A DNA stretch of 64,000 nucleotides, from positions 62,001 to 126,000 of the forward strand of contig NZ_OMPC01000006.1 of NCBI RefSeq assembly GCF_900312675.1, given 5' to 3'. This document shows, piece after piece, positions 1 through 64,000 of the stretch. The notes under the pieces are model-generated. The model did no database searches, had not been told where the DNA came from, and was given only the letters and a program-made list of their open reading frames with translations. Source of the stretch: Aliivibrio sp. EL58. Its GTDB lineage: Bacteria; Pseudomonadota; Gammaproteobacteria; Enterobacterales; Vibrionaceae. A program made the translations under genes and the position numbers. Each line of letters begins with the position of its first letter. The first letter of the stretch is position 1.

Positions 1-1992
1 TACCATTTTTATAATATTTCATTACAAGTGATGCCGTGGCTTGAGACCACCATTCGATACACCATGACGCAGGATATGAAATACAGTAGTGCTCCTGAAT
101 TCAGTGGTGATACAGCTCATACTGATAAAGGCATTGATTTTAAAATCCGTTTACTTGAAGAAAGCACTTGGTTACCTGAAACCTCTATTGGTGTTCGTGA
201 TTTTGGCGGCACGGGTCTGTTTGATGGTGAATTTATTGCAGCAACTAAACGTTTTGGTAATCTTGATGTCACGCTAGGGATGGGTTGGGGCTATCTTGGA
301 CAAAGTGGCAATATTACTAATCCATTTTGTAAGGCATCGGATAAATATTGCTCTAGAGAAGCTGGCTATAAAGCTAACGGCGGTAGTGTTGATTTCGAAC
401 GTTGGTTCAAAGGCCCTGCCGCTATCTATGGTGGTTTAGAGTATCAAACGCCTTATCAACCACTGCGTTTAAAAATAGAATACGACGCGAACGATTACAG
501 CCAAGATTATCCAGTTAAAGGTGGCGTTGCTGATATGACTCAACATACGCCTTGGAATGTGGGTGTGTTGTATGGCTTTAGCGATTGGGGTGATTTGAAA
601 CTTAGCTATGAGCGAGGTGATACCTTAACACTTGGTTTTAATCTAACCACCAACTTCAATACTATGCGTGCCATTTGGCGTGATGAACCAATTGCAACTT
701 ACTCAGGTTCAAATACCGAATCAATTGATGGGGTTGATTGGCAACGAGTAAATCAGCAGCTTAATGATAATGCGGGTTATGAAGAGAGTCAAATCTATGC
801 TAACGATGATTCCGTTACTATCGTAGCGACACAAACCAAATATCGTGATGGTGATAAAAGCCATGATCGTGCTGCTCGTATTTTGGCAAATAATGTTCCA
901 GCAACGGTTTCAACTTACCGCATTGTGGAAACCAATCAATCAATGCCAATCTCTGAAACGATTATCGATGCCGAACAATATAAGGAAGTAGCAAACAACG
1001 AATATTTTCACGCTGATATTACCGATGCGAGCCAAACTGATGAGGTAACGTATACCCCTTCTGCTGATGAACTAAAAAGTGATAATTTAGAGCGTTGGGA
1101 TTATTCAATTTCTCCTACATTAGCGCAATCTATTGGTAATGCAGAAGATTTCTATTTATATGCGCTTGGTGTTAATACGGATGCATCAATCTGGCTAACC
1201 GATAAGATTCAATTCTCTGGTGGTTTGTATTTTAATCTTATCGATAACTACGATAAGTTTAATTACATCACGCCACCTGATGGCACGGGTGATTCAGCCC
1301 CTCGTGTTCGTACCATGTTTAGAGCTTATGTGCATGATAATCCAGTACGCTTAAACTCACTGCAACTGACTTGGTTTGAAGAATATGGTTCTGGTTTATA
1401 TAGCCAAGCCTATGCCGGTTATCTAGAAAGTATGTTTGGTGGCGTTGGTTCTGAAGTCATGTATCGCCCATTAAACAGTAATTGGGCTGTTGGTGTGGAT
1501 GCGACTTATATTAAGCAACGCTCACCGGATAGCTGGTTTGGTTTTTACGAACAGGATTTTCAATCTGGCGGTACTGATGGCAGTGATTATACGGTAATTT
1601 CGAGTGGCATGACGGGGTTTGTGACGGGCTATTATGCTCCTCAATGGTCTTTCTTAAAAAGTACCTTATTTAAAGTCGGCGTAGGTCAGTTCTTAGCAGG
1701 CGATAAAGGCACACGTATTGATTTCTCGAAGCAGTTTGATTCGGGGGTTATCGCTGGCGCTTACGCAAGCTTTACCGATTTATCTGCCGAAGAGTTTGGT
1801 GAGGGCAGCTACACCAAGGGCTTTTATATATCTATTCCATTTGACATCATGACGGTGAAGCCAAGTAAGAACCGCGCGATGTTTAACTGGCAGCCACTGA
1901 CACGTGATGGTGGGCAGATGTTGAATAAAGAGCATGAGTTGTATAATTTAACGGATGAAAGATCGCCGTGGTTTACTAGGAAGGGACTTTAG
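1..1992 (+). CDS. YjbH/GfcD-family exopolysaccharide outer-membrane protein, 5' end missing
   Basis: The frame is open from base 1, so the window starts inside the gene; 663 codons plus TAG remain. The product resembles the YjbH/GfcD family (WbfB in vibrio capsule loci), outer-membrane beta-barrel proteins of exopolysaccharide or capsule export operons. Support comes from repeated aromatic, strand-like segments, internal LEYQTP and LKLSYERG elements, and the family-typical ending with NWQPLTRDGGQMLN and LYNLTDERSPW. The signal peptide and any lipobox would lie left of the window. Partner genes (GfcB/C-like) would be expected upstream. The reading frame stops where the intergenic repeat field begins. 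The family call is fairly firm; the exact role (secretion or modification of polysaccharide) is inferred. Confidence 0.8.
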   Translation, partial: YHFYNISLQVMPWLETTIRYTMTQDMKYSSAPEFSGDTAHTDKGIDFKIRLLEESTWLPETSIGVRDFGGTGLFDGEFIAATKRFGNLDVTLGMGWGYLGQSGNITNPFCKASDKYCSREAGYKANGGSVDFERWFKGPAAIYGGLEYQTPYQPLRLKIEYDANDYSQDYPVKGGVADMTQHTPWNVGVLYGFSDWGDLKLSYERGDTLTLGFNLTTNFNTMRAIWRDEPIATYSGSNTESIDGVDWQRVNQQLNDNAGYEESQIYANDDSVTIVATQTKYRDGDKSHDRAARILANNVPATVSTYRIVETNQSMPISETIIDAEQYKEVANNEYFHADITDASQTDEVTYTPSADELKSDNLERWDYSISPTLAQSIGNAEDFYLYALGVNTDASIWLTDKIQFSGGLYFNLIDNYDKFNYITPPDGTGDSAPRVRTMFRAYVHDNPVRLNSLQLTWFEEYGSGLYSQAYAGYLESMFGGVGSEVMYRPLNSNWAVGVDATYIKQRSPDSWFGFYEQDFQSGGTDGSDYTVISSGMTGFVTGYYAPQWSFLKSTLFKVGVGQFLAGDKGTRIDFSKQFDSGVIAGAYASFTDLSAEEFGEGSYTKGFYISIPFDIMTVKPSKNRAMFNWQPLTRDGGQMLNKEHELYNLTDERSPWFTRKGL

Positions 1993-2182
1993 GGGCTAGT
2001 AAAAGCAGGGACTAGGGACAAGTAAGAGCAGAAAGATCAGGGCGCTACGCTTAAGATGGGCTTCGCCCTTGAGACGCTACGCTTGAGAAGAGCAAGAGCT
2101 AAAAGTATATTACTCTTAGTCTTTTGACCTCCTTAAGCAACTTGTTGCGTCTTAAGCGCAGCGCTCTCCAGGCATAGCCGTC
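1993..2182. repeat. Intergenic repeat cluster (module C-like and related units)
   Basis: Short repeated words follow the YjbH stop: GGGACTAGGGAC, then two units with a GCTACGCTT core flanked by CTTAAG/CTTGAG words, then AGAGCAAGAGC. The second half has reverse-oriented units with CTTAAGCGCAGCG. The last unit continues into the TetR gene and encodes its C-terminus. No ORF or promoter was identified. Confidence 0.7.
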
Positions 2183-2839
2183 TTAGCAGCTTGCTGCGAC
2201 TCTGCTTCTATAATGCGCTTCTAACTCTAATATCTGCACTCTGCCCTGTGCTGTTGCCATTGGCCTAACTACATTTAGCATTTGTAGCATGCCTTGATAG
2301 ATAACATTCTCTGTTATTTCGTTATCAGAGAGCAGTGCAGTTTGGTAATTGATCCAACAAGAAGCAACTAGATGCAATGTTTTAGTTAATGCTTGCAGCT
2401 CATCATCTTCAAGCGCGATTACGCCTGAGTTTCTAAACCCTTTCATGATAGACATGAGGTTATCATTCAGTGATTGCTGTGCATTGGTGTATTTGAGTTT
2501 TAACTTCGCATCACGACTCAAAATATCAGGTAAATTAGCGTAGAAAAAACGGTAGTTCCACATCAACTCAAAAATCGAATCTAAATAACTTAGCATGATC
2601 TGCACGCTAGGCATGTTCGATTGATCTTCTTCCGCCATCGGCTTAAAACGTATTTTTAGCTCTTGCGCGTAGTTATCAAAAATCCCATTAATGATCTCTT
2701 CTTTATTTCCGAAGTGGTAATAAAGATTACCAGGACTGATCTCAAGATGCGCAGCGATGTGGTTGGTGGTGATGTTGCGCTCACCGTTTTGGTTGAAGAG
2801 GGTTAAGGCACCGTGAATGATCCGATCTTTTGTTTTCAT
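2183..2839 (-). CDS. TetR/AcrR-family transcriptional regulator
   Basis: A 218-aa product when started at the ATG at 2839, which has GGGAAAGAG immediately upstream; a TTG 18 bases earlier is less likely. The N-terminal ~50 residues form a TetR helix-turn-helix: ILGALTLFNQNG-like helix 1, ITTNHIAAHLEISPGNLYYHF recognition region (NLYYHF is typical), then KEEIINGIF. The remaining all-helical part is a ligand-binding and dimerisation domain with no recognisable ligand signature. The last residues (about RVAASC and the stop) are encoded in a repeat-like GCAGCAAGCTGC segment. The target is unknown; its position beside a polysaccharide gene is suggestive only. Confidence 0.85.
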   Translation of the reverse strand: MKTKDRIIHGALTLFNQNGERNITTNHIAAHLEISPGNLYYHFGNKEEIINGIFDNYAQELKIRFKPMAEEDQSNMPSVQIMLSYLDSIFELMWNYRFFYANLPDILSRDAKLKLKYTNAQQSLNDNLMSIMKGFRNSGVIALEDDELQALTKTLHLVASCWINYQTALLSDNEITENVIYQGMLQMLNVVRPMATAQGRVQILELEAHYRSRVAASC

Positions 2840-2898
2840 TGCTCTTTCCCGCGCCAAATAAATTCTAATATTTCAAAATTGTAACTGAAAAAGTTATA

Positions 2899-2944
2899 TG
2901 AAACTAGGAACTATACGCTGCGCTAACTAGAGACTATAAGATCA
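2899..2944 (+). repeat. Module A repeat, left of the four-helix-bundle gene
   Basis: Contains ACTAGGAACTATA, the core CGCTGCGCTA, then ACTAGAGACTATAAG. It forms an inverted pair with the copy at 3359-3405, bracketing the gene between them. Confidence 0.85.
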
Positions 2945-2956
2945 AAAGCCCACGGT

Positions 2957-3304
2957 TCACTTTTTTCTCTTATCTTTTTGAATGATTGTTGCGATAACTT
3001 TTGCTATTTCTCGTGTTTCTTTAACTAAAAGGAGTGCAGGCTCTTTTGGCACACTTGCTGTTTCAATTGCTATCAATAGCTGCGTAAGTAACTCTCCACA
3101 TGAACCTTTAGCATAATAGTAAAATCGAATCTTCTCCTTAAGTGTCTCTCGTTCCTCTCCCTCTGAGATATTTGAAGGCACAGATAACGAAGAACGTAGT
3201 ATTTGATCTTTTAAGGCAAAATTTCTATTCCCTTCAAATAACTCAATTACATCACAAGCCAATCGAGCAGAACGCTGCCATACTTTTAATTTTTCAAATA
3301 ACAC
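2957..3304 (-). CDS. Four-helix-bundle protein (S23 / 23S rRNA intervening-sequence family)
   Basis: A 115-aa product. The GTG start at 3304 is preceded by AAAGGAG at good spacing, which fixes the start. The sequence has the family pattern: FEKLKVWQRSARLACDVIE near the N-terminus, LRSSLSVPSNISEGE around residue 40, FYYYAKGSCGELLTQL around residue 65, and a basic tail ending KDKRKK. These small all-helical proteins are named for ORFs in 23S rRNA intervening sequences but are common as stand-alone genes; their function is not established. It sits between inverted copies of repeat module A, with a strand and spacing that suggest a self-contained unit. Confidence 0.85.
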   Translation of the reverse strand: MLFEKLKVWQRSARLACDVIELFEGNRNFALKDQILRSSLSVPSNISEGEERETLKEKIRFYYYAKGSCGELLTQLLIAIETASVPKEPALLLVKETREIAKVIATIIQKDKRKK

Positions 3305-3358
3305 ACTTTTACTCCTTTCATATTATGTAAGTAAATAAACCTCATCTATATACATACC

Positions 3359-3405
3359 TGCTCTTATAGCCTCTAGCTAGCGCAGCGTATAGTTTCTAGT
3401 TTCCA
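3359..3405 (-). repeat. Module A repeat overlapping the 3' end of the MBL-fold gene
   Basis: Reverse-oriented copy (CTCTTATAGCCTCTAGC, then GCGCAGCG, then TATAGTTTCTAG). Read on the minus strand it encodes the last residues of the upstream enzyme (RNYTLR) and its TAG stop. Confidence 0.85.
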
Positions 3406-4855
3406 AAGCCCTCTCAAACTCCTCGCGTACGCTGTCCTCACCATGCACAACAACCACCTCTTTCCTCCCCTCTTCAATCCCATCAACAAACTTAATTAAA
3501 TCAGCTTGATCGGCATGAGCTGAATACCCTGACATGGTATGAATTTGAGCATTTACATCTACTGGTTGATTATCAATCCATACGGTTGATTTTTTGTTTT
3601 GCAGATCTCGGCCTAATGTGCCGTGAGCTTGGTAGCCGGCTAGGATGATATCGGTGCGTTTGTCTGGTAATAAGCCTTCTAGGTAATTCATTACTCGGCC
3701 TCCGGCGCACATGCCGCTGGCAGCAACTATGATGCAGGGCTCGGCGGTGCTTTTTAAGCGATTGACGATTTGCATGTGCTCTTTGTGGCTTTCGATAGTA
3801 ATGCACTGTTCAAAGTTAAGTGGATGGCGTTGATTGTTTAGCTTGGTTTTGGCTTCTTTGCTCCACAGTTTTTTAAAGCGGCGATATTGCTTGGTGACTT
3901 TGTTGGCTAATGGGGAATCTAAAATAATAGGAATTTTTGAGTCTATTTTTTGATGGTGGATTAAATGCTCGATATCAAACAGCAGCTCTTGGGTTCTGCC
4001 GACTGAGAATGCAGGAATAATGATTACGCCACCATCTTGTAATGAACGGTCTATGATTTGTTGTAGGCGTTTTGCCCTGGTTTCTACGCTGTCGTGAAGC
4101 TTGTTGCCATAAGTGCTTTCTATTACTAATAAGTCTGCACGTTTGGGTGGAATTGGATCGGGTAATAATGGCGTATTTGATGGGCCTAAATCGCCTGAGA
4201 ACACGACGATTTCATTGTTGGGCAGTTTGATTTCGACATAGGCAGAGCCGAGGATATGGCCGGCGGGTTGGTATCTTAAGAGCAGGTGCGAGGGACTAGT
4301 TTTTAGGGGCGAGGAAGAGAAGAAAGAATGAGAGCGAGAAGATTTAGAGCAAGATCTTGCGCCCGATGATTTAACGGTAGAGGAAAGTGGGATTCGATGC
4401 CATTGGTTGTAGGGAATGGGTTTTATCTGTTTTCTTATTAACTCTAATACTCTTTCTCTTTGGCCTTTATTTAGGCCGAGTTGTAATTTTAAGCCGTCAT
4501 CTAGCATTAATGGGACTAACTCTGCTGTGGCAGGAGTGCAGTATATGGGTTGCTTAAAACCTTTTGCTAATAACCAAGGCAAGCGACCAATATGATCTAT
4601 GTGGGTATGGGTGAGAATTAGTGCTTTTAGGTGTGAGATGGGAAATTCGATATCGAGTTTTTTGTCATTGCCGTGTTTATCTTTCGCATCTTTGCCTTGG
4701 AATAGCCCACAGTCGATTAATATGCCATGGTTGTTGCCGTTATTATTAATGTTGAGTTCATGGCAAGAGCTGGTGACGCCGAGTTTTCCGCCGTGGTGTT
4801 TTAGGTTTATTTCAAAGTTTGTTGTTTCGGTTGAGTTTTTTGGGGGTGTTGGCAT
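3377..4855 (-). CDS. Metallo-beta-lactamase-fold, beta-CASP RNA-processing-type hydrolase
   Basis: A 492-aa protein of the CPSF/YSH1-like MBL family. The metal-binding HTHIDHIGR (HxHxDH) lies near residue 85. AGHILGSAYVE with GDLGP follows after residue 195. A beta-CASP part has IIPAFSVGRTQELL, ILDSPLA and VAASGMCAGGR. A late AHADQADL histidine motif and a Zn-dependent RNA-specificity C-terminus follow. The likely activity is RNA endo/exonuclease or a related hydrolase; the substrate is unknown. The ATG at 4855 has AAGGA seven bases upstream. Two oddities: about residues 160-193 are a Ser/Arg/Lys-rich insert whose DNA resembles the intergenic repeats, and the C-terminal RNYTLR plus stop come from module A. 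Confidence 0.85.
   Translation of the reverse strand: MPTPPKNSTETTNFEINLKHHGGKLGVTSSCHELNINNNGNNHGILIDCGLFQGKDAKDKHGNDKKLDIEFPISHLKALILTHTHIDHIGRLPWLLAKGFKQPIYCTPATAELVPLMLDDGLKLQLGLNKGQRERVLELIRKQIKPIPYNQWHRIPLSSTVKSSGARSCSKSSRSHSFFSSSPLKTSPSHLLLRYQPAGHILGSAYVEIKLPNNEIVVFSGDLGPSNTPLLPDPIPPKRADLLVIESTYGNKLHDSVETRAKRLQQIIDRSLQDGGVIIIPAFSVGRTQELLFDIEHLIHHQKIDSKIPIILDSPLANKVTKQYRRFKKLWSKEAKTKLNNQRHPLNFEQCITIESHKEHMQIVNRLKSTAEPCIIVAASGMCAGGRVMNYLEGLLPDKRTDIILAGYQAHGTLGRDLQNKKSTVWIDNQPVDVNAQIHTMSGYSAHADQADLIKFVDGIEEGRKEVVVVHGEDSVREEFERALETRNYTLR
4262..4375. repeat. Degenerate module C-like sequence inside the MBL-fold gene
   Basis: TAAGAGCAGGTGCGAGGGACTA, then GGGGCGAGGAAGAG and GAGAGCGAGAAG, match the vocabulary of module C (TAAGAGCAGGGACGAG, GAGGAAGAG). 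The reading frame stays open and encodes a low-complexity Ser-rich segment between two conserved motifs. Confidence 0.55.
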
Positions 4856-5350
4856 GAGTAGTCCTTTTTTAGAATTCAGGGTTCAGATCGGTCGCAAGCT
4901 CCCTTGCAGGATTCAGAGGTGAGCGTTGTTATTACAGCATCAAAGAATATTCTCCCCCTTTATCGCTGTATGTATGAAAGTGATCAAATCAATACAAGGG
5001 GGAGTTAGAGGGGGTTGCAATCTTCATTTCTAAATATTCCCTCAACAATAGAAGAAAAAGAAAACATTCAAATAAAGAACTGAAGTAATTGCGAGTATAT
5101 TCAAAGTTATCCATTAGCAACCCCTCCTAACCTCCCCTTCTATTAACATCACCAATCCCAATGATTTATCACCCAAGGGGAGGAACTATTCTTTGTCGTT
5201 GTAGCTTCAGCGATCACCTCTGAACTCTGCAAGCGAAGCGATCTGAATTCTGCTCTTTCGCCCTTCCTGAAACCTCGATTTTTACTCTTTCTCCCCCCTA
5301 GAGCAAAGCGTCCTCGATTCTCGTCCCTGCTTTTCCTCGCCTTTCTTCTC
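4856..5350. repeat. Large repeat cluster: modules D, E, E', D and C
   Basis: This non-coding gap holds: module D (GTTCAGATCGGTCGCAAGC, CCCTTGCAGGATTCAGAGG); module E arms TTCTCCCCCTTTATCGCTGT and ACAAGGGGGAGTTAGAGGG; a second, related pair (AACCCCTCCTAACCTCCCC and CAAGGGGAGGAACTATTC); another D (CTCTGAACTCTGCAAGCGAAGCGATCTG is split across its core); and module C (CTAGAGCAAAGCGTCCTCG). The paired arms could fold into long hairpins. No ORF was found; an hldD promoter probably lies in the last ~60 bases. Confidence 0.75.
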
Positions 5351-5393
5351 TGCTACAATCGAATCAATTATCTAAATAAATCGTGGTATCAAA

Positions 5394-6335
5394 ATGATCA
5401 TTGTAACTGGCGGCGCTGGCATGATTGGCAGCAACATTGTTAAGTCTTTAAACGACAACGGCTTTAACAATATCTTAGTGGTTGATAACCTAAAAGATGG
5501 CAAGAAATTCAAGAACCTAGTTGATCTTGATATCACTGATTACATGGATAAAGAAGACTTCATTACGCAAATTATGGCGGGTGATGACTTTGGTACAATT
5601 GATGCTATTTTCCACGAAGGTGCGTGCTCTGCTACCACTGAGTGGGATGGTAAATACATCATGATGAACAACTATGAATACTCTAAAGAAGTGCTTCATT
5701 TTTGTATCGAGCGTGAAATTCCATTCTTATACGCTTCATCTGCTGCAACGTACGGTGATACTGATACTTTCGTTGAAGAGCGTGAGTATGAAGGTGCATT
5801 AAACGTGTACGGTTATTCTAAACAGCAGTTTGATAACTACGTGCGTCGCCTATGGGCTGATGCTGAAGCACACGGTGAAACCGTTTCTCAAATTACTGGT
5901 TTCCGTTACTTCAATGTGTATGGTCCTCGTGAGCAGCATAAAGGCTCGATGGCTTCTGTTGCTTTTCATTTAAATAACCAAATGAACTCAGGTGAAGATC
6001 CTAAACTGTTTGAGCGCAGTGATGAGTTTAAACGTGATTTCGTTTATGTTGGTGATGTAGCTGCGGTTAACCTTTGGTTCTTAGAAAATGGCGTATCAGG
6101 TATTTATAACTGTGGTACTGGCCGTGCTGAACCGTTCCGCGCTGTTGCTGATGCTGTGATTAAACATCATGGTAAAGGCGAAGTTCAAAGCATCCCTTTT
6201 CCTGAGCATTTAAAAGGCGCATATCAGGAGTTTACCCAAGCGGATTTAACGAAGCTTCGCGCTGCAGGTTGTGATGTTGAGTTTAAGTCGGTTGCTGATG
6301 GTGTTGCTGAGTATATGGCGATTATTAATAAATAA
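5394..6335 (+). CDS. hldD: ADP-L-glycero-D-manno-heptose 6-epimerase
   Basis: The 313-aa product is the size of HldD (RfaD). It is an extended short-chain dehydrogenase: the NADP-binding [11 protein letters not shown] is at the N-terminus, the family [14 protein letters not shown] near residue 75, the catalytic YGYSKQQFD (YxxxK) near residue 140, and [19 protein letters not shown] afterwards. It converts ADP-D,D-heptose to ADP-L,D-heptose, the cytoplasmic donor for the LPS inner core. It is followed by the heptosyltransferase gene waaF, separated by a repeat pair. A TACAAT hexamer at about 5353 could be a -10 element; no convincing -35 was seen. Confidence 0.97.
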
Positions 6336-6455
6336 GGCTGGAGCAGAGTTCAGATCGCTTCGCTTGCAGAATTCAGATATTATTGCTGTGATTAATTAAC
6401 TCACAACATACTCCTCTGAACCCTTTAAGGGAGCCTGCGACCGATCTGAATTATT
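6336..6455. repeat. Module D inverted pair between hldD and waaF
   Basis: One copy reads GAGTTCAGATCGCTTCGC then TTGCAGAATTCAGAT; the opposing copy has CCTCTGAACC, the hairpin variant GGGAGCCTGCGACCGATCTG and AATT. It lies between hldD and waaF. Confidence 0.75.
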
Positions 6456-6470
6456 GATCATTGGTATTAC

Positions 6471-7493
6471 ATGAAAATTTTAATTATTGGCCCTTCATGG
6501 GTTGGTGATATGGTGATGTCTCAATCACTATATATCACGCTTAAACAACAACATCCTGAGGCGATTATTGATGTGATGGCTCCTGCATGGTGTAAGCCTA
6601 TTCTAGAGCGCATGCCTGAAGTTAATCAAGCGATTGAAATGCCGCTTGGTCATGGTGATATTGATCTACTTGGTCGCCGTCGCTTAGGAAAGCAACTTAA
6701 AACCAATAATTATACTCATGCGTATATCTGCCCAAACTCTGCAAAATCGGCACTGATCCCTTGGTTTGCAGATATTCCAAAACGTATCGGTTGGAAAGGC
6801 GAGATGCGTTATGGCCTATTAAACGATTTACGTCCAAACAAGAAATCATTTCAATATATGGTTGAACGCTATGTCGCATTGGCTCACCCAAGAGCTGAGA
6901 TGATTGATTCAAACTCGTTAGGTGGGCTGGAAAATCTGCCACGCCCTAAACTTGCTATTGATACTGATGTTCAACAAGCAACTCTTACAAAGTTTTCTCT
7001 ATCTATGGAAAAACCTGTACTTGGCTTATGTCCTGGGGCTGAGTTTGGTCCAGCAAAACAGTGGCCTGTTGAGCATTATGCAACGGTTGCTAATGAAATG
7101 ATTAATCAAGGCCATCAAGTATGGTTATTTGGTTCTGCTAAAGATAAAGAAACCACAGAAACTATTAAATCCTTAGTTGAGTTAGACAATCAAACATCTG
7201 TATTTAATCTTGCGGGTGATACAAGTCTAATTGAAGCGGTTGATCTGCTTGCAGCTTGTAAAACGGTTGTGAGTAATGACTCTGGTTTAATGCACGTTGC
7301 TGCAGCCGTTGGTTGCCATGTAGTTGGTGTATATGGTTCAACCTCACCAAAATACACACCGCCATTGGCTGAAAAAGTCGATATTGTGTGTACCGATATT
7401 GAATGTCGTCCCTGCTTTCAGCGCGAATGCCCTCTTGGGCATTTGAAGTGTTTGAAACAATTGAAACCCATAAAAATTCTTAATATTTTGTAG
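6471..7493 (+). CDS. waaF: ADP-heptose:LPS heptosyltransferase II
   Basis: A 340-aa GT9 enzyme that adds the second L,D-heptose to the LPS inner core at the cytoplasmic face of the inner membrane. The N-terminal ILIIGPSWVGDMVMSQSLY is characteristic of WaaF, as are DLRPNKKSFQYMVERY around residue 125 and the donor-binding C-terminal region (LCPGAEFGPAKQWP; VSNDSGLMHVAAAVG; YGSTSPKYTPP). It ends with a Cys-rich ECRPCFQRECPLGHLKC segment also usual in the family. The stop overlaps a possible GTG start of the next gene, suggesting one operon. Confidence 0.95.
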   Translation: MKILIIGPSWVGDMVMSQSLYITLKQQHPEAIIDVMAPAWCKPILERMPEVNQAIEMPLGHGDIDLLGRRRLGKQLKTNNYTHAYICPNSAKSALIPWFADIPKRIGWKGEMRYGLLNDLRPNKKSFQYMVERYVALAHPRAEMIDSNSLGGLENLPRPKLAIDTDVQQATLTKFSLSMEKPVLGLCPGAEFGPAKQWPVEHYATVANEMINQGHQVWLFGSAKDKETTETIKSLVELDNQTSVFNLAGDTSLIEAVDLLAACKTVVSNDSGLMHVAAAVGCHVVGVYGSTSPKYTPPLAEKVDIVCTDIECRPCFQRECPLGHLKCLKQLKPIKILNIL

Positions 7494-8842
7494 TGAATTA
7501 TATGTTTATATTAAAAAATATGTTTGAGTCAAAAACCTACAGTAACATAATGCTTTTATCAGTTTTTATGTATACTTTTTCCGTTGTTCCATTTCCAACG
7601 ATAAGTGATATATTTAGAGCTGTATTTATAATCGGTTCTTTAGGGATATTTTATTTCCATAGAGATAGAATTTACAAAGAACCAATGGTCATACTTTTAT
7701 TTCTAATCATATTAGTTCAAGTGCTAAGTTGGTTGAATAGCTTAATATATATACCTGAACTTTCTAATTCATCACCCAAAATAGACAGATTAGGTAAATT
7801 ATTTCTATTTATATTTATGGCCTACTGGTTAAAAGGGTCAATTAAGAATGTTTATATACTATGGGGATGCTATATTATAGGATTTTTAATGGGCTGTATT
7901 GTTCACTCTGACTTTATAAAAGAATTTAGTTCTGGGCTGCAAGGAAACCGGATTGATTTCAACATTAAAAACGCTCAATATACGTCAATGTTTTCAGGAT
8001 TAAGTTTTATATTTTGTTTTTTCCATTTAATATTACTTTCATTTACGAAAAATTTAGCTAGTAATATAAAAATAAGAATCATTGGTTCGATAACTCTATT
8101 TATTTTAAGTGTTTTATTTTTTACCATGATTGTAATAAGCCAATCTCGCATGGTATGGCTCGCAATTTTAATAACTATTACTCTTCTTCCTCTTCTATTT
8201 TCCATTTGCAGTGAAAAAATAAAATTAAAACATACCCTATTTGGGTATGTAGTAATATTCATTCTTATGTTTTTTATAATAAAAGAGATTGCACCTATGA
8301 TTGAAAAACGTAGTGGCCAAGGTGATATGCAGTCTATCTATAAAATAATTGATCTTGATACTGATAATATCCCTATGAGTAGTGTGGGAATTCGACTCAA
8401 CTCCTGGATTGAATCAATACCTTGGTTCAACTCGCATCCAATCCTTGGTTTGGATTCTAACACCCCAGGATTAATAATTTCACAGTCAAAGCTATTCAGT
8501 GAACGCATTAATGAAAATTACGGTATAATCAAGGGACTACGCCACCTTCATAATTTCCATATTGAAATGCTTGTATCATATGGCATTATAGGATTATTAC
8601 TAATTTATGCCCTTTATATAAATTTACCTCGTTCATTATTATCTATAAGAGAGCAACTACCAAATGCTAACTTATGGATATTCTTATCTCTTTGTTGCAT
8701 AACCTATTGGTTAACAATAAATGCATTTGAATCATTTAACTCTAGAAATTATGGCGTTTACTCACATAATGTTTTCTTTGCTGGCCTTTATACTTTTTAT
8801 CTGGCGATAAAACTCGATTTAAAAGATAAGAGTGTGGAGTAA
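7493..8842 (+). CDS. O-antigen ligase-like polytopic membrane protein (WaaL/Wzy family)
   Basis: A ~449-aa protein, or 446 from the ATG at 7502; the GTG at 7493 overlaps the waaF TAG, and neither start has a strong ribosome site. It has about ten hydrophobic segments and a large loop before the last membrane segments, with RLNSWIESIPWFNSHPILG and HNFHIEMLVSYGIIGLL. This HNxxxE/L-type motif after an arginine-containing loop is the pattern of the O-antigen ligase superfamily. The likely role is periplasmic transfer of O-antigen from undecaprenyl diphosphate to lipid A-core. A Wzy polymerase cannot be excluded, but the inner-core context favours ligase. Base composition is markedly AT-rich compared with waaF. 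Confidence 0.8.
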   Translation: MNYMFILKNMFESKTYSNIMLLSVFMYTFSVVPFPTISDIFRAVFIIGSLGIFYFHRDRIYKEPMVILLFLIILVQVLSWLNSLIYIPELSNSSPKIDRLGKLFLFIFMAYWLKGSIKNVYILWGCYIIGFLMGCIVHSDFIKEFSSGLQGNRIDFNIKNAQYTSMFSGLSFIFCFFHLILLSFTKNLASNIKIRIIGSITLFILSVLFFTMIVISQSRMVWLAILITITLLPLLFSICSEKIKLKHTLFGYVVIFILMFFIIKEIAPMIEKRSGQGDMQSIYKIIDLDTDNIPMSSVGIRLNSWIESIPWFNSHPILGLDSNTPGLIISQSKLFSERINENYGIIKGLRHLHNFHIEMLVSYGIIGLLLIYALYINLPRSLLSIREQLPNANLWIFLSLCCITYWLTINAFESFNSRNYGVYSHNVFFAGLYTFYLAIKLDLKDKSVE

Positions 8843-8848
8843 TTTATT

Positions 8849-9673
8849 ATGGCATCCTCAATTCTTGTTGTCTTATATAATTGTTCTTTAGAGAAATCTG
8901 AAACAATAAAATCACTAGCGCTAACAGACGTTAATATACTTGGAACGACATTAATCTTATATAACAATGGTCCAATAAAAATAAATGACAGCTTAGTAAG
9001 CACTTTAAGTAATAAAGGGTATAAATGTTCCATAATTCAAGACACCACTAACAAACCTTTAAGTTACATTTATAACCAGTTTGTAAAAGATAATCCAAAT
9101 GACCACTACATTATACTGGATCATGATTCTAAATTGAGTAATGAATATATTGATACAATTATGAACAACAATATCAAAGGAGTTGGTCTTCCTATAGTTA
9201 AATCTGCTAATAAAGTATGTAGCCCGAATAAATTTCCAAAAAAAACTTCAACTAGTTTTGGTCGAAGAGATAAGATTGTAGCTATAGGTAGTGGATTAAT
9301 CATTTCTCACTCTTTCTCTGAGCTTATAATTCAAAAATACGGTAATTTATTTGATGAACATTATGCACTCTATGGTGTAGATACTTCGTTTTTCTTAAGA
9401 ATTAGAAAACTGAAAGCAATAAATCAACTCAGTATTATTCCAGGGTTTGATCACTCACTGTCTCGTGATGAAAATGAATCAAAAAGCAAACAACAATTTA
9501 GAAAAATTGAAATGGGCTATCATACAGCCCTTACATTACGGCATTACCCTAGTTTTTCATCATTGAAACGCTTCAGAAAAGTGTTAATAGAAAGCTTTTC
9601 AAGCAAAAACAAAGAGCTAACTAGCGTTCTTTTAAACACTTTATTCACTGGTAAACACCCTCGTTGTAATTAA
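8849..9673 (+). CDS. Family 2-like glycosyltransferase (rhamnosyltransferase-like)
   Basis: A 274-aa product, with a ribosome site GGAG about 10 bases before the ATG. The N-terminus has a short GT-A beta strand (SSILVVLYNC), an NxGP segment, and YIILDHDSKLSNEY near residue 85, whose DHDS matches the acidic metal/sugar-nucleotide motif of GT2 enzymes related to rhamnosyltransferases. YGVDTSFFLRIRK near residue 170 and a basic C-terminal part follow. It probably adds a sugar to the outer core. It is AT-rich and in the same operon as its neighbours. Sugar specificity cannot be read, although dTDP-rhamnose is made by genes 7 kb away. Confidence 0.75.
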   Translation: MASSILVVLYNCSLEKSETIKSLALTDVNILGTTLILYNNGPIKINDSLVSTLSNKGYKCSIIQDTTNKPLSYIYNQFVKDNPNDHYIILDHDSKLSNEYIDTIMNNNIKGVGLPIVKSANKVCSPNKFPKKTSTSFGRRDKIVAIGSGLIISHSFSELIIQKYGNLFDEHYALYGVDTSFFLRIRKLKAINQLSIIPGFDHSLSRDENESKSKQQFRKIEMGYHTALTLRHYPSFSSLKRFRKVLIESFSSKNKELTSVLLNTLFTGKHPRCN

Positions 9674-9694
9674 TTTAAATATTTAGGAAAAACC

Positions 9695-10864
9695 ATGCGA
9701 ATTGCCGTTGTTGTTAATTGCTTAAAAATTGGAGGAATGGAACGCGTTGCTGTTAATTTAGCGGATGCTTTCTACAACGATGGTCATTCTACTGAATTAA
9801 TTTATTTAAAAAACCGAAAAAAAGAAGTCAACCCAAGAAATAAAGATTTACCCGTTCATCTGTTTAATTTAAAAAAAGCTGTTTTATCAACGGGAATTGG
9901 GGTTGTATGGTTTTTTATTTGCAAAATTTTAAATATAGTTTTTAAAAAAACATTCCCTCTTTGGTTTGCTTTTGCTGAGTCTTATTTTTTTAAAAAGAAA
10001 CTTAACCAATTAGAGAAAAAAAATGGGCTCCCATTTGATTTGATTATCTTTAGGGGGCAAGGTACGTTTGAACATTTATGGAACTTGCATGATCCTCGGT
10101 ATGTTTATGTTTGTGAAAGTGTGCAAACTAAATATAGATATGGAAAATTATCTAAATATATCTTCTCAAAATTTTTTAATAATAGAAAAGTTATTTGTGT
10201 TTCTGATGGTGCATATGAGAGCTTTTTTGATTTAGTAACCACTCATTCAATTGAACCCAAAAAACACCTGATGATTTCAAATCCAAATGATTTTCAACAA
10301 ATTGAATTAGAGTCCCATACACCAAAACAACTTCATCATAATCCATACATTTTAGGTTTAGGTAGATTAGTTCCCAATAAAAATTTCTCCTTACTTATTG
10401 AAGCTTATGATTATGCAGTTAGTCGTTATAATATTGAAGAAGACCTCTTAATTGTAGGAGGCGGTAAAGACTTAGATTCGATACAGAAAAAAATTGTCAA
10501 TCTTAATCTTACAGAGCGTGTTTATTTAAAAGGCCAACAATCCAACCCTTTCCCTTGGTATAAACAAGCAGAATTATTTGTCCTAAGTTCTAAATCAGAA
10601 GGCTTAGGTATGGTGTTGATTGAAGCTTTAGCTTGTAAGACAAAAGTTGTATCTACAGACTGCAAAGGGGGAGTTAGACAAATTATGAACGGAGATTTAA
10701 CTCATTTTCTAGCACAGGAAACTCCGGAGTCTCTTGGTGGAAAGATATACTTAGCTTTAAATACCGAATGGAACGAGTCATTTGATTCTTCTATAAAAAA
10801 GACACTGAATGATTTTGATGCTAAAACGATTATCAATAAATATATAAATGAGTTTTCAGCATGA
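9695..10864 (+). CDS. Family 4 glycosyltransferase
   Basis: A 389-aa GT-B fold enzyme. The N-terminal VVNCLKIGGMERVAVNLADAF is the acceptor-domain signature (GGxERV). ILGLGRLVPNKNFSLLIEAY starts the donor domain near residue 222. LFVLSSKSEGLGMVLIEALACKTKVVST near residue 300 carries the EGLGxxxxEA retaining-GT4 motif. AGGA lies upstream of the ATG. It ends in an ATGA overlap with waaA, implying translational coupling. It probably works on the LPS core; the sugar is not predictable. AT-rich, with poly-lysine codon runs. Confidence 0.87.
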   Translation: MRIAVVVNCLKIGGMERVAVNLADAFYNDGHSTELIYLKNRKKEVNPRNKDLPVHLFNLKKAVLSTGIGVVWFFICKILNIVFKKTFPLWFAFAESYFFKKKLNQLEKKNGLPFDLIIFRGQGTFEHLWNLHDPRYVYVCESVQTKYRYGKLSKYIFSKFFNNRKVICVSDGAYESFFDLVTTHSIEPKKHLMISNPNDFQQIELESHTPKQLHHNPYILGLGRLVPNKNFSLLIEAYDYAVSRYNIEEDLLIVGGGKDLDSIQKKIVNLNLTERVYLKGQQSNPFPWYKQAELFVLSSKSEGLGMVLIEALACKTKVVSTDCKGGVRQIMNGDLTHFLAQETPESLGGKIYLALNTEWNESFDSSIKKTLNDFDAKTIINKYINEFSA

Positions 10865-12129
10865 TGCTTCGCTTTTTTTACACTATTTTGCTCTTTTTAC
10901 TGTCTCCTATTTTACTCTACTCTTTGTATAAAAAAAAAGATGGTAAGCCCCCATTTCATCTGCGTTGGAAAGAGCATTTTGGTTTTTCTCCTCCCTTAAA
11001 ATCCAAAGAAAGGCCGATTTGGATTCATGCAGTCTCGGTTGGTGAAGCCATTGCTGCAGCACCTATTATTAATGCATTAAAGAAACAGAACCCTGCACAA
11101 CCGATCCTTGTAACAACGACTACTAGTACTGGTGCTGAACAAATCGAAAAACTAGGCAATTTGGTTGAGCATAGATATATGCCTATTGATTTTTGTTTTG
11201 CGGTTCGTCGCTTTTTAAAAACAACAAGACCTGAAAATATGCTGATCATGGAGACAGAGTTATGGCCAAATACTCTGCATACTGTTGCAAAGTTTGGTAT
11301 TCCTATTTCAGTATTAAACGCTCGTCTTTCTAACAAGTCATTCTTAGGTTATAAAAAAATACAACCACTATTTAACCTACTAAGTAAGCACTTAACTCAT
11401 ATTTGTTGCCAATATCAAGATGACGCAGAACGATTCATTGCTCTTGGTGTAAATAATGAAAAAGTGCATGTTACTGGTTCTGTAAAGTTTGATATCGACA
11501 TTACACAACAAATACGAAAATCAGGAATAGACCTACGTATACAACTTGGTGAAGAACGGCCTATATGGATTGCAGCAAGTACGCATAAAGGTGAAGATGA
11601 ACAAATCTTAGCAGCTCACGCATCTTTAATAAATAACACTCCTAATGCGTTATTGATTTTAGTGCCTCGTCACCCTGAACGCTTCAATTCAGCATTTGAA
11701 CTATGTCAAAATTTCAATTTTCGCACGATTAAACGTACGTCTAAACAAATAGTAACGGAAAATACTCAAGTTTATCTAGGTGATACGATGGGTGAGATGT
11801 TGACGTTAATTGGTGCTTCTGATATCTGTTTTATGGGGGGAAGCTTACTTGGTGATAAAGTAGGTGGTCATAATATATTAGAACCAGTAGCATTGGGAAA
11901 ACCATCTTTGACTGGTCCAAGTTATTTTAATTTTCAAGAAATAACCCAACAACTTATCAATAATAATACTGTTACCATTTCTCATAATGCTACGGAGCTA
12001 ACTGATAGCCTTATTTCCATTTTTCAGAATGAACAATATAGAAATTTTCTACGAAAAAATGCTTTAAGTTTTATGAAAAAAAATACAGGTGCTGTAATGA
12101 AAACACTGCAGCAAATTAATAAGATATAG
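10861..12129 (+). CDS. waaA: 3-deoxy-D-manno-octulosonic acid (Kdo) transferase
   Basis: A 422-aa GT30 enzyme of normal length. An N-terminal membrane anchor (FFYTILLFLLSPILLYSLY) precedes HLRWKEHFGFSP. IWIHAVSVGEAIAAAPII near residue 52 carries the catalytic glutamate of the SVGE motif. ETELWPN lies near residue 130. The C-terminal half has LVPRHPERF and MGGSLLGDKVGGHNILEP. It adds Kdo to lipid IVA on the inner face of the inner membrane and should be essential. Its start overlaps the preceding GT4 gene by four bases. Confidence 0.96.
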   Translation: MMLRFFYTILLFLLSPILLYSLYKKKDGKPPFHLRWKEHFGFSPPLKSKERPIWIHAVSVGEAIAAAPIINALKKQNPAQPILVTTTTSTGAEQIEKLGNLVEHRYMPIDFCFAVRRFLKTTRPENMLIMETELWPNTLHTVAKFGIPISVLNARLSNKSFLGYKKIQPLFNLLSKHLTHICCQYQDDAERFIALGVNNEKVHVTGSVKFDIDITQQIRKSGIDLRIQLGEERPIWIAASTHKGEDEQILAAHASLINNTPNALLILVPRHPERFNSAFELCQNFNFRTIKRTSKQIVTENTQVYLGDTMGEMLTLIGASDICFMGGSLLGDKVGGHNILEPVALGKPSLTGPSYFNFQEITQQLINNNTVTISHNATELTDSLISIFQNEQYRNFLRKNALSFMKKNTGAVMKTLQQINKI

Positions 12130-12140
12130 GCGATGATGGT

Positions 12141-13412
12141 ATGAAAGAAGTTAATTACGAATATCCATTAAAATCCACTTGGGAATGTTCAGTTATTATT
12201 TCAGATAGTGGTTTTGTGGAGTGCAAGAATCAAGATTCATCTATAATCGACAACCACTCGATTTTACTCCGTTTCAACTATACATCGTTAAGCAAAAAGA
12301 AGCCTGGAGTCATTTCAGTAAATAATCATGTGTTATCGACCAAACAATACTTTGAAGCTGGCCAGAAAGGTATTCGATATTTAAATATTACGGGAATAAA
12401 AAACTTAAAAGACATCTCAATCACATGCAAAAACTGTAAAATATCGTCTAATAGTCAATTACTTGGTTTTAAAAACCCTGATTTAACATCAGGGCCAATA
12501 TTAATTATTGCCCCTCATGCTGATGACGCAGAGCTTTCTGCATATGGCTTATATAGTGATCACGCTTCTAATACTTGGATCGCCACGATTAATACCGGCT
12601 CTAATTTACAAGGATTAGAACGCCAATATATTCAAAACTTAGATACTGACATATCACTAGCTGAGAAACGTAAAGGTTATATTCGAAGCTGGAACGCAAT
12701 GACAACGCCTCTACTAGCTAAAGTACCTATGCAACAATTGTTGTCATTAGGTTACTTTAACATTTCAAGCTCATCTGTACTAAATACCCCAAAAGACATT
12801 GTCGCACATTCTTCCATCTCTGATATATCACCAAATGATTTTCGTCAATGGAACCATGTGAAACTATCTAATGATACTCATAATATAAATAGTGGTGAGT
12901 CTCTAATTCAAGATCTTATTGAACTGATTGAGCATATTAAGCCTAGAACTATTTTGGTTACACATCCAGAAATTGACCCTCACGATGAGCATATTGCCTC
13001 TGCTATTGCCTTACATTTAGCTCTACAAAAAAGTACATTTATTCCTGAGAATATTCTATTTTATGTTAATCACCTACAAGGAATAAAACTATTCCCTTAT
13101 GGCCCAGAACATTCTAGAACAGCACTTCCACCATGGTTTGGAAGTAGCTCATTACTAGGCGATAGCTCTTGTTATAGCCACGCATTGTCTTACTCAAAAC
13201 AACAAGAAAAAGTCCTCGCTTTTGATACGATGCATGATTTACGATCGAAAGATAGGCTTGAGAAAAGACTTAAACGCTGGATTAATCAGAAAATCAAAAA
13301 AAATGGCTACCAATATTATGGTAACCATAGTTATTTTCAAACACACATCAAAGCTGATGAAGTTTTTATCACCATAAATGGAGATACTTTTAAAAACAAA
13401 ACGTTTTATTAA
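12141..13412 (+). CDS. PIG-L family deacetylase
   Basis: A 423-aa product. The N-terminal ~115 residues are unassigned and beta-rich. The PIG-L (LmbE-like) domain begins at ILIIAPHADDAELSAYGLY near residue 118; HADD is the zinc-binding AHxDD element, and LVTHPEIDPHDEHIASAIAL near residue 273 supplies the later histidines. PIG-L enzymes remove N-acetyl groups from amino sugars such as GlcNAc. Lying 11 bases after waaA and transcribed with it, it may deacetylate a core HexNAc, giving a positively charged amine. That role is inference. A convergent terminator follows. Confidence 0.83.
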   Translation: MKEVNYEYPLKSTWECSVIISDSGFVECKNQDSSIIDNHSILLRFNYTSLSKKKPGVISVNNHVLSTKQYFEAGQKGIRYLNITGIKNLKDISITCKNCKISSNSQLLGFKNPDLTSGPILIIAPHADDAELSAYGLYSDHASNTWIATINTGSNLQGLERQYIQNLDTDISLAEKRKGYIRSWNAMTTPLLAKVPMQQLLSLGYFNISSSSVLNTPKDIVAHSSISDISPNDFRQWNHVKLSNDTHNINSGESLIQDLIELIEHIKPRTILVTHPEIDPHDEHIASAIALHLALQKSTFIPENILFYVNHLQGIKLFPYGPEHSRTALPPWFGSSSLLGDSSCYSHALSYSKQQEKVLAFDTMHDLRSKDRLEKRLKRWINQKIKKNGYQYYGNHSYFQTHIKADEVFITINGDTFKNKTFY

Positions 13413-13424
13413 AATCTTTCATAA

Positions 13425-13450
13425 AAGCCTTCTTAGTGAAGAAGGCTTCT
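13425..13450. terminator. Bidirectional terminator between PIG-L and LapC-like genes
   Basis: A perfect palindrome AAGCCTTCTT-AGTG-AAGAAGGCTT sits between two convergent genes, with T-rich sequence on both outer sides. Confidence 0.85.
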
Positions 13451-13462
13451 TGTCAAAACTTT

Positions 13463-15313
13463 TTATTTATTAAATCGACTAATCTGCTCTAACGCTTCTT
13501 GAAGATGTTGATAATTTAACTGAGCATCTTTCATTGGTCGGTTTTTCTTATCAAGCAATTGATACTGGCCCGTTGCACCAACCTCTAAAATTGATTCTTT
13601 ATCTATAATTGCATAACCACTGTAGTTAGATGACATGATCCAATTCCTATCTACATGCTTACCTAGCAAATCTTCACCTGCAGAATAATCTTTAATGTTA
13701 TTAGTTATGCCTAAATAGTGTTTCATTAATGTTGGTGCTATATCTTGATGACTTGTTAAATCATCCGAACTCCAATCTAATGTTTTACTATTTACACCAG
13801 GAGCAATAATAACAAAAGGAACGTTTACTTGAGCATCAGTAAAGTTACTATTATGCCCCCAGAAATTCATGCGATTATCATTCATTTCCTGTCCATGATC
13901 CCCTGTGATGATCACGATAGTATTCTCCAAATCACCTGTTTCTTTTAATTTATCTAAAACTTGTTTTGCTACGCTATCAACAAAATGGACACTGGTTTTA
14001 TAGCGATTAAAAAATAAGATTGGATCGGTATCATTATTCAATTCTAAATAATTGATGTTATCTAGCATTGGTTCATAACGATGTGCGTAGTCTTTAGGGA
14101 AATCATAACCATGCGGTGCATCATAGAATAAAAATGAAAATGCAGGTTTTGAAGTGTCACGCTTGCTGTACCACTCTAACCAATCTTTGGTTAAATCTTG
14201 ATCTAGTTCTGACGGTGAATTACCTTCTGATTTGATACGTAAATTAGGGATATTTTTAAATACAGTCTGATTAAATTCAGGCTTCTCAAGTTGAGCTGCT
14301 GTAAATATTCCCATTTCATAATTTAATTCTTGAAGACGATCAATCAATACTGGTGATTTTTGGTTTGCTAGAAAACCATGCCAATACGTTCCAGGAATAC
14401 CATAAAATAAGCCAAAGATACCAGTTCGTGTCGCATTACCTGTTGCTATATGATTATTAAAAATCATCCCATCTTGTGCGTATTTCCACATATTTGGGGT
14501 ATTTTCAGCATTAAAGGTATCTGCACGCCATGAATCAATCGCTAAGATCATTATATTTATTGGTTTTTTAACAATTTCTTTTTGTAATGGCGCAAGTGGA
14601 TAATTTAAATCACTCTTACGATTAAGTTTCATCGCTTTTTGTTGAGCAATGGCCTCCTCATTTACCCAGCCATATTTTTTCATCATGCTTGTTGATGTTG
14701 CAGGGTAAAACACAGGTAAATAGCGCTTAACAGTAGTTACTGGTTGATAAGCATTCGCCGCAGCCCAAATATGAATACCGTGTGTAGCTAACAGTGCAAA
14801 GAACGTAATAAGAGCAAATTTACGGCCTAATTTATGTTGTGTTATCGCCGCTGGTTTTTCTAGCCATGAAATCAATAAGTATTGACCAACAACAAGAGCG
14901 ACCACCCCACCAATAACCGTTATCCATGTAATTAATGGAAAACTAACGACTTGCCCAGATAAAACTAATTCAAGCACAACCGCATTAATGTGGAACCGAT
15001 ATTGTGCAAACACTAACGTATCGATAAACAAGACAGCAATACCAAGCGAAGCTATGAATGCTTGAAGGCCATTTCTAATTTTACTATTTGAGATAGCGAG
15101 CGTAGGAGTTGCAACCAAGCCTATTAGTCCGGCAAGCAATACCATTTGACTAAAAGTACCTGATACTAAAAAACTTAGTCCCAGTGTGTCCGTTGGAATT
15201 TCTGGTAAAAAAGCAAAATAACGAGTTGCAATCGCCATTGCAATTAAGCTATTTATTAATATAAACCAGCCATGACTATGAAATTTTTGTTTAAAATTAG
15301 ATATATTCTGCAT
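13463..15313 (-). CDS. LapC/YejM-like inner-membrane protein (DUF3413 plus sulfatase fold)
   Basis: A 616-aa protein. The N-terminal ~190 residues hold five membrane segments with DUF3413 character (SLIAMAIATRYFAFLPE, ALFAQYRFHINAVVLELV-like region). A linker follows, then a periplasmic alkaline-phosphatase-superfamily domain from about residue 250 (IMILAIDSWRADTFN, ATGNATRTGIFGLFYGIPG, ITGDHGQEMNDN). In E. coli the homologue YejM/LapC/PbgA senses LPS and restrains LapB-FtsH proteolysis of LpxC. GNATRTG sits where active sulfatases have a catalytic Ser/Cys/Thr. Placement inside the LPS cluster fits either LPS-synthesis control or an envelope phosphotransferase role. Confidence 0.85.
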   Translation of the reverse strand: MQNISNFKQKFHSHGWFILINSLIAMAIATRYFAFLPEIPTDTLGLSFLVSGTFSQMVLLAGLIGLVATPTLAISNSKIRNGLQAFIASLGIAVLFIDTLVFAQYRFHINAVVLELVLSGQVVSFPLITWITVIGGVVALVVGQYLLISWLEKPAAITQHKLGRKFALITFFALLATHGIHIWAAANAYQPVTTVKRYLPVFYPATSTSMMKKYGWVNEEAIAQQKAMKLNRKSDLNYPLAPLQKEIVKKPINIMILAIDSWRADTFNAENTPNMWKYAQDGMIFNNHIATGNATRTGIFGLFYGIPGTYWHGFLANQKSPVLIDRLQELNYEMGIFTAAQLEKPEFNQTVFKNIPNLRIKSEGNSPSELDQDLTKDWLEWYSKRDTSKPAFSFLFYDAPHGYDFPKDYAHRYEPMLDNINYLELNNDTDPILFFNRYKTSVHFVDSVAKQVLDKLKETGDLENTIVIITGDHGQEMNDNRMNFWGHNSNFTDAQVNVPFVIIAPGVNSKTLDWSSDDLTSHQDIAPTLMKHYLGITNNIKDYSAGEDLLGKHVDRNWIMSSNYSGYAIIDKESILEVGATGQYQLLDKKNRPMKDAQLNYQHLQEALEQISRFNK

Positions 15314-15412
15314 AATTAACTCGGTATAAGCCTTATCACCTGTACTGTAAATATTGAAACCGTTATATAATCTCGCACAGATTTAATGTGTAAATAAAAA
15401 AGGGAAATAACA

Positions 15413-16375
15413 ATGAAAATAGCGGTCTTTGTTCCGAGCAGACCACACTTTGGTAACATTCTAACTCAATTACCTTTTTTCTGCGCATTAAAAGCTGAAT
15501 ACCCGAATGCAAAAATTGAAGTATGATCAAAGTTCGAACAAAGCAAAGTATTACTTACTGTGGGTGCTATTGCTTCAATTATCAACTATAAAAAGTTTAG
15601 TTTTTTTCGTTTAGTTAATGAACTTAAAGCACATAAATATGATGCCGTATATAATTTGTATTCAGGATCAGATAAAGTGCATGCTGCTATAAAATTAAGT
15701 AGTATTAAACAATCATTTGGGCACAGTAGTAACACGTTACACAAGTGCTGCTATCTACACTATCTTCATATAAACAAAGGTTTTCAATACATAGCAAATA
15801 GCCACCTAAGCTTACTAAATACAGTTAGAGATAAGAATTACAAACCGAATATTATCAAATCTTTAGTTAATACCAACACCCCAAAAGAAGATATGGGACT
15901 AACCTTACTTCCTGGTGGTGGCGCTGGTGACTATAAACGATGGGCTCTAAAACATTATCTAGCTACTGCTGAACAAATTGCTACTCACTACACTAAACTA
16001 TCCGTAATTAATTTGGTTCTTGGTCCAGACGAGAAACATTACGAAGAAAGCATTCCAAGTAAAATTGCGAATATTCCAACCAAAATTCATCATAGCCCTA
16101 CGGTATCAAGCCTGATTGAACTAGCTTTGTCTTCTAAATTGTCTATTGCTAATGACTGCGGACCGACTCATATCTTTCAGATGTTAACCGTACCTCTAAT
16201 TACACTATGGGGGTGGAAAAACCCAGAGGCTTCCCCATACAATACAATGAATGAGTGGTTTTATTCACATGAAAACTCTTGGGCTATTGCACCAAATGAA
16301 GAAGATAAATGTATTAATTCAATTACTGTCGATAAGGTTAGCGCATTAGCTCTAGCACAACTTAATCGACAATAA
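15413..16375 (+). pseudogene. Family 9 glycosyltransferase (heptosyltransferase-like) interrupted by a single TGA
   Basis: An ATG at 15413 with a good AGGGAAA ribosome site opens 37 codons (MKIAVFVPSRPHFGNILTQ start, typical of GT9) that end in TGA at 15524-15526. The same frame continues without a shift from SKFEQSKVLL to the TAA at 16373-16375, including LLPGGGAGDYKRWALKHY and SIANDCGPTHIFQM, the GT9 donor site. Total length would be 320 codons, a normal heptosyltransferase size. TGG to TGA at codon 38 (Trp) is the simplest lesion. Restart at GTG 15560 would lack the acceptor-domain first strand, so function is doubtful. Everything after the stop is well preserved, implying a recent mutation or a sequence error. 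Confidence 0.8.
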
Positions 16376-16382
16376 AGAACTG

Positions 16383-16415
16383 ACTTACCTTGAATTCAAA
16401 ACAAGGTAAGTTTAT
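16383..16415. terminator. Convergent terminator between the GT9 pseudogene and rfbC
   Basis: The stem ACTTACCTTG ... CAAGGTAAGT (10 bp) with loop AATTCAAAA is followed by TTTATT. It is positioned between two converging genes. Confidence 0.75.
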
Positions 16416-16973
16416 TCATTTAATCACACAATGATAAGGGACTTGTGAAAAACATAATCCAACCTGATCTTTATTAGAAAGTAAGGGCTCATCATTTAAT
16501 GGCCACTCTATATTCAATGTAGAGTCATTCCACTTAATTGATACCTCAGCGTTTGGATTGTAATAATCGGTACATTTATATACAAATTCAGTATTTTCTC
16601 TTGTCACATAAAAACCATGTGCAAAACCTTCTGGTACCCAAAGTTGGCGCTTGTTCTCAGCCGACAAATATTCTCCAACCCACTGACCAAACGTCGATGA
16701 ACCTTTTCGAATATCAACCACAACATCAAATACCTCACCAGAAATCACACGCACTAATTTCCCCTGCGTATTTTCTGTTTGGTAATGCAGCCCTCGTAAA
16801 ATCCCTTTCTTCGATTTTGAGTGATTGTCTTGCACAAATTGTATCGGCTTACCTGTCACAAGCTCTTCAAATTGCTTTTGGTTCCAAGTCTCCATAAAGA
16901 AACCTCGTTCGTCACCAAAAACACTTGGCTCTATAATTTTCACATCAGGAATGCGGGTATCAATTACTTTCAT
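16416..16973 (-). CDS. rfbC: dTDP-4-dehydrorhamnose 3,5-epimerase
   Basis: The 185-aa product is a standard RmlC cupin. EPSVFGDERGFFMETWNQKQF is near residue 15, FVQDNHSKSKKGILRGLHYQ near residue 45 carries the catalytic histidine region, and WVPEGFAHGFYV is near residue 112. It makes dTDP-4-keto-L-rhamnose, the third step of dTDP-L-rhamnose synthesis in the cytoplasm. It is the last gene of rfbBADC and overlaps rfbD by 14 bases. Confidence 0.96.
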   Translation of the reverse strand: MKVIDTRIPDVKIIEPSVFGDERGFFMETWNQKQFEELVTGKPIQFVQDNHSKSKKGILRGLHYQTENTQGKLVRVISGEVFDVVVDIRKGSSTFGQWVGEYLSAENKRQLWVPEGFAHGFYVTRENTEFVYKCTDYYNPNAEVSIKWNDSTLNIEWPLNDEPLLSNKDQVGLCFSQVPYHCVIK

Positions 16974-17859
16974 TATCTTCGCCTTTATATGCTTGGATAT
17001 TGTTTAATACAGCTGTCCAATCACTCGCTTTAATAGCAAAGTTCTTTGTGATTTTATCGGTACTTAATCTAGAGTTACTTGGACGTTTTGCTGGTGTTGG
17101 GTATTGGTCAGTTGTAATACTTGTTAAGTTTGGCTTATTTGAAATAACAGCTTGTTCAATCGCTGTATTAAAGATGATTTCAGCAAATTCAAACCAACTT
17201 ACATGAGGTAAACCTGAGTAATGATAAACACCGTACTCAACCTCATTACCTTCTGTAATTCGCTTTGCTATTTGAACTAACGCATGAGCAATATCACCCG
17301 CGTATGTTGGTCCACCAAATTGGTCTCCTACAATACTTAATTCATCTCGTGTTGCACCTAAACGTAGCATGGTTTTCACAAAATTATTGCCATTTTCACC
17401 AAACACCCAAGCAGTACGAAGAATTATGTGTTTATCACACGCATTGGCAACCGCAATTTCACCCGCTAATTTACTTTCACCGTAAACACCCTGTGGGTTT
17501 GTAATATCGGTTTCTTGATACTCACCCACTTTATTGCCTTCAAAGACATAATCCGTTGAAATATGCAGTATTGCAGCACCAACACTTTGTGCTGCTTGTG
17601 CTAAATAATTAGGACCATCACGATTAATAGCATAAGAAAGTTCAACTTCCTCTTCAGCTTTATCTACTGCAGTATGTGCAGCGGCATTAATGATGATGCT
17701 TGGCTGAAACTCAACGACTGTATTATTTACCGCCTCTTGATTTGTAATATCAAGACTCTCTTTATCAAGCGATAACACAGCGATATTTTCATTATCAGCA
17801 AGTTGTTGCGTTAAACAATAACCCACCTGCCCGTGACAACCTGTAATCAATACTCGCAT
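16960..17859 (-). CDS. rfbD: dTDP-4-dehydrorhamnose reductase
   Basis: A 299-aa RmlD-type reductase. It has N-terminal VLITGCHGQVGYCLTQQL for NADPH, INAAAHTAVDKAEEE near residue 62, HISTDYVFEG near residue 98, the YGESKLAGE catalytic YxxxK near residue 128, and LRTAWVFGENG. It performs the last step to dTDP-L-rhamnose. Its start overlaps the rfbA stop by one base (TAATG), and its end overlaps rfbC, so the four genes are one translationally coupled unit. Confidence 0.96.
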   Translation of the reverse strand: MRVLITGCHGQVGYCLTQQLADNENIAVLSLDKESLDITNQEAVNNTVVEFQPSIIINAAAHTAVDKAEEEVELSYAINRDGPNYLAQAAQSVGAAILHISTDYVFEGNKVGEYQETDITNPQGVYGESKLAGEIAVANACDKHIILRTAWVFGENGNNFVKTMLRLGATRDELSIVGDQFGGPTYAGDIAHALVQIAKRITEGNEVEYGVYHYSGLPHVSWFEFAEIIFNTAIEQAVISNKPNLTSITTDQYPTPAKRPSNSRLSTDKITKNFAIKASDWTAVLNNIQAYKGEDNESN

Positions 17860-18752
17860 TAGCTCGCCACCTTCTTCTGGTTTTCATTAACTAGGCGAGT
17901 TAAATATTGCCCATATTCATTCTTCATCATTGGCTTTGCAAGAGCTAATACTTGCTTATCACTTAACCAACCATTTCTCCAAGCAATCTCTTCTAGGCAC
18001 GCAACTTTTAGCCCTTGGACATTTTCAATCGTTTGTACAAATGAAGATGCTTCATGCAAGCTTTCATGAGTGCCAGTATCTAACCACGCAAAACCACGAC
18101 CGAATAACTCAACACTTAATGAGCCATCATTTAAATACATTTCATTTAACGTAGTAATCTCAAGCTCACCACGATGAGAAGGCTTGACTTGCTTTGCCAT
18201 TTCTACCACTCGATTATCATAGAAGTACAAACCCGTTACAGCATAATTTGATTTCGGCGTTTCTGGCTTTTCTTCAATCGAAACCGCTTTCATCTCTTCA
18301 TCAAACTCAACCACACCAAAACGCTCAGGGTCTTTTACTTGATAACCAAATACCGTAGCTAAACCTTGGCCTGTTAACTCTCTAGCTCGAATCAGTTGTT
18401 GACTAAACGATTGACCATAAAAGATGTTATCACCAAGCACTAAACACACACTGTCATCACCAATGAATTCCTCACCAATAATGAACGCTTGCGCTAAACC
18501 ATCAGGACTTGGTTGAATTGCATACTCTAGGTTAATACCAAAATCTGAACCGTCGCCCAACAAACGCTTAAAACCGGCATTATCTTCAGGCGTTGTGATA
18601 ATTAGAATGTCTTTAATACCCGCAAGCATTAACGTCGAAATTGGATAAAACACCATTGGCTTATCGTAAATAGGCAAAAGCTGTTTTGATATACCACGAG
18701 TCAGTGGGTATAAACGAGTACCAGAACCACCTGCAAGTACAATGCCTTTCAT
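17859..18752 (-). CDS. rfbA: Glucose-1-phosphate thymidylyltransferase
   Basis: The 297-aa product has RmlA length. It has N-terminal [16 protein letters not shown] (nucleotide-binding signature), [31 protein letters not shown] near residue 105, and GVVEFDEE plus [21 protein letters not shown]. It makes dTDP-glucose from dTTP and glucose-1-phosphate, the first and feedback-inhibited step of the rhamnose route. It overlaps the upstream rfbB stop by one base. Confidence 0.97.
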
Positions 18753-19846
18753 TATTTAGCCGCCTTTTCAATTACTGTAGACTCTGAAGATGCGCCTAAA
18801 CGCTCTCCTGCATAAGAACCATCTAACACTCGTGACCACCATTGTTTGTTATCTAAATACCATTCAACAGTTTTACGAATACCTGATTCAAATGTTTCTT
18901 CTGGCTTCCAACCTAGCTCACGCTCAATTTTCGACGCATCAATTGCATAACGAGCATCGTGTCCAGGTCGGTCTGTTACATAGGTAATTAAATCAAGATA
19001 TTGGTTAACCCCTTCTGGTTTATTAGGGACTAACTCTTCAAGTAATGAACAAATGGTGTTAACAACGTCAATATTCGCTTTTTCATTATGCCCACCAATA
19101 TTGTAAGTTTCCCCTACTTCACCTTCAGTAACAACTTTGTACAAAGCACGAGCGTGGTCTTCAACAAACAACCAATCACGAATTTGCATACCATTCCCGT
19201 AAACCGGTAATGGCTTACCATCTAGTGCATTCAAAATCATTAATGGAATAAGTTTTTCAGGGAAATGATATGGGCCATAGTTATTTGAACAGTTAGTTAC
19301 AATCGTTGGTAAACCATAAGTACGTAACCAAGCTCGAACCAGATGGTCAGAAGAAGCTTTAGAGGCAGAGTATGGGCTAGAAGGTTCATACGATGTTGTT
19401 TCAGTAAACAAGTCATCTGTACCTTCTAAGTCACCATACACTTCATCTGTTGATATATGGTGAAAGCGAAATACTTGTTTTTTATCATCACACAAGGTAT
19501 TCCAGTAAAAACGCGTTGCTTCAAGTAAGGTATAAGTACCTACAATATTAGTTTCAATGAATGCTGCTGGGCCATCAATAGAGCGGTCAACATGAGATTC
19601 TGCTGCTAGGTGCATCACAGCATCTGGTTTATGCTCTAAAAATACTCGGTCTAATTCAGCTCTATCACAAATATCAACTTGTTCAAACGCATAACGCTCA
19701 TGAGAATCAACATCAGATAGTGATTCTAAATTACCCGCATAAGTCAATTTATCTAGGTTAATAACGTTATCTTGTGTGTTACTGATAATGTGACGAACAA
19801 CCGCTGAACCGATAAAGCCTGCACCGCCTGTAACTAATATTTTCAT
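18752..19846 (-). CDS. rfbB: dTDP-glucose 4,6-dehydratase
   Basis: A 364-aa extended short-chain dehydrogenase. It has [19 protein letters not shown] (NAD site), [16 protein letters not shown] near residue 82, STDEVYGDL near residue 132 with the catalytic Asp-Glu, [14 protein letters not shown] (YxxxK) near residue 165, and [15 protein letters not shown]. It produces dTDP-4-keto-6-deoxyglucose. As first gene of rfbBADC its promoter should lie between it and kdkA, but only 15 bases separate them, so co-transcription from the kdkA side is likely. Confidence 0.97.
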
Positions 19847-19861
19847 GTTTATACCTTAATT

Positions 19862-20554
19862 TTAATTACCAAGTAAATGGTTCCACTCTTTACTCGTCCA
19901 ATAAATATTCTTTTTATTCACTTCTTTTACAAACGAGCGTTTTAATCTATCCCAGTTATTTTGCTTCCAATCATCGCCTTTTTGTTGATAGCATTTATCG
20001 AAATCAATAATCCAAACTTTGTCGTTATCATCAATCAAAATGTTATGAATATTTAAATCGGTATGATTGACTTGAGCTGCATGCATTTTACGAATTTCAT
20101 TACCAATCTTTTGATATATCTCTTTTGATAATGGCTTTTCTTGCAAAATCGCAACCAAATCACGTGCATTAGGTATCTTTTGACTTAATAAATCAGCTTG
20201 ATAGCAAAATGTTAACTTAGTTGATCTCGCCGCTATCGGTTTAGGAACATTAACTCCCGCCTCTATTAAGGTATTCAATAATTGAAATTCTTGGTAGCTG
20301 CGTGTTTTTTCCCAGCCTGTGAATATGTAATGATCTTTAATTAGCTTCCCAAACAGCCCACCACGACGATAATGGCGCAATGCAGCATCTATCTTATCAA
20401 GAGCTACAAACCATGTCGTTCCTCGCCCTTGGGCTGAACCAATCACTTTATTTTGCTGTTGCCAATATTCAGGATCACAACACTGCTCTGGTAAGTCAGT
20501 TAAGATTGAGTCGTCATACCAAATGGTTTGCTTTTTGTTTCTTACTATTTTCAC
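19862..20554 (-). CDS. kdkA: 3-deoxy-D-manno-octulosonic acid kinase
   Basis: A 230-aa protein of the KdkA/WaaP kinase-like family. GRGTTWFV and ALRHYRRGGLFG form the nucleotide-binding part near residues 40-70; the catalytic loop HTDLNIHNIL lies near residue 162; and WIIDFDKCY is the metal-binding DFG counterpart. It phosphorylates the single Kdo of the inner core with ATP, typical of bacteria such as Vibrio and Haemophilus that have mono-Kdo LPS. It lies 15 bases upstream of rfbB on the same strand, and diverges from the OpsX-type gene across a repeat pair. Confidence 0.93.
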   Translation of the reverse strand: MKIVRNKKQTIWYDDSILTDLPEQCCDPEYWQQQNKVIGSAQGRGTTWFVALDKIDAALRHYRRGGLFGKLIKDHYIFTGWEKTRSYQEFQLLNTLIEAGVNVPKPIAARSTKLTFCYQADLLSQKIPNARDLVAILQEKPLSKEIYQKIGNEIRKMHAAQVNHTDLNIHNILIDDNDKVWIIDFDKCYQQKGDDWKQNNWDRLKRSFVKEVNKKNIYWTSKEWNHLLGN

Positions 20555-20575
20555 ACAAAGACTCCAATATTAAAC

Positions 20576-20724
20576 ATTAGAGACTATACGCTGCGCTAAC
20601 TAGACCACTTCGCTTCTAGAAACTATAAGTGCAAAAGCTAAAAGCCTCTGAACTCTGCAAGCCCAGCAATCTTAATTCTGCTCTTATAGTCTCTAGTTAG
20701 CGCAGCGTATAGTTTCTAGTCTCT
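20576..20724. repeat. Module A ... D ... A' nested inverted repeat
   Basis: Left arm AGAGACTATACGCTGCGC, TAACTAGACC, a second core ACTTCGCTTCTAGAAACTAT. The centre has a D-like unit CCTCTGAACTCTGCAAGCCC. The right arm CTTATAGTCTCTAGTTAGC, GCAGCGTATAGTTTCTAG is the reverse complement of the left. It lies between the divergent kdkA and OpsX-type genes. Confidence 0.87.
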
Positions 20725-20799
20725 TTCTTGCTCTGCCATTTTACATTTATGACCGTTAATAGCATAATTCTACCTCATTCTTTTTGGGTAAACATCTCT

Positions 20800-21843
20800 A
20801 TGGCTTTATTCACTTCTGCCCCTAACTCACTTTGCATTCTACGCTTATCTGCGATTGGTGATGTTTGCCATGCTGTTGCGGCCGTTCAAGCGATTCAAAA
20901 AGAGTGGCCGACGACCAAAATCACTTGGATTGTCGGGAAAGTGGAAGCTCAATTGATTCATGATTTACCTGATATTACAGTAATCCCATTTGATAAAAAA
21001 TTGGGATTAGCAGGAATGAAAGCGATTTGGGCTCAATTAAAAGGTCAGAAGTTTGATGCATTGGTTCACATGCAATTGGCACTACGTGCTAGTGTATTAA
21101 CTCTTGGTATAAAAGCTAAATATAAAGTCGGCTTTAATCGAAAACGCGCTAAAGAAGGCCAGTGGTTGTTCACTAATCGCAAAATTAAAGATACTGCATC
21201 GACACATGTTCTCGACAGCTTTTATTCTTTTGTCGAATATTTAGGTGTTCCTAAAAGTAAACCAACCTGGAATATTCCATTATCCAGCGCAGATTTATCT
21301 TTTGTTGATGAACATATCCCAACAAATAAGCCTTATGTGGTAATTTCTCCTGCAGCAAGTAAAGATGAACGTAATTGGCTCACTGAGCGCTATGCTCAAC
21401 TGACTGATTGGTTACATACACATGGTTACCAAGTGGTGCTTTGTGGGTCGCCAAGTGAGCGTGAAAAACAACTTGGTGACAATATTGAATCTTTAACTCA
21501 ATTACCTATTATTAATTTGATTGGTAAAACCTCATTAAAACAGTTAACTGCGGTATTAAATAAAGCACAGGTTGTAATTGCCCCTGACTCGGGTCCCGCT
21601 CATATTGCTACCACACAAAATACACCTGTTGTTGGATTGTATGGTCATAGTAACCCAAAACGTACCGGGCCTTATAACAGCTTTCCTTATGTGGTTAGCG
21701 TGTATGAACAACACGTAACGACACAACATAATAAATCCATTGATGAGTTAAAGTGGAGCACTCGCGTCAAAGGCAACCATATAATGCAAGATATTAGTCT
21801 TGATATGGTAAAAACTCCCTTAAAAACCTTACTCAATTTATAA
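20800..21843 (+). CDS. Family 9 LPS heptosyltransferase (OpsX/WaaC-type)
   Basis: A 347-aa product from the ATG at 20800, chosen because the domain begins there; an upstream ATG in the same frame would add 24 unrelated residues. It has LCILRLSAIGDVCHAVAAVQAI at the N-terminus (GT9 acceptor domain), HMQLALRASVLTLG near residue 105, ISPAASKDERNWLTERYAQL near residue 195, VIAPDSGPAHIATT and VGLYGHSNPKRTGPYNS. It probably transfers the first heptose to Kdo, the WaaC role, since waaF is present and no other WaaC is seen. The phosphorylated mono-Kdo acceptor made by KdkA next door fits this. Confidence 0.88.
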   Translation: MALFTSAPNSLCILRLSAIGDVCHAVAAVQAIQKEWPTTKITWIVGKVEAQLIHDLPDITVIPFDKKLGLAGMKAIWAQLKGQKFDALVHMQLALRASVLTLGIKAKYKVGFNRKRAKEGQWLFTNRKIKDTASTHVLDSFYSFVEYLGVPKSKPTWNIPLSSADLSFVDEHIPTNKPYVVISPAASKDERNWLTERYAQLTDWLHTHGYQVVLCGSPSEREKQLGDNIESLTQLPIINLIGKTSLKQLTAVLNKAQVVIAPDSGPAHIATTQNTPVVGLYGHSNPKRTGPYNSFPYVVSVYEQHVTTQHNKSIDELKWSTRVKGNHIMQDISLDMVKTPLKTLLNL

Positions 21844-21878
21844 TAATTAAAACACATTACAATAAACAAGGCGCACCT

Positions 21879-22661
21879 ATGATCACTGGCATTGTTATTA
21901 CTTTAAACGAATCAAGAAATATTGTTGAATGCATTCAATCACTACAGAAAGTGTGTTCTGAAGTAATTATTGTGGATTCTAACAGCACAGATAATACCGT
22001 AGAGCTTGCAGAGCAGCTTGGAGCTAAGGTTATCACTCAAAGTTACCTTGGCGATGGTATTCAAAAAAATGTTGGCCTTGATTATGCCAGCAATAATTGG
22101 GTATTAAGTTTAGATGCAGATGAACGTTTAACCAACGAAATGGAGAGTGCGATTAAAGCATTAGATTTAACATCGACGTCTCATGATGCATTCGCTTTCC
22201 GCCGCCGCAATTACATTGGTAGTCGTTGGGTTAAACAGTGTGGTTGGTATCCTGATTTCTGCATTCGCCTTTATGACCGAACAAAAACACGCTTTGCTGA
22301 TGTAAAACAACACGCATCAGTTCAAGCGAAAAACCCAGATCGTATTAATGCCGATATTATTCATTACTCTTTTGAAAACCTAGGTCAACTATTTGCAAAA
22401 CCAGGCCGCAACTTTAGTGGCCGAGCTGCGAAAATCATGTATAAAAAAGGAAAGCGCGCAAATAGCTTTTCTCCTTTTACCCATGGCTTAAATGCATTTA
22501 TTCGTAAGTATATTTTCCAAAGAGGCTTCTTAGGTGGTGTTGATGGTATGACAGTTGCTCTTAGCTCTGCAATTAATAGCTATTTAAAATACGCCAAGCT
22601 ACTTGAATATCAACGTGATCCTAAAGTACTTGAGAACGAAGATTTCAATAAGGTTTGGTAA
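21879..22661 (+). CDS. waaE: Family 2 LPS core glycosyltransferase, WaaE/KdtX type
   Basis: A 260-aa GT2 enzyme. It has GIVITLNESRNIVECIQSL at the N-terminus, EVIIVDSNSTDNTVELAEQLGA near residue 29, WVLSLDADERLTNEM near residue 72 (the DxD motif), the family-typical FRRRNYIGSRWVKQCGWYPD, and RLYDRTKTRF. In Klebsiella and Serratia WaaE adds beta-1,4-glucose to heptose I; that activity is likely here by homology. It is followed five bases later by a GT4 gene and then coaD, the common kdtX-coaD neighbourhood. Confidence 0.9.
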   Translation: MITGIVITLNESRNIVECIQSLQKVCSEVIIVDSNSTDNTVELAEQLGAKVITQSYLGDGIQKNVGLDYASNNWVLSLDADERLTNEMESAIKALDLTSTSHDAFAFRRRNYIGSRWVKQCGWYPDFCIRLYDRTKTRFADVKQHASVQAKNPDRINADIIHYSFENLGQLFAKPGRNFSGRAAKIMYKKGKRANSFSPFTHGLNAFIRKYIFQRGFLGGVDGMTVALSSAINSYLKYAKLLEYQRDPKVLENEDFNKVW

Positions 22662-22666
22662 ACACT

Positions 22667-24201
<1,535 letters not shown>

Positions 24202-24213
24202 ACGAGATAAAAC

Positions 24214-24252
24214 GGAGAGTAACAACAAAAATAGTCTGTTGTTACTCTCTAT
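24214..24252. terminator. Terminator between convergent coaD and glycosyltransferase genes
   Basis: GAGAGTAACAAC ... GTTGTTACTCTC forms a 12-bp perfect stem around an A-rich loop, followed by TATTATTAG. It probably serves both strands. Confidence 0.8.
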
Positions 24253-24254
24253 TA

Positions 24255-25175
24255 TTAGTTCTTCACTTGCCTTAATGTTTCCAATACTTCAGGGTAAAAT
24301 GCCAATAAGGCATCACACTGCTTATCATTTCCACCTCGACGGATATTTTCTTGTGCTAAACCAATATCTCGGTTTCTCTTCAATGAATACGAGCCACTGC
24401 TGTAATCTGTTTTCTTACAAATAGTACCATTTCGTACCGCCATAACTTTAAGCCACAAATCATCAGTACTTGGTGCTAACTCTGTAAATCGTTCAATATT
24501 CATAACATCAGGGTGTAGAGAATGAGGTGGATAAAGAATTGAACCACAACCTGTTAAAAGAATACGGTGCGACGATTTTCCTTCTGTGAGTCCATATTTC
24601 CATTTTTTATAACGCTTAACTTCTCTTTGAGTACATAATGTTATTTCATGAGCTCGATGCCCAACGATCACACTCGGGTTACGCTTACTTTCTTGTAATA
24701 GAATCTCTAAACAATCAAATCCATACAATACATCGTCATCAATCGTTATTATGTATGATTCTGGACATAGCTCTAATGTAGGAATGATTTTTTTATATGA
24801 ACGATAGTTAGGGCAGAATCGAACTTCTAACCCTCTTTCTATCTGACGATGTAAAATATGGGGAATATTATCCATATTAAATTCCGCCTCATCTAACCAT
24901 AAAATCAAACGATTAGGACGAATGGTTTGCTGCGCAATGGATTCAATAACCAAATACACTTCATGAATTTTTTTTGAAAACGTCGTAAAGCTTACAACAA
25001 CTTCTTTCTCTAAAAAAATCTCATCCGTCGTGATCTTCTCTTTAGAGAAAAGAGCTGAAGTATGTAAGGCATCTGAGCGAATAGAACATTGAATAGTATG
25101 CTCCATCCCTCTTATATTTCTTGAAATTAGCTTTCTATCTGCTGCTAACTTTTTTATTTTTTTTATCAGCTTCAT
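24255..25175 (-). CDS. Glycosyltransferase-A-like protein of unknown specificity
   Basis: A 306-aa product. After a basic N-terminus there is VVVSFTTFSKKIHEVYLVIESI near residue 60, QTIRPNRLILWLDEAEF, and ESYIITIDDDVLYGFDCLEIL near residue 142; the aspartate triplet is the expected DxD element. TGCGSILYPPHSLHPDV and ELAPSTDDLWLKVMAV in the second half match the acceptor-site pattern seen in nucleotide-sugar glycosyltransferases of polysaccharide loci. No signal peptide. It stands alone on the minus strand beside the decayed mutM copy, which suggests insertion at the coaD-mutM junction. The substrate is unknown. Confidence 0.7.
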   Translation of the reverse strand: MKLIKKIKKLAADRKLISRNIRGMEHTIQCSIRSDALHTSALFSKEKITTDEIFLEKEVVVSFTTFSKKIHEVYLVIESIAQQTIRPNRLILWLDEAEFNMDNIPHILHRQIERGLEVRFCPNYRSYKKIIPTLELCPESYIITIDDDVLYGFDCLEILLQESKRNPSVIVGHRAHEITLCTQREVKRYKKWKYGLTEGKSSHRILLTGCGSILYPPHSLHPDVMNIERFTELAPSTDDLWLKVMAVRNGTICKKTDYSSGSYSLKRNRDIGLAQENIRRGGNDKQCDALLAFYPEVLETLRQVKN

Positions 25176-25221
25176 TTATTGTCCATTACCTTAGTCTCTA
25201 TCACTACTCAAATTATTCCAC

Positions 25222-25508
25222 TACTGGCTAGGAACGATCACACCAAAACATATTTCATTAACCAATACAATAGTTGCGTATAACGCATTTACCAGCTAGT
25301 ATTTTTGAATGTATCTTAGCATTAAACAATGGCTCACTAACATAAATGTTACCGTCACCAACTACGATGGTAGAACTCATTATAACTTACTTAGTAACTG
25401 TTTTTTCCTTTTGCTTTTTCTTTTTCTTTTTCTTTTTCTTTTTCTTTTTCTAGTAAATAATCGGCATTGAACTCATTAGTTAAAGGCTCTAACCCTAGTA
25501 TTACCGGA
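25222..25508 (-). pseudogene. Decayed second copy of mutM (formamidopyrimidine-DNA glycosylase fragment)
   Basis: Read on the minus strand from about 25508, translation gives LGLEPLTNEFNADYLLEK, matching [18 protein letters not shown] of the intact mutM. A lysine/glutamate run encoded by a hexanucleotide tract follows, then VGDGNIYVSEPLFNAKIH (intact: [18 protein letters not shown]). After a gap of about 75 codons, a piece near 25230-25250 matches the DNA encoding FWCDKCQP at the MutM C-terminus. In-frame stops and the deletion rule out function. The N-terminal half is missing. Intact mutM lies 2.2 kb away on the same strand. Confidence 0.85.
25414..25450 (+). repeat. Hexanucleotide tract (CTTTTT)6
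   Basis: Six perfect CTTTTT units plus a final C lie inside the mutM remnant, where the intact gene has the lysine-rich EKAKNKK coding segment. Because units are six bases, length changes keep frame (Lys-Glu pairs on the minus strand). Confidence 0.95.
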
Positions 25509-25619
25509 TATATCCAAGAGAATCATTGCGCTGCCATTTAGTGTATCAATTAATAAACACTTTACTCGATGGTGAATGAATTCTTACATTTAATTCGTTA
25601 TATCTATAACAATACCAAT

Positions 25620-25650
25620 AAAAAAGGCCACTCTAATGAATGGCCTATTG
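25620..25650 (-). terminator. Rho-independent terminator of the LtaS-like gene
   Basis: On the minus strand AGGCCATTCA-TTAGAG-TGGCCT is followed by TTTTTTA, just after the stop at 25657. Confidence 0.88.
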
Positions 25651-25656
25651 TACTGA

Positions 25657-27636
25657 TTAATGAACACCTTTCACTTGACCATTAATATATAACGTTTGCA
25701 ATGTATGGTAATCATTACCTAAGTGCATTGTATCCTGTTGAATAGATTCAGGGCTTATCTCTATCCCTGACGCCCATGGATATAACTTTTCAGGTTTGGC
25801 ATTTAAATAAATACCATCTTTGGTAAACGTCATTTCTGGATTATAGCCAAATCTTGTTACCTTATCTGTCCCCAATAAATTACGCCCGCCTAAACTGTAG
25901 TAATTAGCCTCTGAAAGACTAAATGCATACAAGGTTGGAAAAATATCTTTATGCGAGCCCATTCGATTTTTATCATATTCATTGGGAACTTGCTGTTGGA
26001 TTTTCATCGGTACATATAAGTAAAATGGCACCGCATGAATAATAGGAAGATCATTAGGGTAAGACATTGTAAAGCCTCTTAAACGATGATCCCCTGTTGC
26101 AGCTATCAATGTTGAATCACCTAGTGAGGATTGTTTAATATCCGAAATAAACTCACCTAATGCATTATTGGCATATTGATAAGTTTCAGATAATCGAGTC
26201 GCTTCTTCTTTAGTAGATCGCATTCGATTCACCAAGCGTTCGCTTACCTTAATTGGTTTTACATCGTAATTTTCTGGTACTTCATAAGGAGTGTGGTTAG
26301 TGATAGTTAGGATGTAAATCATTAAAGGCTGAGTCGCTTCTTTAAGCTCTTTTTCTGCTAGTTTGAAAGCATACTCATCCGATAATCCCCATTCACCACG
26401 AAATTCTTCAGCTTCTGGAAACGCTTTTAAAATCGCATTTTCATCTAAGATCTCATCAAAGCCTTGTGATGGTAAATAATTGGCAACATTACGCCACATA
26501 CCATTGGTAGCAGTAATAAAGATCGTTTTATACCCTGCTGCTTTATAAGGGCGTACTGCCGCTGCGGCGACTTCTACTTTTTGAGCTGAAGAATGACTAA
26601 TAGTAGGAACATTACTTTGTCCTAGCATATTCACTAACGTATTAATGGTCGCCGTTGTTTCCGCTAAAAATCGCTTAAAAACAAAATCAGACTCAAAGGC
26701 TGGTCGCAATGCTCCTAATAAGTCATTTTCTGGATAGTTATCTTCAACAAGAACATTAGTTCCCATACCTTCCATTAATGCCATAACAACATGAGGTTTG
26801 TTCTCTGCTAAATAAGCATTATAGGCTGTCGTAAACTGCCCCGTAGGATTACCAACCACCTTGGTAAACTGAGCTTCAAGATCCGCTTTACCTACTGAGT
26901 GAAATTTATTCTGTTTTTTATAATCACTTTTCGCCCACTCAAGTGCGATCAATCCATTCGGAGTGATGCTGTTAAGTACTTTATAATCTGAAACTTGCGC
27001 GTGATAACGTTTTAATGGGTGAGATCCTAATGTGCCTCGAGCAAAGAAGAATATCGTCAAGATCATCACAAAAACAGAGACAGAAGTGATTCCTTTGTGT
27101 TGTGGTTTCCATTCCCATTGTTGCATTTTTCTTACTGCTATACGTACAATGATGGCAGAGAAAAAAGCAACTATCACACTACTAATAAATGATAAGAAGA
27201 TCGGGTAATCCGCCCATGCATTGGCTAATACTGCCTTGGTATCATCATCAGCTAATCCAAAGATAAATACATCAATATGATTGCCATAGGTAAGGTAGTA
27301 GTAGTAATTGCCAATGGAGAAACCAGTAACAAGAAAGAAGATAAGTCCTGCGTACCAAGGGATTATTTTCGCAAAGAAGCGATAAGCTTTTGGGACAATA
27401 GCGAGAGCCAGACCAATGAGCAATAAAGGTGCAAAACCAATCACTACTATTTTTAAATCAAAGCGTAAGCCGGTAAATAGTGCACGCCATAGATCAGTAC
27501 CTCGATGCGCAAGCTCTGTTGTGTCGACAATATTGGCTAAAAATACCAAACGGCCAACCGACAATATAATTACTGCGATAAAAACAGATAACCAAATGGT
27601 TCTACTGAGTTGTTTGAAATTTTGTTGGAAGTTCAT
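25657..27636 (-). CDS. LtaS-like membrane phosphotransferase (alkaline phosphatase/sulfatase superfamily)
   Basis: About 659 aa from the ATG at 27636, seven bases after the mutM stop; the longer frame to 27678 would overlap mutM. There are five N-terminal membrane segments to about residue 200, then an extracytoplasmic domain with VVMALMEGMGTN (metal-binding Glu), ETTATINTLVNML with a candidate nucleophile Thr, TITNHTPYEVP, and AATGDHRLRG (metal-binding Asp-His). This is the LTA-synthase-like group. In Gram-negatives such proteins transfer phosphoglycerol or phosphoethanolamine to envelope glycans, so modification of LPS or periplasmic glucan is plausible; the substrate is not determined. A terminator follows. 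Confidence 0.85.
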   Translation of the reverse strand: MNFQQNFKQLSRTIWLSVFIAVIILSVGRLVFLANIVDTTELAHRGTDLWRALFTGLRFDLKIVVIGFAPLLLIGLALAIVPKAYRFFAKIIPWYAGLIFFLVTGFSIGNYYYYLTYGNHIDVFIFGLADDDTKAVLANAWADYPIFLSFISSVIVAFFSAIIVRIAVRKMQQWEWKPQHKGITSVSVFVMILTIFFFARGTLGSHPLKRYHAQVSDYKVLNSITPNGLIALEWAKSDYKKQNKFHSVGKADLEAQFTKVVGNPTGQFTTAYNAYLAENKPHVVMALMEGMGTNVLVEDNYPENDLLGALRPAFESDFVFKRFLAETTATINTLVNMLGQSNVPTISHSSAQKVEVAAAAVRPYKAAGYKTIFITATNGMWRNVANYLPSQGFDEILDENAILKAFPEAEEFRGEWGLSDEYAFKLAEKELKEATQPLMIYILTITNHTPYEVPENYDVKPIKVSERLVNRMRSTKEEATRLSETYQYANNALGEFISDIKQSSLGDSTLIAATGDHRLRGFTMSYPNDLPIIHAVPFYLYVPMKIQQQVPNEYDKNRMGSHKDIFPTLYAFSLSEANYYSLGGRNLLGTDKVTRFGYNPEMTFTKDGIYLNAKPEKLYPWASGIEISPESIQQDTMHLGNDYHTLQTLYINGQVKGVH

Positions 27637-27643
27637 GGTTTCT

Positions 27644-28468
27644 CTATTTTGTTTTAGGTAATGGTTGGCACTTATCACACCAAAATGTATTTCGTTGCCC
27701 TATTTTCTCTTCTTGGATGAGAGAGTTGCAACTTAGGCACGGTTTATTGGCTCTACCGTAGACATGCAATCCTTGTGCAAAGTAACCTGGTTTCCCGTCA
27801 ACTTGGTTAAAATCTTTTAGGGTAGTTCCACCTTGTTTAATAGCCGTCTCAAGTACGACTTTTATTTCACTCACTAGCCTTTGTATTTGTTTTAGCTTCA
27901 ATGCGCCTACTGGTGTCTTAGGATGTATCTTTGCCATAAATAAAGATTCGCTAGCGTAGATGTTACCCACCCCCACCACAACGGCGTTATTCATAATAAA
28001 CTGTTTTACGACGACTTTTTTATTCTTTGCTTTTTCTGCTAGATAATCCGCAGTAAACGCATCGGTAAGTGGCTCTGGACCAAGTTTAGCGAGTACATCA
28101 TGTGATACGCCTACTTCAGAATATAACCAAGCACCAAATTTACGAGGATCGTTATAGCGAAGGAGTTTACCGTTATCTAATACAAGATCCACATGATCGT
28201 GTTTTGCTGGTGGGATAGTCTCATCAAGTATACGTAAACTGCCTGACATACCAAGGTGAATAATAGCTGTGCCTTCTGGGGTATCTATCATTAAATATTT
28301 AGCACGACGGCGGATGGATTGAATTCTTTGCCCTACGAGTTTTTGTAGCTCTTGTGGGATCGGCCAACGCAGCTTTTCTGTCCTCACCGTAATCGCTTTG
28401 ATTGTTTGGCCTTGTAGGTGTGGTGTTATTCCTAATCGGCTGGTTTCGACTTCTGGTAGTTCTGGCAT
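27644..28468 (-). CDS. mutM: Formamidopyrimidine-DNA glycosylase
   Basis: The 274-aa product is full-length Fpg. The N-terminal [10 protein letters not shown] carries catalytic Pro1 and Glu2. HLGMSGSLR near residue 70, the lesion-recognition [20 protein letters not shown], and the terminal zinc finger with C..C and C..C (CLSCNS, FWCDKC) complete it. It removes 8-oxoguanine and ring-opened purines from DNA. It is separated from coaD by three other elements, although the two are neighbours in many vibrios. A partial, degenerate second copy lies downstream at 25222-25508. Confidence 0.98.
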
Positions 28469-28491
28469 TTTGGATTCCTTTTAAAATACAT

Positions 28492-28672
28492 TTAAGGGAC
28501 GAGAATCGAGAACGCTTCGCTCGAGATGCGAGGAAAAACTAGAGACTATACGCGGTGCTAACTAGATCGCTTCGCTCCTATAAGATCAAAAGCAAGTGTA
28601 CCTGAAACCAATTATCCTACCACTTCAACCGTACATACTCTTATAGTTTCTAGTTAGCGAAGCGTATAGTCT
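28492..28672. repeat. Module C - A - A' repeat cluster
   Basis: Module C (GGGACGAGAATCGAG, core AACGCTTCGCT, CGAGATGCGAGG) lies just upstream of mutM. Then comes module A with variant core CGCGGTGCTA and the extra TCGCTTCGCTCC. After a TGTACCTGAAACC stretch, reverse A (CTTATAGTTTCTAGTTAGC, GAAGCG) runs into the end of the next gene. Confidence 0.83.
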
Positions 28673-29131
28673 CTAGTTTCTAAACAAATACCCTTCTTCC
28701 GCACTCACCGCTATCCATTCACCTTGCCAGTTCTGCATCATCCAAAAATTCGGTGCTTGATAAATAGTAACTCGTTGCGGCTCTTCTTGATTTTCTAACC
28801 ATACTTCTACCGTGCTTGGCGCTGGTAATTTGGTTTTGAGTACTTTCACTGGCTCTTCATTGAGAACTGTACCTTCCAGAGTAAACCAACGTTTAATCAA
28901 TTGGCTATCTGTTTTTGACGTATCGGAAGCAAGATCATAATCTGCAAAGTGCATTTTTTGGATGGCATTAACACCTTCAAATAAAGGCTGTACGCCTGTT
29001 ACCGTTTCTACTTGCTGTTCTGGTTCGAGTAAGTAGGTTTTAATTAGCTGAGGGGCTTGTAGGACACCAATGAAGAGTAATACAAAGATGATCAGCATGT
29101 TGTTGTATTTGCGGCGTGATGGTTTTTTCAT
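28673..29131 (-). CDS. Conserved-type hypothetical protein with one N-terminal membrane segment
   Basis: A 152-aa product. A basic N-terminus (KKPSRRKYNN) precedes one hydrophobic segment, residues ~12-30, so a periplasm-facing membrane anchor is predicted. The soluble part is acidic, with WFTLEGTVLNEEPV and NFWMMQNWQGEWIAVS at the C-terminal end. I do not recognise a family with known function; it resembles short single-pass proteins found near mutM/rpmG in vibrios. The last two residues (RN) and TAG stop are encoded by a module A repeat, so the native C-terminus may have been altered. Confidence 0.65.
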   Translation of the reverse strand: MKKPSRRKYNNMLIIFVLLFIGVLQAPQLIKTYLLEPEQQVETVTGVQPLFEGVNAIQKMHFADYDLASDTSKTDSQLIKRWFTLEGTVLNEEPVKVLKTKLPAPSTVEVWLENQEEPQRVTIYQAPNFWMMQNWQGEWIAVSAEEGYLFRN

Positions 29132-29149
29132 AAAACTCCCTAAGGCTAT

Positions 29150-29412
29150 AATGGTTTGAGACTAGAGACTATACGCTTCGCTAACTAGACCGCTTCGCTC
29201 CTATAAAAGAAAAAAGCGAAGGTTTCAGGTTTCAGGTTTCAGGAAAATCAAAAGCGAGCACACCTGAAACCTGCAAGCGCAGCGCCCTGAAACCTAGAAC
29301 TCAAAACACCTACCATACTCGCTTTTATAGTATCTAGTTAGCGCAGCGTATAGTTTCTAGCACTTTTCCTGAAACCTCTGTGCGAAGCATCCTGAATCCT
29401 GCTCTTCCGCGC
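29150..29412. repeat. Module A - B - B' - A' cluster between the hypothetical gene and rpmG
   Basis: A (GAGACTATACGCTTCGC, CTAGACCGCTTCGCTCC), then a triplet of TTCAGGT words, then B' (ACCTGAAACCTGCAAGCGC, AGCGCCCTGAAACC), then A' (TTATAGTATCTAGTTAGC) and a last CTGAAACCTCTGTGCGAAGC. Nested inverted order. It ends at the rpmG terminator. Confidence 0.87.
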
Positions 29413-29443
29413 AAAAAAAAACCCAGCAACAAGGCTGGGTTTT
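29411..29443 (-). terminator. Rho-independent terminator after rpmG
   Basis: On the minus strand AAAACCCAGC-CTTGTT-GCTGGGTTTT with a T run of about nine bases. It lies about 30 bases past the rpmG stop. Confidence 0.93.
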
Positions 29444-29475
29444 CAATATTATCAAAGTTGCAATCAGTAATCGAA

Positions 29476-29643
29476 TTACTTGATTTTAGCTTCTTTGTAA
29501 AGAACGTGCTGACGTACAACAGGATCAAACTTTTTGATCTCCATTTTACCAGGCATGTTACGTTTGTTCTTATCAGTTGTGTAGAAGTGACCAGTGTTAG
29601 CAGTTGATACTAACTTGATTTTCTCACGTGCGCCTTTAGCCAT
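29476..29643 (-). CDS. rpmG: Ribosomal protein bL33
   Basis: A 55-aa product, normal for bL33: [13 protein letters not shown] at the start, [11 protein letters not shown] in the middle, and [19 protein letters not shown] at the end (split across the family's conserved basic C-terminus). It is a large-subunit protein near the E site. No cysteine pairs, so this is the zinc-free type. It lies 13 bases after rpmB in the usual rpmB-rpmG operon, and a strong terminator follows. Confidence 0.97.
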
Positions 29644-29656
29644 TTTCTAGATCCTT

Positions 29657-29893
29657 TTAAACGTTCTCGCCACGAGCACGCATTTCAGAAAGAACGACAT
29701 CGATGCCTTTCTTATCAATGATACGCATACCTTTAACGGTTAGACGAAGTTTAACGAAGCGTTTTTCGCTTTCTACCCAGAAACGATGAGTTTGTAGGTT
29801 CGGCAGAAAACGACGCTTGGTGGCATTTTTTGCGTGTGAGCGGTTGTTACCAACTGCAGGACGCTTACCAGTTACTTGGCATACTCGGGACAT
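29657..29893 (-). CDS. rpmB: Ribosomal protein bL28
   Basis: The 78-aa product starts at the ATG at 29893 ([12 protein letters not shown], the family start); an in-frame codon five residues earlier is not used in homologues. [19 protein letters not shown] and [19 protein letters not shown] are characteristic. It is a large-subunit protein required for assembly and is the first gene of rpmB-rpmG. Confidence 0.97.
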
Positions 29894-29996
29894 TGCTGTC
29901 TTCTCCAAATCGTTTCAGCTCGATATCACCTTGGTGGCAAAAAACCACTATTAATTCCAAATGAAATTAATAATTCAAGGCTATCAAAGGTCGCGC

Positions 29997-30025
29997 ATTA
30001 TACTAACTGAATGCGCATTGCTCAA
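29997..30025 (-). promoter_or_regulatory. Sigma70-type promoter for rpmB-rpmG
   Basis: On the minus strand the -35 TTGAGC and -10 TATAAT are separated by 17 bases, with GCGCGACC after the -10. It lies about 100 bases upstream of the rpmB start in a gene-free gap. This is the best-matching promoter of the window. Confidence 0.85.
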
Positions 30026-30088
30026 GACCCTAATGGGTCATTTTTACTATTTTTTGTGTTTTTTTTATTCAATTGCTTAAAAAAACAC

Positions 30089-30763
30089 TCAAATCCATCC
30101 TCTTTCGGCAAAAGAGACTATTTCTCCATCACCAATCACAAAATGATCGAGGACTCGGATATCAACCAATTCTACTGCATCTGAGATACGTTTTGTTATC
30201 CTTCTGTCAGCTTGACTTGGCTCTGCGACACCAGATGGGTGATTATGCGCTAAAATGATGGCGGCTGCATTATAATCTATCGATCTTTTTACAACTTCTC
30301 TTGGATAGACCGCAGCAGCATCGATTGTTCCTTCAAATAAAACCTCCCCTTTAAGTACTCTATGTTGGTTATCAAGAAAAAGAACATAGAAAGCTTCTCG
30401 ATGCCGATCTCTTAATATTCGTGTTAAATAACGCTTGGTGTGCTCTGGACTGGTGAGCGCATCTTCCTTTTCCATTTTTTCAAATAAATATCGCTCTGTC
30501 ATTTCAACCACTGCTTGCAACTGGGCAAACTTTGCCGAGCCTAGTCCTTTATGGCTGCAAAATTCACTTTCGTTCGATCCTAATAATTTTCTTAAGGATC
30601 CAAATTCTTTTAATAACTTGTCAGCCAGTTCAATCGCGTTCATTCCCTTGATACCAGTGCGAAGGAAGATAGCTAACAGCTCAGCATCGGTTAATGACTT
30701 TGGCCCTAGGGCAAGTAACTTCTCTCTTGGACGGGATTCCTCTGGCAGATTCATTAAAGACAT
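30089..30763 (-). CDS. radC: RadC/YicR family JAB-domain protein
   Basis: A 224-aa product. The N-terminal [21 protein letters not shown] and ALGPKSL region with a helix-hairpin-helix type segment ([14 protein letters not shown]) is followed by the C-terminal RadC domain: [20 protein letters not shown], then [18 protein letters not shown], the JAMM metalloprotease-like HxHx7Sx2D motif. The historic DNA-repair role is not supported, and its function is unsettled. It is divergent from coaBC, as in E. coli. Confidence 0.94.
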
Positions 30764-30978
30764 AAATGACTCATGTAATGATTAATATTTATACAGGTTA
30801 CAATCAATCCTCTGACCTTACCTTTCTCTCTCCCTAGCCTTCGGCCTGCTTCAAAGCTTGATTGCAATTATGTTTTTGCTCATTTACTTGCATCAAGAGA
30901 TTGAAGTGCATCACTCTGAAAAAAAATTATGATATGGTTAGCGCATTAATGGTGAATCACTTAAAGGTAAGTCGCGTC

Positions 30979-32187
30979 ATGGCATCTCTCTCGGGAAAAC
31001 GTATTCTTCTTGGTATTAGTGGCGGCATTGCTGCTTATAAATGTGCAGAGCTCACTCGTCGACTTATCGAGCGTGGCGCTGAGGTTCGTGTTGTGATGAC
31101 AACCGCTGCCAAAGAGTTTATTACGCCTCTGACAATGCAAGCCGTCTCTGGTCACCCTGTTGCTGACAGTTTATTAGATCCTGCTGCAGAAGCGTCGATG
31201 GGACACATTGAACTGGCTAAATGGGCTGATATCGTATTACTGGCTCCTGCTACTGCCGATTTAATCGCAAGAATGGCAGCTGGCATGGGTAACGATTTAT
31301 TAAGTACTTTGGTGCTTGCGACTGATTCACCTATTGCCGTTTCTCCGGCGATGAACCAACAAATGTATGCCAATCTAGCAACTCAAGAGAACATTGCGAC
31401 TCTGGCTCGCCGTGGTATGCATATTTGGGGTCCTGCTGCTGGTCAGCAAGCCTGTGGTGATGTAGGTATGGGCAGAATGCTTGAACCAATGGAGCTGGTG
31501 CATTTGTGTGAAAGCTTTTTTCAAAAAGATGAAGATAAGCCACTTTATGGCCAATCTTTATTAATCACGGCAGGTCCAACTCGTGAAGCGCTTGATCCAG
31601 TTCGCTACATCTCAAATCACAGCTCAGGAAAAATGGGCTTTGCAATTGCAGAAGCGGCTGCGCAATTAGGGGCAAAAGTCACTTTAGTTAGTGGCCCTGT
31701 AAAATTGGCGACTCCAGCTAATGTTGAGCGTATTGATATTGAAAGTGCAGAACAGATGCATAGTGCTGTCATGAGTAACGCGTCATCTCACTCACTCTTT
31801 ATTGCTTGTGCTGCGGTGGCTGATTTCAGACCTAGCCAAGTTGCCACTCAAAAAATGAAGAAAACCGCCGATAATGACGGTATGACCATCACAATGGTGA
31901 AGAACCCTGATATTGTTGCGTCGGTTGCTGCAATGACTGAAGAGCGTCCCTTTACGGTTGGTTTTGCTGCAGAAACGCAAGATGTAGAAAAATATGCTCG
32001 TGGTAAGTTAGAACGTAAGAATCTAGATATGATCTGTGCGAATGATGTCTCAATTCAAGGACAAGGCTTTAATAGCGACAACAATGCGCTTCATCTGTAT
32101 TGGAAAGGCGGCGATAAAGCTTTACCGTTAACGGCGAAGTCAGAGTTGGGTAAGGCGATTATGTTGGAGATAGTTGAGAGACTATAA
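30979..32187 (+). CDS. coaBC: Bifunctional phosphopantothenoylcysteine decarboxylase / phosphopantothenate-cysteine ligase
   Basis: About 402 aa from the ATG at 30979, which aligns with the family N-terminus ([17 protein letters not shown]); upstream in-frame ATGs add unrelated residues. The CoaC half has an FMN site, the catalytic-His segment [20 protein letters not shown], and SPAMNQQMY. The CoaB half begins near residue 190 with [20 protein letters not shown] and has the catalytic KMKKT region and VGFAAETQD. It makes 4'-phosphopantetheine from phosphopantothenate, cysteine and CTP. The C-terminal ERL and TAA stop lie in a degenerate module A copy. Confidence 0.96.
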
Positions 32188-32214
32188 GCTGCACTAACTA
32201 GATACTATAAAAAC
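32180..32214 (+). repeat. Degenerate module A at the coaBC stop
   Basis: AGAGACTATAAGCTGCACTA, ACTAGATACTATAAA is module A with core changed to AGCTGCACTA. The coaBC stop codon (TAA) is inside it. Confidence 0.8.
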
Positions 32215-32248
32215 AGCACTTAAAAATAAAAAAGACAAAGGAACAACA

Positions 32249-32839
32249 ATGACGACAACAAAAAAAACAAATCGTCGTGATGAAATATTACAAGCGTTAG
32301 CACAAATGTTGGAATCTAACGAAGGTGCTTCACGTATTACTACCGCAAAACTTGCTAAACAAGTGGGTGTATCCGAAGCAGCGTTATATCGCCACTTTCC
32401 AAGCAAAGCAAAAATGTTTGAAGGGTTGATTGAGTTTATTGAAGAATCTCTATTCTCTCGTATCAATCGAATTATTGAAGATGAAAAAGATACCTTAAAA
32501 CGTATTGAGCTATTATTAAAACTTCTACTGGCGTTTGCTGAACGTAATCCGGGATTGACTCGAATTATGACTGGCCACGCATTAATGTTTGAAAATGAGC
32601 GTCTTCGTGAACGAATTAATCAAATCTTCGAACGTATTGAACTGCAATTCAAACAGATATTACGTGAACGCATGATACGTGAAGGCAAAGCATTCCCTGT
32701 TGATGAGGGTATTCTTGCTGCACAACTTGTTGGTCAAGTGGAAGGCAGCTTCTGTCGCTTTGTACGATCTGATTTCAAATATCAGCCAACCGCAAACTTT
32801 AATGAGTATTGGGCGCTATTAAGTGCTCAGATCCAATAA
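32249..32839 (+). CDS. slmA: Nucleoid occlusion factor SlmA
   Basis: A 196-aa TetR-fold protein with SlmA hallmarks: [42 protein letters not shown] as the DNA-binding region (~35-58), [13 protein letters not shown], and the C-terminal [14 protein letters not shown]. It binds specific chromosomal sites and antagonises FtsZ polymerisation over the nucleoid. AAGGA lies before the ATG. Its position just after coaBC matches many gamma-proteobacteria. A terminator follows. Confidence 0.95.
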
Positions 32840-32848
32840 ATCCAACCC

Positions 32849-32885
32849 AATCTAACGGTATTTCACGTTAGATTGATCTTTTTTC
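32849..32885 (+). terminator. Rho-independent terminator after slmA
   Basis: AATCTAACG-GTATTTCA-CGTTAGATT, then GATCTTTTTTC. It lies 10 bases after the slmA stop and just ahead of lpxL. Confidence 0.83.
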
Positions 32886-32898
32886 AAACAGGTTTACG

Positions 32899-33837
32899 AT
32901 GTCTAAATATCAAGCCCCTAAATTCTCCATCTCTCTTCTGCACCCTAAATATTGGGGGGTTTGGTTTGGCTTTGGTTTATTGTTCACTATCGTCACGGTT
33001 TTACCTTATAAAGCGACCTATAAACTCGCTCGAGGGTTAGGCTTTCTAGGATTAAAATTTAGTAAGTCTCGCGCTCATATTGCTCGCCGTAATCTTGAAT
33101 TGGCTTTTCCTGAGATGACCTCATCTGAGCGCGAAGCTATCGTTATTGAGAATTTCAAAAACTCAGGGTTGGCTATTTTTGAAACTGGGATGGCTTGGGT
33201 ATGGCCAAACTGGCGTATAGAAAAACACTTTAGCTACGAGAATGTGCAACATCTATTAGATTTTGAGAAAGAAAAAAAAGGCGTATTGGTCGTTATTGTT
33301 CACGCCCTTAATCTTGAGCTAACTTGTCGAGCTATGGCAGCGGTCTCTCCTGGTTACGGCGTTTATCGACCTCACAACAACCCTGCTTATGACTTTATTC
33401 AGTACTGGGGACGCACTAGCCACGGAAATCAAGCCATTGATCGTAAAGACGTAAAGGAAATGATTCGTAAGTTGCGCGATGGCGAACGGGTCTGTTATTT
33501 ACCAGACCACGACTACAATCGAAATAAGTCGGTATTTGTGCCTTTCTTTGCGGTTCCCGATGCTTGTACCACTATTGGTTCAGATATTTTAATCAGTGCG
33601 AGCCAATGCGCTGTAATCACTGCATCAGGGTTTAGAACCTACAATAATTATCATCTGCAGATTGATCATGACATTAGCGATCAATTTCCGAAGAAAGATC
33701 CCACTGGCGTTGCGACAGTAATGAACCAAGCCGTTGAGCGTGTCATTCTTCGTGGTATTCCTCAATGGATGTGGCTGCATAAGCGATTTAAGACCATGGA
33801 AGATCCAAGCATTAAAAAAGGCATTCGTTACGATTAA
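32899..33837 (+). CDS. lpxL: Lipid A late acyltransferase (LpxL/HtrB family)
   Basis: A 312-aa product. An N-terminal membrane segment (GVWFGFGLLFTIVTVLPY) precedes the acyltransferase domain. The catalytic HALNLE (HX4E) lies near residue 134, RPHNNPAYDFIQYWGR near residue 155, and CYLPDHDYN near residue 197. It transfers a secondary acyl chain to Kdo-lipid IVA at the inner membrane. LpxL fits better than LpxM by the HALNLE and DHDYN pattern, but the assignment within the family and the acyl chain are uncertain. Confidence 0.88.
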   Translation: MSKYQAPKFSISLLHPKYWGVWFGFGLLFTIVTVLPYKATYKLARGLGFLGLKFSKSRAHIARRNLELAFPEMTSSEREAIVIENFKNSGLAIFETGMAWVWPNWRIEKHFSYENVQHLLDFEKEKKGVLVVIVHALNLELTCRAMAAVSPGYGVYRPHNNPAYDFIQYWGRTSHGNQAIDRKDVKEMIRKLRDGERVCYLPDHDYNRNKSVFVPFFAVPDACTTIGSDILISASQCAVITASGFRTYNNYHLQIDHDISDQFPKKDPTGVATVMNQAVERVILRGIPQWMWLHKRFKTMEDPSIKKGIRYD

Positions 33838-33873
33838 TCGGATGTCGCTATTTCGGAGTTAAACTAGGGAAAG

Positions 33874-34341
33874 ATGAAAACCAATTTAATCACACGTGAA
33901 GGCTTTAATAAGCTACAAGATGAACTCACGTTTCTATGGAAGGAAGAGCGCCCCGAAGTCACAAAAAAAGTGACTTGGGCCGCTAGCTTAGGTGATCGTA
34001 GCGAAAACGCGGATTACCAATACAATAAGAAACGCCTGCGCGAAATTGACCGCCGTGTGCGCTATTTGCGTAAGCGTTTGGATCAAGTCAAAATCGTTGA
34101 TTACTCCCCCCAACAAGATGGCAAAATCTTTTTCGGTGCGTTCGTGGAAATTGAAAACGAACAAGGCGATACCCTCTCTTTTCGCATTGTCGGCCCTGAT
34201 GAAATTTTTGGTCGCCATGATTACATTTCGATAGATTCTCCTATGGCTCGCGCGCTCATCAAGAAAGAAGTGGATGAAGAAGCGATTGTGAAAACGCCGG
34301 AGGGGGATAAAGAATGGTTTGTGAATTCGATAAAATACTAA
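33874..34341 (+). CDS. greB: Transcript cleavage/elongation factor GreB
   Basis: A 155-aa product. An N-terminal coiled-coil with ITREGFNKLQDELTFLWKEERP and GDRSENADYQYNKKRLREID, which carries the acidic tip (Asp/Glu) that enters the RNA polymerase secondary channel; then a C-terminal FKBP-like domain (VGPDEIF, ISIDSPMARALI). The tip charge pattern and length indicate GreB rather than GreA. It restarts backtracked polymerase. AGGGAAAG precedes the ATG. The stop TAA sits at the edge of a module A repeat. Confidence 0.96.
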   Translation: MKTNLITREGFNKLQDELTFLWKEERPEVTKKVTWAASLGDRSENADYQYNKKRLREIDRRVRYLRKRLDQVKIVDYSPQQDGKIFFGAFVEIENEQGDTLSFRIVGPDEIFGRHDYISIDSPMARALIKKEVDEEAIVKTPEGDKEWFVNSIKY

Positions 34342-34462
34342 GAACTATACGCTGCGCTAACTAGAACGCTTCGCTCTAGAAACTATAAAAGAAAAAGCAT
34401 GAACCAATTAAAACGGTACTTCCCAACTCAGCCATACATGCTCTTATAGTTTCTAGTTAAAA
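34340..34462. repeat. Module A - A' inverted pair after greB
   Basis: The left copy AAGAACTATACGCTGCGC, TAACTAGAACGCTTCGCTC, TAGAAACTATAAAAG; the right copy is truncated (GCTCTTATAGTTTCTAGTTA). The left edge overlaps the greB stop. Confidence 0.86.
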
Positions 34463-34508
34463 CAAACAGCCTCATCACACGCTTTTAATTAATTAAAAAA
34501 GAATCAAA

Positions 34509-36845
34509 ATGATAATAAATATAATTGCTAAAGAACTTAACGTTCGCCCTCAACAAGTTGCCGCTGCTGTTCAATTGATTGACGAAGGCAGCACCATTCC
34601 ATTTATTGCTCGTTACCGTAAAGAAGTAACGGAAGGTTTGGACGATACTCAACTTCGTACGCTAGACACTCGTTTAACCTATTTACGTGAGCTAGATGAC
34701 CGTCGTAAAACCATTCTAAAATCGATCACAGAACAAGACAAACTGACGCCTGAACTAGAGCGTGAGATTTTAGATGCCGACAGCAAAACTCGTCTTGAAG
34801 ATTTGTACTTACCCTTCAAACGTAAGCGTCGTACTAAAGGTCAAATTGCAATTGAAGCAGGTATTGAACCGCTGGCTGATTTATTGTGGACCCAACCTGA
34901 AAATAACCCTGAAGATGCCGCTCAATCGTATGTGAATGCGGATAATGGCTTTGCTGATACCAAAGCTGTGCTTGATGGTGCTCGTGCAATCCTGATGGAA
35001 CGTATGGCTGAAGACGCTAACTTACTAGAGAAAGTACGTAGCTACTTAACCAGCAATGCAGAACTAAGTTCTAAAATGGTTGATGGTCAAGAACATGCAG
35101 GCGAGAAATTTAAAGATTACTTTGAGCATAATGAAAAGCTAACCCGTGTTCCTTCTCACCGTGCGCTTGCGATGCTTCGTGGTCGTAATGAAGGTTTTTT
35201 ACAGCTTTCAATTAATGCCGATCCAAATCAAGAAGAAGGCGTTCGTGGCTCTTACTGTGAAATCATCATTGCCAATCATTATGGTATTACTCTAGGTTCT
35301 CAACCTGCTGATTTATGGCGTAAGCAAGTGATCAGCTGGGCATGGCGCATTAAGATTTTAATGCACATGGAAACGGAATTAATGGGTGGCTTAAAAGAGC
35401 GCTCTGAAGACGAAGCGATTGATGTATTTGCCACTAACCTTAAAGACTTATTAATGGCAGCACCAGCTGGTCTGAAAACCACATTAGGTTTAGATCCTGG
35501 TTTACGTACCGGTACTAAAGTTGCGGTGGTTGATGCGACAGGTAAAGTATTAGCAACAGATACGATTTATCCTAACCAGCCCCACAACCAAATTGCTAAA
35601 TCAGCACATACGATTGAAAATTTAATCAAAAAACATAACGTTGATTTGATTGCAATTGGTAATGGTACAGCATCTCGTGAAACCGATGCGTTTGTTGGTG
35701 ATTTACTGAAAAAATCAGGCTTATCTGCAACCAAAATTATCGTTAGTGAAGCCGGTGCATCTGTGTACTCGGCCTCTGAACTCGCAGCAAAAGAGTTCCC
35801 AGATTTAGATGTATCAATCCGTGGTGCGGTTTCTATCGCTCGTCGCTTACAAGATCCACTGGCTGAACTAGTAAAAATTGACCCTAAAGCAATTGGTGTA
35901 GGTCAATATCAGCATGATGTTAGTCAAAGCCAATTAGCGAAGAAACTAGATGCGGTAATTGAAGACTGTGTAAATGCCGTTGGTGTTGATGTAAATACGG
36001 CATCTTCTGCATTATTGACGCGAGTTGCAGGCTTATCGACGACAATCGCACAAAATATTGTAGATTATCGTGATGAAAATGGTCGCTTTGAAAACCGTAT
36101 TACGTTGAAAAAAGTTGCTCGTTTGGGGCCAAAAGCGTTTGAGCAATGTGCTGGTTTCTTACGTGTGATGAATGGTAAAAACCCTCTGGATGCCTCAGCG
36201 GTTCACCCTGAAGCCTACCCTGTGGTTAAAGCGATGGCAGAGAAAAACAATAAAGCGATTGATGCGATTATTGGTAACACTGAGTTCTTACGCTCGGTTG
36301 CTGCCAATGACTACATCAGTGCTGATTTTGGTCTACCTACCGTCACTGACATCATTTCTGAACTTGATAAACCGGGTCGAGATCCTCGTCCTGAGTTTAA
36401 AACTGCGACCTTTGCTGATGGCGTAAACACGGTATCTGATCTTGAATTAGGCATGATATTGGAAGGCGTGGTATCTAACGTGGCGAACTTTGGTGCATTT
36501 GTTGATATCGGCGTTCACCAAGATGGTTTGGTTCATATCTCTGCGCTAAGTGATACGTTTGTCTCTGACCCACGTGAAGTGGTTAAAGCCGGCGACATCG
36601 TAAAAGTGAAGGTTATGGAAGTCGATGCTCAACGTAAGCGCATCGCCCTGACTATGCGTTTGAATGATACTCCAGGGGAAGATAACCGTCCTCAGCGTCA
36701 ATCAAATAAACCACAGCAGCGTAATGAGCGCACTCAAGCGCCAAGGCCTTCCTCTTCAGCAAGACAACAGCGTTCAAATAATGATGTTGGTAATGCGGCG
36801 ATGGGTGGTGCGTTTGCTGCGGCATTTGCGAAGGCGAAGAAGTAA
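34509..36845 (+). CDS. tex: Tex-family S1 RNA-binding transcription accessory protein
   Basis: A 778-aa product, full length. The N-terminal helical domain ([27 protein letters not shown]) is typical. A YqgF-like domain ([18 protein letters not shown]) starts near residue 323. Helix-hairpin-helix repeats ([37 protein letters not shown]) cover ~490-560. The S1 RNA-binding domain ([21 protein letters not shown]) starts near residue 650. The tail is Gln/Arg/Ser-rich. It is thought to bind nucleic acid and RNA polymerase; the exact role is not known. Confidence 0.96.
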
Positions 36846-36848
36846 AAA

Positions 36849-37061
36849 TGTGGAAAGCGAAGCTAGAAACTATACGCTTCGCTGACTAGAGACTATAAGA
36901 TCGTGTATAGCTGGCGTGGTGATAACTTAGGTTTCAGGACGCTACGCTTGCAGGTTTCAGGTGTACTCGCTTTTGAACTTCCTGAAACCTGAGACCTGAA
37001 TCCTCGCTTTTTGCTCTTCCTCGTCCCTCGAGCGAAGCGTCCTCGACTCTCGTCCCTGCTC
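36849..37061. repeat. Module A - B - B' - C' cluster between tex and the next gene
   Basis: A (CTAGAAACTATACGCTTCGC, TGACTAGAGACTATAAG), the spacer GTGTATAGCTGGCGTGGTG, B (GTTTCAGGACGCTACGC, TTGCAGGTTTCAGG), B' (CTTCCTGAAACCTGAGACC) and C' (CTCGTCCCTCGAGCGAAGC, GTCCTCGACTCTCGTCCC). Confidence 0.9.
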
Positions 37062-37541
37062 TTAAAGCACCGCCAATATATCCGACGGATTATTCGGCAC
37101 TACCGCTTTATCATAATGAAAACTGATCACACTGCGACGGCGAACCATTCTCCCCATCTCAGCCAATTTTTCTAATAACTCTTTTGGTAAATTGAAACGC
37201 ATGGTGTAACCCGTGCCCTCGCCTTGCGTGTAAGTATCAATCGATAACAATCTCGCAAGTTTAGCCAAGTCATCATCAATATCATACAAGGTTCCAAAAC
37301 GAGGTTTCGGATCTTCTTTCTCTTCCACCACATCATAACCGGGATGATCGGACGGCTCCCACGCATCACGCTTATGTTGTTTATCATCACCTTTAATCGC
37401 TTTTTCAGACGTCGTTTCACTCATCTTTGTCGTTGGCACAACAGGTTTTTTAACACGATTTTCACGTGCTACTTGTTCTGTTGGCAAATTAACAGAGGGT
37501 GCAATCAGCGGCACACTAATACTGTTAGTTGAAAAGTTCAT
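37062..37541 (-). CDS. Hypothetical protein of vibrio type
   Basis: A 159-aa product. The first ~75 residues are low-complexity, charged and likely disordered (PVVPTTKMSETTSEKAIK). The rest looks folded: DIDDDLAKLARLLSIDTYTQ, MRFNLPKELLEKLAEMGRMV, RRRSVISFHYDK. No signal peptide, no catalytic motif. I do not recognise a function; similar genes beside bioH occur in vibrios, as far as I recall. It lies between tex and bioH, on the same strand as bioH 57 bases downstream of it, so they may be co-transcribed. Confidence 0.65.
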   Translation of the reverse strand: MNFSTNSISVPLIAPSVNLPTEQVARENRVKKPVVPTTKMSETTSEKAIKGDDKQHKRDAWEPSDHPGYDVVEEKEDPKPRFGTLYDIDDDLAKLARLLSIDTYTQGEGTGYTMRFNLPKELLEKLAEMGRMVRRRSVISFHYDKAVVPNNPSDILAVL

Positions 37542-37598
37542 AAAACGTTTCCTTATCGAAAAACTAGGCGTAATAAACTAAAAATGATGACGCTATTA

Positions 37599-38363
37599 TT
37601 ACTCTAAAAAATAGCGTAGCTCAGCGATAAATTCATCACTGTGCGAAATAAATGGGGCGTGAGAAGCTTGCTCAAACACCACTTTTGTTGAATTAGGGAT
37701 AAGCGTATCCATATCTAGTGCAACTCTAATTGGCACTAAACCATCTAATCGGCCGTACATTCTGCATACTGGCATCGATAATTGAGATAATACTTCTCGT
37801 AAATCTATATCGGCCAAAATGGACAAACCTGTAGCTAAAGCCGCTTGATTTGGTGAAGGGCGTGAAAAAACAGCCTGCTTCACTTGTTTAATATCTTGCT
37901 TAGCATTTGGGCTTCCCATCGCTTGCAGTGCCATAAAGCGCTCAACGGTTAAGGTGAAATCCTCTTTTAACTGCTCAGTAAATTGAGATAACACCGCCGG
38001 CTTTATTCCTCGCCAGCCTTTCTCAGCCGCAAATCGTGGGGAGCTTGCTACGGTAATTAATTGACTCACACGATCTGGTGCCGTTAATGCCGCTTGAGTT
38101 GCGATTAATCCGCCAAGAGACCATCCAAGCCACGCGGCTTTTTCTGGTGCTTGAGCTAATACTTGCGCCACCATCTCATCAAAATCAGCACTGCCAAGAT
38201 CTGCACTGTGTCCGTAGCCTGATAGATCAACGGTATGAACTCGATACTGTGAGCTTAGCTTATCAACAACAGGTTGCCACACTGCCCCGTTCATTCCCCA
38301 TCCGTGAATGAGAACCAGATCGGAACCTTCGCCTTCCGTTTGCCAATAAAGAGGAGTTGTCAT
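37599..38363 (-). CDS. bioH: Pimeloyl-ACP methyl ester esterase
   Basis: A 254-aa alpha/beta hydrolase. DLVLIHGWGMNGAVWQPVV gives the oxyanion HGWG near residue 20. The nucleophile elbow GWSLGG has Ser82. RMYGRLDGLVPI carries the likely acid Asp near residue 207, and EQASHAPFISHSDEF the catalytic His near residue 235. It releases pimeloyl-ACP from its methyl ester in biotin synthesis. It is divergent from the comF-like gene as in other gamma-proteobacteria, where bioH is also unlinked to the bio operon. Confidence 0.94.
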   Translation of the reverse strand: MTTPLYWQTEGEGSDLVLIHGWGMNGAVWQPVVDKLSSQYRVHTVDLSGYGHSADLGSADFDEMVAQVLAQAPEKAAWLGWSLGGLIATQAALTAPDRVSQLITVASSPRFAAEKGWRGIKPAVLSQFTEQLKEDFTLTVERFMALQAMGSPNAKQDIKQVKQAVFSRPSPNQAALATGLSILADIDLREVLSQLSMPVCRMYGRLDGLVPIRVALDMDTLIPNSTKVVFEQASHAPFISHSDEFIAELRYFLE

Positions 38364-38402
38364 CTACACTGCCTACTCGTATTCAAAAATAAGGATGGTT
38401 AA

Positions 38403-39119
38403 GTGTTCATCAGGTTACTGCGAAGGTCAATGCAAAAGTTAGGTGTTAGCCATTGTGATTATTGCAATTTGGCTATGCCACCCTCTTCAACCATTTGGTG
38501 CCAACATTGTATTAATTTAATCCCTAGCGTTCCTCGCTGCCAACAATGCGGCTTACAAACCGAACATGAAACTGACGTCTGCGGCGAGTGTTTATTACAC
38601 CCACCACAATGGGACCGCCTATTTTGTATCAGTGATTATTCTGAGCCTTTAAAGGAGTACGTCAGCAAGCTGAAATATGCTCAACACTTTTGGTTAGCGC
38701 AGGATTTAGGCGTTCTTTTGAGTAAATCCATTACAGAACCTGCTCCGCTTATCATCCCTGTTCCTTTACATTGGAAACGCTTTTGGTGGCGTTCCTACAA
38801 TCAAAGCGATTTATTAGGGTGGACGTTAACGAGGGAATTCAACCTTGAAAAAACCGTGACTCGCTGTGATACAAAAATAATGAAAAGAATTAAAGCCACT
38901 CGCCCTCAGCAAGGATTATCTCGCTCTTTTCGTCAAACAAACTTACTCGGTGCATTTAAGGTGATGAAACCTATTCATGAGAAGCACGTAGCAATTGTGG
39001 ATGATGTGGTGACTACGGGGGCTACGATTAATCTGTTGTGTGCGGAGTTGAGAAAGGCGGGAGTTGAGCGAATTGATGTGTATGCGGTTTGTCGAACGGG
39101 GTGGAGTAAAAATAATTAG
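38403..39119 (+). CDS. ComF/GntX-family phosphoribosyltransferase-like protein
   Basis: A 238-aa product from GTG, or 229 aa from the ATG at 38430. The N-terminus has zinc-finger-like cysteine pairs (CDYC, CQHC, CQQC, CGEC). A PRTase fold follows with IIPVPLHWKRFWWRSYNQ, RPQQGLSRSFRQTNLLGAF and the PRPP-binding VAIVDDVVTTGATIN near residue 198. In naturally competent relatives ComF helps move DNA into the cytoplasm; in E. coli GntX is linked to gluconate use. The role here is presumed DNA uptake. In many genomes nfuA follows; here a permease does. Confidence 0.9.
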   Translation: MFIRLLRRSMQKLGVSHCDYCNLAMPPSSTIWCQHCINLIPSVPRCQQCGLQTEHETDVCGECLLHPPQWDRLFCISDYSEPLKEYVSKLKYAQHFWLAQDLGVLLSKSITEPAPLIIPVPLHWKRFWWRSYNQSDLLGWTLTREFNLEKTVTRCDTKIMKRIKATRPQQGLSRSFRQTNLLGAFKVMKPIHEKHVAIVDDVVTTGATINLLCAELRKAGVERIDVYAVCRTGWSKNN

Positions 39120-39304
39120 CAAACGATTGCTTTTTGCTTTTTTATCCGTAGAATACCGTCCCAATTGATTAAGCACTCATTTAATCGATCAACCCCAACA
39201 GAGACAGGTTCTGATTAACAGCAATCACAGATTGACGCCTTCTCACTTCATGCTCCCATTCAGCGAACCATGAAGACAACGTTATACAATTAGGAATATC
39301 GGCC

Positions 39305-40696
39305 ATGACCGTTAAAAATAACACCACAAAACCATCTGAACTGATTTATCAATTAGATGAGCGTCCACCGCTACCGCAAACTTTATTTGCTGCACTTCAG
39401 CATTTATTGGCGATGTTTGTCGCGATTATTACTCCATCTCTGATAATTTGTCAGACGCTTGGTGTTCCAGCAGCAGAAACTAATACCATCATCAGTATGT
39501 CTCTGTTCGCTTCTGGTATTTCTTCTTTTATTCAAATCAAAACCTTTGGTCCTATTGGCTCAGGTCTTCTCTCTGTTCAAGGCACAAGTTTTAACTTCTT
39601 AGGTCCAATCATTGGTGCAGGTCTGGCACTAAAAGCCGGTGGTGCTGATGTTCCAACTATGATGGCTGCAATTTTCGGTACTATCTTAGTTGCCTCTACT
39701 GCTGAAATCTTCTTATCTCGCGTGCTTGAATACGCTCAAAAAATTATTACTCCATTAGTGTCTGGTATTGTTGTGACATTAATTGGTTTAACGCTTATCC
39801 AAGTTGGCCTAGTGTCAATGGGTGGTGGCTACTCTGCAATGGGTGATGGCACATTTGGTAGCTTAGACAAACTGGCATTGGCTGGTACGGTATTACTTAT
39901 CATTGTGGTTCTTAACCGCTCTACTAACCCTTACTTGCGTATGGCTTCTATCGTGATTGCGATGACAGTAGGTACAATCGCGGCATGGGCAATGGGTATG
40001 CTTAATACCAATATGTCTCACGACGCTGAACTCATCGCTCTGCCTATTCCAATGCAATATGGCTTAAGCTTTGATTGGTCTTTGTTTATTCCTCTGGTTC
40101 TAATCTTCTTAATCACCGCACTAGAAGCGATTGGCGATATTACGGCAACTTCAGAAGTATCAGGCCAACCAGTAAAAGGTCCCGTGTATATCAAACGTAT
40201 TAAAGGTGGTGTATTAGCCGATGGCCTTAATTCTGCTATCGCTGCCGCGTTCAATAGCTTCCCTAACTCTACTTTCAGCCAAAACAACGGCGTAATCTTG
40301 CTAACTGGTGTTGCTAGCCGTTACGTTGGTTACTTCATTGCAGGTATGTTAGTTATTCTTGGTTTATTCCCAGGTGTTGCAAGCATGGTTCAAGTGATTC
40401 CTGAACCGGTACTTGGTGGTGCTACGATTGTGATGTTTGGTACGATTGCGGCGGCGGGTGTGCGTATTATCTCTCGTGTTGAACTAGATCGTCGTGCCAT
40501 TCTAATCATGGCAATGTCTTTCTCTATGGGTCTTGGCTTAGCACAAAAACCTGAAATTCTTCAGTTCATGCCTGAGATGATTAAAAACATTTTCTCATCA
40601 GGTGTAACGGCGGGTGGTGTGACGGCGATTCTTCTGAATATTATTCTTCCAAGCAGTGAAGTGTTTGAGGAAGAGAAAGAAGAAGCGAAGATCTAA
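39305..40696 (+). CDS. Nucleobase:cation symporter-2 family permease (xanthine/urate/uracil type)
   Basis: A 463-aa NCS2 permease with about 14 membrane segments. [25 protein letters not shown] is at the N-terminus, [16 protein letters not shown] near residue 95, [16 protein letters not shown] near residue 275, and [23 protein letters not shown] near residue 317, which contains the QNNGxxxxTG family motif that sets purine specificity. This pattern is closest to xanthine/urate-type carriers (XanP/UacT group); uracil transport is less likely. No riboswitch or operator is evident in the 185-base leader. A repeat cluster follows. Confidence 0.9.
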
Positions 40697-41060
40697 GAGC
40701 AGAGGCGAGAAAAGAACTAGAGGCTATACGCTGCGCTAACTAGAGACTATAAAAGCATGTATGACTGATGTGGTGATATTTTAGGTTTCAGGGCGCTGCG
40801 CTTGCAGATTTCAGGTGTACTCGCTTTTGAGTTTCCTGAAACCTAAGACCTGAATCCTCGCTTTTGCTCTTATAGAAGCGAAGCGGTCTAGTTAGCGTAT
40901 AGTTTCTAGTTTACAACTCCTCCTAGCCTCCCCTTATATCGACATTTACTACCAAGTAACATTAGTAAACAAGGGGAGGAACTGTATTGTAGTCGCTGAA
41001 ATAATAACGATCCCCCCTGAACTCTGCAAGGGAGCTTGCGACCGATCTGAACCCTGCTCT
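40697..41060. repeat. Module A - B - B' - A' - E - E' - D cluster
   Basis: The most complete array seen: A (GAGGCTATACGCTGCGC, TAACTAGAGACTATAAAAG), spacer ATGTATGACTGATGTGG, B (GTTTCAGGGCGCTGCGC, TTGCAGATTTCAGG), B', A' (CTTATAGAAGCGAAGCGG, TCTAGTTAGCGTATAG), E (CTCCTCCTAGCCTCCCC), E' (AACAAGGGGAGGAACTG), and D (CCTGAACTCTGCAAGGGAGC, TTGCGACCGATCTG). It separates two convergent genes. Confidence 0.9.
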
Positions 41061-41074
41061 CTGGCTCTCCCCCA

Positions 41075-42382
41075 CTATCTCCCCAACGGCAACTCTACCT
41101 GAACTTTCAATCCACCTTCTCGACGGTTCGACAAACTCACTTCACCTTGATGCTGACCGACAATACGTTTTACTATCGCAAGACCCAAACCTGTGCCTTC
41201 GCTTCCTCGTGCTGTATCACCGCGGGTAAAAGGTTCAAATACCGATTCTAATTGGGCCTCATCAATACCGGAGCCATTATCTTCAATAATAATCCATGCG
41301 GTTTTATGATCGGCAGAAACGCGAGTCGATACTTCAATCCAATCACCCCCATAACGGATCGCATTAACGACTAAATTAGTGACCACTCGTTTAATCGCTA
41401 TCGCATTACCATGCACAGATTGAGGAATATCAGCTAAGTTAGTCTTGATCTCACGCTCATAGCCCCCTTCAGCTAAAATCACTTCATTAACGATGGTGTT
41501 AATATCCACATCGATGAAATCTTGTTTTGCTACCGGTTTGAGATAATCCATGAACTGACCGATGATCTCATTACACTCTTCTGTGTCTTTAATCATACTT
41601 TCAGCGAGATAATCGTCTTGTGGTGACATCATTTCTGTTGCTAAACGAATACGAGTTAATGGCGTACGGATATCATGACTCACCCCTGCCATTAATAATG
41701 CTCTATCTTGCTCTAGCTGCTGAATTCCTTTCGCCATCTGATTAAAGGCACGAGTCACGGCTTGAATTTCTGACGCGCCTTTTTCTGGTAATGGTTCTGG
41801 GATTTCCCCCTTACCCACTTTTCTTGCGGCAGTTTGCAGTGCCATCAGTGGTCGGTTCTGAATTTTAATAAATGCCCACCCACCGAGGATGACTAACAAG
41901 GCGATAAATAAACTGTTTCTAAATAAGGGGGCAAAATCTTCTTCTTGCAGCTCAGAAAGTGGGATCCGCATATAAAACTCAGGCATTGCTTCTGTCTTCA
42001 TCCACAGAACGTAACTATCTGCTCCTAGAATCAAACGCACTTCTGTTGGTGAATTTAGCTCTCGCGTCATCTCTTCACTTAAAAATTCAACCGGACTTGC
42101 GTGGTAAAACTCCCCCATTTCAGGATCATGTTCATCATGAATGCTTACGCCTAGTTGTTCTAATAGCTGACGACGTAAAGGCTGACCTAACTGCACATTT
42201 TCACCATCTTCAAGCGTGACATCTTCCGCCAACATTAAGCGCACTTCATAAGCCAAAATACGGTTGAACTGCTGCAAACTAGGTAAGAGGGCATAGTTAA
42301 ATACGGCAAGGTAAGAAAATACCTGACTGGCGATTAGGAGTGAAGCGAGAAGTAAAAGTGTTCTGGCGAAGGTACTTTTCAT
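41075..42382 (-). CDS. envZ: Osmosensing histidine kinase EnvZ
   Basis: A 435-aa product. N-terminal membrane segment ([21 protein letters not shown]), periplasmic loop to about residue 155, second segment ([15 protein letters not shown]), HAMP linker, then the HisKA box [20 protein letters not shown] (His near residue 240) and the ATPase domain with [32 protein letters not shown]. It phosphorylates OmpR to control porin genes. Unlike the E. coli operon, 273 bases of repeats lie between ompR and envZ. Confidence 0.95.
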
Positions 42383-42411
42383 GGGAGTTCTCTGTTTGAT
42401 GATGAATTTGA

Positions 42412-42650
42412 AGAGAGCTAGAGACTATACGCTACGCTAACTAGAAACTATAAGAGTAAGTATGGCTGGTATAGTAAATACTAAGTTTCAGGGCGCTTCG
42501 CTTGCAGGTTTCAGGAAGAGCAGAGTTCATAGGTAGTGACTTTTAGCTCCTCCCCTTACTAAGGGGAGGGATCTGTATTTTACACACTGCAATCACAACG
42601 ATCACCCAAGAACCCTGCAAGGGAGCTTGCGACCGATCTGAACTCGGCTT
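42412..42650. repeat. Module A - B - E - D cluster between ompR and envZ
   Basis: A (AGAGACTATACGCTACGC, TAACTAGAAACTATAAG), B (AGTTTCAGGGCGCTTCGC, TTGCAGGTTTCAGG), a short E pair (CTCCTCCCCTTACTAAGG, GGAGGG), and D' (ACCCTGCAAGGGAGCTTGC, GACCGATCTGAAC). It lies inside a normally tight two-component operon. Confidence 0.88.
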
Positions 42651-42655
42651 TATCC

Positions 42656-43375
42656 CTATCCCTCAGCACCATCCGGTACAAACACATAACCCAATCCCCA
42701 TACCGTTTGGATATAGCGAGGGCGACTTGGATCTTCTTCAATCATGCGACGAAGACGAGAAATTTGCACATCAATAGAGCGTTCCATTGCTGAGTATTCA
42801 CGGCCACGAGCCATGTTCATCAACTTATCACGTGACATAGGTTCACGCATATTGGTGACTAATGATTTAAGTACCGCGAATTCACCCGACGTTAATGGCA
42901 TCGGCTCTTCGTTGCGGAACATTTCACGTGTTCCTAAGTTTAGACGGAATTCACCAAACTCAACCATTTTATCTTCTGCACTTGGCGCACCCGGAGCTTC
43001 AATAACTTGACGACGTAGAACAGCACGAATACGCGCCAGTAGTTCGCGTGGGTTAAATGGTTTTGGTAGATAATCATCCGCACCCACTTCCAAGCCAACA
43101 ATACGATCAATCTCATCGCCTTTTGCGGTCAACATTAAAATAGGCAGTGTATTGTTCGCACTACGTAGACGACGACAAATAGACAAACCATCTTCACCAG
43201 GAAGCATTAAGTCCAATACCATTAAGTGAAAAGTTTCACGTGCTAACAAGCGATCCATTTGCTCACTGTTTGCGACACTACGAACTTGAAAGCCTTGTTC
43301 TGACAAATAACGCTCTAATAAAGAACGAAGACGCGCATCATCATCAACAACTAAAATCTTATGGTTTTCTTGCAT
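42656..43375 (-). CDS. ompR: Response regulator OmpR
   Basis: A 239-aa product. The receiver domain has KILVVDDDARLRSLLERYL, phospho-acceptor Asp55 in LMVLDLMLPGEDG, and a conserved Lys in YLPKPFNPRELLARI. A winged-helix DNA-binding domain follows (LTSGEFAVLKSLV, SRLRRMIEEDPSRPRYIQTVWGLGYVFV). It binds porin promoters when phosphorylated by EnvZ. The promoter lies in the ~200-base gap shared with the divergent parA-like gene. Confidence 0.97.
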   Translation of the reverse strand: MQENHKILVVDDDARLRSLLERYLSEQGFQVRSVANSEQMDRLLARETFHLMVLDLMLPGEDGLSICRRLRSANNTLPILMLTAKGDEIDRIVGLEVGADDYLPKPFNPRELLARIRAVLRRQVIEAPGAPSAEDKMVEFGEFRLNLGTREMFRNEEPMPLTSGEFAVLKSLVTNMREPMSRDKLMNMARGREYSAMERSIDVQISRLRRMIEEDPSRPRYIQTVWGLGYVFVPDGAEG

Positions 43376-43583
43376 GGGCTTAACCTCAATATATGACTTA
43401 TTTCAGTTTACTCATAAGTGTGAGCAAAAGAAGAACTATTTCATAAAAAATGAGAGATGAAATTGTTACTTTTTATGTAACAGCTTCAAATTTTAAGTAT
43501 AGAATGCAGTACTACTGGTTATTTACATGGCATATTGATTGCTTAATTAATAAGTTATCAATAAGTCTAGCGGGTTCATCTGT

Positions 43584-44324
43584 ATGTTAGTCGGATATAA
43601 AAGAGCACAATGTAAGAAGGTCCTTGTCATCAACCGTAAAGGTGGTGCAGGCAAATCAACCTTTGCAATTGCAATGGCGTCTTTCTATGCGCATCAAAAC
43701 GTGAAGACTGAAATCATCGATCTTGATCCACAAGGAACCAGTCATTTTTGGGGAAATAAAAGCGAAGGGGTTAGAACGACGAAATTTTTACCCTCTTCCA
43801 ACGTGCCTTTCTCTCTCGCATTACGGTTAGAAGCCGACACCAGAATTACGGTGATTGATTCTCCCTCTAATTTCAGTCAATTTGAAATGGAGAAATACAT
43901 CTCAATGGTGGATAAAATCGTCTTTCCTGTTCAACCCTCACCGATTGATGTTCACTCTATGCTGGGATTTATTAAGGATTTAATTAAGTCTCCTTCCTTT
44001 AGAAACAACAGAGTTGAATTAGCGTTTGTGATTACTCGCTGTAAAGAAGACAAGCAAGGCACTGAGTTTATTCATAAAGTGCTACAACACATGAAATACC
44101 CGCTATTGGGCACTATGTCTGAAAGCCAGGCATATCAAAATATGTTTTCTGAAAAGAACAGTTTTTTGATTAGTCATCCTGAATTAGATAAAGAGCTTTG
44201 GCAGAAGATGAAGCTGTGGCTTGATGTCGATATGACGCCACCACAAACGCCAGCCCCAGAAACAAAAAAAGTGGCTGAGCCGAAGCCAACCACTTATCGT
44301 TCTTTACTTAAAAAGCGTTATTAA
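43584..44324 (+). CDS. Orphan ParA/MinD-family ATPase
   Basis: A 246-aa product. Deviant Walker A KGGAGKSTFA near residue 20, EIIDLDPQGTSHFW near residue 51 and TVIDSPSNFSQFE near residue 92. The C-terminal ~25 residues are Pro/Lys-rich. No parB or parS-like array lies nearby, so it is not the chromosome partition protein; such orphans often position polar structures or other cargo. Divergent from ompR, convergent with pyrE. The cargo is unknown. Confidence 0.85.
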   Translation: MLVGYKRAQCKKVLVINRKGGAGKSTFAIAMASFYAHQNVKTEIIDLDPQGTSHFWGNKSEGVRTTKFLPSSNVPFSLALRLEADTRITVIDSPSNFSQFEMEKYISMVDKIVFPVQPSPIDVHSMLGFIKDLIKSPSFRNNRVELAFVITRCKEDKQGTEFIHKVLQHMKYPLLGTMSESQAYQNMFSEKNSFLISHPELDKELWQKMKLWLDVDMTPPQTPAPETKKVAEPKPTTYRSLLKKRY

Positions 44325-44357
44325 TACCCTTACGTTAGGTATTTAACTGCTTTGGAA

Positions 44358-44999
44358 TTAAATACCAAACTCAGCACGGTACGCTTTTACTGATTCAAGT
44401 TGCTCAGCATTACCGCCTTTCTCTTCTAAGAAAGAGATCAAATCAGTTAAGCTTACGATTGAGATAATAGAGCAGCCAAAATCACGCTCTACTTCTTGAA
44501 TAGCAGATAACTCGCCTTTGCCTTTTTCTTGGCGATCGATTGCCACAAGAACACCGGCAAGATCAGCACCGTTTGCTTGGATAATTTCCATTGATTCACG
44601 GATTGCAGTACCTGCTGTGATAACGTCATCCACTAACATGATACGACCTTCAAGAGCACTACCAACTAGGTTGCCACCTTCACCATGATTTTTTGCTTCT
44701 TTACGGTTAAAGCAATATGGCTTATCGGTATCGTAGTGATCTGCTAGGGCTACTGCTGTTGTCGTTGCGATTGGAATGCCTTTATACGCAGGGCCAAATA
44801 GCACATCATAATCAATACCTGATTCAACTAATGCCGCGGCATAGAAACGACCTAAACGCGCTAGATCACGACCGGTATTGAATAGACCAGCGTTGAAAAA
44901 ATATGGGCTTGTACGGCCTGACTTTAAAGTAAACTCACCAAACTTTAGTACTTCTTTCTCAAGGGCAAATTCAATAAACTCACGCTGGTATGCTTTCAT
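44358..44999 (-). CDS. pyrE: Orotate phosphoribosyltransferase
   Basis: 213 aa from the ATG at 44999, the family start ([20 protein letters not shown]); another in-frame ATG lies two codons upstream. It has [20 protein letters not shown] and the PRPP motif [16 protein letters not shown] near residue 120. It makes OMP in pyrimidine synthesis. Downstream of rph as in E. coli, but about 285 bases separate them, holding an attenuator-like hairpin and a repeat cluster. Confidence 0.97.
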
Positions 45000-45033
45000 T
45001 TTCATTCTCTCTTTTTGGTATTGTGATATTTAA

Positions 45034-45242
45034 AATAAAAAACTATACGCTACGCTAACTAGAAACTAGACCGCTTCGCTCCTATAAGAGCAAAGGGTTC
45101 AGGTCTCAGGTTTCAGGAAGGTCAAAAGCGAGTACACCTGAAACCTGCAAGCGTAGCGTCCTGAACCCTACTCTTGATCTTCCTCTAAGACAAAGTCCGT
45201 TCTCGGTTCTCGGAGCGTAGCGTTCTCGTCCCTGCTCTTAAT
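45034..45242. repeat. Module A - B - B' - C' cluster between rph and pyrE
   Basis: A (AACTATACGCTACGC, TAACTAGAAACTAGACCGC, TTCGCTCCTATAAGAGC), B words (GGTCTCAGGTTTCAGG), B' (ACACCTGAAACCTGCAAGC, GTAGCGTCCTGAACCC) and C' (GTTCTCGGTTCTCGGAGCG, TAGCGTTCTCGTCCC). Confidence 0.9.
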
Positions 45243-45243
45243 G

Positions 45244-45278
45244 CATAAAAAAATAGCCCCTGAATCAGGAGCTATCAA
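45244..45278 (-). terminator. Rho-independent hairpin after rph, possible pyrE attenuator
   Basis: On the minus strand GATAGCTCCTGA-TTCAGGGGCTAT followed by TTTTTTT starts seven bases past the rph stop. In E. coli the pyrE attenuator sits at this position and is governed by rph translation and UTP level; here the same arrangement is visible. Confidence 0.85.
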
Positions 45279-45284
45279 AATCAA

Positions 45285-46001
45285 TTATTCGGCCAACGCC
45301 GCTTTCTGCTTCTCAATGATATCATTGATGCCCTGTTGCGCCAGAGCCAGCATGTCTAACAATTCTTGGTGAGAGAACGGCGCTTCTTCTGCCGTGCCCT
45401 GCACTTCAATCATCTTACCGTCTTCCATCATTACGACGTTCATGTCGGTATCGGCTGCTGAGTCTTCTAAATACTCAAGGTCACAAATCGCTTCGCCGTT
45501 GTAGATACCAACAGAAACCGCAGCAACATGGCCTTTCATTGGGTTCGTCTTTAACTTGCCCGATGCAATCATGTGATTGATAGCGTCTGCTAATGCAACA
45601 CTTGCGCCTGTGATAGATGCAGTACGTGTACCGCCATCCGCTTGGATAACATCACAATCGACCGTGATCATTTGCTCACCTAACGCTTCTAGGTCAACAG
45701 CAGCTCGAAGGCTACGAGCGATCAGACGTTGGATTTCCATTGTACGACCACCTTGCTTACCACTTGCCGCTTCACGACGGTTACGTGTGTGTGTTGCGCG
45801 AGGTAGCATGCCGTATTCAGCCGTTACCCAACCTTTACCTTTGCCTTTTAACCAGCGAGGAACATTTTCTTCAACACTTGCAGTACAAATTACTTTTGTA
45901 TTACCAAATTCAACTAATACAGACCCTTCTGCGTGTGCAGTAAAGTTACGAGTAAGAGTAATTGGACGGACTTGCTGAGCTGTTCTTCCGCTAGGACGCA
46001 T
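45285..46001 (-). CDS. rph: Ribonuclease PH
   Basis: A 238-aa product, full length. [19 protein letters not shown] at the start, [41 protein letters not shown] near residue 70, and the phosphate-binding [19 protein letters not shown] near residue 120. It trims tRNA 3' ends phosphorolytically. Divergent from yicC, as in E. coli. It is intact, unlike the frameshifted rph of E. coli K-12. Confidence 0.97.
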
Positions 46002-46173
46002 GGCAGATACCTTGATTATGACAAATTGTCGGCGATTATACCCAAGTACAAGAATAAAGCATAGCGTCGGTTTCTTTGATAAGCGCCACTTACTTCCTAA
46101 AGCGCTTATCTGCTATAGTATGCCCAATATTTTTATTCATCATCCTTCCTATTGATGATTTGAGGACGCTTAC

Positions 46174-47037
46174 ATGATCTACAGTATGACAGCTTACGCA
46201 CGCCGCGAAGTAAAAGGCGATTGGGGAACCGCTGTGTGGGAAATCCGCTCAGTAAACCAACGCTATTTAGAAACGTATTTCCGCATGCCGGAACAATTCC
46301 GTGGTTTAGAGCCTGTATTACGTGAGCGTTTTCGTAAGCGTCTTGCTCGCGGTAAAGTGGAATGTCACTTACGCTTTGAAGCAAACAATGCAGCAAGCAG
46401 CGAATTAAGAATCAATGAAGACCTAGCTCGCCAAGTAATTAAAGCAGCGCAATGGGTAAAAACTGAATCTGGCGAAGGCGGTATTAACCCTTTCCAAGTT
46501 CTGCAATGGCAAGGTGTGATGGAAGCGCCAGAGCAAGATTTCGATTCAATCAATAAAGAACTATTGGCTGAATTCGAACTGGCTGTGAATGATTTTGTTG
46601 AAGCGCGTGCAAGCGAAGGCGAAAACATGAAGGCACTGATCGTTCAGCGTTTAGATGCAATCACTGAAGAAGCTGCGAAAGTTCGTGCTCGTATGCCTGA
46701 AATTCTAGAATGGCAACGTAACCGTCTACTAACTAAATTTGAAGATGCGAAAATTGAATTAGATTCTTCTCGTGTTGAACAAGAGCTTATCCTTCTTGCT
46801 CAAAAGTCTGACGTAGCTGAAGAACTAGATCGTTTAGATTCACACGTAAAAGAAACCACTAATGTTATGAAGAAAGGCGGCGCTTGTGGCCGTAAACTTG
46901 ATTTCATGATGCAAGAATTTAACCGTGAAGCGAATACGCTAGCGTCTAAATCTATCAGCACCGATGTAACGGCATCTGGCGTTGAGCTTAAAGTACTTAT
47001 CGAACAAATGCGTGAGCAAATCCAGAACATTGAGTAA
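46174..47037 (+). CDS. yicC: YicC-family endoribonuclease
   Basis: A 287-aa product. It has the N-terminal MTAYARREVKGDWGTAVWEI, EIRSVNQRYLETYFRMPEQF, RGKVECHLRFE, and the C-terminal DUF1732 part (SSRVEQELILLAQKSDVAEELDRLDSH, GRKLDFMMQEFNREANTLASK). YicC is reported as an endoribonuclease that affects small-RNA stability. It is in the classic rph/yicC divergent arrangement; gmk follows 750 bases on. A terminator follows. Confidence 0.95.
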   Translation: MIYSMTAYARREVKGDWGTAVWEIRSVNQRYLETYFRMPEQFRGLEPVLRERFRKRLARGKVECHLRFEANNAASSELRINEDLARQVIKAAQWVKTESGEGGINPFQVLQWQGVMEAPEQDFDSINKELLAEFELAVNDFVEARASEGENMKALIVQRLDAITEEAAKVRARMPEILEWQRNRLLTKFEDAKIELDSSRVEQELILLAQKSDVAEELDRLDSHVKETTNVMKKGGACGRKLDFMMQEFNREANTLASKSISTDVTASGVELKVLIEQMREQIQNIE

Positions 47038-47060
47038 TCAGTTCTGATTGTGAACCATTA

Positions 47061-47096
47061 AAAAAGCCTCGTGGTGAATACCTGCGAGGCTTTTTA
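47061..47096. terminator. Bidirectional terminator between yicC and psiE
   Basis: AAAAAGCCTCG ... CGAGGCTTTTT with a 14-base loop gives an A-rich and a T-rich side, suitable for both converging genes. Confidence 0.92.
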
Positions 47097-47119
47097 TTTA
47101 TCTGATTATGCGTTAACTG

Positions 47120-47548
47120 TTACTCATCATATTTTTTATTATTCTCAGGCGCTTCATATGGCCAGTAATGATGCCCTGCTCGGATCAACAAAGTGGCGGC
47201 TGCTAAAATAAAGGCCGCGAGTGCTAACCATACCACTAATACCGCATCTAACTCTTTCATTCCTAGCGTGATGTAACGAGCAATGGCCATCATCGCAATA
47301 TAGATAGGATAACGCACTGGGATCTTACCGTTCATCACAAATTGCTGCACCATGGCGAGCACTTCGAGATAAATAAACATCAATAAGATATCAGTTAACT
47401 GGATCTGCCTTACAGAAAACACATGAACAAATTCGTTCACCATAGCAAATAAAGTGGCGAGCGTTATTGCAACCAAGAGTACCGCTTCTAGAATGTGAAA
47501 GACCTTTAAGAAAGGTTTACTAAACGACTTAGGTAAATGTGAAGGCAT
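47120..47548 (-). CDS. psiE: PsiE-family membrane protein
   Basis: A 142-aa product with four membrane segments: FHILEAVLLVAITLATLFAMV, LTDILLMFIYLEVLAMVQQF, YPIYIAMMAIARYITLGM and VVWLALAAFILAAATLLI. GKIPVRYPIYIAMMAIARYI is the conserved family core. Named as phosphate-starvation-inducible in E. coli; its function is unknown. No Pho box was identified upstream with confidence. Confidence 0.93.
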   Translation of the reverse strand: MPSHLPKSFSKPFLKVFHILEAVLLVAITLATLFAMVNEFVHVFSVRQIQLTDILLMFIYLEVLAMVQQFVMNGKIPVRYPIYIAMMAIARYITLGMKELDAVLVVWLALAAFILAAATLLIRAGHHYWPYEAPENNKKYDE

Positions 47549-47771
47549 AAGGAGTTATCCACCGTTATTGCTATAATAAATATGATAATTAATTGGTTAC
47601 GCTCTAATGATAGTGCTAAGACAAGTTAACACAAAATTATTATTTCAATTAGCGTATTTATTTCATTCAAATTAATTGTTGATTGTGCTATTCTTCGCCA
47701 CCCAATTTTCTATGCTTCGCATTCATCTTTTTTTTACCTTTTAAAGGTGATTTAAAAGAGAAATGCCATAA

Positions 47772-48413
<642 letters not shown>

Positions 48414-48521
48414 TTTCTTAGTATTTCTATTAGTATCTCGTAACCCTAGCTAGAAACTTATACCGGTTACTTGTATACTTTCTCAACATATAACTATTTT
48501 TGTTAATAAATTGGAGTCCTC

Positions 48522-48794
48522 ATGGCACGTGTAACCGTTCAAGACGCAGTTGAAAAAATCGGCAACCGTTTCGACCTTGTTTTAATTTCATCTCGTCGCG
48601 CACGTCAACTACAAACTGGTGGTAAAGATGCGCTAGTGCCTGAAGAGAACGATAAGACTACTGTTATCGCTCTTCGTGAAATTGAAGAAGGCCTGATCAC
48701 AAAAGATCTACTTGATGCTCGTGAACGTCAAGAGCAACAAGAGCAAGATGCCGCTGAATTAGCAGCAGTAAGCTCAATCACTCACAATCGTTAA
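48522..48794 (+). CDS. rpoZ: RNA polymerase omega subunit
   Basis: The 90-aa product is the expected size: [19 protein letters not shown] at the start, [15 protein letters not shown], and an acidic Gln/Glu-rich C-terminus. Omega aids assembly of RNA polymerase and forms one ppGpp site with beta-prime. It lies between gmk and spoT. Ribosome site TTGGAG precedes the ATG. Confidence 0.98.
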
Positions 48795-48847
48795 TCTCTA
48801 TAATCTTTTATAGATTATAAATTACAGCATACCTGACGGGGCGAAAT

Positions 48848-50974
48848 TTGGATTTATTCGATAGCCTGAAAGATGTTGCCAAAGATTACCTGCCAGAGCC
48901 TCACATTGAGGCTCTTCGTCGATCTTATCTGGTAGCAAAAGAAGCCCATGAAGGGCAGACTCGCTCAAGTGGCGAACCTTATATCATTCATCCAGTAGCT
49001 GTGGCTCGTATCCTTGCAGAAATGCGACTCGACCATAAAACGCTAATGGCTGCACTGCTTCATGATGTTATTGAAGACACTGAAGTTAGCAAGGAAGAGC
49101 TAGCAGAACAATTTGGCGAAACTGTTGCTGAATTAGTGGATGGCGTTTCTAAGCTGGACAAACTTAAGTTCCGCGATAAAAAAGAAGCACAGGCTGAAAA
49201 CTTCCGAAAAATGGTCATGGCGATGGTGCAAGACATCCGCGTTATTTTGATCAAACTTGCTGACCGTACCCACAACATGCGCACATTAGGTGCATTACGC
49301 CCTGATAAACGCCGTCGTATTGCTCGTGAAACCTTAGAAATTTTCTCTCCTTTGGCACATCGCCTTGGTATCCACAATATTAAAACTGAACTTGAAGAGT
49401 TAGGTTTTGAAGCCCTTTACCCAAATCGCTATCGCGTATTGAAGAAAGTAGTAAAATCGGCTCGTGGTAACCGTAAAGAGATGATCCAAAAAATCCATTC
49501 CGAAATTGAAGGCCGCCTTGCAGAAGCTGGCATTAAAGGACGAGTGTTGGGACGAGAGAAAAACCTGTTCTCTATTTATCATAAAATGAAAAACAAAGAA
49601 CAGCGCTTTCATACCATTATGGATATCTATGCGTTCCGAGTCGTTACGGACAATGTCGATACTTGTTATCGTGCATTAGGTCAGGTTCATAGTATCTATA
49701 AACCTCGTCCTGGTCGTATTAAAGATTACATTGCTGTACCAAAAGCCAATGGTTACCAATCTCTTCATACCTCAATGGTTGGCCCTCACGGTGTCCCTGT
49801 TGAAGTTCAGATCCGTACTGAAGACATGGAGCAGATGGCGAATAAAGGTGTGGCAGCACACTGGTCGTACAAAGAGGGTGATAACTCTAGTACTACGGCA
49901 CAGATCCGCGCTCAGCGTTGGATGCAAAGCTTACTTGAACTGCAACAGAGTGCAGGTAGCTCATTTGAATTTATTGAAAACGTAAAATCGGATTTATTCC
50001 CGAACGAAATTTACGTCTTCACACCAAAAGGCCGTATTTTTGAATTGCCTGTTGGCGCAACAGCGGTTGATTTTGCTTACGCGGTTCACTCCGATGTTGG
50101 CAATAGCTGTGTTGGCTCTCGTGTTAACCGTCAGCCTTACCCTCTAAGTAAACCACTGAAGAGCGGCCAAACGGTTGAGATCATCAGTGCTCCTGGTGCT
50201 CGTCCAAATGCGGCTTGGCTAAACTATGTTGTGACCTCAAAAGCACGAACTAAGATCCGCCAAGTACTAAAAACCATGCGTAAAGAAGATTCTGTAATTT
50301 TAGGTCGCCGTCTACTTAATCACGCATTGGGTCATAATGTTTCTTTAGATGATATTACTGAAGAAAACATGACTCACGTTTTATCAGATCTAAAATTAGC
50401 GACACAAGACGATTTGTTAGCGGCTATTGGTTTAGGCGAATTAATGAGTATTGTCGTTGCACGCCGATTACTTGGTGATGCCGATGAACTGACAGAACAA
50501 AACTCATCTAACATTGAGACATCAACGGGTAAGAAATTACCTATCCGTGGTGCTGATGGTATCTTACTGACCTTTGCAAACTGCTGTCGCCCTATTCCAG
50601 GTGATCACATTATTGCTCACGTAAGTCCTGGCCGTGGTCTTGTGGTTCATATGGAAGATTGTGCCAACGTTCGTGGTTATCAAAAAGAATTAGATAAGTA
50701 CATGGGCGTTGAATGGGCTGATGAATTCGATCAAGAATTTGCAACGGCTCTGGATATTGACATTCAAAACCACCAAGGGGCATTAGCAGATTTAGCCAAT
50801 GTCATTGCTGGTACTGGATCTAATATTCGTGGTATCACAACCGAAGAAAAAGACGGTCGCTTATATACGGTAACGGTTGAATTAACGACAAAAGATCGCA
50901 CGCACTTAGCGGAAATCATGCGTCGTATTCGTGTTATGCCACACGCACTTAAAGTTCGTAGACATAAGAACTAG
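48848..50974 (+). CDS. spoT: Bifunctional (p)ppGpp synthetase/hydrolase SpoT
   Basis: A 708-aa product. It begins with TTG (DLFDSLKDVAKDYL follows) preceded by ACGGGGCG; the match to E. coli SpoT's first residues supports this start, and no upstream ATG fits. The hydrolase HD motif HDVIEDT near residue 72 is intact. The synthetase region has YRALGQVHSIYKPRPGRIKDYIA. TGS (IYVFTPKGRIFELPVGATAVDFAYAVH) and ACT domains follow. It controls stringent-response alarmone levels. The stop TAG is the first base triplet of a module A repeat. Confidence 0.97.
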   Translation: MDLFDSLKDVAKDYLPEPHIEALRRSYLVAKEAHEGQTRSSGEPYIIHPVAVARILAEMRLDHKTLMAALLHDVIEDTEVSKEELAEQFGETVAELVDGVSKLDKLKFRDKKEAQAENFRKMVMAMVQDIRVILIKLADRTHNMRTLGALRPDKRRRIARETLEIFSPLAHRLGIHNIKTELEELGFEALYPNRYRVLKKVVKSARGNRKEMIQKIHSEIEGRLAEAGIKGRVLGREKNLFSIYHKMKNKEQRFHTIMDIYAFRVVTDNVDTCYRALGQVHSIYKPRPGRIKDYIAVPKANGYQSLHTSMVGPHGVPVEVQIRTEDMEQMANKGVAAHWSYKEGDNSSTTAQIRAQRWMQSLLELQQSAGSSFEFIENVKSDLFPNEIYVFTPKGRIFELPVGATAVDFAYAVHSDVGNSCVGSRVNRQPYPLSKPLKSGQTVEIISAPGARPNAAWLNYVVTSKARTKIRQVLKTMRKEDSVILGRRLLNHALGHNVSLDDITEENMTHVLSDLKLATQDDLLAAIGLGELMSIVVARRLLGDADELTEQNSSNIETSTGKKLPIRGADGILLTFANCCRPIPGDHIIAHVSPGRGLVVHMEDCANVRGYQKELDKYMGVEWADEFDQEFATALDIDIQNHQGALADLANVIAGTGSNIRGITTEEKDGRLYTVTVELTTKDRTHLAEIMRRIRVMPHALKVRRHKN

Positions 50975-51238
50975 AAACTATACGCTACGCTAACTAGAGG
51001 CTATAAGTGCCGTATGGTTAGCGTGGTAAGTTCTTAGGTTTCAGGACGCTACGTTTGCAGGTTTCAGGTGTACTCGTTTTTGAACCTCCTGAAACCTGAG
51101 ACCTGAACCCTTTGCTTTTGTTCTTATAGGAGCGAAGCGGTCTAGTCTCTAGTTAGCACCGCGTATAGTTTCTAGTTCCAATTTTACTGCCCTTACTCGT
51201 CCCTAGTCCCTCTAACCTATTTCAAGAAATAAAAAATC
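50966..51238. repeat. Module A - B - B' - A' - C' cluster between spoT and trmH
   Basis: A (AGAACTAGAAACTATACGC, TACGCTAACTAGAGGCTATAAG), spacer CGTATGGTTAGCGTGGTAAG, B (GTTTCAGGACGCTACG, TTTGCAGGTTTCAGG), B' (CTCCTGAAACCTGAGACC), A' with the extra core (CTTATAGGAGCGAAGCGG, TCTAGTTAGCACCGCGTATAG) and a short CTCGTCCCTAGTCCC. It is the clearest nested palindrome. Confidence 0.92.
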
Positions 51239-51928
51239 ATGAACTTAGAACGCTATCAACGAATTACTTCTGTATTAAAATCTCGTCAAACTGACCTCAC
51301 TCTTTGTTTAGAAGAAACCCATAAATCCAATAACGTATCAGCGATTGTTCGTACCGCTGATGCAACCGGCATCCATAAAATTCATGCTGTATGGCCAACA
51401 GAGCAAATGCAAATGTTAGGGCATACTTCAGCTGGGGCTCGTAACTGGGTTGATGTTGAAACTCATAAAAGCATAAAAGATGCCGTTGCTGTTTTAAAAG
51501 AGCAAGGTATGCAGATCTTAGCGACTAACCTATCTGATACTGCGGTCGATTTTCGTGAAGTTGATTACACCAAGCCAACGGCTATCATTTTAGGTAGCGA
51601 GAAAACAGGCATCAGCAAAGAAGCATTAGCCCTCGCAGATCAGGATATTATTATTCCTATGGTCGGCATGGTGCAGTCTCTGAATGTTTCAGTAGCTAGC
51701 GCATTGGTTTTGTATGAAGCGCAACGACAACGCGATTTAGCGGGCATGTATGACCGTGAAGAGAGTACCTTACCTAAAGAATACATTAATAAAGTCTTGT
51801 TTGAGCGCGGACACCCTGTACTTGCTAAAGTAGCGAAGCGTAAAGGTTTACCACTTCCAGAGTTAGATGAAACTGGGCAGATCGTGGCGGATGAGGCGTG
51901 GTGGGCAAGAATGCAGGCAGCGGATTAG
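51239..51928 (+). CDS. trmH: tRNA (guanosine(18)-2'-O)-methyltransferase
   Basis: A 229-aa SpoU/TrmH SPOUT enzyme. It has ERYQRITSVLKSRQTDLTLCLE at the N-terminus, NVSAIVRTADATGIHKIHAVWP near residue 30 with the catalytic Arg, IILGSEKTGISKEAL near residue 118, and QSLNVSVASALVLYEAQRQR near residue 143 in the knot. It methylates G18 of tRNA D-loops. It lies downstream of spoT as in E. coli, but is separated by repeats; recG does not follow here. Confidence 0.95.
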   Translation: MNLERYQRITSVLKSRQTDLTLCLEETHKSNNVSAIVRTADATGIHKIHAVWPTEQMQMLGHTSAGARNWVDVETHKSIKDAVAVLKEQGMQILATNLSDTAVDFREVDYTKPTAIILGSEKTGISKEALALADQDIIIPMVGMVQSLNVSVASALVLYEAQRQRDLAGMYDREESTLPKEYINKVLFERGHPVLAKVAKRKGLPLPELDETGQIVADEAWWARMQAAD

Positions 51929-51935
51929 GGCGAGA

Positions 51936-52346
51936 CTTAGTAAAGCTAGAGACTATACGCTGCGCTAACTAGAAACTATAAGAGCAAAAGCGAGGGTTCA
52001 GGCTTCAGGAAGAGCAAAAGCAATCACTCTGCAAGCGTAGCGATCTGAATTCTGCTCTTGCTGTTGCTCTTATAGAAGCGAAGCGGTCTAGTTAGTAAAA
52101 CGTATAGTTTCTAGTTCTTCTCCTGAAACCTAGCAACCACAACCAACCCCCTCTAACTCCCCCTTGTATCAACTATATCGATCTCATAGCAATAACGATA
52201 AAGGGGGAGAACCATTCTTTGTTACTGTGATAACAGCAGGTTGCCTCTGAATTCTGCAAGCGCAGCGATCTGAACTCTGCTTTTTAGCTCTTCCTGAAAC
52301 CTTAAACCTTTAGGACAAAGTCCGTCCTTAAGCGAAGCGTCCTGCT
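51936..52346. repeat. Module A - B - D - A' - E - D - C cluster
   Basis: A (GAGACTATACGCTGCGC, TAACTAGAAACTATAAG), TTCAGG words, D (CTCTGCAAGCGTAGCGATC), A' (CTTATAGAAGCGAAGCGG with a decayed AGTAAAACGTATAG), E arms (ACCCCCTCTAACTCCCCC and AAAGGGGGAGAACCATTC), D (CTGAATTCTGCAAGCGCAGC, GATCTGAAC), and C-like GTCCTTAAGCGAAGCGTCC. It lies between convergent genes; no ORF. Confidence 0.9.
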
Positions 52347-52347
52347 C

Positions 52348-53268
52348 TTACTCCCTGATCAACATAAACGTTCCTGAAAACTCAGCGGCTGGCTGATCCC
52401 CATTACACAAATCAACCTTCACTTTAACTCGAGCTCGCTTACCTGATTTCAAGCGATCAAAATCCCCTTGTAAACAATTTAATGATGTTATGCCTTTCGG
52501 GCTTTCGGTGATCGGTTGACGATAACGGATATGACTATCAACCAACATAATACTGGTTGTATCTAAGCCACGCTCTTTTAAGAGCAACCACACCATCCCC
52601 CATGCGGTGAGAGTTCCCATCGTAAAGATGCTGCCCGCAAACATGCTGTTGTGTGGATTCAAGTTGGCATTTAATACCGCTCCAACTTCAAATCGATATC
52701 CTGTGTATTGGGTGATTTTAATCCCCATTTTATCGCTGATTGGGATCTCTTTCTCCCAACGGTCTTGTAATTCTGCGCACCAATCTGGGCGACGTAATAC
52801 ATCTGCAAGAGGATCGAGTTGCTTAAGCATTTGCTGGTGACGGATCGGACCCCGCTCATCACTGAGCTCTCCTTGGTTTTCAAATCCATTACGAATATAA
52901 AAGGGAATCGCCTCTTCTCGTGCGTTACAAACTAAACGCTTTGCACCCTCTTGTCGCGCGTAAGACTCTAGAGCGACCATGATCAATGCACCTATGCCTT
53001 TCCCTCTATAATGAGAAGAAACGGCCATATAGCGGATTTGACCATCATTATCGGGGGTTAAATATAAACGTCCGACGGCAATAGGTTGACCTCGCCCATC
53101 CAAAATCATTCGATGCTGGCTCATATCATCATACGCATCACGCTCTGAACCTTCAGGTTGACGCCAAGGCTCACGCAATACTTGCCAACGGAAATGATAG
53201 TAGGCTTTTAGTTCAGCCTTTGTGGTTGGGGTGATCAATCGAAACATATAAATCCTTTTATTTATCAA
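52348..53268 (-). CDS. GNAT acetyltransferase fused to a hotdog-fold thioesterase-like domain (YiiD-like)
   Basis: A 306-aa two-domain protein. The N-terminal ~150 residues are a GNAT domain, with MAVSSHYRGKGIGALIMVALE carrying the acetyl-CoA RGxGxG/A loop near residue 84, and NGFENQGE. After a ~15-residue linker the C-terminal half is a YiiD_C hotdog domain (LNPHNSMFAGSIFTMGTLTAWGM near residue 205, VDSHIRYRQPI). The E. coli YiiD has this fusion. Substrates are unknown; an acyl-CoA/ACP metabolic role is inferred. Next to dtd across a repeat cluster. Confidence 0.87.
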   Translation of the reverse strand: MINKRIYMFRLITPTTKAELKAYYHFRWQVLREPWRQPEGSERDAYDDMSQHRMILDGRGQPIAVGRLYLTPDNDGQIRYMAVSSHYRGKGIGALIMVALESYARQEGAKRLVCNAREEAIPFYIRNGFENQGELSDERGPIRHQQMLKQLDPLADVLRRPDWCAELQDRWEKEIPISDKMGIKITQYTGYRFEVGAVLNANLNPHNSMFAGSIFTMGTLTAWGMVWLLLKERGLDTTSIMLVDSHIRYRQPITESPKGITSLNCLQGDFDRLKSGKRARVKVKVDLCNGDQPAAEFSGTFMLIRE

Positions 53269-53660
53269 AAGCAGGGTTCAGATCGGTCGCAAGCTCCCTT
53301 GCAGAGTTCAGGCGTGATCGTTGTTATTGCAGCGGTCACAAGACTGTTCCTCCCCTTTTTCACCAATGTTATTTGGTAGTCATTGTCGATATAAGGGGAG
53401 GCTAGGAGGGGTTGTTAATAACGAAACTTAACTTATCGACATAACATAAAAACAGTATAACCAACTTCTGTTTTTTCTCTTCCTAAACCTAGTAATCACA
53501 AGCAACCCCCTCTAACTCCCCCTTGTATTCACTATATCGGTCTCATAACAATAGCAATAAAGGGGGAGAACCATTCTTTGTCGCTGTGATAACCGCGATC
53601 ACCTCTGAAATCTGCAAGCGCAGCGATCTAAACTCTGCTCTTCCTCGAGCCTCGTCCCTG
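53269..53660. repeat. Module D - E - E' - D cluster between dtd and the YiiD-like gene
   Basis: D' (AGGGTTCAGATCGGTCGC, AAGCTCCCTTGCAGAGTTCAG), E (TTCCTCCCCTTTTTCACC and ATAAGGGGAGGCTAGGAGG), a second type of E (AACCCCCTCTAACTCCCCC; AAAGGGGGAGAACCATTC), D (TCTGAAATCTGCAAGCGCAG), and a C-like CTCGAGCCTCGTCCC. No ORF worth calling. Confidence 0.88.
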
Positions 53661-53662
53661 CT

Positions 53663-54103
53663 CTATACCTGCAACCAGAACGTCACTGGCCCATCATTCA
53701 CTAGCGACACTTTCATGTCCGCGGCAAATCGCCCTCTTTGCGTATTTATCTTCTCTTCGCATAAATCTGAAAAGTGATCATACAAACGCTCGGCATCAAT
53801 AGGATGCGCTCCTTTAGAAAAGCCGGGACGTGTGCCTTTTTTAGTATCTGCAGGTAAAGTAAATTGCGAAACAACTAATACACTACCGTTAATTTGTTGC
53901 ACATTTAAGTTCATCTTACCGTCATCATCTTCAAAAATTCGATAAGTCAGTACGCGTTCCATTAAACGTTTTGCTTTGGCTTCATCATCTTCTCTTTCTA
54001 CACCAAGTAAGATCAATAACCCTTGATTAATCTCACCGGTTACTTCGCCATCCACTTTTACTGCGGCTTCACTTACTCTCTGGATCAGTGCTATCACTTT
54101 CAA
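53663..54103 (-). CDS. dtd: D-aminoacyl-tRNA deacylase
   Basis: A 146-aa product of normal length. [21 protein letters not shown] at the start, [20 protein letters not shown] near residue 78 (the SQFTL motif), and [11 protein letters not shown] at the end (the Gly-cisPro chirality motif). It frees D-amino acids and glycine from mischarged tRNA. It overlaps yihY by 35 bases, so the two are co-transcribed. Confidence 0.97.
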
Positions 54104-55001
54104 TAAATCCTTGCTGTTTTGTTAATGCTTTAATATCAGATTCCAATACATTGGTACCTACTTTACCCGCTAACCATTCATCAAACTCACCTAGGCTTGC
54201 GGTAATTTCAGCACCTATAAGTACGATTATCCAACATAAATAAACCCAGACGAACAAAATAGGAACCGCAGCCAATGCACCGTAAATCACTTGATAAGAA
54301 GGAAATTGCGTGATGTATTGAGCAAAACCAACTTTGCTGATTTCAAATAAACACCCTGCCGACATCGCACCAACCAAGGCATGCCTCACTCGCACTTTCT
54401 TATTGGGTACCAATAAATACAAACCAACAAATGCTGAGAAAGACAATATGATAGGCAACCAACCTAATAAAGTCCGATAAAAACTGGAAACAATTTCATC
54501 GTCCATGATCTTTAATGAGGTCACATACGAAGTAGCAGCAATACTTGCCCCGACCAATAAAGGCCCTAGCGTCAATATCATCCAATAAAGTGAAAACGAA
54601 TACATCTGACGGCGCTTTTCTTTCACTCGCCAAATATAATTCAAGCTACGATCTATCGCTGAGATCAACATCACTGACGCGACAAATAAAAAGCCTGAAC
54701 CAACCGCGGTCATCTTTCCGGTATTAGAGATAAATTCTTTTAAACTTCCTTCAACGGCATCACTGGCAGCAGGAACAAAGTTCTCAATGACAAAAGCCTG
54801 AATTATATCTCCAGCACCAGAGAATAGAGGAAATTGAGACAGTACAGATAATAGAACCGTCACTAATGGCACCAAAGACAGCAACGTAATGTAGGCCATG
54901 TAGCCGGCACTTACTGTAAGTCTATCGTGAATAATTCGTTGTTTTAAAAATAAAAAATATGACCAGCCAATCCTTAGCTTATGTTTAATCTTGTCTTCCA
55001 T
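54069..55001 (-). CDS. yihY: YihY/BrkB-family inner-membrane protein
   Basis: A 310-aa product with about six membrane segments. The family block [28 protein letters not shown] spans residues ~31-58, then [34 protein letters not shown], and [25 protein letters not shown]. The old name ribonuclease BN is wrong for this family; its function is unknown. Coupled to dtd, as in many gamma-proteobacteria. Confidence 0.94.
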
Positions 55002-55032
55002 TTATCCACTCTTTAAAAAATCAATTTTTACA

Positions 55033-55198
55033 TATACCAATTCAAGTAAGTAGATGTCCAGATAATTGCGTAGGAAAAATAGATTAAAACAAGGCATAAA
55101 TTGCAATAACTAGTGGGCCTAATTATAAGGTTTATAACGCAGTTATAATCTATTTTAACAAGCAAGAATGATCACCTACTTATTTGGGTTGGTATTAT
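55033..55198. mobile_element. MITE-like element with imperfect terminal inverted repeats
   Basis: The left end TATACCAATTCAAGTAAGTA, GATG and the right end (reverse complement) AATACCAACCCAAATAAGTA, GGTG match over about 24 bases with several mismatches. Internal sequence AGATTAAAACAAGGC and its partner GTTATAATCTATTTTAAC also pair. No coding sequence. Size and termini fit a miniature inverted-repeat element. It lies upstream of yihY and downstream of the typA terminator. Confidence 0.7.
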
Positions 55199-55209
55199 CA
55201 TAACAGATA

Positions 55210-55248
55210 AAAAAAATCCCTTCGTAGTTGCCTACAAAGGGATTTTAA
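55210..55248 (-). terminator. Rho-independent terminator of typA
   Basis: On the minus strand AATCCCTTTGTAGG-CAA-CTACGAAGGGATT followed by TTTTTTTATC. It lies about 50 bases after the typA stop. Confidence 0.88.
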
Positions 55249-55295
55249 ATTTTATTCGATTTGTGATTTAACTAAAGCTAAATCCGAATCAATAA

Positions 55296-57131
55296 TTACT
55301 TAGGAGCACGACCTGCACGCTTACGATCGTTCTCTGTAAGATGACGCTTACGGATACGGATGCTTGCTGGTGTTACTTCTACTAGCTCATCATCATCGAT
55401 GAATTCTAGAGCTTGCTCAAGTGTGTACTTGATAGCAGGAGAAAGCGTTTGTGCTTCATCAGTACCAGATGCACGTACGTTAGTCAGTTGCTTACCACGT
55501 AGACAGTTGATAGTCAGATCGTTAGCACGGTTATGAATACCGATGATTTGACCTTCGTATACTTCGTCACCGTGTTCAGCAAATAGACGACCACGCTCTT
55601 GAAGGTTGAATAGAGAGTAAGTTACTGCTTTACCCATACCGTTCGAGATTAATACGCCGTTAGCACGTTGGCCGATTTCGCCGCCTTTGTGTGGACCGTA
55701 GTGATCAAATGAGTGGTAGATTAGACCAGAACCTGAAGTCATTGTTAGGAATTCAGTTTGGAAACCGATAAGACCACGAGAAGGCATCATGAAGTCCATG
55801 CGAACACGGCCTTTACCATCTGGAGCCATATCTGTTAGCTCACCCTTACGGATACCAATGCTTTCCATGATTGCACCTTGGTGCTCTTCCATAACATCGA
55901 TAGTTACTGTTTCAAACGGTTCTGTTAGAACACCGTTTTCATCATTTTTGATGATAACTTCAGGACGAGATACTGCTAGCTCGAAACCTTCACGACGCAT
56001 GTTTTCGATCAGGATAGATAGGTGAAGTTCACCACGGCCTGATACGCGGAATTTATCTGGATCTGATGCTTGTTCAACACGTAATGCTACGTTGTGAACT
56101 AATTCTTTTTCTAGACGCTCAAGGATGTTACGTGAAGTAACGAACTTACCTTCTTTACCAGCGAAAGGTGAGTTGTTTACTTGGAAAGTCATTGTTACTG
56201 TTGGTTCGTCAACAGACAGTGGCTTCATCGCTTCAACGTTGTTTACGTCACAGATTGTGTCTGAAATTTTCAGCTCACCAAGACCTGTGATTGCAATGAT
56301 GTCACCAGCATTTGCAACTTCAACTTCGTGACGGTCAAGACCTAGGTAACCAAGAACTGTACCTACTTTACCGTTACGTTGTTTGCCATCAGCACCAACG
56401 ATAGTTACTTGTTGGTTTGCTCTTACAGAACCACGAGTAACACGACAAACACCGATTACACCAACGTAAGAGTTGTAATCTAGTTGAGAAACTTGCATTT
56501 GTAGAGAACCGTCGATATCAACATTTGGAGCTTCAACGTTATCAACTACAGCTTGGAACAATGGTTCCATGTTCTCGCCGATTTCGCCTTCTTCCATTGT
56601 AGCCCAACCGTTTAGAGCTGAAGCGTATACAACTGTGAAGTCTAGTTGCTCATCTGTTGCGCCTAGGTTGTCGAATAGGTCAAAGATTTGGTCCATAACC
56701 CAATCAGGACGAGCACCAGGGCGGTCAATCTTGTTGATAACAACGATTGGCTTAAGGCCGTGTGAGAATGCTTTTTGTGTAACGAAACGCGTTTGAGGCA
56801 TTGGGCCGTCAACTGCATCTACGATAAGAAGAACAGAATCAACCATAGACATAATACGCTCAACTTCACCACCGAAATCGGCGTGTCCAGGAGTATCTAC
56901 GATGTTGATGCGGTAATCGTTCCAGTTAATTGCTGTATTTTTAGCAAGGATCGTAATACCACGCTCTTTCTCGATGTCGTTCGAGTCCATTACGCGTTCT
57001 TCAGTCTCACCACGAGATGATTCTAGTGTGCCTGATTGTTGTAATAGCTTATCAACCAGTGTTGTTTTACCGTGGTCAACGTGCGCAATAATTGCGATAT
57101 TTCTTAGTTTATCAATCTGTGGAGTAGACAT
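55296..57131 (-). CDS. typA: Ribosome-associated GTPase TypA/BipA
   Basis: 611 aa from the ATG at 57131 ([15 protein letters not shown]); the longer frame to 57167 adds 12 residues not usual in the family. G1 [12 protein letters not shown], switch region EKERGITI, G3 [13 protein letters not shown], and G4 NKIDRPGA show a translational GTPase; the EF-G-like and BipA-specific C-terminal parts follow ([24 protein letters not shown]). It aids 50S assembly, especially in cold, and stress adaptation. Divergent from glnA, as in many gamma-proteobacteria. Confidence 0.97.
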
Positions 57132-57512
57132 GGATTCAAATTCACTCAGAGCGGGTAGAGCCACCATTGGCGCTACTTTGGTTTAAAAACGGTCAATAAT
57201 TTAACAGATTTTAGAGCAAAACCCACGAAATATGTGATTGAAGACACAATTTTTTTTCAATTAATTTAATCGAGCCCACAAAAACGACGAAAAAACGACC
57301 GCTACGTTTAAAAAAAAGCCAATTTGAACTTCAACTTTATTAAAAAAAACAAAAAACAAAAACATTTCTTTATCAATACGTTAAGAATGAACATATTTTA
57401 ATTTAGTCCATTTCATACGGAAATTTGATTGACAAATATGCTATTTCCCTGCTGAATAGCAGTCAGAAGTAATTAGTGATGATTTATTTTTTTAATTAGC
57501 CCAAACCTTACT
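57132..57512. other. AT-rich gene-free gap upstream of typA and glnA
   Basis: About 380 bases without a plausible gene. It holds homopolymer A/T runs (AAAAAAAACAAAAAACAAAA-like) and probably the typA promoter; I could not fix -35/-10 elements with confidence. Confidence 0.5.
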
Positions 57513-57550
57513 CGCACTAAATTGGTGCAAGCAAAGATTAAATTGGTGCA
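57513..57550 (+). promoter_or_regulatory. Two NtrC-binding sites of the glnA enhancer
   Basis: Site 1 (57514-57529) GCACTAAATTGGTGCA is nearly perfect against the known NtrC consensus TGCACYAAWWTGGTGCA. Site 2 (57535-57550) has the intact right half AAATTGGTGCA and a degraded left half. They lie about 100 bases upstream of the sigma54 promoter, the usual enhancer distance. Confidence 0.9.
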
Positions 57551-57611
57551 ATTAATGAGTAACGCTCAAGGAGAAATAACATAACTCACTAATATTAAAG
57601 GATTATTACTT

Positions 57612-57629
57612 TTGGCACAGTTCTAGCTA
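57612..57629 (+). promoter_or_regulatory. Sigma54 promoter of glnA
   Basis: TTGGCACAGTTCTAGCTA matches the -24/-12 pattern: GG and GC are 10 bases apart and TGGCAC is perfect. It lies ~60 bases before the glnA start and ~100 bases after the NtrC sites. RpoN plus phosphorylated NtrC should activate it under nitrogen limitation. Confidence 0.9.
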
Positions 57630-57688
57630 TATAGAAAATAACAGCTTAGCTGGCCAATATTAAATTATAACACCGGAGGTTATCCTAC

Positions 57689-59098
57689 ATGTCAGTAGAA
57701 AACGTATTAGCTCTAATTCAAGAGAACGAAGTAAAATTTATTGATTTACGCTTTACCGATACAAAAGGTAAAGAGCAACATATCTCAATCCCTTCTCATC
57801 AAGTTGACGCAGACTTCTTCGAAGACGGTAAAATGTTTGATGGTTCTTCAGTTGCTGGCTGGAAAGGCATTAACGAATCTGACATGGTAATGATGCCAGA
57901 TGCAGCAAGTGCTGTACTTGACCCATTCACGGCAGATCCAACACTAAACATTCGTTGTGACATTCTTGAACCAACAACAATGCAAGGTTACGATCGTGAT
58001 CCACGCTCAATCGCAAAACGTTCAGAAGATTACCTACGTTCAACAGGTCTTGCTGATACAGTTTTAGTTGGTCCAGAACCAGAATTCTTCCTATTTGATG
58101 ACGTTCGTTTCAATACTGATATGTCAGGTTCTTTCTTTAAGATTGATGATATTGAAGCAGCATGGAACTCAGGTACGGAATACGAAGGCGGCAACAAAGG
58201 CCACCGTCCTGGCGTTAAAGGTGGTTACTTCCCAGTAGCTCCTGTTGATTCATCTCAAGATATCCGTTCTGCTATGTGTTTAATCATGGAAGAAATGGGC
58301 CTTGTTGTTGAAGCACACCACCATGAAGTAGCAACAGCAGGTCAAAATGAGATCGCAACACGCTTCAATACGCTAACAAACAAAGCAGATGAAACTCAAA
58401 TCTATAAGTATGTTGTTCATAACGTAGCTCACGCTTACGGTAAAACAGCGACTTTCATGCCAAAACCTCTTGTTGGTGACAACGGTTCAGGTATGCATGT
58501 TCATATGTCATTAAACAAAGATGGGCAAAACCTATTTGCTGGCGATAAATACGGCGGCCTATCTGAAATGGCTATCTTCTTTATTGGCGGCATCATTAAA
58601 CATGCTCGTGCAATCAATGCATTTGCTAACCCAACAACTAACTCATACAAGCGTCTTGTACCTGGTTTTGAAGCGCCTGTTATGCTTGCATATTCTGCAC
58701 GTAACCGTTCTGCTTCTATCCGTATCCCTGTGGTACCAAGCCCGAAAGCACGTCGTATCGAAGTTCGTTTTGGTGACCCAGCAGCAAACCCATACTTAAG
58801 CTATTCTGCAATGCTAATGGCCGGTCTTGATGGCATTAAGAACAAGATCAACCCAGGTGAAGCAATGGATAAAGATCTATATGACTTACCAGCAGAAGAA
58901 GCAGCAGAGATCCCTAAAGTAGCTGAGTCTCTAGATATCGCATTACAAGCTCTAGATTCAGATCGCGAATTCTTGACTGCGGGTGGCGTATTCTCTAATG
59001 ACTTCATTGATTCTTACATCAACCTTAAAGCTCAAGATGTTGCTGCTCTCAACACAGCAGTTCACCCACTTGAGTTTGAAATGTACTACTCAGTATAA
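57689..59098 (+). CDS. glnA: Glutamine synthetase, type I
   Basis: A 469-aa product, normal length. It has [19 protein letters not shown] near the start, [14 protein letters not shown] near residue 130 (metal-binding Glu), [13 protein letters not shown] near residue 262, [18 protein letters not shown] near residue 315, and ASIRIPVV. The regulatory adenylylation loop [10 protein letters not shown] has Tyr near residue 398, so GlnE control is expected. GGAGG precedes the ATG. It assimilates ammonia and is the first gene of glnA-ntrBC. Confidence 0.98.
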
Positions 59099-59143
59099 TT
59101 TCACGTAACCTACTTTGATTACACTGTAGATTGCACTATTTCA

Positions 59144-59173
59144 GGCTCGCTTTAATTAAGCGGGCCTTTTTTA
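59144..59173 (+). terminator. Rho-independent terminator after glnA
   Basis: GGCTCGCTT-TAATT-AAGCGGGCC followed by TTTTTTATATT. It lies ~45 bases past the glnA stop. Readthrough would feed ntrBC. Confidence 0.9.
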
Positions 59174-59231
59174 TATTAGAAAAAAGCGGTAAAGGAATTG
59201 ACATAGTTCCCGTATGAAAAACAAGGTATGA

Positions 59232-59248
59232 TGCACTATAATGGTGCA
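59232..59248 (+). promoter_or_regulatory. NtrC operator overlapping the ntrB promoter
   Basis: TGCACTATAATGGTGCA is an almost perfect NtrC palindrome and contains a TATAAT -10-like hexamer. A TTGACA at 59198 is too far to be its -35, so the exact promoter is uncertain. In E. coli the corresponding ntrB promoter is repressed by NtrC, so autorepression is expected. Confidence 0.85.
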
Positions 59249-59270
59249 AAGGATTTTTGTTATAAGGATA

Positions 59271-60326
59271 ATGGCGCTCACTATGGATTTTTCAACCCAA
59301 CTACTCGAACACCAAGTCACTGCAATTTTACTGCTTGATGATCAGCGTAATATTCATTATGCCAATCCCGCGGCTGAACAACTTTTCTCTCAAAGCGCTC
59401 AACGCATGGCTCAACACAGCTTCGATGAGTTATTTCATCATTCTCAATTAGACCTATCCACATTAATGCAGCCTTTGAATACAGGCCAAAGCGTGACTGA
59501 CAGTGATGTTCGCATCATGATTGAAGATCGTCCGCTATACATTGAAGTGACATCAAGTCCAATTGAGATAAAGAAAAGCCTCTATTTATTGGTTGAGATC
59601 CGCCAAATAGAACAGCAACGTCGTTTATCACAAGAAATCAACCAACATGCACAGCAACAAGCAGCCAAAGTCTTAGTTCGAAGCTTAGCGCATGAAATTA
59701 AAAACCCATTAGGTGGTTTACGTGGCGCCGCCCAGCTACTAGAGCGAATGCTGCCCAACCCAGAATTACATGAATACACTCAAATTATTATTGAACAAGC
59801 TGACCGACTGCGTAATTTAGTCGACCGTTTATTAGGTCCGCAAAAACTAGGCCAAAAGAAGCCTGAAAACCTACACGCTGTGATTGAAAAAGTACGCCAA
59901 CTCATTGAGTTAAACTCAAGTTACCAAGTACGTATTGTTCGTGATTACGATCCTAGTCTGCCTGACTTTGATATGGATGCCGAGCAGATAGAACAATCAA
60001 TTTTAAATATCGTCAGTAATGCCGCTGAAATTTTAAAAGATCAACCTGATGGTTTGATTACCCTACGAACTCGTACTGACTATCAAACCAATATTTATGG
60101 CCAACGCCACCGACTTGCCGCCAAAATAGACATTATTGATAATGGCCCTGGCATCCCCAGTCATATTCAAGACACACTATTTTATCCAATGGTGAGTGCT
60201 CGAGAAGGAGGAACAGGGCTTGGACTCTCAATTTCCCAAAACCTCATCGACCAACATCATGGAAAAATCGATGTGACAAGTTGGCCTGGAAAAACCGTAT
60301 TTACCATTTACCTTCCACTTAAATAA
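59271..60326 (+). CDS. ntrB: Nitrogen regulation sensor kinase NtrB (GlnL)
   Basis: About 351 aa from the ATG at 59271; an ATG at 59241 lies inside the NtrC operator and is rejected, while 59283 (MDFSTQLLEH) is also possible. A PAS domain (AILLLDDQRNIHYANPAAEQLF) leads to the HisKA box VRSLAHEIKNPLGGLRGAA with the phospho-accepting His, and the ATPase domain with IVSNAAEIL, DNGPGIPSHIQ, GGTGLGLSI. Cytoplasmic, no membrane segment. It phosphorylates NtrC when PII is uridylylated. Coupled to ntrC 55 bases on. Confidence 0.95.
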   Translation: MALTMDFSTQLLEHQVTAILLLDDQRNIHYANPAAEQLFSQSAQRMAQHSFDELFHHSQLDLSTLMQPLNTGQSVTDSDVRIMIEDRPLYIEVTSSPIEIKKSLYLLVEIRQIEQQRRLSQEINQHAQQQAAKVLVRSLAHEIKNPLGGLRGAAQLLERMLPNPELHEYTQIIIEQADRLRNLVDRLLGPQKLGQKKPENLHAVIEKVRQLIELNSSYQVRIVRDYDPSLPDFDMDAEQIEQSILNIVSNAAEILKDQPDGLITLRTRTDYQTNIYGQRHRLAAKIDIIDNGPGIPSHIQDTLFYPMVSAREGGTGLGLSISQNLIDQHHGKIDVTSWPGKTVFTIYLPLK

Positions 60327-60381
60327 TAAAAATAATGACCACAACAAATACAAATGTATCAGTGGATAACGGAGACAAATT

Positions 60382-61785
60382 ATGAGTAAAGGATTTATTT
60401 GGGTTGTTGATGATGACAGCTCTATTCGCTGGGTATTAGAAAAGACACTCACCAGCACCAACATGATGTGTGAAAGCTTCGGCGATGCTGAAAGTGTACT
60501 CCAAGCACTAGAGCGAAACGTACCAGATGTGATTATATCTGATATTCGTATGCCGGGAATGGATGGCTTATCACTACTTAATCACGTGCAGGAAAACTAC
60601 CCTGACCTGCCCGTTATTATCATGACTGCCCATTCAGATTTAGACGCCGCTGTTAGTGCTTATAAAAAAGGGGCTTTTGAGTATTTACCAAAACCTTTTG
60701 ATATTGATGAAGCTCTTACTTTGGTTGAACGCGCACTTGCTCACAGTCAAGAACAGAAAAAGCAAAACAGTAACAAGCCAGTCAAAGAGCATCATGTTCC
60801 AGAAATTATCGGTGAAGCTCCTGCAATGCAGGAAGTATTTCGAGCCATTGGACGCCTTTCTCGCTCTTCAATTTCAGTCTTAATCAATGGTGAATCAGGA
60901 ACGGGTAAAGAACTCGTTGCTCACGCGCTTCATCGTCATAGCCCGCGCGCTAACAATGAGTTCATTGCTTTAAACATGGCGGCGATCCCAAAAGATCTGA
61001 TTGAGTCTGAATTGTTTGGCCACGAAAAAGGCGCATTTACTGGTGCAAATGCAGTTCGTAAAGGTCGCTTTGAACAAGCCAATGGTGGAACCTTATTTTT
61101 AGATGAAATCGGTGATATGCCACTCGATATCCAAACACGCCTATTAAGAGTATTGGCTGATGGTCAGTTTTATCGCGTTGGCGGGCACTCACCAGTACAA
61201 GTCGATGTTCGGATCATCGCCGCAACTCATCAAGACTTGGAAAAATTGGTCGCAGATGGTGGATTTCGTGAAGATTTATTTCACCGCCTCAATGTCATTC
61301 GTGTTCATATCCCAGCACTTCGAGAGCGCCGAGAAGACATTCAAAAATTAACAGAGCATTTTTTACACTTGGCCTCTAAAGAATTAGGAATAGAGTGTAA
61401 AACACTGAGTAATGAAGCGAGTAAAGCATTAAGCCAATGTGCATGGCCCGGAAATGTAAGGCAGTTAGAAAATACCTGTCGTTGGCTAACCGTCATGGCA
61501 AGCAGCCAAGAAGTTCTCGTTTCTGATTTACCTCAAGAGTTATTTAACTCACCGATCAGCATTAGCACTCATGATAATACAGACTGGCAATCTCAACTGA
61601 GCGATTGGGTAGAACAACAACTGCATCAAGGGGAAGCTAATATCCTAAATAAAGTCATCCCTAATGTTGAACGTATTTTATTAGAGAAAGCACTTAACCA
61701 TACTCATGGCCATAAACAGGATGCCGCTAAGCTATTAGGCTGGGGCAGAAATACATTAACTCGAAAATTAAAAGAATTTGAATAG
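60382..61785 (+). CDS. ntrC: Nitrogen regulator NtrC (GlnG), sigma54 activator
   Basis: A 467-aa product. The receiver has phospho-acceptor Asp54 ([13 protein letters not shown]). The AAA+ domain has Walker [15 protein letters not shown], the sigma54-contact loop [12 protein letters not shown], and [10 protein letters not shown]. The C-terminal Fis-type helix-turn-helix ([19 protein letters not shown]) binds NtrC sites such as those upstream of glnA and ntrB. It activates RpoN promoters on nitrogen starvation and probably represses its own operon. Confidence 0.97.
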
Positions 61786-61991
61786 CACTTTTTAAACAGT
61801 AAGTTAAGAAGAAAATATACAATCTAACAAACTACTTTCATCATTTAAAAGACAATAAAGCTTCAGTTTTTACCAATATCGTCGCTATCTTATCTGTATA
61901 GCTTAAACAGTATACAGATAAAATAACTGCATTTTAGGCAGATTAATCCGCTATAATGCTAAACAGAACGATATTGTATAAAAAGAGCTTT

Positions 61992-64000
61992 ATGAATAAT
62001 ACGACCACCAAAAAGCAGTTTTCTTTAAGATCCGCTGTGATGTTGCCTTTCATTACGGTATTGCTGTTAACACTAAGCGTGGTTTTCTATACCCAAAATA
62101 ATAGCTATGAGAAATTAGTTGATGATGTCAGTGGTAAAATACTTACCTCTTATACGCAAAACACGCACGCCGATCTAAATATTTTCTTAAAAGCCCCTTT
62201 TATCGCCGTTCAGAATATCGTTGACCAAATTCAGCGCTACCAAATGTATCAACCAAACGATACCAAAGACATGCAATCCTACTTAGAACACAGTTTTTTA
62301 GGGTTATATAAAGATTTAGAACAGATGGATGTTTTATCTTTCGGTGGTGAACAAAAAGAGTATGTTGGTTTTCGTCGAGAAAGTAATCGCGCGCTCTCTC
62401 TTATGCTTCAAGATAAGCGCACAGGAGATGATCTCATTATCTATCGTGGTAATAAAATCTCTGATGATATTCGAACCACTGTATATAATTATGATCCTCG
62501 ACAAAGGCCTTGGTATATCCCTGCGGCTGACACCTTAACGCCCTCATGGTCAAAAATTTACACCAATGCTGATGAACGCAAAGAGATCACAATCTCCACC
62601 ATGCATCCTGTTTTTTATGATGATGATTTTATTGGCGTCTTTGCCGCAGATGTAAAGTTAGACTCATTTAATGCCTTTTTAAATAAAGAGACTCAACTGA
62701 CAAAAGGCTCGATTTATCTTATCGATAATGAGCAGCGCTTAATTGCTCATTCTAATATCGGTAGCATAATCTCTCTTGGCTCACCAAGTAGTCCAGTAGG
62801 ATCTCGGTTATTAGCAATTGAAAGCTCTGATATTGCGATTCAGAAAAGTGCCGAATACATTAAAGAAAATCAGCTAATGAATCGTAACAAGGCAGAAGTG
62901 TTTTGTTTCCCTCATAACGGCGAACGCTACTTCAGCCAAATTACACCTTATCAAGACAGTAATGGCCTTGATTGGTATATCGTCATTGCAATTTCAGAAA
63001 GTGATTTACTTGGTCAATTACAACAAGAGCAACGTAAAGGGCTTTTCTTTGGTATTTTACTGGCGTTAGTGGGGCTAATTGTCGGTGTGTACTCAATCAC
63101 TCAAGTCACTAAACCTATTTTTACTACCGCCAATGCTGCTCGTAACATTGCCAGTGGTAATTGGGATAATAATGTTGAAGCCAAAGGCAGCATCTATGAA
63201 ACCACGATGCTAATGAACGCCTTTAATGACATGACTCAAAAGCTGCAATCTTCGTTTGAAGCCATGCGCCAACAAATCACCTTTGATTCGTTAACTCAGG
63301 TATTAAGCCGACAAGGCCTCATTGAGCATAGCCGAACTATGCTGGATAAACAGCAAGACAATGAGCAAGGGCTTATCCTTATTGGTATTAATAACTTTCG
63401 AGATATTAACGACAGCTTGGGCATCTTAGAAGGCGACCAGCTATTAAAACGTATCACTGAACGCTTACAAGCCAGCTTTACTAACAAGAATATTGCGATT
63501 GGGCGTGTAGGTGGGGATGAATTTGGGCTTTTCTTTGCTGATATAAAAGGTATTAACCAACTGCAACAGTATGCTCTAGATGTTCATTCCTGCTTTATGA
63601 CCCCATTTCAAATAAGCACTAACCCGACCTTGATTTCGATCTCTATTGGTTTAGTACACGGTGATTTACATTGTGACTCTATGACGTTATGGCTTAGAAA
63701 CGCCAGCATTGCACTTGGTCAGGCTAAAAAGAATAACATTAATATTTCTTTATACACCCCTGAGATGGCGGAAGCTTCACTACATAAAGCCAATATAACC
63801 GCCGAGTTGGCCTCAGCGATTGAAAACAATGAAATGGTGCCATTTTACCAACCCATCATTGATGTAAAAACAGGGAATATAATTGGTGCTGAAGCACTTA
63901 TTCGTTGGTTCAATCCACGTAGAGGAATGGTATCACCGTTAGAGTTCATCCCTCTTGCTGAAGATAATGGCATGATTGTTCCTATTGGTGCTCAGATCCT
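61992..64000 (+). CDS. Membrane dCache-HAMP-GGDEF-EAL cyclic-di-GMP protein, 3' end cut
   Basis: 669 complete codons are visible and the window ends inside the EAL domain. N-terminal membrane segment (AVMLPFITVLLLTLSVVFY, residues ~16-34), a dCache sensor (YDPRQRPWYIPAADT, HPVFYDDDFIGVFAADVKLD), a second segment (GLFFGILLALVGLIVGVYSI), HAMP (NAARNIASGNWDN), then GGDEF with an intact GGDEF at residues 507-511 and the start of EAL (GAEALIRW, residues ~632-639). No RxxD inhibitory site is seen before GGDEF. It may make or degrade c-di-GMP; which activity dominates cannot be told. Confidence 0.92.
   Translation, partial: MNNTTTKKQFSLRSAVMLPFITVLLLTLSVVFYTQNNSYEKLVDDVSGKILTSYTQNTHADLNIFLKAPFIAVQNIVDQIQRYQMYQPNDTKDMQSYLEHSFLGLYKDLEQMDVLSFGGEQKEYVGFRRESNRALSLMLQDKRTGDDLIIYRGNKISDDIRTTVYNYDPRQRPWYIPAADTLTPSWSKIYTNADERKEITISTMHPVFYDDDFIGVFAADVKLDSFNAFLNKETQLTKGSIYLIDNEQRLIAHSNIGSIISLGSPSSPVGSRLLAIESSDIAIQKSAEYIKENQLMNRNKAEVFCFPHNGERYFSQITPYQDSNGLDWYIVIAISESDLLGQLQQEQRKGLFFGILLALVGLIVGVYSITQVTKPIFTTANAARNIASGNWDNNVEAKGSIYETTMLMNAFNDMTQKLQSSFEAMRQQITFDSLTQVLSRQGLIEHSRTMLDKQQDNEQGLILIGINNFRDINDSLGILEGDQLLKRITERLQASFTNKNIAIGRVGGDEFGLFFADIKGINQLQQYALDVHSCFMTPFQISTNPTLISISIGLVHGDLHCDSMTLWLRNASIALGQAKKNNINISLYTPEMAEASLHKANITAELASAIENNEMVPFYQPIIDVKTGNIIGAEALIRWFNPRRGMVSPLEFIPLAEDNGMIVPIGAQI

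Follow-up and report, generated by a model that had tools for sequence, protein, structure and literature searches.

The window, i.e. the whole stretch of 64,000 nucleotides of Aliivibrio sp. EL58 analysed in our study, contains an imported-looking block of about 1.9 kb (~23.69-25.60 kb) with coaD, a glycosyltransferase gene and the scar of a second mutM. The block and the native genes beside it are arranged as follows:

23680-23720: left edge of the block (approximate), a drop in identity where the native glycosyltransferase gene 22670-23719 has its 3' end
23716-24201, plus strand: coaD (phosphopantetheine adenylyltransferase), intact, a xenologous allele by identity and tree (Pfam PF01467)
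24255-25175, minus strand: GT2-like glycosyltransferase, 306 aa (weak PF00535 match, below cut-off)
25222-25270, minus strand: zinc-finger end of the pseudo-mutM, codons ~259-266 (21/24 bases identical to the mutM of genome G012; tblastn)
25268-25413, minus strand: pseudo-mutM codons ~147-189, VIMSSTIVVGDGNIYVSEPLFNAKIHSKILAGK (103/127 bases identical to G012 mutM)
25403-25451: (TTTTTC)8.2 hexamer array within the pseudogene (Tandem Repeats Finder)
25448-25502, minus strand: pseudo-mutM codons ~127-145, LGLEPLTNEFNADYLLEK (47/55 bases identical to G012 mutM)
25500-25592, minus strand: pseudo-mutM codons ~50-77, VKCLLIDTLNGSAMILLDISGN (70/83 bases identical to G012 mutM)
25593-25611: right edge of the block, where mutM similarity stops and native sequence is back within about 20 bp
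25657-27678, minus strand: native gene of a sulfatase-family (LTA-synthase-like) membrane protein (91% aa identity to G011, 88% to G013, 87% to G005; PF00884)
27644-28468, minus strand: native intact mutM (95% aa identity to G011, no stops; PF01149, H2TH and zinc finger matched)

The minus strand from ~25222 to ~25592 carries four decayed MutM segments and represents a pseudogene. With the intact MutM as tblastn query against the window, the region 25519-25291 of this strand was matched in two joined pieces (E = 5e-12), and the zinc-finger end gave a weak match at 25299-25222. Stops and frame changes are present, too, bearing out the initial annotation, which had recognised the remnant of a second mutM with stops on the minus strand. 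Its location was correct, but not its end: instead of stopping at 25508, the remnant reaches ~25592, i.e. 85-90 bases further, the VKCLLIDTLNGSAMILLDISGN piece (blastn 86% over 78 nt) having been missed. Likewise, the internal deletion described there exists, but mapped on the G012 mutM, of which the pieces cover codons ~50-77, 127-145, 147-189 and 259-266, there are two large ones.

The remnant derives from the gene of the formamidopyrimidine-DNA glycosylase MutM/Fpg. In contrast to this gene, it is missing the N-terminal part as well as two stretches in its interior, contains stops and frame changes, and is unable to encode the enzyme. It begins at about codon 50 and has no continuous frame with the N-terminal Fapy_DNA_glyco domain (catalytic Pro1/Glu2); instead of a complete H2TH and zinc-finger part, only codons ~127-189 and ~259-266 are left. 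Most likely the remnant is passive debris with no sign of function, and the scar does nothing. Phase variation by the hexamer array was considered and rejected by reasoning: six-base units preserve the frame, and the gene has its breaks at other sites. The genome has one intact mutM, located about 2 kb from the remnant with the 2-kb sulfatase-family gene in between.

Over 289 alignable positions the remnant is 83.4% identical to the mutM of G012 and 65.7% to the intact mutM of the window, whereby G012 served as the alignment reference for the remnant, possibly with a slight bias toward this genome. To any other mutM in the set, the window's own included, the identity is 66.4% at most. In separate alignments the three longer pieces scored lower against eight other mutM genes than against G012; the short zinc-finger piece scored equally against the mutM genes of the window, G011 and G012. 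The phylogenetic placement suggested in the initial annotation has now been carried out. The remnant is sister to the G012 mutM (100/98), and constraining it with the intact mutM of the window (AU p = 0.00014) or with eight native mutM genes as a group (AU p 0.0003) was rejected. The remnant is not descended from the neighbouring mutM, so that the one result named in the initial annotation as speaking against its account did not occur. In the full-length mutM tree, G012 lies within the clade of the genus (100/99) as its deepest branch. Because of this position, the source of the mutM piece was a different lineage, either within the genus or closely related to it, and "foreign", as far as the sequence of this piece is concerned, means a different lineage of the genus.

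The coaD gene of the block, which has a single match in its own genome, is an outlier, too. At the amino acid level it is 72-76% identical to the coaD of eight congeners (clade A), which share 82-98% among themselves, and it is 64-65% identical to a second coaD type of the genus. Its best match (78%) was found in other Vibrionaceae. In the coaD tree, clade A (99/94) excludes the window coaD, and a position of the latter as sister to this clade was not rejected (AU p 0.35). For the glycosyltransferase, no match at E<=1e-20 was detected in the 13 other congeners searched. Matches exist in 19 other Vibrionaceae among 297 genomes searched, with 50-53% identity in some. In a contig scan, Marinomonas vulgaris (56%) was the sole hit besides two remote loci, and a search of plasmids revealed only remote relatives, at most 40% identical.

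Both edges of the block are marked by native homology. On the left flank, the GT4 gene shows 90-91% identity to G006-G008 and is native by this measure. The DNA identity to G006/G007 is good until ~23690 and falls beyond, down to about 65-75% in a 150-bp profile; this edge sits at homologous GT4/coaD sequence. On the right, native AATACCAATAAAAAAGGCC starts at 25611, and the stop codon of the native coaD marks the beginning of the matching stretch in G001. The gene phylogeny of the block conflicts with the flanking native genes, as expected of a segment imported into an LPS locus.

In a coaBC+radC tree the window groups with G011 and G005 (100/99). The order in G005 is native coaD, sulfatase gene, mutM. 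In G011 the sulfatase gene is interrupted by a contig break; its 3' end shares a contig with native coaD, and its remaining part is found together with an acyltransferase-like gene and mutM on a second contig. The glycosyltransferase of the block was not found in G011 or G005. These nearest relatives show the ancestral (empty) arrangement expected for an imported segment and, because they lack the block, it is most simply regarded as derived in the lineage of the window.

A mutM match was obtained in 290 Vibrionaceae genomes, four of which (the genome of the window, G004, G005 and G083) contain two matches at E <= 1e-4; leaving out the second match in G083, whose assembly is 87% complete, no other separate mutM remnant was recognised in this set. 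In G004 (L030:4456-5264) a frame change splits mutM into two overlapping frames; the gene may be broken, or this may be a sequencing error. In G005 the sulfatase gene and mutM are both present twice, as intact identical copies at a distance of 32 kb (C2: L021, L022, L102, L103, L113). Its coaD occurs once in full length and as fragments at two more places (residues 99-161 near 195 kb and residues 7-122 near 283 kb), suggesting that its LPS cluster was duplicated and later rearranged.

The remnant very probably goes back to the 3' part, now decayed, of an allele of mutM from another lineage (closest known: G012), and came in as the end of an imported coaD - glycosyltransferase - mutM segment. 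The phylogeny of the remnant, the outlier coaD, the glycosyltransferase absent from the genus, the edges in native homology and the derived arrangement carry this explanation. A similar order of mutM, glycosyltransferase-family gene and coaD, which we count in its favour, exists in the Vibrionaceae genome G287; no genome was found with all three parts in order at close identity as a donor. The initial annotation had proposed that foreign DNA with a mutM end recombined between coaD and mutM. The import is supported, but the event appears to cover coaD, too. Two findings beyond the initial annotation strengthen the idea of imported DNA: coaD is an outlier, and the native sequence is back at a point which in relatives corresponds to the stop of the native coaD.

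Pairing of the incoming DNA with the recipient would have taken place around the glycosyltransferase/coaD end, and the native coaD would have been exchanged as far as roughly its stop. At its opposite end, the segment may have been joined inside the donor mutM without extended homology, so that the native sulfatase gene and mutM would have survived downstream. The glycosyltransferase was maybe retained for altering the LPS; the mutM end would have been useless and has decayed. It is a known kind of event that leaves a clear trace here, and not a working gene. This trace, polarised by close relatives, illustrates how marine bacteria may swap surface-sugar genes, with the essential gene coaD apparently replaced in passing.

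For all parts together we infer one block, one donor and one event. Against a single block stands that the nearest relatives differ (other Vibrionaceae for coaD, G012 for the remnant), and the block may be a mosaic or the product of two events. Two or more separate exchanges at a hot spot, bringing a G012-like mutM end in one and coaD and/or the glycosyltransferase in others, would agree with these different affinities, with coaD alleles varying in type across the genus (another divergent type occurs in G002-G004 and G010) and with the several contents of the mutM-coaD interval. However, all parts adjoin each other, keep the native order of genes and are bounded by native edges on both sides, and a single event is simpler. 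We regard separate exchanges as possible, but rather unlikely. The notion of an old second mutM of the genus, left as remnant here, kept as the only copy in G012 and lost elsewhere, is improbable. It would suit the deep branching of the G012 mutM and its identity of 79% to the window, compared to 91% for coaBC and 97% for radC of G012, but requires loss in all other congeners, none of which shows a separate remnant, and leaves the outlier coaD and the native resumption at the coaD stop unexplained.

A duplicated gene end beside cargo is a usual trace of mobile elements that target gene ends. Nevertheless, a mobile element targeting the 3' end of mutM and bringing a replacement end is very unlikely: coaD and the glycosyltransferase are the only listed genes of the block, neither integrase nor transposase was present among its long ORFs, no tRNA was found, and no direct repeats joining its two edges were found. 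Hardly any probability at all is left for the idea that the resident mutM was duplicated and one of the copies then decayed in situ. Remnant and intact gene represent the same gene on the same strand at a short distance, and the congener G005 does have two mutM copies, yet the tree with the remnant beside G012 contradicts such a descent, and the sister genome G011 has no second mutM copy.

Homology-facilitated illegitimate recombination has been described for Acinetobacter, S. pneumoniae and P. stutzeri and was proposed for the T6SS effector-immunity arrays of V. cholerae (PMC5361080). The segment in the window would resemble such events, with one side apparently anchored by homology, the other perhaps joined without it, and leftover gene ends beside resident genes. 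The same authors state that, in the species measured, one-sided events occur far less often than homologous recombination of the ordinary kind (PMC5361080). Unlike in these systems, a coaD-glycosyltransferase-mutM segment at an LPS locus is concerned here, and the leftover is a donor gene end. In V. parahaemolyticus, coaD is a common flanking marker of the O/K-antigen loci (PMC13251360). The exchange of O/K-antigen and core LPS genes in Vibrionaceae (PMC13251360) shares with our locus this flanking gene, the glycosyltransferase cargo and the contents varying among relatives, but the segment in the window is short (about 1.9 kb), takes in coaD itself, carries a scar and lies on the mutM side of coaD. 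Our literature searches turned up no account of such a scar at coaD.

Several kinds of content were seen between mutM and coaD across 13 genomes, whereby Pfam was used for the G010 pair only and the remaining genes were named by resemblance. Some genomes contain the sulfatase gene alone. In G011 an acyltransferase-like membrane protein gene (L018:1309-3282) is located between the sulfatase gene and mutM. G002-G004 carry a family-90 glycosyltransferase-like gene, G010 a family-90 and a family-25 glycosyltransferase, and in G012 there is no gene but about 25 bp. In G287, mutM is followed by a distant relative of the block glycosyltransferase (33% identity), two more glycosyltransferase-like genes and coaD. 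With contents varying even among close species, the interval is a good place to seek such scars. Chances are about even that it serves the Vibrionaceae as a permanent site for the exchange of LPS-modifying genes, where divergent alleles have repeatedly taken the place of the essential housekeeping gene coaD itself, with mutM ends left as occasional scars.

The second, divergent type of coaD, with about 65% identity to the remaining ones, was observed in G002, G003, G004 and G010 (L028, L027, L030 and L023), where it lies beside the family-90 glycosyltransferase-like gene; this is possibly an independent coaD replacement. On the far side of the native mutM, a 31-nt inverted repeat (28536-28679, 90% complementary, 82 nt apart) is located between mutM and the gene 28673-29131, and about 1.9 copies of a 23-bp unit are found at 29252-29295.
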